Shown piece by piece: positions 1-37,895 of a stretch of DNA of 37,895 nucleotides (the stretch's first letter is position 1; the number at the start of each line of letters is the position of its first letter). Under the pieces are notes generated by a model. The model was not told where the DNA came from, did no database searches, and was given only the letters and a program-made list of their open reading frames with translations. Source of the DNA: Bacillota bacterium (GTDB taxonomy: Bacteria; Sysuimicrobiota; Sysuimicrobiia; Sysuimicrobiales; Segetimicrobiaceae); contig JAJPJJ010000118.1 in the NCBI GenBank assembly GCA_021324295.1, forward strand, positions 1 to 37,895, given 5' to 3'. Both the position numbers and the translations under genes were made by a program.

Positions 1-105
1 ATGACAGCTCACCTCGTTGCTGCGACGATGGGCGCAACTGGTAGTCCGATTCTGAGTGTGTCAGGGGGCTATTTCGACGCGCGGGTCAAATTATCTTAGC
101 GGCGG
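1..105. other. Foreign-looking flank at a truncation junction
   Basis: These bases do not continue the dehydrogenase reading frame that begins at about 106. Frame 1 reads 32 codons and stops at the TAG at 97-99. The stretch is less GC-rich than what follows and ends in GGGTCAAATTATC, which reminds me of subterminal repeats in some IS21-family elements. No transposase is visible and the window edge cuts the region, so an insertion-sequence end is only a guess. Confidence 0.2.
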
Positions 106-744
106 TGGGGCTCAGACTGCAACGCGTGCGCGGAGTCGGATCCCCGCCGGGCGGCGATCCTGCGCTTTCGTGCCGACGGCTCGCGGCGCGAGATCTACGC
201 CACGGGCCTGCGGAACGCCGTCGGGTTCACCTGGGATCCGTCGACCGGCGCGATGTGGGCGGTGGTCAACGGCCGCGACTTCCTCGGCGACGACCTGCCG
301 CCCGAGATCCTGGTCAGGGTCGTGCGGGGCGGCTTCTACGGCTGGCCGTTCTGTTACGGCAACCGCGTGCCCGACCCCTCGCTGGGAGCCCCGGAGCGCT
401 GCCGGACGATGGTCGCGCCGGCCCTCGAGATGCAGGCGCACTCGGCTCCGCTCGGCGTGGCGTTCTACCGCGCGGCGGCGTTCCCGGGACACTATCGCGG
501 CGGGCTGTTCGTGGCCTTCCACGGCTCGTGGAACCGTACCACGCCCACGGGCTACAAGGTCGTCTACGTTCCCTTCCGGGGCGGGGAGCCGGCCGGCCCG
601 GCGGAGGACTTCGCGACGGGCTGGCTCGAGCCCGGCGGATCCGCGTGGGGGCGTCCCGTCGATCCCGTCGTGGCCCCGGACGGCAGCCTCTATCTGACCG
701 ACGACGCCTCGGGCGGCATCTACCGCTTCCGGTACGCCCCCTAG
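106..744 (+). pseudogene. PQQ-type glucose/sorbosone dehydrogenase-like protein, 5'-truncated
   Basis: The frame ending at the TAG at 742-744 encodes the C-terminal part of a soluble glucose/sorbosone dehydrogenase (GSDH) beta-propeller. Characteristic pieces are the Cys pair in DCNACAESDPRRAAILRF, the ATGLRNAVGF blade motif, GRDFLGDDLPPE, FYGWPFCYG, and the C-terminal HGSWNRT and APDGSLYLTDD repeats. Family members oxidise sugars or aldehydes in the periplasm. Homology starts just after an in-frame TAG (97-99), and the upstream half of the propeller and any signal peptide are absent, so I call it a truncated remnant. An internal ATG at 253 could start a 163-residue piece, but it would lack most blades. 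The stop codon lies in an imperfect palindrome at 741-760. Confidence 0.75.
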
Positions 745-760
745 CTATAGCTATCGCTAG
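741..760. repeat. Imperfect 20-base palindrome over the stop codon
   Basis: CTAGC at one end pairs with GCTAG at the other, around a perfect ATAGCTAT core, with one mismatched pair. It is AT-rich against a GC-rich background and contains the TAG of the preceding remnant. It could be a weak terminator stem or a scar. No T-run follows. Confidence 0.4.
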
Positions 761-1003
761 CGCGCCGTCGGCGTCGCCGGCGTTCTGCGTCACCTCCTCC
801 TTGACGACCGGCGTCCGCCTGACGTACTCGTACAGCCGGTGCGGTCCCCTGCTGGCCGGGGACGACCTCGTCGAAGGTGAGCGACCCCGATGCCCCTGCC
901 GGGCGTCCCCGCGGCTACGGGAAGGGAAGTGCGGGTGGCGCTCGGAAATCGTGTCCATCGACGCCGGCGCCCGGAGGCGCCCGCCGGCTCTGGGGAGGAC
1001 CAG

Positions 1004-2116
1004 GTGAGCGTCAGGCTCGGGCTGTTCATGATGCCGCTCCACCACCACGGCCGCGACTACACAACCGTGCTGGAGGAGGACCGGGAGGCGATCATCCTCG
1101 CCGACGCCCTGGGATTGTCGGAGGTCTTCCTCGGCGAGCACTTCACCTCGTGGAGCGAGCGCGTCAGCTCGCCGCTCATGCTCTTCTCGAGCGTGATCGA
1201 CCGCACGCGCACGATCCGCTTCGGCACGGGCGTCCTCAACCTCCCGCAAACGCACCCCCTCACCGTCGCCGCGCACGCAGCGATGTTCGACCACCTGTGC
1301 CGGGGCCGCTTCATCATGGGCATCGGGCCGGGAGGCCTGGCGAGCGACATGGAGGCGTTCTGCCTCCCGCAGGCGGAGCTGCGCTCCCAGATGCTGGTCG
1401 AGGCGATCGATATGGTGCTGCGGCTCTGGGCCCAAGATCCGCCCTACGACCTGCGCGGGCGGTCGTGGCAGGTGTCGCTGCGGGAGGCGGTCTGGCCGGA
1501 GTTCAAGGTCGGGTGGGTGCCGCGCCCGTACCAGGTACCGCACCCGCCGATCGCGCTCTCGCTGGTCACGCCCGACTCCGCGAGCGCCGCGACGGCGGGG
1601 AGGCGGGGATGGATCCCGATCTCCGGGAACTTTTTCCACCGCCGCTACCTGCGCGGCCACTGGCAGCGATACGCCGAGGGGTGCGAGCAGGCCGGCCGGC
1701 GCCCCGACCCGAGCGTGTGGCGCGTGGCGCGCTGCCTGCTGGTCACCGAGACGGACGCGGAAGCCGACGATTACCTGGCCGACCCCGCAAGCGGGCTCTG
1801 GTACTACTACAGCTTCTTCCGCCACAGCTTCAGCGTGGCCCGGAAGGCGCTGTTCATGCTCAAGCCCGACCCCGGGATGGCCGACGACGCCGCGACCGTG
1901 GAGCGGATCGTGCGCTCCCAGGTCATCGCGGGCCGCCCGGACCGCGTGTTGGATCAGCTGGTCGCGCTGCGCGATGAGGTGGGGCACTTCGGCACGCTGC
2001 TCGTGACGGGGCACGACTGGGACCGCCCGCAGCTGTGGCGTCGCTCGATGGAGCTCCTCGCGACGGAGGTGATGCCCCGCTTCCGCCAGCACGCGGACGC
2101 CACCCTGCGCACGTAG
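1004..2116 (+). CDS. LLM-class (luciferase-like) flavin-dependent oxidoreductase
   Basis: A 370-residue protein of the bacterial luciferase-like monooxygenase family, which uses reduced flavin (FMN or F420) in a TIM-barrel fold. The family signature is clear: N-terminal LGLFMMPLHHH, then LGLSEVFLGEHF, then FGTGVLNLPQTHP and GRFIMGIGPGG, with the C-terminal TLLVTGHDW strand. Length is normal for the family. I chose GTG at 1004 because GGGGAGGA (992-999) sits just upstream and homology begins there; the frame is open further upstream but reads as nonsense. The substrate cannot be told from sequence. It stands alone and converges on the ABC transporter operon 27 bases away. A TTGACG at 801-806 could be a -35 box, but no good -10 follows it. 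Confidence 0.88.
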   Translation: MSVRLGLFMMPLHHHGRDYTTVLEEDREAIILADALGLSEVFLGEHFTSWSERVSSPLMLFSSVIDRTRTIRFGTGVLNLPQTHPLTVAAHAAMFDHLCRGRFIMGIGPGGLASDMEAFCLPQAELRSQMLVEAIDMVLRLWAQDPPYDLRGRSWQVSLREAVWPEFKVGWVPRPYQVPHPPIALSLVTPDSASAATAGRRGWIPISGNFFHRRYLRGHWQRYAEGCEQAGRRPDPSVWRVARCLLVTETDAEADDYLADPASGLWYYYSFFRHSFSVARKALFMLKPDPGMADDAATVERIVRSQVIAGRPDRVLDQLVALRDEVGHFGTLLVTGHDWDRPQLWRRSMELLATEVMPRFRQHADATLRT

Positions 2117-2143
2117 GGGCCCCGCGGCGTCACCCGGCCGGCG

Positions 2144-2986
2144 CTACCCCTTCGTGGCTCCGGCCGTCCACCCGGACACGAAGTAGCTCGTAAAGAAGCT
2201 GTAGGCGAGCGCGATCGGCACCGAGGCCAGGAGCGCGGCGGCCATCAGCGATCCCCAGTAGAACACGTCGCCACGCACCAACTCGGTGAGCAGGCCCACC
2301 GTGAGGACCTTCTGCGGCGTCGACGATGTGAACGCCAGCGGGTAGATCAGGTTTCCCCACGATAGCGTGAACCCGAGCAGCACCGTGGTCAGCACCCCCG
2401 GCACGGCGACCGGAAGGACGACCCGCACCAGTGCCGCGAGGCGCGTCGCCCCATCGACCATGGCGCTCTCCTCGAGTTCCCTGGGGATGCCGCGAAAGTA
2501 GCCGATCAACAGCCAGGTGCAGAGGGGAACGATGAACGTCGGATAGGTGAGCACGAGCGCCCAATACGAGTCGATCAGGTGCAGGCGCCCCACGACCTCG
2601 GAGAGTGGCACAAACAGCAGCGTCGGCGGCACCAGGTACGTGAGGAACGTCCCGACCGCCACGCCGTCGCTCCCCCAAAACCGGATGCGAACGATGCTGT
2701 ACGCCGCGAGGACCGCGATCGCCGCCGAGCCGAGGGTCGCGAGCACAGATACGGCGACCGTGTTCCGGTACCAGAGCAGGAACGGCGTCTGCTGAAACAG
2801 GAGCGCATAGTGCTCCCCCGTGATGCCGTGACGGATCAGGAAGGGCATCGCCTGCAGGTTGTAGGTCTCTGCATCGGTCTTGAGGCTGGTGACCGCCATC
2901 CAGTAGAAGGGCAGCACGGCGAAGGCCACAAACGGGGCCAGACCGGCGTAGACCAGCAGGCGGCGCACGAACCTGCGCCTACGCAT
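2144..2986 (-). CDS. Carbohydrate ABC transporter permease, MalG-type
   Basis: A 280-residue inner-membrane permease with six hydrophobic segments. The binding-protein-dependent transport loop contains the EAA motif, here ELEESAMVDGATRLAALVRV followed by hydrophobic VLPVAVPGVL; this loop docks on the ATPase. N-terminal VLPFYWMAVTSLK and the C-terminal SWGNLIYPLAFT are typical of the second permease of CUT1 sugar importers. The ATG at 2986 overlaps the upstream permease stop by 8 bases (ATGCGTAG), with GAGGAG inside the upstream gene as ribosome-binding site. It ends the operon that starts at 9033. No ATPase gene is present, so a shared MsmK/UgpC-like ATPase elsewhere is expected. Confidence 0.92.
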   Translation of the reverse strand: MRRRRFVRRLLVYAGLAPFVAFAVLPFYWMAVTSLKTDAETYNLQAMPFLIRHGITGEHYALLFQQTPFLLWYRNTVAVSVLATLGSAAIAVLAAYSIVRIRFWGSDGVAVGTFLTYLVPPTLLFVPLSEVVGRLHLIDSYWALVLTYPTFIVPLCTWLLIGYFRGIPRELEESAMVDGATRLAALVRVVLPVAVPGVLTTVLLGFTLSWGNLIYPLAFTSSTPQKVLTVGLLTELVRGDVFYWGSLMAAALLASVPIALAYSFFTSYFVSGWTAGATKG

Positions 2987-3914
2987 ACTCCTCGCCCGCC
3001 CGCACGAGACGCAGGATGAAGAACGATGCGACGGCGAGTACGGGGAAGATGAACAGGGTGATCGCCGCGCCCCGCCCGATGAACGTGCTGACCAGACCCA
3101 CCTGGAACGCAAGCGTGCTGAACAGATGCGTCATATTCATCGGCCCGCCGCGCGTGAGGATGAACACGATCTCGAAGTCGGCGATCGTGAAGACCGTCGA
3201 GTACATCACGACGATGCTGAGGATCGGCCGCAAGAGCGGCAGGATGATCGCCCGGAACTGGACGAGCGGACCGGCCCCGTCTGTCTCCGCCGCCTCGAAC
3301 AGCTCGCGGGGGATGGCAACGAGGCCGGCCAGGAACGTGATCGCGTAGAACGGCAGGCCGCGCCAGACGTTGACGACGATGATGCCGATCCGCGCCCAGG
3401 CGGGGTCGCTCAGCCACAGGATCGGCTGCGAGATCACGCCCAGGCGCATGAGCATCCAATTGACGACGCTGTACGGCGGCGTGTACATCCACCACCAGGC
3501 AAGCGTGCTGAGCGCGGTGGGGATCACCCACGGCAGGAGGATGACCCCCCGGAAGAGCCGGCTGCCCCATGGGAGGGCGTAGAGGAGGAGAGCCAAGACG
3601 ATGCCCAGGACGGTTTTGACCCCGACGGCCACGACCGTGTACAGAACTGAGTTGATCGCGGTTTGTCGGAAGACGTCGTCGTGCAGGAGATAGACGAAGT
3701 TGCCCAGGCCGATGAAACGCCCCGGCGTCCCGACGTACTCGTCTGTCAGGCTCATGTACAGGGACATGAGAAACGGGTAGGCGATCAGGAGAATCAGGAG
3801 GAGGACGGCCGGTGCCACCATCAGGTAGCCCAGGCGTGCCTCCGCGCTCCGGCGCCTGCCGACCGCGGGGACCCGGGGCGCCGCGGTGTCGAGCGCTCCT
3901 GCGCGAACGGTCAT
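2979..3914 (-). CDS. Carbohydrate ABC transporter permease, MalF/UgpA-type
   Basis: A 311-residue permease with six membrane segments, starting after a short charged N-terminus (RRRSAEARLGYLMVAPAVLL). The EAA loop reads ELFEAAETDGAGPLVQFRAI followed by ILPLLRPIL, which is textbook for CUT1 importers. The frame is open further upstream, but ATG 3914 matches family length. It overlaps the following permease by 8 bases and should form a heterodimer with it. It is separated from the binding-protein gene by about 219 bases containing hairpins, an arrangement that usually allows the binding protein to be made in excess of the membrane parts. Confidence 0.92.
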   Translation of the reverse strand: MTVRAGALDTAAPRVPAVGRRRSAEARLGYLMVAPAVLLLILLIAYPFLMSLYMSLTDEYVGTPGRFIGLGNFVYLLHDDVFRQTAINSVLYTVVAVGVKTVLGIVLALLLYALPWGSRLFRGVILLPWVIPTALSTLAWWWMYTPPYSVVNWMLMRLGVISQPILWLSDPAWARIGIIVVNVWRGLPFYAITFLAGLVAIPRELFEAAETDGAGPLVQFRAIILPLLRPILSIVVMYSTVFTIADFEIVFILTRGGPMNMTHLFSTLAFQVGLVSTFIGRGAAITLFIFPVLAVASFFILRLVRAGEEYA

Positions 3915-4133
3915 GTGCCTGGTCCTATGAGACACGCCAGGGGTCTGCCCCTGCCATGGTGCTCCTGACACCGTCGGACGCGCCACCCCGGGGTCGGGGG
4001 GGTAGGCGCGGTGGCGACGAGCGACCACTCACCGCGGACCTTCACCGGGCCGCGCACCGAGAAGCGTGTAGGCCCACGACCCCCTCGATCTGGCCGAAGA
4101 CGGGCTCGAGATCCTCGGTGGCATCGATTGAGG
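3915..4133 (-). other. Intercistronic region with hairpins between binding protein and permeases
   Basis: This 219-base gap holds no convincing gene. On either strand CAGGGG-TCTG-CCCCTG (3938-3953) forms a 6-bp stem with a 4-base loop, 24 bases before the permease start. ACCCCGGGGT (3985-3994) is a perfect 10-base palindrome. I infer an mRNA-stabilising or attenuating element of the malE-malF kind. Confidence 0.45.
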
Positions 4134-5438
4134 CTATCCCTTCCCGTAGGCCTTCCGGAGCTCTCCTTCCGCCCACTTGATCGCCTGCGAGGTGGTCATC
4201 TGCCCGGTGACCGCCTTCGCGTACATCAGAGGGATGGTGAACAGGTTGTACGTGAGCGCCGCGCCACGGCCAGCCGGCCCCGGCCACCCGGGTACCTCGA
4301 GCGTCTCCTCGGGCGGCTCGTAGAACCGCAGGACCCGGTGCTGCTTCCAATACGGGTCGTCCGCGAGCCTGCTCAGGAAGGGCTCGTTGTACCCGAGCGA
4401 CGCCTCGACCTGCTGGTCGTACTGAGGCTTGCTGGCGAGGTACCGCACGAGGTCCTTGGCAAGCTCGATGTTCTTGCTGAACTTCCAGATCCCGAGCGAC
4501 AGCGTGCTCGTGCTGCGGAAGCGGCCTCGGGGTCCGTGGGGCATCGGGACGTGATCGAAGTCTCCCTCGATCGGGAGGTGCTTGAGGTGCGCCACGGCCC
4601 AGATGCTGGGTGGGTTCGGCGTCCAGGATCCCCGGCCGGAGAGCATCAGGTTGTTGTTCCCGGCGTCGTCCCAGCCGAGCACCTCTCGCGGCATCAGCGG
4701 AAAGAGCTTCTTCATGTACTCGATGCTGTCCGCGGTCTCCTTGGAATCGATGACTATGTCGCCCTTCTGATCGACGGTGCGACCCCCGTACGACCACAGG
4801 AGCGGGTAGAGACCATCATCGGCATCGAACGTCTGGCTCACGGCCACACCGACCGGATGGCCCATGTCGCTGAGCTGCTTCGCCGCGCCCGCCAGCCCCT
4901 CCCATGAGAGGGCCGCCACGTTTTCCGTTCCGTAGCCGATCTTCCGCCAGTACGCGGTGTTGATGACGCACGGGAAACTCCAAAAGTACCAGGGGAAAGC
5001 GATCCAACGGCCCCCTACGTAGTCGAGGTACCGGGCGAGAGGGCGAAACGGCCCCCACTGCCGTTCGAGGTCCGCCACGACGTCGTCCATCGGCACCAGA
5101 TTGCCCTCGTAGAGCGCGGCGTCGAACACCCGCAGCATGATGATATCGTGCCCGGTCTTCGACTGCGCCTCGGCGGCGATCCGCGCCGGGATATCCGCGT
5201 AGCTGACGAAGTCTACACGGGCCTCGACTCCCTTCCTCCGGCCCCACTCCGCGACCTGCCGTTCCAGGAGGGGATTGAACGAAGGGACGAAGTGGCTCCA
5301 GTGGATCATCGTCACCGTCGGGGCCCCCGCGGCCCGGACGGATGCGCCGCGCCCCGCCAGCATCAGCGGTCCGGCGGTGGCGGCTCCGGCCGCCGCCCCC
5401 GCGTACCGGAGGAACTGTCGCCGCGTGACCTTCCTCAT
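4134..5438 (-). CDS. Extracellular solute-binding protein (family 1), Tat-exported
   Basis: A 434-residue periplasmic or surface sugar-binding protein. The N-terminus has a twin-arginine signal (RRQFLRYAG) and a hydrophobic Ala/Gly stretch ending near RAAGAPT, so it probably folds before export. The body has the family-1 pattern: VTMIHWSHF, HDIIMLRVFDAALYEGNLVP, WIAFPWYFWSFPCVINTAYWRK, and the helix WEGLAGAAKQLSDMGHP. ATG 5438 overlaps the stop of the upstream CoA-transferase gene as ATGA (5435-5438), so the two are translationally coupled. It should deliver substrate to the two permeases downstream. Its association with a GH88 hydrolase suggests an oligo-uronide or other acidic glycoside, but ligand specificity cannot be read directly. 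Confidence 0.92.
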   Translation of the reverse strand: MRKVTRRQFLRYAGAAAGAATAGPLMLAGRGASVRAAGAPTVTMIHWSHFVPSFNPLLERQVAEWGRRKGVEARVDFVSYADIPARIAAEAQSKTGHDIIMLRVFDAALYEGNLVPMDDVVADLERQWGPFRPLARYLDYVGGRWIAFPWYFWSFPCVINTAYWRKIGYGTENVAALSWEGLAGAAKQLSDMGHPVGVAVSQTFDADDGLYPLLWSYGGRTVDQKGDIVIDSKETADSIEYMKKLFPLMPREVLGWDDAGNNNLMLSGRGSWTPNPPSIWAVAHLKHLPIEGDFDHVPMPHGPRGRFRSTSTLSLGIWKFSKNIELAKDLVRYLASKPQYDQQVEASLGYNEPFLSRLADDPYWKQHRVLRFYEPPEETLEVPGWPGPAGRGAALTYNLFTIPLMYAKAVTGQMTTSQAIKWAEGELRKAYGKG

Positions 5439-7045
5439 GTCTCCCGCCCCCTCTGCTCGTGGAGAACACGCGCGCTGCGCGCCCGCGTCTCCTCACGCTC
5501 AGGTTCCGTACACAGATCCGCTGCCATGAACGCAGGACCCCCGTGGGCCAGCATCGGGCGGAACTCCATCCGCCCCAGCACGTCGCCGTCGAGGTCGATG
5601 CCCGGCGCGATCTCCTCGAGCACCAGCCCCTCGGCACCGAGACGGAACACCGCCCGCTCGGTGATCACGCGCACCGTGCGCCCATCCAGGAAGCGGCGCG
5701 CCGGGAACGTCACCTGGCCCACGCGCGCCACGAACTTGCGTGTGCGGCCCTCCCGCGCAATGCGTAGCCGGCCGCCGGCGGCCACCACCTCGAGGCCTCC
5801 GGTGGTAAAGGTCCCGCAGAAGAGAAGCCGCCGCGCGGCGCGGGCGATGTTGATGAACCCCCCGCACCCGGGGATGAGGCCGGGGAGCTTCGAGACGTTC
5901 ACGTTGCCCAGCGCATCCATCTCCGCAAACGCGAGCGCCGCCACGTCGCAGTTGCCTCCGTCGATGAACGCGAACTGCGATGGCGTGTCGATGATCGCGC
6001 GCGGGTTGAGCGCTGGGCCGAATTGCAGGCCCTTCAGAGGTTTGCCTCCGTACATGCCGTGTTCGGTCAGGAATGTGAAGGCGTCGAGCCGTCCCCGGGC
6101 ATGGGCACACGTGGGAATCTCGGCCGGCGCGCCCACCCCGAGGATCACAACATCTCCCGGCTGGAGTTCGCGCAGTGCCCGGCGGGCGATGACACGCTTC
6201 GCTGCATCCGGGGTCCCGGGGTCGGGGGGCCATGGTACCCGCAGCTCGCCCGACACGCCCGGATCGTAGCGCAGGCCTGTCGCCTGAGGCTGCTCGGGGG
6301 CCACAACGATCGCGTCTACAAGGGGGCCAGGCACCCGGACCGCCAGCGGGGAGAGCGCGCCGCGTTCCGCCAGCCGTGCCACCTGGGCGATGACGGTGCC
6401 CCCCGATGAACGTGCCGCCAGGGCTTCCACGAACAGCCCGCCCGTCAGACCTTCCCGTTCGCAGGAGAGATAGCCGTCGGGATCCGCGGTGCTGCCGCGG
6501 ATGATCGACACGTTCACGGTGAAGGACGGGTAGAACAGGTACTCCCGGCCGCCAACGTCCAGGACGCTGTTGAGCGTCTCGCGGGTCCGGGCGTTCATGC
6601 GACCCCCTTCGTGCCGGGGATCGACGAACGTCCCAACGCCGACCGGCGTGATCAGGCCGGGGAGCCCGGCACCGATCGCGTGCAGCAAGTGCATCAGCGT
6701 GCCGATGGGCCAGTTATACGCTTCGACCTCGTCGGCGAGCACCATCTCGGTCAGCCGGGAACGCCGTCCTGTCATCGGGGACGTACCCATCACATAGGAC
6801 CCTGCGATCACGCGGCGCACCAAGCCGACGTGGGCGAGCCGGTCGGCGCCTGGCTGATCGAACACATCGCCCACCGCGACCGGGAGGACGAGCGTCAGGT
6901 CTCTCGGATGTCCTTCGCGCAGGAACCGCTCTTCCACCGCGGCGAGGACGTGGTCGGGCACGAGCGCGCCCGCGTCCCCGCAGACGACCACGGTATCGCC
7001 GTCCCGGATCGAAGCGACAGCCTCGGCTGCCCTGCAGACCTTCAC
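5435..7045 (-). CDS. Acyl-CoA:carboxylate CoA-transferase (propionate CoA-transferase-like)
   Basis: A 536-residue family I CoA-transferase with fused alpha and beta halves, as in propionate CoA-transferase and acetate/3-ketoacid CoA-transferases. It moves CoA between a thioester and a free acid through a glutamyl-CoA intermediate. The predicted catalytic Glu is E328 in FLTEHGMYGG, close to the position (about 324) known in propionate CoA-transferase. Other family marks are the N-terminal DGDTVVVCG, ITPVGVGTFVDPRHEGG and the C-terminal IAPGIDLDGDVL. The start is GTG 7045 with GGAGAGG upstream. It lies 21 bases after the GH88 gene and overlaps the binding-protein gene. A CoA-transferase inside a sugar-uptake operon is unusual and is treated as a finding. 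Confidence 0.9.
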   Translation of the reverse strand: MKVCRAAEAVASIRDGDTVVVCGDAGALVPDHVLAAVEERFLREGHPRDLTLVLPVAVGDVFDQPGADRLAHVGLVRRVIAGSYVMGTSPMTGRRSRLTEMVLADEVEAYNWPIGTLMHLLHAIGAGLPGLITPVGVGTFVDPRHEGGRMNARTRETLNSVLDVGGREYLFYPSFTVNVSIIRGSTADPDGYLSCEREGLTGGLFVEALAARSSGGTVIAQVARLAERGALSPLAVRVPGPLVDAIVVAPEQPQATGLRYDPGVSGELRVPWPPDPGTPDAAKRVIARRALRELQPGDVVILGVGAPAEIPTCAHARGRLDAFTFLTEHGMYGGKPLKGLQFGPALNPRAIIDTPSQFAFIDGGNCDVAALAFAEMDALGNVNVSKLPGLIPGCGGFINIARAARRLLFCGTFTTGGLEVVAAGGRLRIAREGRTRKFVARVGQVTFPARRFLDGRTVRVITERAVFRLGAEGLVLEEIAPGIDLDGDVLGRMEFRPMLAHGGPAFMAADLCTEPEREETRARSARVLHEQRGRET

Positions 7046-7066
7046 CCCGGTCCTCTCCTCACCGAA

Positions 7067-8143
7067 TCAGTACAGGAGCGCTGCCCGCGATGGCCAGACC
7101 TCTCGGAACGCGCCCTCCAGGAAGTAGTAGTCTCCGTAGATCGTCGACTCGTCGACGGCCGAGTTTCGAGGACGATCCGCGGTCGCATGCCGTACCAGGC
7201 CCTGATAGGGTTCCGGCCGGGCTTCGAAACAGTGCTCGACCAGCGCCTGCCCGAGTCGCTGTTGGGCCGCATGATCCCGAAGGAGGCCCGCGGCCGCGTA
7301 GGCCACAGCCGCCGCGGCGGCATCGCGCGGCTCATCGGGAATGGCGGGCGCTTCAAAGTCCCAGAACGGGATGGCGTCCGGCGGGAGGTGTTCGAGGAAC
7401 CAGCGCGCGCACATCACGGCAACCTCGCGGAACATGGGGATCCCGGTGTAGCGTGACAGGTTGGCGAACCCATAGGACGCCCACGCCTGACCCCGCGACC
7501 AGCAGCTGTCAGCGGAGTATCCCTGGTGCGTCCGCTTGCGCACGACTTCCCCCGTGTGCGGGTCGAACTCGACGACCTGGATGGTCGAACCGTCGGGGCG
7601 AACGTGCTCCACGGCGATCTTCCTGGCAACGGCGAGGGCAGCCTCGCGCCATTCCCCCCGCCCGGCCTCCCCGGCGGCCCACACGAGCAGCGGGAGGTTG
7701 GCCACACTATCGACGATCTGAAGCCCCTCGCACTCCGGAGCTCCCTCCTCGTCCCAGGCCGGCAGGAACGGTCCCTGTGGCCGGTAGCGGCTGTACAGCG
7801 ATCGGGCGGCCTCGAGCGCGAGGTCTTTGAACCACGGATCCCCGGTGATCCTGTACCCCGTCACGCAGCTCGGGCCGAAGAGGAACCCCATATCATGGGT
7901 CGTGGTATCCGCCGCGCGCGGAGCGAGGCGCCGGGTCCATCGATACGCCGCCTCGCGGAACGCCGGAGCGCTCGTGTGCAGGTACGCGAGCCACAGGAGC
8001 CCGATCCAGAAGCCCCCGGTCCAGCGGCCATGCTCCCCTGTGCGCCAACGGCCTGCCCGGGTCGTATGAGGGAAGGCCGGCAAGACACGCTCCAGGTGCT
8101 CCAGCTTGGCGCAGGCGATGTCCAGGACGCCTCGCGGGCTCAC
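7067..8143 (-). CDS. GH88 family unsaturated glucuronyl hydrolase-like protein
   Basis: A 358-residue (alpha/alpha)6-barrel protein of glycoside hydrolase family 88. Known members hydrate the vinyl-ether bond of unsaturated uronic-acid oligosaccharides made by polysaccharide lyases, releasing 4-deoxy-5-keto-uronate. Both acidic residues match the Bacillus enzyme: D84 in THDMGF (D88) and D145 in IVDSVANLPLLVWA (D149). WTGGFWIGLLW, THQGY and SCWSRGQAW also match the substrate pocket. No signal peptide is seen, so it acts in the cytoplasm on imported sugars. GTG 8143 overlaps the crotonase stop as GTGA (8140-8143); the frame is open upstream but lacks family resemblance there. No lyase gene is in the window. 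Confidence 0.9.
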   Translation of the reverse strand: MSPRGVLDIACAKLEHLERVLPAFPHTTRAGRWRTGEHGRWTGGFWIGLLWLAYLHTSAPAFREAAYRWTRRLAPRAADTTTHDMGFLFGPSCVTGYRITGDPWFKDLALEAARSLYSRYRPQGPFLPAWDEEGAPECEGLQIVDSVANLPLLVWAAGEAGRGEWREAALAVARKIAVEHVRPDGSTIQVVEFDPHTGEVVRKRTHQGYSADSCWSRGQAWASYGFANLSRYTGIPMFREVAVMCARWFLEHLPPDAIPFWDFEAPAIPDEPRDAAAAAVAYAAAGLLRDHAAQQRLGQALVEHCFEARPEPYQGLVRHATADRPRNSAVDESTIYGDYYFLEGAFREVWPSRAALLY

Positions 8144-9033
8144 CGGTGCGGCTCCTCCCACTCCGGCTGCCCTCCCCGGTCCCGCGATGAACGGCGTCGG
8201 ATAAACGCAGCCACGGCGCGCCGCTGCTCCTCCGTCTTGCAGCACTGGCCGACCGCGTCGGCCTCCGCCCTCAACCCCTCGGTCAGGGGGCGCTCCTCGG
8301 CGTCCCAGACCAGGCGCTTGGCCAGGGCCAGCGCCGTCGCCGACCGTTCGCTCAGGTCGCGCGCGAGTGCGCGCGCAGCCGAGAGCACCTGATCCGCCGG
8401 TACAAGCTGCGTGATGAGGCCTGTCGCCATCATGGCGCCGGCCGGCCAGCGGGCTCCGCTGAGGACAACCCAGGCGGCCCGGGGCCTGCCGAGCAGCCGC
8501 GGGAGCACTTGGCTGCCGCCCCACCCCGGCACGTTCGCCAGCGTGATCTCCGGATGGCAGAAGACCGCGTCTTCTGCGGCGACAACGAGATCGCACCACT
8601 GGACGAGCTCGAACCCGCCGCCAAGCGCGTAGCCGCGGACCGCCGCCACGACCGGCTGGGGCAAACGACTCAGCCGCCTGAAGACTGCTTGGCCGTAGCG
8701 CATCTGCGCGACCGCGGCTTCGGGGGACAAGCGCGCGAGCTCGTAGACGTCCGCTCCCGTCGAGAAGGCCCGGTCACCCCGGCCGGTCACGATGACGCAC
8801 CGGACGGAGGTGTCGGCCTCGATCTGGGCGATCGCACGATCCAGGTCCACGAGCGTGGCCCGGTCGATAGCGTTCAGCACGCGAGGACGGTTGAGGGTGA
8901 GCGTCGCGATTCCCGGTTCGCGTTCAACAAGAATGCGCGCGGGTTCTGCGGGTCTCCGTCCGGGGTTCTTCCCTTCCACGCCGTCTGCCCTCAGCCCGTC
9001 GCCCGAAGTCTCCTTGGCAGTGGGGTGAGCCAC
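8140..9033 (-). CDS. Enoyl-CoA hydratase/isomerase family protein (crotonase)
   Basis: A crotonase-fold protein of up to 297 residues and first gene of the minus-strand operon. It has the oxyanion-hole motifs STGADVYEL and YALGGGFELVQWCD, and HPEITLANVPGWGG. Both glutamates used by hydratases are present: E142 in GGGFE and E162 in HPE. Hydratase or hydratase-lyase activity on an acyl-CoA is therefore plausible. The first 32 residues are poorly conserved and low-complexity. GTG 9033 follows a GGGAGGG that sits in a 7-bp hairpin (9037-9054), and a second GTG at about 8979 is possible. The CoA-transferase two genes downstream could supply its CoA-ester substrate. Confidence 0.9.
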   Translation of the reverse strand: MAHPTAKETSGDGLRADGVEGKNPGRRPAEPARILVEREPGIATLTLNRPRVLNAIDRATLVDLDRAIAQIEADTSVRCVIVTGRGDRAFSTGADVYELARLSPEAAVAQMRYGQAVFRRLSRLPQPVVAAVRGYALGGGFELVQWCDLVVAAEDAVFCHPEITLANVPGWGGSQVLPRLLGRPRAAWVVLSGARWPAGAMMATGLITQLVPADQVLSAARALARDLSERSATALALAKRLVWDAEERPLTEGLRAEADAVGQCCKTEEQRRAVAAFIRRRSSRDRGGQPEWEEPHR

Positions 9034-9036
9034 TCG

Positions 9037-9054
9037 GGGAGGGCCTGCCCTCCC
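9037..9054 (-). promoter_or_regulatory. 5' leader hairpin at the crotonase start
   Basis: GGGAGGG (minus strand, 9054-9048), CAGG loop, CCCTCCC form a perfect 7-bp stem in the short leader. The GGGAGGG arm is the only strong Shine-Dalgarno-like sequence before GTG 9033, so the hairpin may limit translation. Role inferred. Confidence 0.45.
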
Positions 9055-9060
9055 GTGGGG

Positions 9061-9089
9061 TTGGACATGTGATATTATATACGTATGTA
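9061..9089 (+). promoter_or_regulatory. Probable promoter of the gntR gene, overlapping the operon promoter
   Basis: TTGGAC (9061-9066), 17 bases, TATGTA (9084-9089) on the plus strand, facing opposite to the operon promoter in the same AT-rich patch. The -10 is weaker than that of the divergent promoter. Overlap with TGTAGTTACA suggests autoregulation. Confidence 0.5.
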
Positions 9090-9102
9090 GTTACAATAGC
9101 AA
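9074..9102 (-). promoter_or_regulatory. Sigma-70 promoter of the crotonase-GH88-CoA transferase-ABC operon
   Basis: Reading the minus strand, TTGCTA (9102-9097), a 17-base spacer and a perfect TATAAT (9079-9074). Transcription should start near 9067, about 34 bases before GTG 9033. The spacer contains TGTA-GT-TACA (9086-9095), a likely GntR-family operator. Confidence 0.8.
9086..9095. promoter_or_regulatory. Candidate GntR operator TGTA-GT-TACA
   Basis: A short inverted repeat (TGTA/TACA) between two opposed promoters. The GntA/TAC-like half-sites and the central position fit HutC-type regulators, which often bind a GT..TAC-type palindrome. An adjacent perfect palindrome ATACGTAT (9079-9086) is an alternative or second site. 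Prediction only. Confidence 0.45.
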
Positions 9103-9135
9103 CCCCACCATACCGCCCCAGGAGCGTCGACGCAC

Positions 9136-9873
9136 ATGAGCGATGAAGCCGTGTACGCTGACCCGTCGCCCGCCTACTTCAAGGTGCAGCGCCACCTCGT
9201 CAGCCAGATAGACCGTGGCGTGTTCAAACCAGGCGATCCGGTCCCCACCGAAGCCGAGATCTGCAAACGCTACGGTGTCAGCCGGACCACCGCACGGCGA
9301 GCCCTCGCCGAGCTCATGCGGGACGGCCGAGTGTTCCGGCCAACGCCGCGAGGGCGGCTGCACGTGGTCCGCGGCCCTGTGGATCAGCAGTTGCTACGGT
9401 TCGTGGGATTCTTCACGGAGGACCTCCTCGCCAGGGGACTTCGTCACGAAGCGCAGGTGCTATCTGCAGAGTGGGTGCCCGCCGCCGCAGCTCCCTCCGT
9501 GCTCCGCCTCGGCGCTCCCGAGAGGGTTGCCCTCATCACCCGGTTGCACCGGGGCGGAGACGTGCCCATGGCGCTCCAACGGTCCTACCTCCCGGGCGAT
9601 CTCTTTCCAGATATCCTGGCCCAGAACCTGAGCGGGTCGCTCCTCGAGCTCGTCGAAGCTCGCTACGGCCTGCGCTTCGTGCGGGCCAGCCAACACCTTC
9701 GCGCACGCCTGCCGGCTCGGCACGAGCAGTTGATCTTGCAGATTCCGCACAGCCTCCCGGTCTTCGTCGTCGAGCGAACCAGCTTCGACGAACGTGGGCG
9801 TGCGTTGGAGCATCTCGTGAGCGTGCTGCCCTCGGACCGCTACAACTTCAGGATGGAACTGAGTCGGTCGTAG
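9136..9873 (+). CDS. GntR family regulator, HutC subfamily (UTRA domain)
   Basis: A 245-residue transcription factor. Residues about 13-80 form the winged helix-turn-helix, with PTEAEICKRYGVSRTTARRA as the recognition part. Residues about 88-240 form a UTRA ligand-binding domain (RFVGFFTEDLLARG at its start, FVVERTSFDERGRALEH and SDRYNFRMEL near its end). HutC-type UTRA domains usually bind a sugar, sugar phosphate or pathway intermediate and release DNA. The gene is divergent from the operon starting at 9033, with both promoters and a palindrome in the 102-base gap, so it is very likely the local repressor and its inducer the imported glycoside or a product of it. ATG 9136 has GGAG upstream. 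Confidence 0.93.
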   Translation: MSDEAVYADPSPAYFKVQRHLVSQIDRGVFKPGDPVPTEAEICKRYGVSRTTARRALAELMRDGRVFRPTPRGRLHVVRGPVDQQLLRFVGFFTEDLLARGLRHEAQVLSAEWVPAAAAPSVLRLGAPERVALITRLHRGGDVPMALQRSYLPGDLFPDILAQNLSGSLLELVEARYGLRFVRASQHLRARLPARHEQLILQIPHSLPVFVVERTSFDERGRALEHLVSVLPSDRYNFRMELSRS

Positions 9874-10035
9874 GCTACCCTCCCTGAGGCGATACCGTCG
9901 CGCTGGCCCCACCGATCCGGATCGCGCCGGGGCTGCCGCCGGCCACGCTACGGTATGTCGTGAGGCTCACATCCCGCACCGGGGGTCGATCGGGGAGCGC
10001 GGAGGCGCGCCGCTGCACTCCGCGCGAATCCGACG
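9874..10035. other. Convergent intergenic region
   Basis: These 162 bases separate the gntR stop from the stop of the chromate-type transporter. I see no gene and no hairpin followed by a T-run. An open minus-strand frame continues out of frame from the transporter but has no family resemblance. Confidence 0.5.
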
Positions 10036-11235
10036 CTACTGCCCCCCTCCGAGCACGCCGACAGAGGCGCCGAACACGCCGCCGGCCAGGATGAGCAGGG
10101 CCGAGTTGATCCTCAGGCGTACGAGCGCGGCGTACCCCAGGACCGCGGTCAGGGCGGTGAGCCAGTCCACGATCGCCGCGCGCGCCAGGTGCCAGGTGAC
10201 CGCCGCCATCAGGGCCACGGCGATCGCGTTCACGCCGTCGAGGAACGCCGCCGTCCACGGCGACGCCCGGAGCCGGCCGATGAACGGGTAGGTGGCACCC
10301 ACGAACAGGAACGACGGCAGGAAGATCCCCACGGTGGCGACGGCCGCCCCGGGCAGGCCGCCCAGCACGTAGCCGATGAACGTCGCGGTCGTGAACACCG
10401 GACCCGGGGTGAGCTGCCCGACCGCGATCGCGTCGAGCAACTGCCGGTCCGTCATCCAGCGGAGGCGGACGACGAGATCCTGGTGCAGGTACGCGAGCAG
10501 CACGTAGCCGCTGCCGAAGACCGTCGCGCCCACCTTCAGGAACGCCCAGAACAGCGGCACGAGCCCGAACGGCACCGCCGCCGCCGCGATCGCGGCGGCC
10601 CGGGCCGAGGCGGCCCCGGCTCCAGGAGCGGGCGGGACCGCGCCCGGTGGGACGGCGGCCATCGCGACCGCGCGGGCACGCCCGCGGAGCACGCGCGCGA
10701 GCATGATGACGCCGCCGCCTCCGAGGAGCAGCGCGACGACATTCACGCCGAGGAGGGCGAGGCCGAGCGCCCCGGCGGCGGCACAGGCGAGCATGGCATC
10801 CTTGATCGCCGCGCGCCCGAGTCCCGCGAGCGCCTGCGCGATCACGGCGATCAGGACCGGCGTCACCCCGTAGAAGACCCGCCCCACCTCGGGCAGCCGG
10901 CCGTAAGTGACGTAGCCCCAGGCGAGCGCGAGAACGATCAGGACCGCGGGCAGGATGAACGCCGCGCCCCCCGCGACCAACCCGGCGGTCCCCGCCTGCC
11001 GGTACCCGAGGTAGATCGCCATCTCGGTCGAGCTCGGGCCGGGGATGAGGTTCGCCACGCCGAGGAGGTCGAGGAACTGCTGGTCGGAGAGCCACCGGCG
11101 GCGGCGGACGACCTCGTCCCGCATCATCGCGATGTGGACCGCCGGTCCGCCGAAGGCCGTGAATCCCAGCCGCAGGAACAGCCGGACGACGGCGGCGAGG
11201 GTGGGGCGGGAGTCCCCGGCGCAGGTCTCGCCCAT
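10036..11235 (-). CDS. chrA: Chromate transporter family protein (long-chain CHR)
   Basis: A 399-residue inner-membrane protein with two homologous CHR halves. The N-half carries FTAFGGPAVHIAMMRDE and LIPGPSSTEMAIYLGY; the C-half carries VGATVFGSGYVLLAYLHQD and LTPGPVFTTATFIGYVLGG. Long ChrA proteins export chromate, though many relatives are uncharacterised and may move other oxyanions. Start ATG 11235 (MGETCAGDS) agrees with family length; longer upstream frames are artefacts of low stop frequency. A variable Ala/Pro-rich linker joins the halves. It is divergent from the metalloenzyme-mutS2 operon, with a perfect 14-base palindrome at 11251-11264 in the shared upstream region. Confidence 0.88.
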   Translation of the reverse strand: MGETCAGDSRPTLAAVVRLFLRLGFTAFGGPAVHIAMMRDEVVRRRRWLSDQQFLDLLGVANLIPGPSSTEMAIYLGYRQAGTAGLVAGGAAFILPAVLIVLALAWGYVTYGRLPEVGRVFYGVTPVLIAVIAQALAGLGRAAIKDAMLACAAAGALGLALLGVNVVALLLGGGGVIMLARVLRGRARAVAMAAVPPGAVPPAPGAGAASARAAAIAAAAVPFGLVPLFWAFLKVGATVFGSGYVLLAYLHQDLVVRLRWMTDRQLLDAIAVGQLTPGPVFTTATFIGYVLGGLPGAAVATVGIFLPSFLFVGATYPFIGRLRASPWTAAFLDGVNAIAVALMAAVTWHLARAAIVDWLTALTAVLGYAALVRLRINSALLILAGGVFGASVGVLGGGQ

Positions 11236-11250
11236 GGCGACTGTATTCTG

Positions 11251-11264
11251 CGCGGGCGCCCGCG
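11251..11264. repeat. Perfect 14-base palindrome between divergent genes
   Basis: CGCGGGC followed by GCCCGCG, centred between the chrA start (11235) and the metalloenzyme start (about 11296). It could be a regulator site or only GC-rich chance sequence. Confidence 0.4.
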
Positions 11265-11295
11265 GGGCTTCTGTGGGCGCCGGGGCAGATATGAT

Positions 11296-12219
11296 ATGAT
11301 GCGGGCGGTGCGTATCCTGATGATTTTCGTCGACGGCGTGGGGCTGGGGGAAGCCGACCCGGCGATCAACCCGTTCGTGCGCGCGCGCACGCCGGCGCTG
11401 CGCGCCCTCCTCGGCGGCCCGCTGGCGGGCCGCGACCCCGTCCGCACCTCCGCCGCCACGCTCGTGCCGCTCGACGCGCGGCTCGGGGTGCCGGGCCTGC
11501 CGCAGAGCGCCACGGGCCAGACCGCGGTGCTCACCGGGGAGAACGCCCCCGCGCTGATCGGGCGGCACCTCGCCGCGTATCCCACCCCGCGGCTCCGTGC
11601 TCTGCTCGCGTCGCGCGGGCTGTTCACCGTGCTCGGGAGCCGCGGCGTGAGCGCGGCGCTGGCGAACGCGTACACGCCCGAGTACTTTGCGGCGGTCGCC
11701 GACGGGCGGCTGCGCCACGCCGCGATCACGCTCAACGCGATCCAGGCCGGGCTCCGGCTGCGCGGCATCGACGACCTGCGGGCCGGCCGCGCCGTCTACC
11801 AGGACCTCACCAACGCCCGGCTGCGCGCCCAGGGCATCCCGGTTCCGCCGGTGAGCCCCGAGGAGGCCGGCGCGCGGCTCGCCGCGATCGCCTCCGCCTA
11901 CCGGTTCGTGCTCTTCGAGTTCTTCCAGACCGACCTCGCCGGTCACGGCCGCCTAGCGGACGGCGTCGGGCTGGTGGAGCGCCTCGATGCGTTCCTCGGC
12001 GCGGTGCTGCGCGCCTCCGACCTCGACGACACGCTGGTCCTGCTCACGAGCGACCACGGGAACCTGGAGGACGAGCGCACCGGAGGCCACACGCTGAATC
12101 CCGTGCCCGCGCTCCTCGTCGGCGCCGGGCGGGACGCGCTCGGCGCGGGGCTCCGGGCGATCACGGATCTCGCGCCGGCCTGCGTCGATGCGCTCGCCGC
12201 GGGAGGCGTGGTCGCATGA
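11296..12219 (+). CDS. Alkaline phosphatase-superfamily metalloenzyme (phosphopentomutase/iPGM-like)
   Basis: About 304-307 residues with the metal-binding pattern of the phosphoglycerate mutase/alkaline phosphatase fold: IFVDGVGLGEADP near the start (metal Asp), SATGQTAVLTG (likely catalytic Ser/Thr region), then TDLAGHG and LTSDHGNLED with TGGHT supplying Asp and His ligands. Members act as mutases or phosphohydrolases with two divalent metals; the exact substrate is unknown. Starts at 11296, 11299 or GTG 11308 are possible. Two overlapping TATGAT boxes (11290-11295, 11295-11300) end 7 bases before GTG 11308, so a leaderless message beginning there is conceivable. Its stop overlaps mutS2 as ATGA (12216-12219). 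Confidence 0.82.
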   Translation: MMRAVRILMIFVDGVGLGEADPAINPFVRARTPALRALLGGPLAGRDPVRTSAATLVPLDARLGVPGLPQSATGQTAVLTGENAPALIGRHLAAYPTPRLRALLASRGLFTVLGSRGVSAALANAYTPEYFAAVADGRLRHAAITLNAIQAGLRLRGIDDLRAGRAVYQDLTNARLRAQGIPVPPVSPEEAGARLAAIASAYRFVLFEFFQTDLAGHGRLADGVGLVERLDAFLGAVLRASDLDDTLVLLTSDHGNLEDERTGGHTLNPVPALLVGAGRDALGAGLRAITDLAPACVDALAAGGVVA

Positions 12220-14582
12220 CCCCGCGGACGCTGCGCGTGCTCGGCGTTCCCGCGATCCTCGAGCGCCTGGCGCGCCTGTGCAGCTCGCCGATCGGCCGCG
12301 AGCGCGCGCTCGCGCTGGCCCCCGCCGCAGCAATCGAGGAGGTCGGGCGTCGGCAGCAGGAGACCTCCGAGGCACGGCATCTCGCGGAGACCGCGGGCGG
12401 GCTCCCGGTGCGCGGGATCCACGACATCCGGGAGCGCGTCCATCGCGCGGCCATCGGCGGGGCGCTCGCGGTCCGCGACCTCCTCGATATCCGGGATACG
12501 CTGGCCGCCGGGCGGGCGCTCCGGGGCTTCCTGCTCACGCATCGCACAGACGCCCCGGTGCTCGCGGAGGCGGCGGACGGGATCCACGTCTTCGAGGGCC
12601 TGGAGGCGGCGATCGGCGGCGCGATCGCCGACGACGGGTCGATCCTGGACGGCGCCAGCCCGGAGCTGGGCCGCCTCCGCCGGGAGCGCCGCGCCGGAGA
12701 GGCGCGCCTCCGCGAGCGCCTGGAGCAGGTGATCCGGGCACCCGCGGTGCAGCGGGTGCTCCGCGAGCCGCTCGTCACGATCCGCGACGGCCGGTACGTC
12801 GTCCCGGTCCGGGCGGAGCTCCGGGAGCAGTTCCCCGGCGTGGCGCACGACGAGTCCGCGAGCGGCCTCACGGTGTTCATGGAGCCGCTCGCGATCGTCC
12901 CGCTCGGGAATCGCCTGCGCGAGCTCGCCGACGCCGAGCAGCGGGAGGTCGCGCGCATCCTCGCGCGGTTGAGCGGGGAGGTCGGCGCCGTCGCGGAGGA
13001 GATCGCCCGCACCCTCGAGGTGCTCGCGGAGCTGGACGTGGCCGCCGCCAAGGCGGCGCTGAGCCGCGAGATGGAGGCGGCCGCTCCCCGGCTGAACGCC
13101 GCGGGCCGGGTGGATCTCCGACGGGCCCGGCACCCGCTCCTCGGCCGCGCGGCGGTGCCGGTCGACATCCGCCTCGGCGCCGAGTTTCACACGCTCGTCA
13201 TCACCGGCCCCAATACCGGTGGGAAGACGGTCACGCTCCGCACGCTCGGGCTGCTGACCCTCATGGCGCAGGCGGGGCTCCATATCCCCGCGTCCGCGGA
13301 CAGCGACGTCGCGGTGTTCTCCCAGGTCTACGCCGACATCGGCGACGAGCAGAGCGTCGAGCAGAACCTGTCCACGTTCTCCTCGCACATGACGGCGATC
13401 GTGGAGATCCTCGGGATGCTGGCCGGGCGCGGGGAGCGGGCGAGCGACGCGCTCGTGTTGCTCGACGAGGTCGGCGCGGGGACGGACCCGGCGGAGGGCG
13501 CGGCGCTGGCCCGCGCGTTGATCGAGACGCTCCATGCGCTCGGCGTCCGGACCGCGGTCACGACGCACTACACCGAGCTCAAGGGGCTGGCCTTCACCCA
13601 CCCCGGCATCGAAAACGCCTCGGTGGAGTTCGACGAGGAGACGCTGCGGCCCACCTACAGGCTGCTCATCGGCACGCCGGGACGGAGCAACGCGCTCGTG
13701 ATCGCCGCCCGGCTCGGCCTGGACCCTGAGATCGTCGCGCGCGCCCGGAGTTACCTCTCCCAGCAGGCGGCGGACCTCACGCGGGTCATCCAGCGCGTGG
13801 AGGAGGAGCGCGCGCTGCTGGCGCGCGAGCGGGAGGAAGCGGCGTCCGCCCGCGCCGCGCTCGCGGCGGCGCAGGCCCGGCAGGCCGAGGACGCGGAGCG
13901 GGTCGCCCAGGAGCGCCGGCGGCTCCTCGAGCGCGCGCGGGCGGAGGTGGCCGCGGTCGTGCGGAAGGGCCGGCAGGATCTGGACGCGCTCCTGGCGGAG
14001 CTTCGCGCCCGCCCCTCGGCTGAGGGTGCGACCCGGGCGCGCGAGCGCCTGCGCGAGCTGGCCCGGGCCGCCGACGCGTACGCCGCGGAGGCGCGAGGCC
14101 CGCTCGCCGGTGCGCCGCCGGAGGATCTCCACGCCGGTGACGAGGTGCTCGTCGCCTCGCTGGGCCGGCGCGGGGTCGTGCAGGCGGGGCCGGACAGCCG
14201 GGGAGAGGTGGAGGTGCAGACCGGCGCGCTCAAGGTGAGGGCGCCGCTCGGCGACCTGCGCCGGGTAGAGAGGGCGACCGAGCCCGCGCCCGCCACCCCC
14301 GCCGCCCCCGCGGGCCTCGGCAAGGCGCTCGCGCTGAGCCCCACGATCGACCTCCGGGGCCGGACATCCGACGAGGCGCTCGCCGAGTTGGACAAGTATC
14401 TCGACGACGCCACGCTGGCCGGCCTGGCCCGCGTGACGGTGATCCACGGAAAGGGGACCGGCGCGCTGCGGCGCGCCGTGCACGAGCATCTCGCCCACCA
14501 TCCGGAGGTGGCGGGGTTCCGGCTGGGCGCGGAGGGCGAGGGCGGCACCGGGGCGACGATCGTGGATCTCTCCCCTCGGTGA
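12216..14582 (+). CDS. mutS2: MutS2 endonuclease/ATPase
   Basis: A 788-residue MutS2, the paralogue of MutS that lacks the mismatch-reading domain. It suppresses homologous recombination, and in Bacillus acts in rescue of collided ribosomes. The order is normal: N-terminal core and clamp helices, ATPase with Walker A GPNTGGKT (about residue 331) and Walker B VLLDEVGAGTDPAEG, a long Ala/Glu/Arg coiled coil (about 510-610), a KOW-like segment, and a C-terminal Smr nuclease domain (about 713-788) with DLRGRTSDEAL and VIHGKGTGALR. It overlaps the metalloenzyme gene before it (ATGA) and the cation transporter after it (GTGA), so the three form one operon. Confidence 0.97.
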   Translation: MTPRTLRVLGVPAILERLARLCSSPIGRERALALAPAAAIEEVGRRQQETSEARHLAETAGGLPVRGIHDIRERVHRAAIGGALAVRDLLDIRDTLAAGRALRGFLLTHRTDAPVLAEAADGIHVFEGLEAAIGGAIADDGSILDGASPELGRLRRERRAGEARLRERLEQVIRAPAVQRVLREPLVTIRDGRYVVPVRAELREQFPGVAHDESASGLTVFMEPLAIVPLGNRLRELADAEQREVARILARLSGEVGAVAEEIARTLEVLAELDVAAAKAALSREMEAAAPRLNAAGRVDLRRARHPLLGRAAVPVDIRLGAEFHTLVITGPNTGGKTVTLRTLGLLTLMAQAGLHIPASADSDVAVFSQVYADIGDEQSVEQNLSTFSSHMTAIVEILGMLAGRGERASDALVLLDEVGAGTDPAEGAALARALIETLHALGVRTAVTTHYTELKGLAFTHPGIENASVEFDEETLRPTYRLLIGTPGRSNALVIAARLGLDPEIVARARSYLSQQAADLTRVIQRVEEERALLAREREEAASARAALAAAQARQAEDAERVAQERRRLLERARAEVAAVVRKGRQDLDALLAELRARPSAEGATRARERLRELARAADAYAAEARGPLAGAPPEDLHAGDEVLVASLGRRGVVQAGPDSRGEVEVQTGALKVRAPLGDLRRVERATEPAPATPAAPAGLGKALALSPTIDLRGRTSDEALAELDKYLDDATLAGLARVTVIHGKGTGALRRAVHEHLAHHPEVAGFRLGAEGEGGTGATIVDLSPR

Positions 14583-15520
14583 GCGCGATGACGACGGAGC
14601 AGGCCCACACGCATCGCGGAGCGCCCGAGCGCGCGGAGCGCGCGCTCGGGATGGCGCTCGGCGTTACCTTGCTGCTCATGGCCGTCGAGGCGGTCGGGGG
14701 ATGGCTGACCGGGAGCCTCGCGCTGCTCGCCGATGCCGGGCACCTGCTCGCGGACGTCGGGAGCCTCGGGATCGGCGTCGTCGGCAGCTGGCTCGCGACA
14801 CGCCCCGCCACGGCCCGGATGTCCTACGGGTACCGGCGCGCCGAGATCCTCGCCGCGGCGACCAACGGGGTAGCGCTGTGGGCGATCGCCGCTGCGATCG
14901 CCTACGCGGCGGCCTCTCGCCTGCGGGTGCCACACCCGGTCGCGGCGCCCGGGATGCTCGGCGTCGCGGTACTGGGCCTCGCCGGGAACCTCCTCAGCAG
15001 CGCGCTGCTCGCGCGCGCGCACGGCCGGAACCTGAACGTCCGCGCGGCGCTCCTCCATGTCCTGGGGGATGCCGTGGCGGCGATCGGCACGATCGCGGCG
15101 AGCCTGGTGATCCTCGCGACTGGATGGACGCCGGCGGACGTGCTCGTGAGCTTCGGGGTCGCCGCGCTCATCCTGGCCGGGTCGTGGTCGCTTGTGCGCG
15201 AGGCCGTGGGGATCCTGATGGAGGGCACGCCGCGCGGCGTGTCGCTCGCCGACGTCGAACGGGCGATGCGCGCGGTGCCCGGCGTGCGCGGGGTCCACGA
15301 TCTGCACATCTGGTCGCTGACCGCGGGCGTCCCCGCCGTGAGCGGCCACGTGCTGGTGCGGGACGTCGCCGAGACCCAGCGCGTCCTCGGGGATCTCGGC
15401 ACGCTGCTGTGTACGCGCTTCGGCCTCAATCACGTGACGCTCCAGGTGGAGACGGAGGAGTTCCGGGAGCCCTGGCACGCGAACTGCGCGCCGGGCGCGG
15501 GGCCGCACCCCGCCCGCTGA
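14579..15520 (+). CDS. Cation diffusion facilitator (CzcD/ZitB-like zinc/cobalt/cadmium exporter)
   Basis: A 313-residue CDF exporter with six membrane helices and a C-terminal cytoplasmic domain. The two HxxxD metal sites are in DAGHLLADVGSL (helix 2) and LHVLGDAVAAIG (helix 5). The loop motif RMSYGYRRAEILAA is typical of CzcD/ZitB. The C-terminal domain (GVRGVHDLHIWSLTAG, HVLVRD) has the usual dimerisation fold. It exchanges protons for Zn2+ or related metals. GTG 14579 overlaps the mutS2 stop (GTGA); ATG 14588 is an alternative start. A His-rich tag is minimal (HTH), so specificity is uncertain. Confidence 0.92.
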   Translation: MSAMTTEQAHTHRGAPERAERALGMALGVTLLLMAVEAVGGWLTGSLALLADAGHLLADVGSLGIGVVGSWLATRPATARMSYGYRRAEILAAATNGVALWAIAAAIAYAAASRLRVPHPVAAPGMLGVAVLGLAGNLLSSALLARAHGRNLNVRAALLHVLGDAVAAIGTIAASLVILATGWTPADVLVSFGVAALILAGSWSLVREAVGILMEGTPRGVSLADVERAMRAVPGVRGVHDLHIWSLTAGVPAVSGHVLVRDVAETQRVLGDLGTLLCTRFGLNHVTLQVETEEFREPWHANCAPGAGPHPAR

Positions 15521-15565
15521 ACGCGGTTTGCGCCGGCGCGCGGCGAAGCGGCCCCGCGCGCACGA

Positions 15566-15595
15566 TTGGCGGCGTGCGGCGGCCGGTGCTATACT
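15566..15595 (+). promoter_or_regulatory. tyrS promoter, (nearly) leaderless
   Basis: TTGGCG (15566-15571), 18 bases, TATACT (15590-15595). Transcription would begin about 15602-15605, at or 1-3 bases before the ATG at 15605. No Shine-Dalgarno fits in between, so the tyrS message is probably leaderless. Confidence 0.75.
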
Positions 15596-15604
15596 CACCC
15601 CAGT

Positions 15605-16825
15605 ATGGGGATGCTCGCCCCGCGTGAGCAGCTCGAGCTGCTCCGGCGGGGGACCGTGGAGATCATCAGCGAGGAGGCGCTCCTCGACAAGCTCGCCCAG
15701 GGGCGGCCGCTGCGGGTCAAGCTCGGCGTGGATCCGACCGCCCCCGACCTGCACCTCGGCAACGCGATCGTGCTCCGGAAGCTGCGCCAGTTCCAAGATC
15801 TCGGCCACGAGGCGATCCTCGTCATCGGCGACTTCACGGGGCTGATCGGGGACCCATCGGGAAAGTCGGAGACCCGGCCGGCGCTTGCGCCGGAGGAAAT
15901 CGCGCGGAACGTCCAGACCTACCGCGAGCAGTACAGCCTTCTGCTCGATCCGGTCCGCACGCGCGTCGTGTTTAACAGCCAGTGGCTCCGGCCGTTGACG
16001 TTCTACGACGTCATCAGGCTCGCCAGCCGGACCACGGTCCACCGCATCCTCGAGCGCGACGACTTCGCGATGCGCTTCCGGCAGCACCAGCCGATCCACC
16101 TGCACGAGCTGCTGTACCCGCTCTGCCAGGCGTACGACTCCGTGGCGATCGAGGCCGACGTCGAGCTCGGGGGCACCGACCAGAAGTTCAACAACCTGAT
16201 GGGCCGGGAGCTGCAGCGCGAGCTGGGACAGGAGCCGCAGGTGGTGCTCCTCACCCCGCTCCTGCCCGGGCTCGACGGCGTCCAGAAGATGAGCAAGAGC
16301 CTCGGCAACGCCATCGGCATCACCGAGCCGCCGCGCGAGATGTACGGCAAGGTGATGTCGCTACCCGACGAGCTGATGATCCCGTACTTCGAGTATTGCA
16401 CGCTCGTGCCGCTGCCCGAGGTGCGGGGGCTCGAGGCCGCGCTGCGGGAGGGGCGGGTGCACCCGCGCGACTTGAAGAAGCGCCTCGCCCGCGAGATCAC
16501 GGCGATCTACCATGGCGCGGAGGCCGCGCGGGCGGCGGAGCAGGAGTTCGAGCGCGTCTTCAGCGGCCGCGAAGTGCCGGAGGAGATCCCCGAAGTGGCG
16601 CTGAGCCGCGCGGCGCTGCGCGACGGCAGGATGCGCCTCGTCCACCTGCTTGCACAGCTCGAGCTCGTCGACTCCCACAGCGAGGCGCGCCGGCTGGTCG
16701 GCCAGGGCGGGGTGAGCCTCGACGGACAGCGCGTCCAGGACGCCGACACCGAGGTCTCCGTCCACGACGGCCTGCTCGTGCGCGTCGGCCGGCGCCGGTT
16801 CGCGCGCGTGCGCCTGACGGCGTGA
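15605..16825 (+). CDS. tyrS: Tyrosine--tRNA ligase
   Basis: A 406-residue class Ic synthetase of the TyrZ-like group, with a C-terminal S4 RNA-binding domain. It charges tRNA-Tyr with tyrosine. Signature 1 is DPTAPDLHLGNAIVL; the HIGH-type motif reads HLGN rather than the common HLGH. Signature 2 is KMSKS (QKMSKSLGNAIG). LCQAYDSVAIEADVELGGTD is the tyrosine-site region, and VHLLAQLELVDSHSEARRLV marks the S4 domain. ATG 15605 is set by a TTGGCG/TATACT promoter directly upstream. The stop overlaps the next gene as GTGA. Confidence 0.97.
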   Translation: MGMLAPREQLELLRRGTVEIISEEALLDKLAQGRPLRVKLGVDPTAPDLHLGNAIVLRKLRQFQDLGHEAILVIGDFTGLIGDPSGKSETRPALAPEEIARNVQTYREQYSLLLDPVRTRVVFNSQWLRPLTFYDVIRLASRTTVHRILERDDFAMRFRQHQPIHLHELLYPLCQAYDSVAIEADVELGGTDQKFNNLMGRELQRELGQEPQVVLLTPLLPGLDGVQKMSKSLGNAIGITEPPREMYGKVMSLPDELMIPYFEYCTLVPLPEVRGLEAALREGRVHPRDLKKRLAREITAIYHGAEAARAAEQEFERVFSGREVPEEIPEVALSRAALRDGRMRLVHLLAQLELVDSHSEARRLVGQGGVSLDGQRVQDADTEVSVHDGLLVRVGRRRFARVRLTA

Positions 16826-18549
16826 AGCCGCCCGATCGCACCCCGGGCGCGGTCAGGTCCCAGGTCCCGCGCGCATTCGCCGTCCCCGCCGCGGGGCCGC
16901 GCCCGCCCGTGGGGCGGCCGGCGCCCTGGGAAGGCACGGACCTCCCGCCGGGCGTCTACCGGTGGGGCGTCGCCGCCGCGACCGCGCTCGGCGCGGCCCT
17001 CCGCTTGGCCCACGTCGCGCGGCCGTTCAACCGGTTGATGGCCTGGAACGAGGGCCACTACGCGATGATCGCCCTGAACTTCGACCGGTACGGCCCCTGG
17101 GTCCAGCACAACGAGCTGGGGATCGATCGCACGTTTTCGCCGGGCGTGCCGTGGCTGATCTGGGCGTCGTTTCGGCTCTTCGGCCCGACCGAGTGGGCGG
17201 CGCGCCTGCCGATCGTGCTCAGCGGGATCGCGGCCGTGGCCCTGCTCGCCGCGCTCGTCCGCCGCCTGTTGCGCAGCGAGCAGATCGCGCTCGTCACCGC
17301 GGCGTTCGCCGCGTGTGCTCCCGGCCTCGTCTACTTCGCCCAGAACGTCCAGCTCGACACCCCGAGCATCTGCTGTGCGCTGGGCGCCGCGGCGCTGCTG
17401 CTGCGATACCGGGAGACGCACCGCCGCCGGGACCTCGCCGGGGCGGGCGTATGGCTCGCGGCCGCGGTGTGGTTCAAGTTCACGGCCGCGCTGCTGTACC
17501 CGGCGTTCCTCGCCATCTGGTGGCCGGCCCGCCCCGCGCGGACGCGCGAGGCCGTCGTCGAGGCCGCCGCGTTCATCGGTCTCACGGCGCTCCCCAGCCT
17601 CGTGTGGATCGCATCGGGGTGGCTCGCATCGTCCGGCGCGGCCGCCGCGCCGTCCGTGTTTACCTGGCGGTTCTTCCACCGGGATTGGGACCTCCGCGGG
17701 CTTGCCAAGGCGTTCTCCGAGGTCCCGCTCGCCGTGGAGGCGCACCTGTTCGCGCCGATGTTTCTCCTGCTGTTCGTGGGCATCCCGCTCGCCGCCCGGT
17801 GGCGCGCGCGGCTGCGCGAGCTGTGGATATGGTGCGCGCCGTGGGCGATCCCGTACCTGCTGGCGCCATGGGACAGCCTGGTCAACCGGTACTACGATCT
17901 GCCGGTCACCTACCTGCTGACCGCGCTGGCCGCGCTCGGCCTCTGGAAGATGCGCGGGGGGCCGCGTGCCCGGCCGGCCGCCGGCGGGGACCCCGAGCGG
18001 CCCCGCGACGGGGAACGCCCGGCCGCGGGGCGAGGGGCCGTCGCCGCGCTTCCCCGCCCGCTCCTGGCCGGGCTCGTCTTCGTGGTAGCCGTCACCGTGC
18101 TCTACGATGCGCTCGACCCGATGATCGACGCGGTCGCGCGGGCGACGATGGCCCATGCGGCGCCGGTCGACCCCAGCCCCTTCTACTCGGCCAAGATCGT
18201 CGCCAGGCTGCCGCGGGGCCGGACGATCGTGGATACGCCCCAGACGATGTTCTACGCGGGCGGGGATCCCGCCTGGATCGAGATCACGGGCGGCGACGTG
18301 CGGTGGAAGATCGACGGCGAGGAGTTCGACTACATCGTCCTCAACGACTACGGCCACGGGCAGGAGCCGTACTACGCGATCGACGCGGCGCTGCGCGCGC
18401 AGCTCGCGCGGCACCACTACATCCAGATCGCACCGGCCGCGTGGGCGCACGAGCGCACGGCGGTCGCCGATCTCGGCGGCTACCGCGATCCCCGCACGGC
18501 CTCCTGGTCGCCCGCGCCGCCCCGCCCGGGCGGGGCGGCGCTCCCCTAG
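16822..18549 (+). CDS. GT39-like (ArnT/PMT-type) integral membrane glycosyltransferase
   Basis: A 575-residue GT-C-fold membrane protein with about ten hydrophobic segments and a soluble C-terminal tail. The first extracytoplasmic loop has WNEGHYAMIALNF, at the place where family members have the catalytic acidic pair; here the pair reads Asn-Glu. RTFSPGVPWLIW and the WDSLVNRYYDLPVTYL helix fit the ArnT/PMT group, which transfers sugars from polyprenyl-phosphate donors to lipids or proteins outside the membrane. GTG 16822 overlaps the tyrS stop (GTGA). The N-terminal 40 residues are Pro/Arg-rich and poorly conserved. Its last codons include a 28-base perfect palindrome (18514-18541). Acceptor unknown. 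Confidence 0.8.
   Translation: MKPPDRTPGAVRSQVPRAFAVPAAGPRPPVGRPAPWEGTDLPPGVYRWGVAAATALGAALRLAHVARPFNRLMAWNEGHYAMIALNFDRYGPWVQHNELGIDRTFSPGVPWLIWASFRLFGPTEWAARLPIVLSGIAAVALLAALVRRLLRSEQIALVTAAFAACAPGLVYFAQNVQLDTPSICCALGAAALLLRYRETHRRRDLAGAGVWLAAAVWFKFTAALLYPAFLAIWWPARPARTREAVVEAAAFIGLTALPSLVWIASGWLASSGAAAAPSVFTWRFFHRDWDLRGLAKAFSEVPLAVEAHLFAPMFLLLFVGIPLAARWRARLRELWIWCAPWAIPYLLAPWDSLVNRYYDLPVTYLLTALAALGLWKMRGGPRARPAAGGDPERPRDGERPAAGRGAVAALPRPLLAGLVFVVAVTVLYDALDPMIDAVARATMAHAAPVDPSPFYSAKIVARLPRGRTIVDTPQTMFYAGGDPAWIEITGGDVRWKIDGEEFDYIVLNDYGHGQEPYYAIDAALRAQLARHHYIQIAPAAWAHERTAVADLGGYRDPRTASWSPAPPRPGGAALP
18514..18541. repeat. 28-base perfect palindrome at the end of the GT39 gene
   Basis: Two 14-base arms (GCGCCGCCCCGCCC and its complement) meet without a spacer. 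Folded, this gives a roughly 12-bp GC-only stem with a 4-base loop, ending 8 bases before the stop codon and 30 bases before the tRNA promoter. It may end tyrS-GT39 transcription although no T-run follows. Confidence 0.6.
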
Positions 18550-18569
18550 CGGCGCGGTTGCCGCGCGGC

Positions 18570-18599
18570 TTGCCCGGGTCCGCGCCCGCGTGCTAGGAT
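18570..18599 (+). promoter_or_regulatory. tRNA-Ile promoter
   Basis: TTGCCC (18570-18575), 18 bases, TAGGAT (18594-18599). Predicted start about 18606, 8 bases before the mature tRNA. Confidence 0.65.
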
Positions 18600-18613
18600 G
18601 AACGTCGCGAGAC

Positions 18614-18690
18614 GGGCCCTTAGCTCAGGTGGTGAGAGCGCACCCCTGATAAGGGTGAGGTCCGTGGTTCGAGTCCACGAGGGCCCACCA
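18614..18690 (+). tRNA. tRNA-Ile (GAT anticodon), CCA encoded
   Basis: The acceptor GGGCCCT (18614-18620) pairs with AGGGCCC (18680-18686), followed by A and an encoded CCA (688-690). The D-arm has TAGCTCAGGTGGT. The anticodon loop CTGATAA, closed by CCCC/GGGT-side pairing, carries GAT at 18648-18650. The T-arm is GTGG-TTCGAGTC-CCAC, with GTTCGAGTC. All arms pair, so it is functional by eye. A broken integrase lies just downstream, so this tRNA is a likely old integration site. Confidence 0.97.
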
Positions 18691-18849
18691 TATCTCCAGT
18701 GTCTCTCAGGGGTACCCACTGCTGGGAAAGCTTACCCGCAATTGGCCAACCATCAGCAACCGCTGCGGCCCGTTCTCGGGCCCGTGTGGCGGCATGAGCG
18801 TACGCGGAGATCGTAGGGGACGGCGACCTCTCCCAATGCCGTCCCCGGC
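18691..18849. other. tRNA-downstream non-coding stretch
   Basis: No gene is recognisable here. A minus-strand frame runs out of the integrase remnant through this region, but it shows no family motif. If the integrase once used the tRNA, an attachment site would be expected here; I could not find a second copy of the tRNA 3' end elsewhere in the window. Confidence 0.4.
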
Positions 18850-19250
18850 CGTCCGGTAGCCCGCGCGGGCGGCGATCAGATGGGTGGCGTGGACCCGGAA
18901 GTGCGGCAGGCCGAGCCGCTCAGCCGCGGCAGGTGGTCGCGGTCGCGGACAGTAGACGGGTTGAGCGGGCGGCCGTGCGGGCCGACGAACCGCAGGCCGC
19001 TGTCGCGATACGTTCCGCCCAGCCGCAGATGCGGTTCCTTCTGCCACCGCAGCGCATCCCGGATCGCTTCGACGGCCAAGTCGGGAAGGAGGATCGTGCG
19101 CCACGCGCTCTCGGTCGTCGGCTGGCGATGCGCGGGGTGTGTGCCGCCCTGCGCGAGGGTTTGGCTGACCCGGAGCATCCGGTCGGCGAGATCCTGAGAA
19201 AGCCCCGTCGGTTCGCCGATCCGGAGCCCGCATGCGGCTGCGGTGGACAC
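18850..19250 (-). pseudogene. Tyrosine recombinase/phage integrase remnant
   Basis: Minus-strand translation gives the middle of a tyrosine integrase. ACGLRIGEPTGL contains the first catalytic Arg (GLRIGE box). RMLRVSQTLAQGG, TILLPDLAVEAIRDAL, LRLGGTYRDSGLRFV and GRPLNPSTVRDRD follow in the order seen in intact integrases. After RDRD the reading frame must shift to continue as AAERLGLPHFRVHATHLIAARAG. There the HDLRHT box, which should carry the second catalytic His and Arg, is missing several residues. The N-terminal arm-binding and core-binding domains are absent, as is the catalytic Tyr end. The gene is dead. It abuts the lysE-like gene (19281) and lies 160 bases from tRNA-Ile. Confidence 0.8.
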
Positions 19251-19280
19251 GCCACTGGCGGCCCTGTCTGGCCTGCACGG

Positions 19281-19880
19281 CTACCTGATGATGAGAACGA
19301 TCGACAGGGCAAGCAGTACGGCCATGGTGACGTTGAAGGTCTTGAGTCTGCGATGGTTGTACAGGACGCGCTGGACAGCGGCTCCGAACGCCAACCACGG
19401 GAAGCAGCTCGGTAGCGCCGCCATGACGAACAGCCCTGCGAGCGAGGCTGCCTGTGCGGCGGCACCGCCCGCCTTGGGGCTGAGAAACGCGCCCGCGGCC
19501 GAGCTCACGACGAGCCAGGCCTTCGGGTTGCCCCACTGGAAGACGGCAGCCCCGAGAAATCCCACCGGGTTCGCGTCGGGTCGCGAATCGGTGCCGCCGG
19601 ACGACGCCGCGATCTTCCACGACAGCCAGAGCAAGAAGGCGGCGCCACCGACCTTAAGCGCCCATCGCAGCCATGGGTACTGGAGGACGAGACTGCCGAG
19701 CCCGAACGGCACCAGGAACATCATGAGCCCCATGCCGATCGCCTGGCCGAACAGGCTGGGAAGGCCTCTCAGGATGCCCGCCCGCGCGCCGACCGCGGTC
19801 AGCATCGTGTTGCCGGGGCCCGGGGTACCGGCGGCCGCGATGGCGAAGAGGAGAAACGCTACGATCTGTGCGGTCGTCAC
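19281..19880 (-). CDS. LysE/RhtB family amino-acid or metabolite exporter
   Basis: A 199-residue membrane protein with about six hydrophobic helices. The N-terminal AIAAAGTPGPGNTMLTAVGARAG is the family signature (normally TPGP-N) and FQWGNPKAWLVVSSAAGAF is the conserved second motif. Relatives export lysine, homoserine, threonine or other small metabolites. GTG 19880 is chosen because homology begins there; the frame is open much further upstream, through the rraA-like gene. It begins 10 bases after that gene's stop, so the two are cotranscribed. A 14-bp inverted repeat lies just upstream of the start. Confidence 0.87.
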   Translation of the reverse strand: MTTAQIVAFLLFAIAAAGTPGPGNTMLTAVGARAGILRGLPSLFGQAIGMGLMMFLVPFGLGSLVLQYPWLRWALKVGGAAFLLWLSWKIAASSGGTDSRPDANPVGFLGAAVFQWGNPKAWLVVSSAAGAFLSPKAGGAAAQAASLAGLFVMAALPSCFPWLAFGAAVQRVLYNHRRLKTFNVTMAVLLALSIVLIIR

Positions 19881-19890
19881 TGGGAGGTTC

Positions 19891-20616
19891 CTATTCTTCG
19901 ACGGCACCACCAATCCAGCGCAGGTGCTCGCGCAGGGTGAACGCTGGATTGGTGGCACGTCGAGCAAGGAAATCTGCGAAGCGCAGTTGCCGGCGAAGCG
20001 ACGTCCCGTGGCGCATCTTCTCCGCCTGCGCGCGCTCCGTCTTCCGGATCGAGCGTGCCGCCGCCGCGATCTCTTCCGCCTGGGCCGCCGGCAAGAACAC
20101 CACCCCGTCTGCGTCGCCCATCGCGATATCGTCGGGTCCCACGGTCCAGGAACCGACGCGGGCCGAGGCCAACGCCCCATCTTCCCGCGGGTCGAGCCGG
20201 ACCGGCCCGGCCGGGCACCAGCCGAGGCTGAACACCGGCAGCACGATCTCGATGAGTTCCTGCGTGTCCCGGTGCAGCCCCCACACGACCATGCCGGCGA
20301 GACCCGCCTGCTTCGCCTCCAGGACGATCAGATCTCCCACACACGCCTCGTCTCGACGGCCGGAGTTGTCGACAACCAGCACCTCGCCCGGCGAGGCGCC
20401 CTCCAGGGCCTCGAGAAAGATATCGACGCTCCCGTAGTGCCGGGCCGGCCGAACCCTGCCGACAACTCGGTCGGATGGGCGCAGGGGGCGAAGCTCCGAC
20501 GGCGCGCAGCGGACACCTACCTTGGTGCGCAAACAGGCATCGGCGACGTGCGCTGTTGTCAGGCCCTGGAAGAGTCCGATCATTCCCGCCGCGTCCATCC
20601 TTCCGGCTGGCTCCAC
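19891..20616 (-). CDS. RraA-like/HMG aldolase family protein
   Basis: Up to 241 residues, related to RraA and to 4-hydroxy-4-methyl-2-oxoglutarate/4-carboxy-4-hydroxy-2-oxoadipate aldolases. LTTAHVADACLRT, EVLVVDNSGRRDEACVGDL, AGLAGMVVWGLHRDTQELIE and MGDADGVVFLPA are the conserved blocks. The R-D-x-x-E pattern (RDTQE) needed for metal binding and aldolase or decarboxylase activity is present, so this is more likely an enzyme than an RNase E inhibitor. Starts GTG 20616, ATG 20598 and ATG 20583 are possible; homology fits any of them. Divergent from the AraC gene and cotranscribed with the LysE-type exporter, which may export a product or substrate. Confidence 0.82.
   Translation of the reverse strand: MEPAGRMDAAGMIGLFQGLTTAHVADACLRTKVGVRCAPSELRPLRPSDRVVGRVRPARHYGSVDIFLEALEGASPGEVLVVDNSGRRDEACVGDLIVLEAKQAGLAGMVVWGLHRDTQELIEIVLPVFSLGWCPAGPVRLDPREDGALASARVGSWTVGPDDIAMGDADGVVFLPAAQAEEIAAAARSIRKTERAQAEKMRHGTSLRRQLRFADFLARRATNPAFTLREHLRWIGGAVEE
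19907..19955. repeat. 14-bp perfect inverted repeat with 21-base loop
   Basis: CCACCAATCCAGCG (19907-19920) is exactly complementary to CGCTGGATTGGTGG (19942-19955). It lies in the last codons of the rraA-like gene, 27 bases before the lysE-like start on the minus strand. It could form a strong hairpin in the mRNA and may reduce or couple expression of the exporter. Confidence 0.7.
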
Positions 20617-20684
20617 CGTTCCGTTAGGATAGGGTCGTAGACGGCTTTGGGGGTCCCGTTCAGAGCCCCGGGAGGTTCGGATCC

Positions 20685-21581
20685 GTGCGCCTCAAGCAAA
20701 CCAGATCGGGGGGCCAGGGTCTTGAACGATCGTGCGGGGAACCCGGCCGGGAGTGGATCGCCAGTGCCGGGCCGGTGGATGGCGTCGAGCTGTTCCGCGC
20801 GTGGTTCGCGGGGACGGCCTACCGGAAGCACCGGCACGACACGTACGCCGTTTGCGTGACGGACTGCGGCGTGCAGGTCTTTGATTACCGGGGCTCGGTT
20901 CATGCGAGCACTCCCGGGCAGGTGACCGTGCTCTATCCAGACGAGGCCCACGACGGACGCGCCGGTACGACCGAGGGCTTCGGGTACCGGATCGTGTACG
21001 TGGAGCCGTCGCTCCTGGCCGAGGCGGTTCGGGTGCTCCGCGGAAGGCCCGCCCCGCTGCCGTTCGTTGAGCCGGTGTCGACGAACCCGCGGCTGTCGCG
21101 CGCTATCGAGCGGGCCTTTCGCACCTCGCTCGAATCGCTGGCGATAGACAGCCTCATCGTCGACCTGGCGGACGGCCTACTGGCCGGAGAGCGGGGAGGT
21201 GCCAGCGTCGGGGCGCCGCGACGCGTCGACGTCCGGGCCCTCGAACAGGCTCGACAGTTCCTCGACGCCGAGAAGACGCGCGTCGTGCGCTCGACGGAGC
21301 TCGAGGCGATCACAGGGCTCACACGCTACGAGCTGTCCCGCCAGTTCCGGATCAGGTTCGGGACCAGCCCTTACCGCTATCTGCTCATGCGCCGTCTCGC
21401 CTTCGCGCGTGAGCGGATTCACCGTGATCGCCCGCTGGCCGAGGTCGCGTGCGACGCGGGATTCGCCGACCAGGCGCACTTCACCCGCGCCTTCAGGTCG
21501 GCGTTCGGGCTGACCCCCGCGCATTACCGTGCGTTGTTGGGGGCGGGCCGGACGCTTCAATCAGGGGCGGGCTCCACGTAG
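20685..21581 (+). CDS. AraC family transcriptional regulator
   Basis: A 298-residue regulator. The N-terminal half is a cupin-like sensor (GTAYRKHRHDTYAVCVTDCG, then VTVLYPDEAHDG), and the C-terminal half has two AraC helix-turn-helix motifs (RSTELEAITGLTRYELSRQF and LAEVACDAGFADQAHFTRAF, ending FGLTPAHYRAL). This AraC type is often found beside LysE exporter genes. GTG 20685 has GGGAGG about 8 bases upstream. It is divergent from the rraA-lysE pair, so it probably controls that pair in response to a small metabolite. A weak TAGGAT (20625-20630) could be its -10. Confidence 0.92.
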   Translation: MRLKQTRSGGQGLERSCGEPGREWIASAGPVDGVELFRAWFAGTAYRKHRHDTYAVCVTDCGVQVFDYRGSVHASTPGQVTVLYPDEAHDGRAGTTEGFGYRIVYVEPSLLAEAVRVLRGRPAPLPFVEPVSTNPRLSRAIERAFRTSLESLAIDSLIVDLADGLLAGERGGASVGAPRRVDVRALEQARQFLDAEKTRVVRSTELEAITGLTRYELSRQFRIRFGTSPYRYLLMRRLAFARERIHRDRPLAEVACDAGFADQAHFTRAFRSAFGLTPAHYRALLGAGRTLQSGAGST

Positions 21582-21861
21582 AGGCCGGACGGCTGCGGGC
21601 GTGCTCCGCCCACAGCGCGCCGCTAGAGGCCGGCCCGGGCGTGTTCCCGCCGCCGTTTCGCGATGGTGTTACGACTTGCTGGGCCGTTCGTGCGACTCAG
21701 CCACGCGAACGCGGGGCGCGTACGCCGGGCAGCGTGTTCTCGACGACGCACGCCCACCCTGACCTTGGGTCGGGGGAGAGCGCCCCGCCCACGGCAAGCA
21801 GCACCGAGGCCGTAGCGTCCGGCAGGCTGCCAGAGGCACGCCGGACGGTCGGGTCCTGGTT
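21582..21861. other. Non-coding remnant region after araC
   Basis: I see no recognisable gene in these 280 bases on either strand. The minus strand has open frames with stretches such as VVENTLPGVRAP but no identifiable family. It is probably the tail of the pseudogene patch to its right. Confidence 0.4.
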
Positions 21862-21992
21862 CTACGCTTGGGAATCGAGAGCCATTGCCACGACGAACCT
21901 GCTCCGGTCGCCACGGTAGAGATCCTTGGCGAACTCCGCCGGGACGTCGCCTTCGCTGTAGGCCGTGCGTTCGAGGAGCAGCAGGGGCGCGC
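21862..21992 (-). pseudogene. C-terminal fragment of a GntR/UTRA regulator
   Basis: The minus strand reads PLLLLERTAYSEGDVPAEFA then KDLYRGDRSRFVVAMAL before a TAG at 21862-21864. That is the last strand pair of a UTRA domain (ERTxYxxxxxPxEFAxDLYRGDRxRF). Everything before the Pro-Leu is missing; the frame joins directly onto a binding-protein fragment in another frame, indicating a deletion. Confidence 0.7.
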
Positions 21993-22178
21993 AAGGTGTA
22001 CGTCTTTCCATCCGCCGAGATCGTCCAGCATGCCGCAAGTCCAGGCTCGATCGTCGTCGCCTGGGGCCCGGTCCCGACAAGCTGATCGAAGATCAGGAGC
22101 ATCGTATAGATCGAGGGCTTGTCGCTCGGATGATCGGGTCGAGGCTCGTCGCATCCGCCGACATCCCGAACCGGAGTG
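21992..22178 (-). pseudogene. N-terminal fragment of a family-5 (peptide/nickel) ABC substrate-binding protein
   Basis: LRFGMSADATSLDPII in one minus-strand frame continues as PSDKPSIYTMLLIFDQLVGT and EPGLAACWTISADGKTYTLR in another. The two parts join if one C is restored near 22122, so there is a single-base frameshift. The sequence is the N-terminal region of SBP_bac_5 proteins (SLDP..., Y..L...L, LA.SW..S.DG.TYTF). The remaining 400 or so residues are absent, replaced by the UTRA fragment. Confidence 0.72.
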
Positions 22179-22314
22179 GAGTCCAGTTTCCCTTCCCCGG
22201 GGCAGTTGTCCCCCAGCCGATCGGATGCGGACGGCCGGGCGCCGAGGCGTTCGGGGGGGTCGCGCGCCACGCCCGGAAGAAGCCGTCGAGCGGTTCCTCG
22301 TGGGCGTGTCCCGT

Positions 22315-22562
22315 CTACGCGTCGACAACCGGTTGGAGATCCAGTACGAACCCCGGCAGCTCCGGGTCGAGCGCCACGGTCGCCCGGATCGGTGTGGAGC
22401 TCCGGATCGCGGCCGGGGCGGTGGACCTCGACGGACCGCCCATCCGGGTCGATGAGGATCGCGATGCGCGCGCCGTTGACTGGGTAAGCGTGCACCTTCT
22501 CGCGGAGCTCGGCGAGCGACTGGCTCTCGGATCGAATCTCGAACGCGGCGTCGCCCCTGCGT
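22315..22562 (-). pseudogene. Uma2 family endonuclease C-terminal fragment, frameshifted
   Basis: The minus strand encodes DAAFEIRSESQSLAELREKV, then NGARIAILIDPDGRSVEVHRPGRDPELHTDP, the core of a Uma2 (DUF820, PD-(D/E)XK-like) protein. It contains the E-[ILV]-x-S-x-S-Q-S and lid-D motifs. After TDP an extra G shifts the frame; removing it gives ATVALDPELPGFVLDLQPVV then DA and a TAG at 22315-22317, the normal family C-terminus. The N-terminal half is missing, where the CmtR-like gene's promoter now lies. Intact members are widespread in cyanobacteria and related phyla and mostly of unknown role. Confidence 0.78.
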
Positions 22563-22580
22563 GCCCTGCGTGGCAGCCGG

Positions 22581-22609
22581 TTGATGATGCCCGGGCCCCG
22601 TGCTAATCT
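22581..22609 (+). promoter_or_regulatory. Promoter of the metal sensor-ATPase operon
   Basis: TTGATG (22581-22586), 17 bases, TAATCT (22604-22609), predicted start about 22616. The downstream ATC...GCAATTATGC...GAT stretch may hold the repressor's own operator, but I cannot define a clean palindrome. Confidence 0.65.
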
Positions 22610-22631
22610 ATCAGCAGGCAATTATGCGATG

Positions 22632-22994
22632 ATGGGAGCCAGAGCCCCTATGCTGACCGTCGCGCGGGCCCAGGGCGTCGGCCTCAAGGCCAAGCTCTTC
22701 CGAGGGTTCTCCGATCCGTCGCGCCTCTCCATCGTGGAGGCGCTCCGCCGGGGTCCGCTGACCGTGAGCGAGATCGTGGATGCGACGGGGCTCAGCCAGC
22801 CGAACGTCTCCAACCACCTCGGCTGCCTGCGCGACTGCGGGCTCGTGGTGTGCGAGCAGCAGGGCCGCCACGTCCGCTACGAGCTCAGCGACCGGCGTGT
22901 GGCCTCGCTCCTCCGCCTCGCCGACGAGTTGCTGGCGGACGTGGCACGCGGCGTCTACGAGTGCACGCGGTACGCGGCGCCGGCGGGTCGCTGA
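22632..22994 (+). CDS. ArsR/SmtB family metal sensor, CmtR-like
   Basis: About 120 residues with a winged helix: FRGFSDPSRLSIVEALRRGP, then TVSEIVDATGLSQPNVSNHL as recognition helix. GCLRDCGLVVCEQQG carries two cysteines spaced C-x3-C at the end of that helix, and a further Cys lies near the C-terminus (VYECTRY). This is the CmtR arrangement, which senses Cd(II)/Pb(II) with cysteines in the DNA-recognition helix and tail. It should repress its own operon and release on metal binding. ATG starts at 22629, 22632 and 22650 are possible; homology begins at about 22650. The ATPase gene begins 2 bases after its stop. Confidence 0.88.
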   Translation: MGARAPMLTVARAQGVGLKAKLFRGFSDPSRLSIVEALRRGPLTVSEIVDATGLSQPNVSNHLGCLRDCGLVVCEQQGRHVRYELSDRRVASLLRLADELLADVARGVYECTRYAAPAGR

Positions 22995-22996
22995 CC

Positions 22997-24871
22997 GTGG
23001 CGGACGCGCGCTCCGAGCGCTTCACGCGACAGGTGCTCGCGCTGCTCGGCGTGGTCTCCGGCGTCGTGCTCTTCGTCGTCGTGGTCGGCGAGCAACTGGG
23101 CCTCCTCGAGCGGCTGACCGCGTGGGTCCCCCGGCCGATCGGGGTGGCGATCGTGCTCATCGCCGGCTATCCCGTCTTCCGGAAGGTGCTGCGGGCCGCG
23201 CTCCGGCGCCGGATCATCGCCCACACGTTGATGACGCTGGGCGTCGCCTCGGCGCTGGCCATCGGGCAGTGGGCCACCGCGGCGGTGGTCGTGCTCTTCA
23301 TGCGGGTCGGCGACTCCGTGGAGCGGTTCACCACCGATCGCGCGCGCCGGGCGGTCCGCGACCTCACCGCGATGGCGCCCCGGACGGCGCGTGTCGTCCG
23401 CGGCGGGATCGAGTCCGAGGTCCCGGTGGGCGAGGTGCGGGTGGGCGAGACGGTCGTCGTGCGACCGGGCGAGCAGATCCCGGTGGACGGCGAGGTCATC
23501 GACGGGCAGGCCACGGTGGACCAGGCGGCGATCACCGGAGAGTCGATGCCGGTCGAGGCCGGGCCCGGATCGGTGGTGTTCGCCGCCACGCTCGCCCGCC
23601 TGGGCAGCCTCCGGGTGCGCGCCTCCCGGATCGGCCGCGATACCACCTTCGGGCGTGTGGTGAGGCTGGTGGAGCAGGCCGAGGCGCACCGGGCGGACGT
23701 CCAGCGTGTCGTTGACCGGTTCTCCGCCTACTACCTCCCCGTGGTCGCCGGCATCGCCGCCCTCACGCTGCTCGTCCGGCGCGATCCGCTCGCGACGGCC
23801 GCGGTGCTGGTCGTGGCGTGCTCGTGCTCGCTCGCCCTCGCGACGCCGGTCGCCCTGCTCGCCTCCATCGGCGCGGGGGCCAAGCGCGGCGTGCTCATCA
23901 AGGGCGGCAGGCACCTGGAGGCGCTCGCGCGGGCGGATGTGCTGCTCATCGACAAGACCGGCACCCTGACGCTCGGCCGGCCGCGGGTGACGGACGTCAT
24001 CCCGCTCGACGGCGCGTCGGCCCGCGACGTCCTCCGAGCCGCGACGTCCTGCGAGCGGTACTCCGAGCACCCGCTGGCGGAGGCGGTGCGCGAGGCCGCG
24101 CGCGAGCGCGGGATCGTGCCTGCGGAGCCCGAGCACTTCGAGGCGCTTCCGGGTTTGGGAGTGCGGGCGCGGGTCCAGGGGCACGCCATCGCCGTCGGGA
24201 GCCGCCGGATGATCCCCGGGGCCCCGTCGATCGCGGCGGCAGACGCGCTGGCGCGCCAGGGGAAGACGCTGCTGTTCGTGGCGCGCGACGGGAGCCCGAT
24301 CGGGATCGTCGCGGCCGCCGACGCCGTGCGCCCGGAGGTGCCGGCGGCCCTCGACGCCGCGCGCGCGCTGGGCGTCCGGCACATCGAGCTGCTGACCGGC
24401 GACAACGAGCCGACGGCCGCGGCCCTCGCGGCGCGTCTCGGCATTCCCTACCGGGCGAACCTCCTGCCGGAGGACAAGATCGCCGCGGTGCGAGCGTACC
24501 AGGGGAGCGGGCGCACCGTCGTCATGGTGGGCGACGGGGTGAACGATGCCCCGGCGCTCGCGCAGGCCGACGTCGGCATCGCGATGGGCGCCGCGGGGAG
24601 CGACGTGGCCATCGAGGCGGCCCACGTCGCGCTGATGCGGGACGATTGGACACTCGTTCCCGAGGTGTTCGCCATCGCGCGCCGCACGATGCGGGTGATC
24701 CGGGCAAACATCGCCCTGACCGCCCTCTACAACCTGCTCGGGCTCTCGCTCGCCGCGATGGGGCTGCTGCCGCCGATCTTCGCGGCCGCCGCACAGTCGC
24801 TGCCGGACCTCGGCATCCTGGGCAACTCGTCGCGGCTGCTGCGCCCGGCAGGCGGGATCAGCGGGCGATAA
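22997..24871 (+). CDS. Heavy-metal translocating P1B-type ATPase with C-S-C motif
   Basis: A 624-residue P-type ATPase without an N-terminal metal-binding domain. Order: two N-terminal helices, actuator domain with ITGES (about residue 180), the membrane metal-site helix, phosphorylation site DKTGT (D319), nucleotide-binding HP motif SEHPLAEAV, LTGDN, and the hinge VGDGVNDAPAL (about 513). The membrane motif that is normally CPC reads VVACSCSLALATP (C275-S276-C277), so the usually invariant Pro is Ser. GTG 22997 lies 2 bases after the sensor's stop, with no strong ribosome-binding site, implying translational coupling. It probably exports Cd, Pb or Zn under control of the CmtR-like sensor. 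It ends 14 bases inside the convergent neighbour. Confidence 0.92.
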   Translation: MADARSERFTRQVLALLGVVSGVVLFVVVVGEQLGLLERLTAWVPRPIGVAIVLIAGYPVFRKVLRAALRRRIIAHTLMTLGVASALAIGQWATAAVVVLFMRVGDSVERFTTDRARRAVRDLTAMAPRTARVVRGGIESEVPVGEVRVGETVVVRPGEQIPVDGEVIDGQATVDQAAITGESMPVEAGPGSVVFAATLARLGSLRVRASRIGRDTTFGRVVRLVEQAEAHRADVQRVVDRFSAYYLPVVAGIAALTLLVRRDPLATAAVLVVACSCSLALATPVALLASIGAGAKRGVLIKGGRHLEALARADVLLIDKTGTLTLGRPRVTDVIPLDGASARDVLRAATSCERYSEHPLAEAVREAARERGIVPAEPEHFEALPGLGVRARVQGHAIAVGSRRMIPGAPSIAAADALARQGKTLLFVARDGSPIGIVAAADAVRPEVPAALDAARALGVRHIELLTGDNEPTAAALAARLGIPYRANLLPEDKIAAVRAYQGSGRTVVMVGDGVNDAPALAQADVGIAMGAAGSDVAIEAAHVALMRDDWTLVPEVFAIARRTMRVIRANIALTALYNLLGLSLAAMGLLPPIFAAAAQSLPDLGILGNSSRLLRPAGGISGR

Positions 24872-25220
24872 CCCGCCGGCCGACGGCGAGGGCCTGCCGA
24901 GGGCCGGCGTGCCGGAGCACCTGGGACGAAACCGGCGGGACCGGCCTCCAGTAGAACTGGTACACGAGGAACGCGATCGCCGCCAGCACGAGCAGCGTCG
25001 TCGCCGCGCCCATCTCGTAGAACCCCAGGAGTCGCCCGACCACGAGCGCGGCGAGCACCGCGATCGCCACCGCGGGCCACGTGTGGAGGATCCCGTTCAG
25101 GGTGTGCTCGCCCCAGTACGACTCGCCGGTCCCCGGCTGCGCTCCTGCGATGCCGGCGGTCAGGACACCGACGGTCACCAGCGTCGCGATCACTGCGAGT
25201 CTCGTGCGCACCGGGCGCAT
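24858..25220 (-). CDS. Hypothetical small membrane protein
   Basis: A 120-residue protein that I do not recognise. An N-terminal signal-like helix (TRLAVIATLVTVGVLTAGIA) is followed by GESYWGEHTLNGILHTW. Two membrane helices (AVAIAVLAALVVGRLLGFYE and GAATTLLVLAAIAFLVYQFY) and a short basic tail follow. ATG 25220 is preceded by a strong GGAGGTGAGG. The gene is convergent with the metal ATPase and the two stops overlap by 14 bases. The upstream side is divergent from the riboswitch-controlled phosphodiesterase. A link to metal export is possible but unsupported. Confidence 0.7.
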   Translation of the reverse strand: MRPVRTRLAVIATLVTVGVLTAGIAGAQPGTGESYWGEHTLNGILHTWPAVAIAVLAALVVGRLLGFYEMGAATTLLVLAAIAFLVYQFYWRPVPPVSSQVLRHAGPRQALAVGRRVIAR

Positions 25221-25448
25221 CCTCACCTCCGCATCAGCGGCGTCACGTAACATCGTGCCCCGTTTGCGCCGCGGTAGACCTCGCTTCGGCGCCCCGGGCC
25301 GCCGGACCGCGCCCCGATCGCCGCGGCCCCGGCCGCCTGGGTGGGCGGGGCGAGCCGCGCGCCGCGCCCCCGGCGCGGCGCGCGGACGGCGCCCGAGGTC
25401 TACGGCGGAGCGGGCGAGGGCATAGTGCTGAGGAACGCGCAGGGGGTC

Positions 25449-25536
25449 TCCAGCCGAGAAAGGCAAACCTGCGGCGACGCAGGGACGCAAAGCCACGGGG
25501 CCTCGCCCGAGGCCGGCCGGGCCTGCCGAAGCTGGA
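25449..25536 (+). ncRNA. Cyclic di-GMP-I (GEMM-I) riboswitch aptamer 1
   Basis: The core has every hallmark of the GEMM-I class. P1 is TCCAGC (25449-25454) with GCTGGA (25531-25536). Conserved AGGCAAACC (25461-25469) is followed by hairpin CCTGCG-GCGA-CGCAGG with a GNRA tetraloop. GACGCAAAGCC comes next, and then the GC-rich receptor stem ending GGCCGGCCGGGCCTGCCGAA. The base matching Vc2 position 20 is G (25462), the c-di-GMP-type base rather than the A of the cGAMP-binding variants. The stacking A in CGCAAAG is kept. It lies 53 bases before ATG 25589 of a c-di-GMP phosphodiesterase. Confidence 0.93.
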
Positions 25537-25584
25537 CGAGCGTAAGCGCTGTCCGGGGCGAGAGCCCCGGCACGTCGGCAGGTG
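25522..25584 (+). promoter_or_regulatory. Putative expression platform of riboswitch 1
   Basis: CCTGCCGA (25522-25529, the 3' part of the aptamer) is perfectly complementary to TCGGCAGG (25575-25582), which overlaps the GGCAGGTG ribosome-binding site of ATG 25589. A separate strong hairpin CCGGGGC-GAGA-GCCCCGG (25553-25570) sits between them. If the aptamer forms on ligand binding, CCTGCCGA is held and the ribosome site is free; without ligand it would be hidden. This predicts a translational ON switch. The pairing is seen; the mechanism is inferred. A second start, GTG 25619 with GGAGGGG, would weaken the model. Confidence 0.5.
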
Positions 25585-25588
25585 CTGC

Positions 25589-27130
25589 ATGTCTGTCCAC
25601 AGGCTGGAGGGGCGGAGCGTGGAGGTGCCGATCCCGGGCGTGGCCGCCCCGCCGCGCCAGGCCCTGCGGTTCCTCCGGGCCGCCGCCGGCTTCGCGGGCC
25701 TCCTCGCGTGCGCGCTCGTGGCCCGCTCCCTCGCCGACGCCGGATTCCGGGTGGGCGACCTCCTCGTGCGCGCCCCCGCGGTCCCGGCTCCGCTCCTCGG
25801 CGTCTCCGTGGCCCTCGTGCTCGGCATCGTCCTCGTGCCGGCCGCGATGCTCCTTCGCGCCACGCTCGACCGTGCCGAGGCGGCGCGTCGCCGCGCCGAA
25901 GCCGAGGCGCGCACGCTCCGGGCCGAGCTGGGCGACATGCGGGCCCTGCAGGCCGCGCACCTGGCCGACCTCGAGCGCGCCGAGGCCTGCCTCCAGCGCC
26001 AGCAGAGCCAGCTCGCCGCGCTGCGCGCGATCGATGCGGTCATCGCCCGTAGCCAGGACGCACGGGTCGCCCTCGGCGCGCTGCTCGATCACGTCACCGC
26101 CCAGCTCGGCGTGGACGCCGCGGCGATTCTCGTGCTCAACCCGCAGACCCGGCGGCTCGAGCACGCCGCCGGCCGCGGCTTCCGCGGCACGGCCGTCCGG
26201 GACCGGTGGATCCCGCCGGGGGACGTCCTGGCCGGCATCGCCGCGCTCGGTCGCCATCCGGTGCCGATCCACGGAGCGGGCGGAGCCCCGGGGTACCCCG
26301 GCCGCGCGGCCGCGCCGGAGGGGGAGCAGTTCGTCTCCTACTGTGCCCGGCCGCTCACCGCCAAGGGGCACCTCACGGGGCTGCTCGAGATCTTCCACCG
26401 GAGTCCGCTTGCGCCGGATCACGGATGGCTCGAGCTGCTGGATGCCCTCGCGGGTCAGGCTGCGATCGCGGTCGACAACGCGATGCTGTTCGCGCAGCTC
26501 CAGCGGTCCAACGCCGAGCTCGTTCAGGTCTACGACGCCACCCTGGAGGGGTGGGCGCGCGCCCTCGACCTGCGGGACCGCGAGACCGGGGAGCACAGCC
26601 GGCGGGTCACCCACCTGACCCTGCACCTGGCCCGCGAGATGGGAGTGCCCGAGGCCGACCTCCTGCACATCCGGCGCGGCGCCCTGCTGCACGACATCGG
26701 CAAGATGGGAATCCCGGACGCCATCTTGCTCAAGCCCGGGCCTCCGACCATGGAGGAGTGGGAGATCATGCGTCTCCACCCGGTGTACGCGTACGAGCTG
26801 CTGTTCCCGATCACGTATCTCCGCCCGGCGCTGGACATCCCGTACTGCCACCAGGAGCGGTGGGACGGGAGCGGCTACCCTCGCCACCTGCGGGGAGAGG
26901 AGATTCCCCTGGCCGCGCGCATCTTCGCCGTCGCGGACGTCTGGGACGCGCTGCGGTCGTTCCGGCCGTACCGCCGGCCCTGGAGCGCGGAGCAGGCGCA
27001 GGCGTACATCCGGGCGCAGGCCGGCAAGGCCTTTGATCGCCAGGTCGTCGAGGCGTTCCTCCAGGCGCGTGCCGACCGGTACGATCCCGGCGCGGCCAGC
27101 GGCCCCGCGGGGGACGGGCGCTCGGGGTAA
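25589..27130 (+). CDS. Membrane GAF/HD-GYP cyclic di-GMP phosphodiesterase
   Basis: A 513-residue protein. Two membrane helices (about 30-48 and 69-88) are followed by an Ala/Arg/Glu coiled coil (95-140), a GAF sensor domain (about 145-305) and an HD-GYP domain (about 315-500). The catalytic set is complete: LLHDIGKMGIPDAILLKPG (H368-D369), RLHP (H397), HQERWDGSGYP (421-431) and VADVWDAL (D450). HD-GYP enzymes hydrolyse c-di-GMP to pGpG or GMP using two or three metals. The GAF domain may bind a small ligand. It follows a c-di-GMP riboswitch. ATG 25589 has GGCAGGTG; GTG 25619 has the stronger GGAGGGG. It ends 6 bases from the convergent rhomboid gene. Confidence 0.93.
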   Translation: MSVHRLEGRSVEVPIPGVAAPPRQALRFLRAAAGFAGLLACALVARSLADAGFRVGDLLVRAPAVPAPLLGVSVALVLGIVLVPAAMLLRATLDRAEAARRRAEAEARTLRAELGDMRALQAAHLADLERAEACLQRQQSQLAALRAIDAVIARSQDARVALGALLDHVTAQLGVDAAAILVLNPQTRRLEHAAGRGFRGTAVRDRWIPPGDVLAGIAALGRHPVPIHGAGGAPGYPGRAAAPEGEQFVSYCARPLTAKGHLTGLLEIFHRSPLAPDHGWLELLDALAGQAAIAVDNAMLFAQLQRSNAELVQVYDATLEGWARALDLRDRETGEHSRRVTHLTLHLAREMGVPEADLLHIRRGALLHDIGKMGIPDAILLKPGPPTMEEWEIMRLHPVYAYELLFPITYLRPALDIPYCHQERWDGSGYPRHLRGEEIPLAARIFAVADVWDALRSFRPYRRPWSAEQAQAYIRAQAGKAFDRQVVEAFLQARADRYDPGAASGPAGDGRSG

Positions 27131-27136
27131 CCGGCG

Positions 27137-28255
27137 TCACTCCCCGCCGGCCGGCAAGCCGGGGCCGTCGTCGCCGGCGAACCGCCACGCCAGGTAGAAC
27201 AGAACCCCGATGGATGCTCCGCCGACGTGGCCGAGCGCCGAGACCGACGAGTGGCCGCGGAGCTGGCCTACGACGCCCGCCGCCTGGACGGCGATCCAGA
27301 TCGCGAAGAACGCCCACGCGGGGAGGGTGAACCACCTGCGCAGCCAGAGGCTCCAGAGAAACTTGAGCCGCACCCGCGGGAACCGGCACGCGTAGAAGGC
27401 CACGACCCCCGCGATACCGGCGCTCGCGCCGATGACCGGGACGCGCTGGTGGGGATCCAGCGCAGCGTGGACCGCTCCCCCGGTCACCGCGGCCAGGAAG
27501 ACCAGCAGGAGGTAGTGCGCGGCGCCGAGCGCCTCCTCGACGTTGTCTCCGAAGATCATCAGGAAGTACATGTTGGCCGCGAGGTGCACGACGCCGGCGT
27601 GGAGGAAGAACGACGTGACGAACGTCGCGCCGGCGTACCGGGCGGCCTGCGCGGGAACGAGGCCGAAGCGCGCGACCCAGTAGGCCAGGTGCGGGAAGGC
27701 GGCGCAGCTCAGGAGCGACGTGACCGCCGCGAGCGCCCACGTCGCCCACGGCGGGCGGTACAGCGTCTCCTCGCCATCCTCGACGGGCATCCCGAAGAGC
27801 CCGGCGAGGTACTTCCACCACTCCCCCGGCGGCTCGTGCTGCCCGTCGCGGCGACGCCGCTCGGCTCCCCCGCGCACCTCCGCGATCGGCGGCGCGGCGG
27901 CCGCCTCGGGCGGGAGGAGCGGCTCCGCCGCGCGGGGCTGCCTGGGGAGCACTTCGTACTCGGCGGGATCGAACCAGATGAGCTCGCAGACGGTGCACAC
28001 GTCGAGGGCGACCGGCGGCACGCCGGGGACGCTCACCAGGCGCATCGGCGCCCCGCACATCGGGCACGGCCGCCCGGCCCCGGCCTCGCCGCTGCGGGCG
28101 GAGATCCAGGCGTGCGTCACGAGCGAAGGATCGAGGCTCCTCCGGAGCAGGCCCAGTCCCACCGCCCGGCCGCCGCAGCGCGGGCACCGCCAGTAGACCC
28201 CGTGGTCGGCGGCGCAGCGTTCGAGAGGGCTCGCGCAGCCGGGGCAGGTGGACAT
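27137..28255 (-). CDS. Zinc-ribbon/rhomboid fusion intramembrane protease
   Basis: A 372-residue protein. Residues 1-100 have paired Cys-x2-Cys knuckles (CPGC, CPRCGG; CPMCGAP, CTVCELIWF), a cytosolic zinc-ribbon module of the kind found before some rhomboids. A linker (100-165) leads to a six-helix rhomboid domain. The catalytic Ser is S278 in GASAG and the His is H343 in LGHVGG. HLAANMYF (H224, N228) supplies the oxyanion residues. Rhomboids cut membrane helices of substrate proteins near the membrane surface. ATG 28255 is well supported by the CPGC start. It is convergent with the phosphodiesterase and divergent from riboswitch 2. Confidence 0.93.
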   Translation of the reverse strand: MSTCPGCASPLERCAADHGVYWRCPRCGGRAVGLGLLRRSLDPSLVTHAWISARSGEAGAGRPCPMCGAPMRLVSVPGVPPVALDVCTVCELIWFDPAEYEVLPRQPRAAEPLLPPEAAAAPPIAEVRGGAERRRRDGQHEPPGEWWKYLAGLFGMPVEDGEETLYRPPWATWALAAVTSLLSCAAFPHLAYWVARFGLVPAQAARYAGATFVTSFFLHAGVVHLAANMYFLMIFGDNVEEALGAAHYLLLVFLAAVTGGAVHAALDPHQRVPVIGASAGIAGVVAFYACRFPRVRLKFLWSLWLRRWFTLPAWAFFAIWIAVQAAGVVGQLRGHSSVSALGHVGGASIGVLFYLAWRFAGDDGPGLPAGGE

Positions 28256-28447
28256 CGCCGCGTATCATTCCCCCCTCGCGCCGGGACGAGACGACCGGCC
28301 CGCGCGGCCGGGGCGGCGGCGCGCGGCCCCCTCGCCCGCACCGGTCCGCGTCTGAGCCGGCGTCGTTGAGGGCACCCAAATACCCGGGACCCTGGACGCC
28401 GAGGGCGGCCGCGGCGCCAGGGCAGCACACCGCGTAGAGGGCCGGCG
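28256..28447. other. Divergent upstream region before riboswitch 2
   Basis: These 192 bases separate the rhomboid start from the second aptamer. They should hold both promoters, but no convincing -35/-10 pair stands out on either strand, and I see no gene. TTGAGG at 28366 has no matching -10. Confidence 0.4.
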
Positions 28448-28529
28448 CTCCTCGACAAAGGCAAACCCACAGCGATGTGGGGGCGCAAAGCCACGGGACC
28501 CCAGGGGTCGGCCGGGCTGCCGAAGGGAG
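28448..28529 (+). ncRNA. Cyclic di-GMP-I (GEMM-I) riboswitch aptamer 2
   Basis: A second copy of the same RNA class. P1 is CTCCT (28448-28452) with GGGAG (28525-28529, one G-U pair). AAGGCAAACC is followed by hairpin CCCACA-GCGA-TGTGGG with a GNRA loop. GGCGCAAAGCC, where the usual GACGC reads GGCGC, leads to a stem closing with TCGGCCGGGCTGCCGAA. The Vc2 position-20 equivalent is G (28460). The 3' P1 strand GGGAG is itself Shine-Dalgarno-like, so aptamer closure could hide it. It precedes a CAP-domain gene. Confidence 0.92.
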
Positions 28530-28574
28530 AGATCCGCCGCGAGACGGGCATGGATCGTCCTCGTTGCTCTGAGC

Positions 28575-29078
28575 GTGATCGTGTGCGCGCAGCCGCGCGG
28601 CGCGACGCCGCCGCGCGAGCGCACCGCCGGGGCCACCCTGGACCGGGAGCTCTCCACCCGCTACGTGCTCCCCTACCGGGTGCCGTCGGCCCGGCCGAAC
28701 GCCGGGCTGGAAGACACGCTGCTCGGCCTGCTGAACCGCGCGCGGCGGGACGCGCACCTGGCGCCGCTCGCGCCGGACGCGGTTCTCCGGACCGTGGCGC
28801 GGCAACAGGCCGAGGACATGTTCGCGTTCGGCTACCTCTCGCACCGGTCCCGCGACGGCCGGTCGCCCTGGGACCGGATGGCCGGCGCGGGCGTGCACCC
28901 GAGGTATGCCGGCGAGAATTTGGCCTACGCCCCCGACGTCGCCACGGCCCACGCGCTGCTGATGCACAGCCCGGACCACCGTGAGAACATCCTCTCGCGG
29001 GACTACCGCCGCGTCGGGATCGGCGTGCAGGACGGCGGCGCGCGCGGGGTCGTCGTGGTGGAGGACTTCACGGACTGA
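28575..29078 (+). CDS. CAP/SCP-family protein with uncertain start
   Basis: The domain is clear: LEDTLLGLLNRARRDAHLAP, then FAFGYLSHRSRDGRSPWDRM, YAGENLAYAP and MHSPDHRENILSRDYRRVGIGV. These are the CAP (CRISP/antigen 5/PR-1) signatures with the usual His and Glu cluster. Bacterial CAP proteins are usually secreted and poorly understood; roles in envelope or spore biology are proposed. Upstream in the same frame, codons from 28530 read RSAARRAWIVLVALSVIVCA, an obvious signal peptide, but no ATG, GTG or TTG precedes it. GTG 28575 is the first legal start and would lose most of the signal. ATG 28550 is one base out of frame; deleting the following G would join it to the signal. Under riboswitch 2. 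Confidence 0.82.
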   Translation: MIVCAQPRGATPPRERTAGATLDRELSTRYVLPYRVPSARPNAGLEDTLLGLLNRARRDAHLAPLAPDAVLRTVARQQAEDMFAFGYLSHRSRDGRSPWDRMAGAGVHPRYAGENLAYAPDVATAHALLMHSPDHRENILSRDYRRVGIGVQDGGARGVVVVEDFTD

Positions 29079-29228
29079 CCCGTCGTCGGCGAGCCGACGG
29101 GACGGGGCCGCCGTGGGGAAAAACGTTCATGCCGGCCGGCGGGCGCACGCGGGGCGAGGCGAGCCTCGACGGACCGGATCCAGGACGGATCGTGGGCCAG
29201 CCGGCGGCGCGGCCCCTGGCCGCGCGCC
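29079..29228. other. Intergenic region with a terminator-like hairpin
   Basis: CGTCGGC-GA-GCCGACG (29084-29099) forms a stem six bases after the CAP stop and may end that transcript, though no T-run follows. The rest shows no gene. Confidence 0.45.
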
Positions 29229-29258
29229 TTGCGAGGCCGCTCGGGGCCGGGGTATACT
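29229..29258 (+). promoter_or_regulatory. Promoter of the class A PBP gene
   Basis: TTGCGA (29229-29234), 18 bases, TATACT (29253-29258). Predicted start about 29265, giving an 87-base leader to GTG 29352. Confidence 0.72.
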
Positions 29259-29351
29259 GAGAGCCAGCGCCAAGCCGCGCGCCACAGCCGCGCGGGCGGG
29301 ACACGGTCGCCGAGACGCTCCATACACCGCCGCAGCAGGGAGAGGCCAGAG

Positions 29352-31841
29352 GTGAGCAGACCGCCGCACAACCCCGCCCGATCCCGCGCTGGGCGCGCCC
29401 GGCACGCCGCGCGTCGACCGTCCGGCGCGTTCCCCGTGCAGGCCGTGGTCCGCTGGGTCCTCATCGTCGCGGGCGTCGGCGGCACGGTCGCCCTGCTCGC
29501 GATCGGCGTGCTCGTCGGCGTGGCGCTCGCCGTCAGCACCCGGTTGCCGTCCGTCGATGCCCTGTACAACCCGCCGAGCGAGGCGACGCGGATCTACGCC
29601 GCGGACGGCCAGCTCGTCGCGAGCCTCTACCGCGAGAACCGCGACAGCATCCCGCTCTCCCAGGTGCCCCTCGTCCTGCAGCGGGCCGTCATCGATACCG
29701 AGGATGCGGACTTCTACCGCAACCGCGGGATCTCGCTGCGCGGCATCCTGCGGGCCGGGCTCCGGAACCTCGTCGAAGGGGGCTACGCGGAGGGCGGGAG
29801 CACGATCACCCAGCAGCTCGCGCGCAACCTGTTCCTGACGAGCGAGAAGTCCATCGGGCGCAAGATCGCGGAGATGCTGCTCGCGATCCAGATCGAACGC
29901 CGGCTGACCAAGGACGAGATCCTCGAGCGCTACCTCAACCAGGTGTACTTCGGACAGGGTGCCTACGGCGTCGAGACGGCCGCCGAGGTGTACTTCGGCA
30001 AGCCGGCCCGCGAGCTCACGCTGCCCGAGAGCGCCATGCTCGCCGGGCTGATCCGGGCGCCGTCGGCCTACTCACCGTACGAGCATCCGGAGCGGGCGCG
30101 GGCGCGCATGGCCGAGGTGCTGCAGCGCATGGTGGATGTGGGCGATATCACGCCGCGGGACCGAGAGGCCGCCCTCAACCGGCCGCTGCCGCTCGCCGCG
30201 AAGGGGAACGCCGGGCTGATCGGCGTCCGCGCGCCGTACTTCGTCAGCTACATCCTGCCGACGCTGCTCCAGCGCTACGGCGAGGACACCCTGTACAAGG
30301 GCGGGCTGCGCGTGTACACGACCCTGGACCTCACCCTGCAGGCCGAGGCGACGGAGGCGCTCCGCCGGGGCATCGACAGCGCGCTCCGTCAGCACCTCAA
30401 CGTGCACCAGGGCGCGGTCGTCGTCCTGGACCCGCGGACCGGCGCGATCCGGGCGATGGTGGGCGGCTACGACTTCCGGACGAGCCAGTTCAACCGGGCC
30501 TGGCAGGCGCACCGGCAGCCAGGATCCGCGTTCAAGCCGTTCACCTACACGGTCGCCCTCATGCGAGGGATCCCGCCGACCCACCTCCTGCGGGACGAGC
30601 CGATCGAGTTCCAGCTCCCCGGGGGCAAGGTGTGGAAGCCCCAGAACTACGACCAGAAGTGGCACGGCCAGGTGACGGTCCGCTACGCGCTCGAGAACTC
30701 GATCAACGTGGCATCGATCCGGCTCGAGCAGGAGGTCGGCCCCAAGGCCATCGTGGACCTGGCGCACCGGATGGGCATCCAGAGCCCGCTCGCGGCCAAC
30801 CTCTCGCTGACGCTCGGGTCCTCGGACGTCACGCTGCTGGAGCTCGCGTCGGCCTACGGGGTGTTCGCCACCGAGGGCATCCGGGCCACGCCGATGGCGA
30901 TCACCAAGGTGACCGACTATCGCGGCAAGGTGCTCGAAGAACAGGTCCCGGAGCGCCGCGTCGTCCTCAGCCCGGAGGTGGCGTACCTCATGACGGACCT
31001 CCTCAAGGGCGTCGTGCAGAGGGGGACGGGGACCGCCGCCAACATCGGGATCCCGCAGGCCGGCAAGACCGGGACCACCGACGACTACCGCAACGCCTGG
31101 TTCATCGGGTACACGCCGTACATGGTGACGGGCGTGTGGGTCGGGAACGACGACGACTCGCCGATGAACCGCGTCCCCGGCGGCAGCGTGCCCGCCCAGA
31201 TCTGGGCCGCGTTCATGAAGAAGGCCACGGCGGGGCATCCCCAGGACGACTGGCCGCGGCCCGACGGGGTCGTGGAGCAGACGGTGTGCGGCCCCGCGGC
31301 CGCCCCGGCCGGGGCGGTCTGCGCCGGCGCGCATCCCGAGTTGTTCGTCCGGGGCACGGAGCCGGAAACCCTGGCCAGCCCCGCGGTCACGCCCGCTCCC
31401 GCCGGCCAGCCGGGCTCCGGCCCACCCGCCCAGCAGCAGCCCGGGCCGGACCAGGCGGCACCGCAGGGGAACGGACAAGCCGGCCCTCCGGCCCCTGCGC
31501 CCGGTCCCGCTCCGTCCGAGGCCCCGCCGGCCGTTCCGGTGTCGACCGGGCCGCTCTCCCTCACCATCACCGCGCCACGGGAGGGTGAAGCCGTGACCCC
31601 TCCGGTGGTCGTACAGGGCGTGACCCGGCCGGGCGCGACGGTGCACCTCACGGTCCTCAGCCAGGGTGGCGTGCTGCGGGTCCAGGTCGCCGACGTCTAC
31701 ATCCGGGTCGATCAGTCGGGCGCGTTTGCGTACCGGGTCGACCCGTGGCTCAAGCCCTCCGGGGGCAGCCTCGTCATCACCGCGTCCGCAACGGCCGGCG
31801 CGGACAGCGCCACGACCACGGTCACGGTTCCAATCCGCTGA
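29352..31841 (+). CDS. Class A penicillin-binding protein (PBP1A family) with C-terminal Ig-like domain
   Basis: An 829-residue bifunctional peptidoglycan synthase. After a basic N-terminus and one membrane anchor (about 37-60), the GT51 glycosyltransferase carries IDTEDADFYRNRG (E117) and GGSTITQQLARNLFL. The transpeptidase has SAFK (S392, K395), SIN (S450, N452) and KTGT (K572). A Pro/Gln/Gly-rich linker (about 675-735) leads to an Ig-like beta domain (SLTITAPREGEAVTPPVVVQ onwards). GTG 29352 is chosen over upstream options because GGGAGAGG precedes it and a promoter lies further up. It polymerises and crosslinks cell-wall glycan outside the membrane. Confidence 0.96.
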   Translation: MSRPPHNPARSRAGRARHAARRPSGAFPVQAVVRWVLIVAGVGGTVALLAIGVLVGVALAVSTRLPSVDALYNPPSEATRIYAADGQLVASLYRENRDSIPLSQVPLVLQRAVIDTEDADFYRNRGISLRGILRAGLRNLVEGGYAEGGSTITQQLARNLFLTSEKSIGRKIAEMLLAIQIERRLTKDEILERYLNQVYFGQGAYGVETAAEVYFGKPARELTLPESAMLAGLIRAPSAYSPYEHPERARARMAEVLQRMVDVGDITPRDREAALNRPLPLAAKGNAGLIGVRAPYFVSYILPTLLQRYGEDTLYKGGLRVYTTLDLTLQAEATEALRRGIDSALRQHLNVHQGAVVVLDPRTGAIRAMVGGYDFRTSQFNRAWQAHRQPGSAFKPFTYTVALMRGIPPTHLLRDEPIEFQLPGGKVWKPQNYDQKWHGQVTVRYALENSINVASIRLEQEVGPKAIVDLAHRMGIQSPLAANLSLTLGSSDVTLLELASAYGVFATEGIRATPMAITKVTDYRGKVLEEQVPERRVVLSPEVAYLMTDLLKGVVQRGTGTAANIGIPQAGKTGTTDDYRNAWFIGYTPYMVTGVWVGNDDDSPMNRVPGGSVPAQIWAAFMKKATAGHPQDDWPRPDGVVEQTVCGPAAAPAGAVCAGAHPELFVRGTEPETLASPAVTPAPAGQPGSGPPAQQQPGPDQAAPQGNGQAGPPAPAPGPAPSEAPPAVPVSTGPLSLTITAPREGEAVTPPVVVQGVTRPGATVHLTVLSQGGVLRVQVADVYIRVDQSGAFAYRVDPWLKPSGGSLVITASATAGADSATTTVTVPIR

Positions 31842-31910
31842 CCTGCGGCGCCGGGAGCCGCGATGCCCCGATCCCGGGGTCGCCCGGCGCAGCGGCGCGC
31901 GCTGCGCCGG

Positions 31911-31940
31911 TTGCGCGTCACCGGCGCGGCAGATTATAGT
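31911..31940 (+). promoter_or_regulatory. Promoter of yebC
   Basis: TTGCGC (31911-31916), 18 bases, TATAGT (31935-31940). Predicted start about 31947, leaving a GC-rich leader of about 144 bases before ATG 32091 in which I see no known RNA element. Confidence 0.65.
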
Positions 31941-32090
31941 GGTGGTGGCAGCCCGCGGGCCGGCCGCGGGGCCGCGCCCAAGACCGCGCCGCACTGCCCC
32001 GGCCGCATCCGATGGCCCCACGTCAGCAGGATCGCGTCCGCCCGCGCGTGCCGCCCGGGCCGGCGCGGCGGGGTCCAAGGGGGAGCCGAG

Positions 32091-32831
32091 ATGTCGGGAC
32101 ACTCCAAGTGGCACAACATCAAGATCAAGAAGTCCAAGGTCGACCAGCAGCGCGGCAAGCTCTTCAGCAAGCTGACCAGGGAGATCATCGTCGCGGCCAA
32201 GGAAGGCGGGGGCGATCCCAACGCGAACGTGCGCCTGCGCGCGGCGATCGACCGCGCGCGCGAGGCCAGCATGCCGAACGACAACATCCAGCGGGCGATC
32301 GCCCGCGGCGTGGGCGGCGGCGAGGGCGACCGGTACGAGGAGGTCACCTACGAGGGGATGGCGCCCGGCGGGGTGGCCGTGCTGGTCCAGGTGCAGACGG
32401 ACAACCGGAACCGCACCGCCTCGGAGATCCGCAACATCTTCACGAAGTCCGGCGGATCCATGGGCGCCTCCGTAGGCTGGCTCTTCGAGAAGAAGGGCCT
32501 CATCACCATCGCTCGGAGCGCGGCGCCGGAGGAGCAGGTCTTTGCCACGGCCGTCGAGGCCGGGGCCGAGGACATGAAGACGCTCAGCGACGACTACGAG
32601 ATCACGACCGCGCCTGAGGACTTCGCGCGGGTGCGCCACGCGCTGGAGCAGGCCGGGTACGCGCTGGCGTCGGCCGAGATCACGATGGTCCCCAAGTCCA
32701 CGGTGCCGCTCGCAGGCAAGGAGGCGCAGCAGGTGCTGCGCTTGATGGACGCGCTCGAGGACCACGACGACGTCCAGCGCGTCTACGCCAACTTCGAGAT
32801 CCCGGACGAGGTGCTGCAGCAAGTCGGGTGA
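32091..32831 (+). CDS. yebC: YebC/PmpR/TACO1 family protein
   Basis: A 246-residue protein, full length for the family, from MSGHSKWHNIKIKKSKVDQQ with RGKLFSKLTREI to the C-terminal NFEIPDEVL. Motifs ARMPNDNIQRAI-like (here ASMPNDNIQRAIARG) and YEGMAPGGVAVLV are universal. Members were described as transcription regulators, and more recently as translation factors that help ribosomes through difficult stretches such as proline runs. GGGGGAG lies about 6 bases before ATG 32091. It has its own promoter and is followed by the DinB-like gene and the ruv operon, an order common in Firmicutes-like genomes. Confidence 0.97.
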   Translation: MSGHSKWHNIKIKKSKVDQQRGKLFSKLTREIIVAAKEGGGDPNANVRLRAAIDRAREASMPNDNIQRAIARGVGGGEGDRYEEVTYEGMAPGGVAVLVQVQTDNRNRTASEIRNIFTKSGGSMGASVGWLFEKKGLITIARSAAPEEQVFATAVEAGAEDMKTLSDDYEITTAPEDFARVRHALEQAGYALASAEITMVPKSTVPLAGKEAQQVLRLMDALEDHDDVQRVYANFEIPDEVLQQVG

Positions 32832-32879
32832 GCACCCGGCGCCCGCGTGCACGGCAGCCGATTCCCCTGGAGGTGGGCG

Positions 32880-33341
32880 ATGGCGATCCGCGAGACCCTC
32901 GCGCCTATGTTTCAGATGATCTGGGGCACCGCGCAGCGAAACGCCGAGGCGATGCCCGAGGGCGAGATGGAGTTCAGGCCCGACGGCCTCGAAACCCGGT
33001 CGTTCCGCGAGATCGCGCTGCACATGGCGAACTCGAACGTGCTGTTCGGGGAGAATATCGGGAAGACGACGTGGGAGCGGGTCCTCGCCTACGCGCCGGA
33101 CCAGGTGCGCGCGAAGCGCGACGTGCTCGACGCGATGCGGCAGAGCGGCGAGCGGTTCCTGGCAAACCTGCGCCGGTTGACCGAGGACGAGGAGAGACGC
33201 ACCGTTACGACCCCGTGGGGCGCGCAGATGCCGCAAGGCGCCGTGGTCGCCGGGCAGGTCCCGCACCTCTTCTACCACAACGGCCAGCTGACGATCTACC
33301 TCCGCATGCGGGGGATCAAGCCGCTGTTCCTCGCGCCGTAG
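32880..33341 (+). CDS. DinB-like four-helix metalloprotein
   Basis: A 153-residue protein of the DinB/YfiT-like fold. The metal triad is H48 (EIALHMANSN), H129 and H133 (VPHLFYHNGQLTIYLR), the family's normal spacing. Known relatives include thiol S-transferases using bacillithiol or mycothiol and stress-induced proteins of unknown role. ATG 32880 has a strong GGAGGTGGGC directly upstream; an earlier in-frame ATG (32847) lacks one. It sits between yebC and ruvC, 48 bases after yebC, so it may be cotranscribed. The activity is not predictable. Confidence 0.85.
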   Translation: MAIRETLAPMFQMIWGTAQRNAEAMPEGEMEFRPDGLETRSFREIALHMANSNVLFGENIGKTTWERVLAYAPDQVRAKRDVLDAMRQSGERFLANLRRLTEDEERRTVTTPWGAQMPQGAVVAGQVPHLFYHNGQLTIYLRMRGIKPLFLAP

Positions 33342-33480
33342 GCAGTCCGCGCACCATCCGGGCCGGGGACGGGGACCCGCCGACTGGCCCACCCACGCAT
33401 CGGCGCCGGTGGTCCCGGAGGAATCCCCGCCCCGATGGCGAACAAAGGTTCGAATGCCGCGCGCCCGCGAGGCGGTGATC

Positions 33481-33987
33481 ATGCGCATCCTGGGAATCGA
33501 TCCCGGCCTTCGGTTCACCGGCTACGGCCTCGTCGAGGCGTCGCGCTCCCGGATGACCGTGGTCGAAGCGGGCGTGATCCGCACCGCCAGCCGCAGCCCG
33601 CTTCCGGCGCGGCTGCGGGAGCTGCACGAGGGCGTGCGCGACGTGCTGGCCGACGGCCGGCCGACCGCGGTGGCGCTCGAGGACCTCTTTGCCCACACGG
33701 CGTTTCCGCGCACCGCGATCGTCATGGGGCACGTCTGCGGCGTCATCTGCCTGGCGGCCGCGCAGGCCGGCGTGCCGGTGGAGTCGATTCCTCCCGCGGC
33801 GGTCAAGCGGGCGATCGTCGCGTCCGGTCGGGCCGGCAAGCGCCAGATCCAGCGCACGGTGCGCACCCTCTTGCGCCTCGGCGAGCAGCCGGGGGCGCAC
33901 GTCGGGGATGCGCTCGCCATCGCGCTCGTGGCGCTGTTCCGGCGCGGCGCGTCCCCGCCCCCGGCCCGGGCGCAGGACCTCCCATGA
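33481..33987 (+). CDS. ruvC: Holliday junction resolvase RuvC
   Basis: A 168-residue endonuclease that cuts Holliday junctions. The acidic set is present: D in ILGIDPGLRFTGYG, E in VALEDLFAH, and D in GAHVGDALAIALVAL. PPAAVKRAIVASGRAGKRQI is the DNA-binding loop. ATG 33481 begins at the first conserved strand; GTG 33475 is a close alternative. The stop overlaps ruvA as ATGA (33984-33987), so ruvC-ruvA-ruvB form one translationally coupled operon. Confidence 0.97.
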   Translation: MRILGIDPGLRFTGYGLVEASRSRMTVVEAGVIRTASRSPLPARLRELHEGVRDVLADGRPTAVALEDLFAHTAFPRTAIVMGHVCGVICLAAAQAGVPVESIPPAAVKRAIVASGRAGKRQIQRTVRTLLRLGEQPGAHVGDALAIALVALFRRGASPPPARAQDLP

Positions 33988-34616
33988 TCGCGTTCCTGCG
34001 TGGGCGCGTCCTGCGCCGCACCGAGGAGATGCTGGTTCTCGACTGTGGCGGGGTCGGGTACGAGGTGCACCTGCCGGGCTTCCTGCGGGACCTCCTGCGC
34101 GCCGACCCGCAGCGGATCGCCGAGACGGTCGAGCTGCACGTGTCGTACCATGTGTCCGCCAACCAGCCCCGGCCGCTCCTCGTCGCGTTTCTGCGGGAGG
34201 TCGAGCGGGAGTTCTTCGAGCGGTTCATTACCGTGGACGGGCTCGGCCCGACGAAGGCGATGAAGGCGCTCGTGCATCCGGTCGAGCGGGTCGCCGATGC
34301 GATCGAGCGGAAGGATGTCGCGTTCCTGCGCCGGCTGCCGGGGATCGGGGGACGCACCGCCGAGAAGATCGTCGCCACCCTCCACGGTAAGATGGGGAAG
34401 TACGCGCTGCTGCGGACGGAGGCGCCGGCCGCGGCGGAGGAGACCGCGATGGACTTCCGCGACGAGGTCATCGAGGTGCTGACCGGCCAGCTCGGCCACC
34501 GGGCCGCGGAGGCGCGGCGCATGGTCGACGAGGCGCTGCGCCGGAATCCCACGATCGCGTCCGCGGAGGAGCTGTTCGAGGAGGTCTACCGCGCGGAGCG
34601 AGGAGGTCCGGCATGA
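33984..34616 (+). CDS. ruvA: Holliday junction DNA helicase subunit RuvA
   Basis: A 210-residue junction-binding protein that forms a tetramer on crossed DNA and recruits Ruv[21 protein letters not shown] and [11 protein letters not shown] form the OB-fold. Two helix-hairpin-helix motifs read [12 protein letters not shown] and [16 protein letters not shown]. The flexible linker and C-terminal domain III ([20 protein letters not shown]) contact RuvB. Its start and stop both overlap neighbours by four bases. Confidence 0.97.
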
Positions 34617-35725
34617 CGCGCGAGCGGATCGTCGGGCCGGTGCCCGATCCCGAGAAGCGGCCGACGCGCGGGAGCGCGCAGGACGCGGGCGGCGCAGCGC
34701 GCCGGGGCGCGGACGGCGGGGAGGACGAACAGTTCATCCGCAGCCTCCGGCCGCGGCTGCTCCGCGAATGTATCGGCCAGGCGCGGGTGGTGAGCGGGCT
34801 GCGGATCAGCATCCAGGCGGCGCGCGAGCGGGGAGATGCGCTGGACCACGTGCTCCTGCACGGCCCGCCCGGGCTCGGGAAGACGACGTTTGCGAACGTC
34901 ATCGCCGCCGAGATGGGGACGAGCATCGTGACGACGTCCGGGCCGGCGCTCGAGCGGGGCGGGGATCTGATGGGGATCCTCACCAACCTCGAGCGCGGCG
35001 ACGTGCTGTTCATCGACGAGATCCACCGGCTGCCGCGGGCGGTCGAGGAGTTCCTCTATCCGGCGATGGAGGACTTCTGCGTCAACTTCGTGATCGAGAA
35101 GGGCGTGCACGCGCGGACGCTGCGCTACACGCTCAAGCCGTTCACCCTGGTGGGCGCCACCACGCGCGCCGGGCTGCTGTCCTCCCCGCTGCGCGAGCGG
35201 TTCGGCATCACGCACCACCTCGACTTCTATCCGGTCGAGGACCTCGCGCTCGTCGTCCGCCGGTCCGCCTCCATCCTGGGCGTGGCGATCACCGACGAAG
35301 GAGCCGCGGAGATCGCGCGCCGGGCGCGGGGCACGCCGCGGATCGCCAACCGGCTCCTGCGCCGGGTGCGGGACTTTGCGCAGGTGCGCGCGGACGGTAC
35401 AATTACGCTGGAGGTCGCGCGCGAGGCGCTGGAGTTCGAGGGCGTGGACCCGCTGGGGCTCGACGCCCAGGATCGCGAGCTGTTGCGCACCATCATCCAG
35501 GTCTACGGCGGCGGGCCGGTCGGGATCGACGCGCTCGCGGCGACCCTCAACGAAGAGGTCGACAGCCTGGTGGAGATGGTGGAGCCGTACCTGCTCAAGA
35601 TCGGGTTCCTCACGCGCACCCAATCCGGCCGGCGCGTGACTCCCCCGGCGTGCGAGCACCTGGGGCTGGCGGTGCCGCGGCCGCCGGCCGACCGGGGCGC
35701 GCGCGGGCAGGGCGCTCTGTTCTGA
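34613..35725 (+). CDS. ruvB: Holliday junction branch-migration ATPase RuvB
   Basis: A 370-residue AAA+ motor. After a variable, Gly/Asp-rich 37-residue N-terminus come [13 protein letters not shown], Walker [12 protein letters not shown], Walker [11 protein letters not shown] and the sensor region [18 protein letters not shown]. The C-terminal winged helix includes [20 protein letters not shown] and [17 protein letters not shown]. It pumps DNA through RuvA at Holliday junctions. ATG 34613 overlaps the ruvA stop. Confidence 0.97.
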
Positions 35726-35751
35726 GGACCGCGCGGCGCAGGCGTGGAGCG

Positions 35752-35961
35752 ATGCCGCAGATCGGGAAGTTTCTGATCCTGCTCGGTGTGCTGCTGATCA
35801 TCATGGGCGGGCTGGTGATGCTGATGGGGTCGATGCCACGCCTGCCCGGGGACATCTACATCCAGCGCAAGGGTTTTGTGCTCTATGTGCCCCTGGTCGG
35901 CAGCCTGCTGTTGAGCCTGCTGCTCACGCTGCTGCTCAACCTCTTCTTCGCCCGGCGCTGA
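35752..35961 (+). CDS. DUF2905 family small membrane protein
   Basis: A 69-residue protein with two membrane helices flanking a conserved MPRLPGDIYIQRKGFVLYVP hairpin, the signature of DUF2905. Its role is unknown, but it repeatedly follows ruvB in Firmicutes-like and thermophilic genomes, as here 26 bases downstream. The start ATG 35752 has GGAG only two bases away, so coupling to ruvB is likely. The second helix is almost pure Leu (SLLLSLLLTLLLNLFF). Confidence 0.9.
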   Translation: MPQIGKFLILLGVLLIIMGGLVMLMGSMPRLPGDIYIQRKGFVLYVPLVGSLLLSLLLTLLLNLFFARR

Positions 35962-36214
35962 ACCGCGGCGACCATCGGCCCGACCCCCATCGCCTCCCGG
36001 AGCTCCGAGGGAGGTTAACCGCGCTTTTCCTGGCGAAGGGCCGCTCGGCATCGCACCACCCCGGGGCCGCTACGCTCTCGCAGGCAGGACCGCGCCCCCG
36101 CGCCGTGTATCTTGTACAGCGCACATCGCTGTGGCAGACCTCGGCCCGCGGCGGACGACCCACGCCCGCGCCGGCGCCGGTCACAGGACAACCCGTTCCG
36201 AGAGGCGATGCCGC
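35962..36214. other. Upstream region of the SpoIID/LytB gene
   Basis: These 253 bases hold no supported gene. ACAGCG-CACAT-CGCTGT (36116-36132) is a perfect 6-bp inverted repeat next to a possible -10, TATCTT (36108-36113). No good -35 accompanies it. It may be an operator or weak hairpin. GTG 36131 is in frame with the SpoIID-like gene, but the ATG at 36215 is a better start. Confidence 0.45.
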
Positions 36215-37426
36215 ATGACCAGACGGCGAGGGGCCGACGCGCACGGGCGGGGAGGGCCCGGCGGCGACCGCGGCGCCCGGTTCGGGCGCGTGCTGCGGAC
36301 GATCGCGCTGGCGGTCGCGCTGGCCGGCGTGGCGGCGGGCGGCTCGCCGCCCGCCAGGGCCGTCGAGCCCCTGGCCATCCGTGTCGGGATCGCGATCGAG
36401 CAGCCGTCGCTTCGCCTCGCCGCCGACGGCCCCGTCGTCGCGGCCGAGCCGTCCGGCGGGCAGGAGCTCCTCCCGGGGACCGCCTGGATCGCCTCGCCCA
36501 CGCCCGACGGCATCGAGATCTCCGCAAACACCTTTGGCCCGGTGGTCCGCCTCACGCCGCAGGCGGGGTTCCTCCGGGTGGACGGCCGGCCCTATCGCGG
36601 CGTCATCGAGATCCGGCGCACCGCCGCCGGGCGGCTCGTGGCGATCGACGACGTGGAGCTCGAGGAGTACCTCTACGGCGTCATCAAGGGCGAGATCAGT
36701 CCCCGCTGGCCGGCGGAGGCGGTGAAGGCACAGGCGGTGGCCGCGAGGACGCTCGCGGTGCACCGGCTGGCGTCGTCCGGCCGCGGCGCGGCGGGCGGGT
36801 ACGACCTCTCGGCGACGACCGACGACCAGGTGTATCTCGGCGTGGCCGGGGAGGACCCTGCGGCGACCGCGGCGGTCGACGCCACGCGCGCGCTCCTCGT
36901 CACGTACGAAGGCCGGCCGATCTTCGCCGCGTACCACTCCAACTCCGGCGGGCACACGGAGGACAGCGAGAGCGTCTGGGGCACGGCCTACCCGTATCTG
37001 CGGGGCGTCCCGGATCCGTATGCGCTCGGTGCGCCGGGGTTCGCGTGGGACGCGCGCCTGCCGCTCGCGTCCATCGAGGCCTCCCTCCGCCGCGGGGGGA
37101 TCGACGTGCCGGCGCTCGACCAGATCGAGCCGGGTCGCGTGACGCCGTGGGGCCGATCCATCACCGTGCGGCTGCGCGGGGAGGACGGCTCGGCACAGGA
37201 GATCAGCGCCAACCGCTTCCGGCTCCTCGTCGGCGCGGGCGTCGTCCGGAGCACGATGTTTACGATCGCCCGTAGCGGCGCGGACGTGAGCTTCGCCGGG
37301 CGCGGGGCCGGCCACGGCGTCGGCCTGGACCAGTGGGGCGCCCGGGCGCTGGCCGCGCGGGGGTACACCTTCGAGAAGATTCTGCAATACTACTATACGG
37401 GCGTCGCGGTGGAGCAGCGGTACTGA
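36215..37426 (+). CDS. SpoIID/LytB domain lytic-transglycosylase-like protein
   Basis: A 403-residue secreted protein. The signal is basic and then hydrophobic (VLRTIALAVALAGVAA, cleavage near PARA-VE). The SpoIID core follows: ELEEYLYGVIKGEISPRWPA with the catalytic-type Glu, AVKAQAVAARTLAV, HSNSGGHTEDSESVWG, and the C-terminal GRGAGHGVGLDQWGA. SpoIID in Bacillus cleaves denuded peptidoglycan during engulfment; LytB-type relatives also occur in non-sporulating bacteria, so this alone does not prove sporulation. ATG 36215 has GAGAGG upstream. It lies between ruvB-DUF2905 and queA, a conserved order. Confidence 0.93.
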   Translation: MTRRRGADAHGRGGPGGDRGARFGRVLRTIALAVALAGVAAGGSPPARAVEPLAIRVGIAIEQPSLRLAADGPVVAAEPSGGQELLPGTAWIASPTPDGIEISANTFGPVVRLTPQAGFLRVDGRPYRGVIEIRRTAAGRLVAIDDVELEEYLYGVIKGEISPRWPAEAVKAQAVAARTLAVHRLASSGRGAAGGYDLSATTDDQVYLGVAGEDPAATAAVDATRALLVTYEGRPIFAAYHSNSGGHTEDSESVWGTAYPYLRGVPDPYALGAPGFAWDARLPLASIEASLRRGGIDVPALDQIEPGRVTPWGRSITVRLRGEDGSAQEISANRFRLLVGAGVVRSTMFTIARSGADVSFAGRGAGHGVGLDQWGARALAARGYTFEKILQYYYTGVAVEQRY

Positions 37427-37492
37427 GGGACGCGGCGCCGCAGCCCCCCGGCGCCGACCCAGCGCGCGCCGTGTGGTTCGCCGAGGACGGCG

Positions 37493-37895
37493 ATGCGGCT
37501 CTCGGACTTCGACTACGTCCTCCCGCGCCACCTGATCGCGCAGACCCCGGCCCGTCCCCGGGATAGCGCGCGCCTCCTCGTCCTGTCGCGTGAGACGGGT
37601 CGTGTCGACCACCGGATCTTCCGGGACCTTCCGCAGTACCTGCGGCCGGGCGACGTGCTCGTGCTCAACGACACGCGGGTGCTGCCGGCGCGTCTTCGCG
37701 CGCGGCGGGGGACCGGGGGCAGGGTGGAGGTCCTGCTCGTGCGGCCGCTCTCCGGGGAGACGTGGGAGGCGCTCGTGCGGCCGGGGCGCCGGATCCGGGA
37801 AGGGGAGCGGCTGGTGTTCGCGCCCGGGGTCCTCGAGGGGATCGCCGGGCCGCGCACCGCCTCCGGCGCGCGGACGATCACCCTCGAGCACGAGG
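37493..37895 (+). CDS. queA: tRNA preQ1(34) S-adenosylmethionine ribosyltransferase-isomerase, N-terminal part
   Basis: The first 134 residues of QueA, cut off by the window end. MRLSDFDYVLPRHLIAQTPA, DSARLLVLSRETGRVDHRIF and DVLVLNDTRVLPARLRARR are the invariant N-terminal blocks. It transfers the ribosyl part of S-adenosylmethionine to preQ1 in tRNA to form epoxyqueuosine. ATG 37493 has GAGGACGG upstream, 66 bases after the SpoIID-like gene. In related genomes tgt usually follows. Confidence 0.95.
   Translation, partial: MRLSDFDYVLPRHLIAQTPARPRDSARLLVLSRETGRVDHRIFRDLPQYLRPGDVLVLNDTRVLPARLRARRGTGGRVEVLLVRPLSGETWEALVRPGRRIREGERLVFAPGVLEGIAGPRTASGARTITLEHE

Follow-up and report, generated by a model that had tools for sequence, protein, structure and literature searches.

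Organization of the operon and its enzymes

The window analyzed here is a stretch of 37,895 nt comprising contig JAJPJJ010000118.1 of the Bacillota bacterium assembly GCA_021324295.1 (family Segetimicrobiaceae). It features an operon, encoded entirely on the minus strand, for a crotonase, a GH88 enzyme, a class I CoA-transferase, and the binding protein and two permeases of a CUT1 importer. The crotonase-family enoyl-CoA hydratase gene (8140–9033; PF00378, 183.6 bits), whose product is proposed below to be a uronyl-CoA dehydratase, overlaps the GTG-initiated gene for a 358-aa GH88 unsaturated-uronyl hydrolase (7067–8143) in an exact GTGA at 8140–8143, where the crotonase stop meets the GH88 start. 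The CoA-transferase gene (5435–7045; PF01144, 101.6 bits) begins 21 nt past the GH88 stop and encodes a YdiF/FadX-type enzyme with both domains in a single chain. An equally exact ATGA overlap (5435–5438) joins it to the gene for the solute-binding protein (4134–5438; PF01547, 67.6 bits), which carries a twin-arginine-type signal. After a gap of 219 bp follow two overlapping permease genes (both PF00528), one MalF/UgpA-like (2979–3914, chosen start ATG 3914) and one MalG/UgpE-like (2144–2986, chosen start ATG 2986). The binding protein and two permeases that define a CUT1 importer are all present, and no ABC ATPase gene was found within 2144–9873; it is common for ATPases to be shared among ABC importers. 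The best solved relative of the binding protein is the maltose-binding protein MalE3 (6dtq). Relatives of this protein were also considered as a clue to its ligand, and the neighborhood concerned (L045), with SIS-domain and amidohydrolase genes, was uninformative.

Divergent from the operon, on the plus strand, lies a gene for a HutC-type regulator (9136–9873) with both the UTRA (PF07702, 109 bits) and GntR (PF00392, 54 bits) domains; its score of 95 bits falls below the cut-off of 220 for the HutC equivalog TIGR02018. Directly upstream of the crotonase GTG start is a G+C-rich 18-bp near-palindrome, GGGAGGGCCTGCCCTCCC (9037–9054), in which 16 of the 18 positions agree with the reverse complement and which is a candidate operator. 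An earlier note made from the DNA alone had described this combination of crotonase, GH88, CoA-transferase, CUT1 importer, and HutC-type regulator, and both the gene positions and the two overlaps are confirmed. Since several of the scanned window genes outside the operon are housekeeping genes, among them those for RuvA, RuvB, YebC, and a class A penicillin-binding protein, the contig looks like host chromosome.

Judging from their conserved residues, the three enzymes look intact apart from one substitution in GH88. The GH88 protein passes the Pfam model PF07470 (31.2 bits vs. a cut-off of 26.6), and its AlphaFold model (pLDDT 91) finds its best structural match in UGL of Bacillus sp. GL1 (1vd5; TM 0.90, E 3.5e-26). 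It resembles that enzyme in fold and in keeping the catalytic Asp88 and Asp149 along with the Gln211, Trp219, Arg221, and Trp225 positions (GL1 numbering), whereas it has Gln in place of His193, a single position not known as family-defining, and differs further in that no lyase partner was found and CoA enzymes are joined to it. The crotonase scores over the ECH_1 cut-off, has both catalytic Glu residues, and is the sister of a crotonase from Embleya (Actinomycetota) in the tree. The CoA-transferase matches E. coli YdiF (2ahu; phmmer E 3e-103), with a Glu that aligns with that of the YdiF motif, and has a 501-residue match to the FadX model, although at 296 bits it remains below the curated cut-off of 750 for the FadX equivalog NF052271. 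The earlier note had labeled this protein a PCT-like CoA-transferase; YdiF/FadX type describes it better. No class III (CaiB-type) transferase is found in the window operon, the transferase there being class I.

GH88 loci with and without CoA genes

The 4.02-Mb genome from which the window derives has a single class I CoA-transferase, about 10 CaiB-type transferases, and about 14 crotonases. The probability that a given gene has one of these within 2 kb by chance is approximately 0.001 for the class I CoA-transferase and 0.014 for a crotonase, two figures that are not independent since CoA-transferase/hydratase pairs are common. The only other GH88 gene of this genome (contig 73, L012) overlaps a CaiB-type CoA-transferase gene and adjoins an opposite-strand importer of the RbsB/RbsA/RbsC type (CUT2-type) and a crotonase gene. 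In that crotonase (17051–17803) an Ile replaces the first catalytic Glu, and the enzyme may be an isomerase or one that uses a single acid/base. In a sister genus (L013), a MaoC–GH88–TRAP importer cluster is divergent from a CaiB–crotonase pair. Genes for 3-oxo-tetronate kinase and 3-oxo-tetronate 4-phosphate decarboxylase, both above curated cut-offs, lie near this cluster (4257–6142 of L013). Taken together, the window and these two loci show GH88 joined, within one family, to CoA-transferases of two unrelated classes and to importers of three types. Another genome of the family has consecutive MaoC, class I CoA-transferase, and crotonase genes (L043:1917–4973), on a short contig that has no GH88. 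A second locus combining GH88 with a class I CoA-transferase was not found among the 43 genomes of a phylum-wide search.

Outside the phylum, an Embleya plasmid (L065) carries, in order, genes for an IclR-like regulator, a CUT2-type importer, an aldehyde dehydrogenase, a class I CoA-transferase, a crotonase, and GH88, and the run continues with a KDPG aldolase-like protein, a KDG kinase-like protein, and a GMC oxidoreductase. Its class I CoA-transferase is 45% identical to that of the window and its crotonase 47%, the closest among those found. The aldolase and kinase score below the NCBIfam curated cut-offs, and Pfam assigns them to PF01081 and PfkB. The Embleya locus is the best functional clue, as the CoA step lies there between sugar import and keto-deoxy-sugar catabolism. 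Within the clade of GH88 proteins that keep Asp88 (clade A), the CoA-linked enzymes of the window, of the L012/L013 pair, and of Embleya form separate lineages, with the long branch of the Embleya GH88 leaving its placement unsure; a Streptomyces record (L066) is very divergent and carries no weight. The co-occurrence of GH88 with a CoA-transferase and a crotonase, which the earlier note proposed to look for, thus recurs in the same genome, the sister genus, and Embleya, and the link is not a local accident. An archaeal plasmid, from Halomontanus rarus (L063:6211–15474), encodes an AMP-ligase, a crotonase, GH88, DeoC, a ribokinase, a D-ribose pyranase, and a CUT2-type importer, and a ribose- or deoxyribose-containing conjugate is a possible substrate of this locus.

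GH88 also occurs without CoA genes. In two Lachnospiraceae, which hold the nearest relatives of the window GH88, the gene precedes a TRAP importer and CoA genes are missing; the locus annotated further (L003) also has a rhamnulokinase-like gene and a regulator of the DeoR type. In Rhizobium etli and Agrobacterium vitis, GH88 is accompanied by CUT1 permeases and a binding protein, as in the window, while heparinase II/III is present and CoA genes are absent. In an order-level relative of the window genome (L014), GH88 lies inside a branched-chain-type importer cluster in which no CoA genes were detected. Conversely, class I CoA-transferase genes beside crotonase or MaoC genes are common without GH88. 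The earlier note had regarded relatives that keep GH88 and a transporter and lack the CoA genes as evidence against its reading, and the Lachnospiraceae and rhizobial loci are such cases: GH88 as such can do without the CoA genes. Viewed together with the order-level locus, they argue that GH88 is a shared last step, for which the CoA genes are one way of supply among others.

A possible CoA-dependent route to the GH88 substrate

We propose that a saturated uronide is imported and dehydrated via CoA to the GH88 substrate inside the cell, with no polysaccharide lyase required, a reading whose chances we put just short of even. The substrate, the first three steps, and the order of events are deduced from the chemistry of the enzyme families. 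The importer would take up a saturated uronic-acid conjugate, such as a glucuronide, an aldobiuronic acid, or a glycoside oxidized to one; the Embleya locus might form the uronide from a neutral glycoside by means of its aldehyde dehydrogenase and GMC oxidoreductase. The C6 carboxylate would then receive CoA from the CoA-transferase, and the crotonase would eliminate water between C4 and C5, taking the alpha hydrogen C5-H, made acidic by the activation, and the beta hydroxyl C4-OH, to give a 4,5-unsaturated uronyl-CoA. A 4,5-unsaturated uronide is in effect an alpha-alkoxy acrylate, and its formation from uronyl-CoA would be the crotonase reaction in reverse. Next, the CoA-transferase would pass the CoA to the next substrate and free the unsaturated uronide, so that the CoA could be reused as it could not be with a ligase and a thioesterase. 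Finally, GH88 would hydrate the enol ether at C5, whereupon the ring opens and the aglycone leaves; this last step is expected to be practically irreversible and would thus draw the unfavorable dehydration forward. The resulting 4-deoxy-5-keto-uronate would enter keto-deoxy-sugar catabolism. Arg221 is the carboxylate-binding residue of UGL, and its retention in the window GH88 fits a free acid as the GH88 substrate and hence a return of CoA by the transferase.

Two known systems offer partial parallels. In ulvan degradation, P29_PDnc dehydrates saturated ends (GlcA/IdoA) and so makes the unsaturated residue that GH105 needs (PMC8511951). The proposed logic is the same, in that a saturated non-reducing-end uronate is dehydrated and then hydrated and released, whereas P29_PDnc is seemingly cofactor-independent as reported (PMC8511951) and the window enzymes are unrelated and would act through CoA activation; by this analogy, the window route would be a CoA-cycling counterpart of P29_PDnc and GH105. 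In carnitine metabolism, CoA is cycled by a transferase during (de)hydration by CaiB/CaiD (PMC2131755). The window would likewise combine CoA-transferase cycling with a crotonase acting on a beta-hydroxy acid, and the transferases of L012 and L013 are themselves of the CaiB type; that of the window, however, is class I (YdiF type), and its proposed substrate is a uronide. A literature search found no title or abstract on GH88 with a CoA-transferase or an acyl-CoA dehydrogenase, nor on uronyl-CoA. In the literature searched, which leaves most subscription journals outside, the route seems not to have been described, in agreement with the earlier suggestion of an undescribed catabolic route; the association of GH88 with CoA genes on which that suggestion was based is real and recurs in other taxa.

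Several observations count against the CoA route. The earlier note had stated that no keto-deoxy-sugar enzymes are present, which is true of the operon, and KduI (PF04962) is absent from the genome; a KDPG aldolase is nonetheless encoded once elsewhere in it. As the KdgD-like proteins of this genome also score below the curated cut-off, any breakdown of 5-keto-4-deoxy-uronate there is conjectural. The missing first Glu of the L012 crotonase, the Gln at position 193 of the window GH88, the nearest GH88 relatives with no CoA genes, and the many CoA-transferase/hydratase pairs without GH88 point in the same direction.

An alternative along the lines of the earlier note, whose interpretation is overall partly supported, has GH88 release a carboxylic acid, as aglycone or side chain, that is activated by the CoA-transferase and then hydrated by the crotonase on the way to beta-oxidation. 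The two enzymes do belong to beta-oxidation families, and acyl-CoA dehydrogenase and acyl-CoA synthetase genes are also found in GH88 operons of the clade lacking Asp88 (clade B, below). The window operon, however, has no ligase, 3-hydroxyacyl-CoA dehydrogenase, or thiolase, the place of such genes is taken in Embleya by those for a KDPG aldolase-like and a KDG kinase-like protein, and clade A importers are mostly of the sugar type. The absence of these enzymes and the presence of the Embleya genes make the sugar acid the more probable CoA substrate, and the aglycone-acid reading, while it retains some weight, is unlikely. It is also conceivable, if rather improbable, that the CoA enzymes act downstream of GH88, on 5-keto-4-deoxy-uronate or a derived acid, and so replace the missing KduI/KduD route. 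The lack of KduI in this genome would agree with such a role, as would the Bradyrhizobium clusters in which genes for an alpha-ketoglutaric-semialdehyde-dehydrogenase-like protein and AraD1 or DHDPS-family genes lie near GH88. Embleya, however, carries its aldolase-like and kinase-like genes on top of the CoA genes, and an alpha-keto acid should be a poor crotonase substrate by the known mechanism.

There is a slim chance that a generic CoA-transferase/crotonase pair is fortuitously co-transcribed with a GH88-importer operon. Such pairs are widely reused, but the link to GH88 turns up in three or more clade A lineages as well as in clade B and one archaeon, and no CoA genes of the CoA-transferase/crotonase type were found in seven CUT1 control loci without GH88 from the same phylum (101 kb). 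GH88 loci and control loci differ in a Fisher test (p 0.01) on a small, hand-counted set, a result that carries no weight. Least probable by our estimate, and very doubtful, is that the CoA-transferase and crotonase rehydrate imported unsaturated uronides to saturated ones with GH88 as a parallel branch: the crotonase equilibrium lies toward hydration and the window crotonase has both Glu residues, but GH88 would consume the unsaturated uronide directly, and no lyase was found as supplier, there being no polysaccharide lyase gene in the operon and no heparinase-type lyase (PF07940) in the genome, with a Lyase_8 (PF02278) search of the genome uninformative as its control itself gave no match anywhere.

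If the proposed dehydration of imported uronides is right, it explains the retention of GH88 in some bacteria without a recognized lyase partner and adds a CoA-based way to cleave glucuronide-type conjugates, one for which the anomeric configuration should not matter.

GH88 proteins that lack Asp88

In the divergent clade B, which belongs to Proteobacteria and Rhodococcus, Asp88 is replaced by Phe and Gln211 by Lys. Its hosts include Cupriavidus, Azospirillum, Rhodococcus, Aminobacter, Agrobacterium, Bradyrhizobium, Afipia, and Pseudorhodoplanes (loci L053, L060, L054, L062, L061, L056, L005, L006, L008, L055, L057, and L059). Here GH88 lies beside CoA-transferases, mostly together with an acyl-CoA dehydrogenase or a crotonase/MaoC-type hydratase, and iron alcohol dehydrogenase and ligase genes are frequent. 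These GH88 proteins are possibly enol-ether hydratases and not glycosidases.

A wider strategy of CoA-dependent ether and glycoside cleavage, widespread and so far undescribed, can tentatively be outlined, though it is less likely than not. A carboxylate next to an ether oxygen would be thioesterified, and a C=C bond beside the ether would come either from dehydration, by a crotonase or MaoC, or from the action of an acyl-CoA dehydrogenase; hydration of this enol ether by a GH88-family enzyme would then break the C–O bond. The window would be the glycoside version of this chemistry; for the clade without Asp88, the substrates would be cyclic ethers that are not glycosides, for instance tetrahydrofuroate. 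If correct, this provides a testable function for that clade, whose members in pollutant-degrading bacteria carry the annotation of glycoside hydrolases.

Tetrahydrofurfuryl alcohol is degraded by Cupriavidus necator JMP134 (PMC2842291). On a plasmid of C. pinatubonensis, the GH88 operon encodes an acyl-CoA synthetase, an acyl-CoA dehydrogenase, MaoC, and a CoA-transferase, as well as an alcohol dehydrogenase of the 4-hydroxybutyrate-dehydrogenase type and an aldehyde dehydrogenase. As a hypothesis, this gene set would suit the conversion of tetrahydrofuroate via dihydrofuroate and 2-oxo-5-hydroxyvalerate to 2-oxoglutarate.
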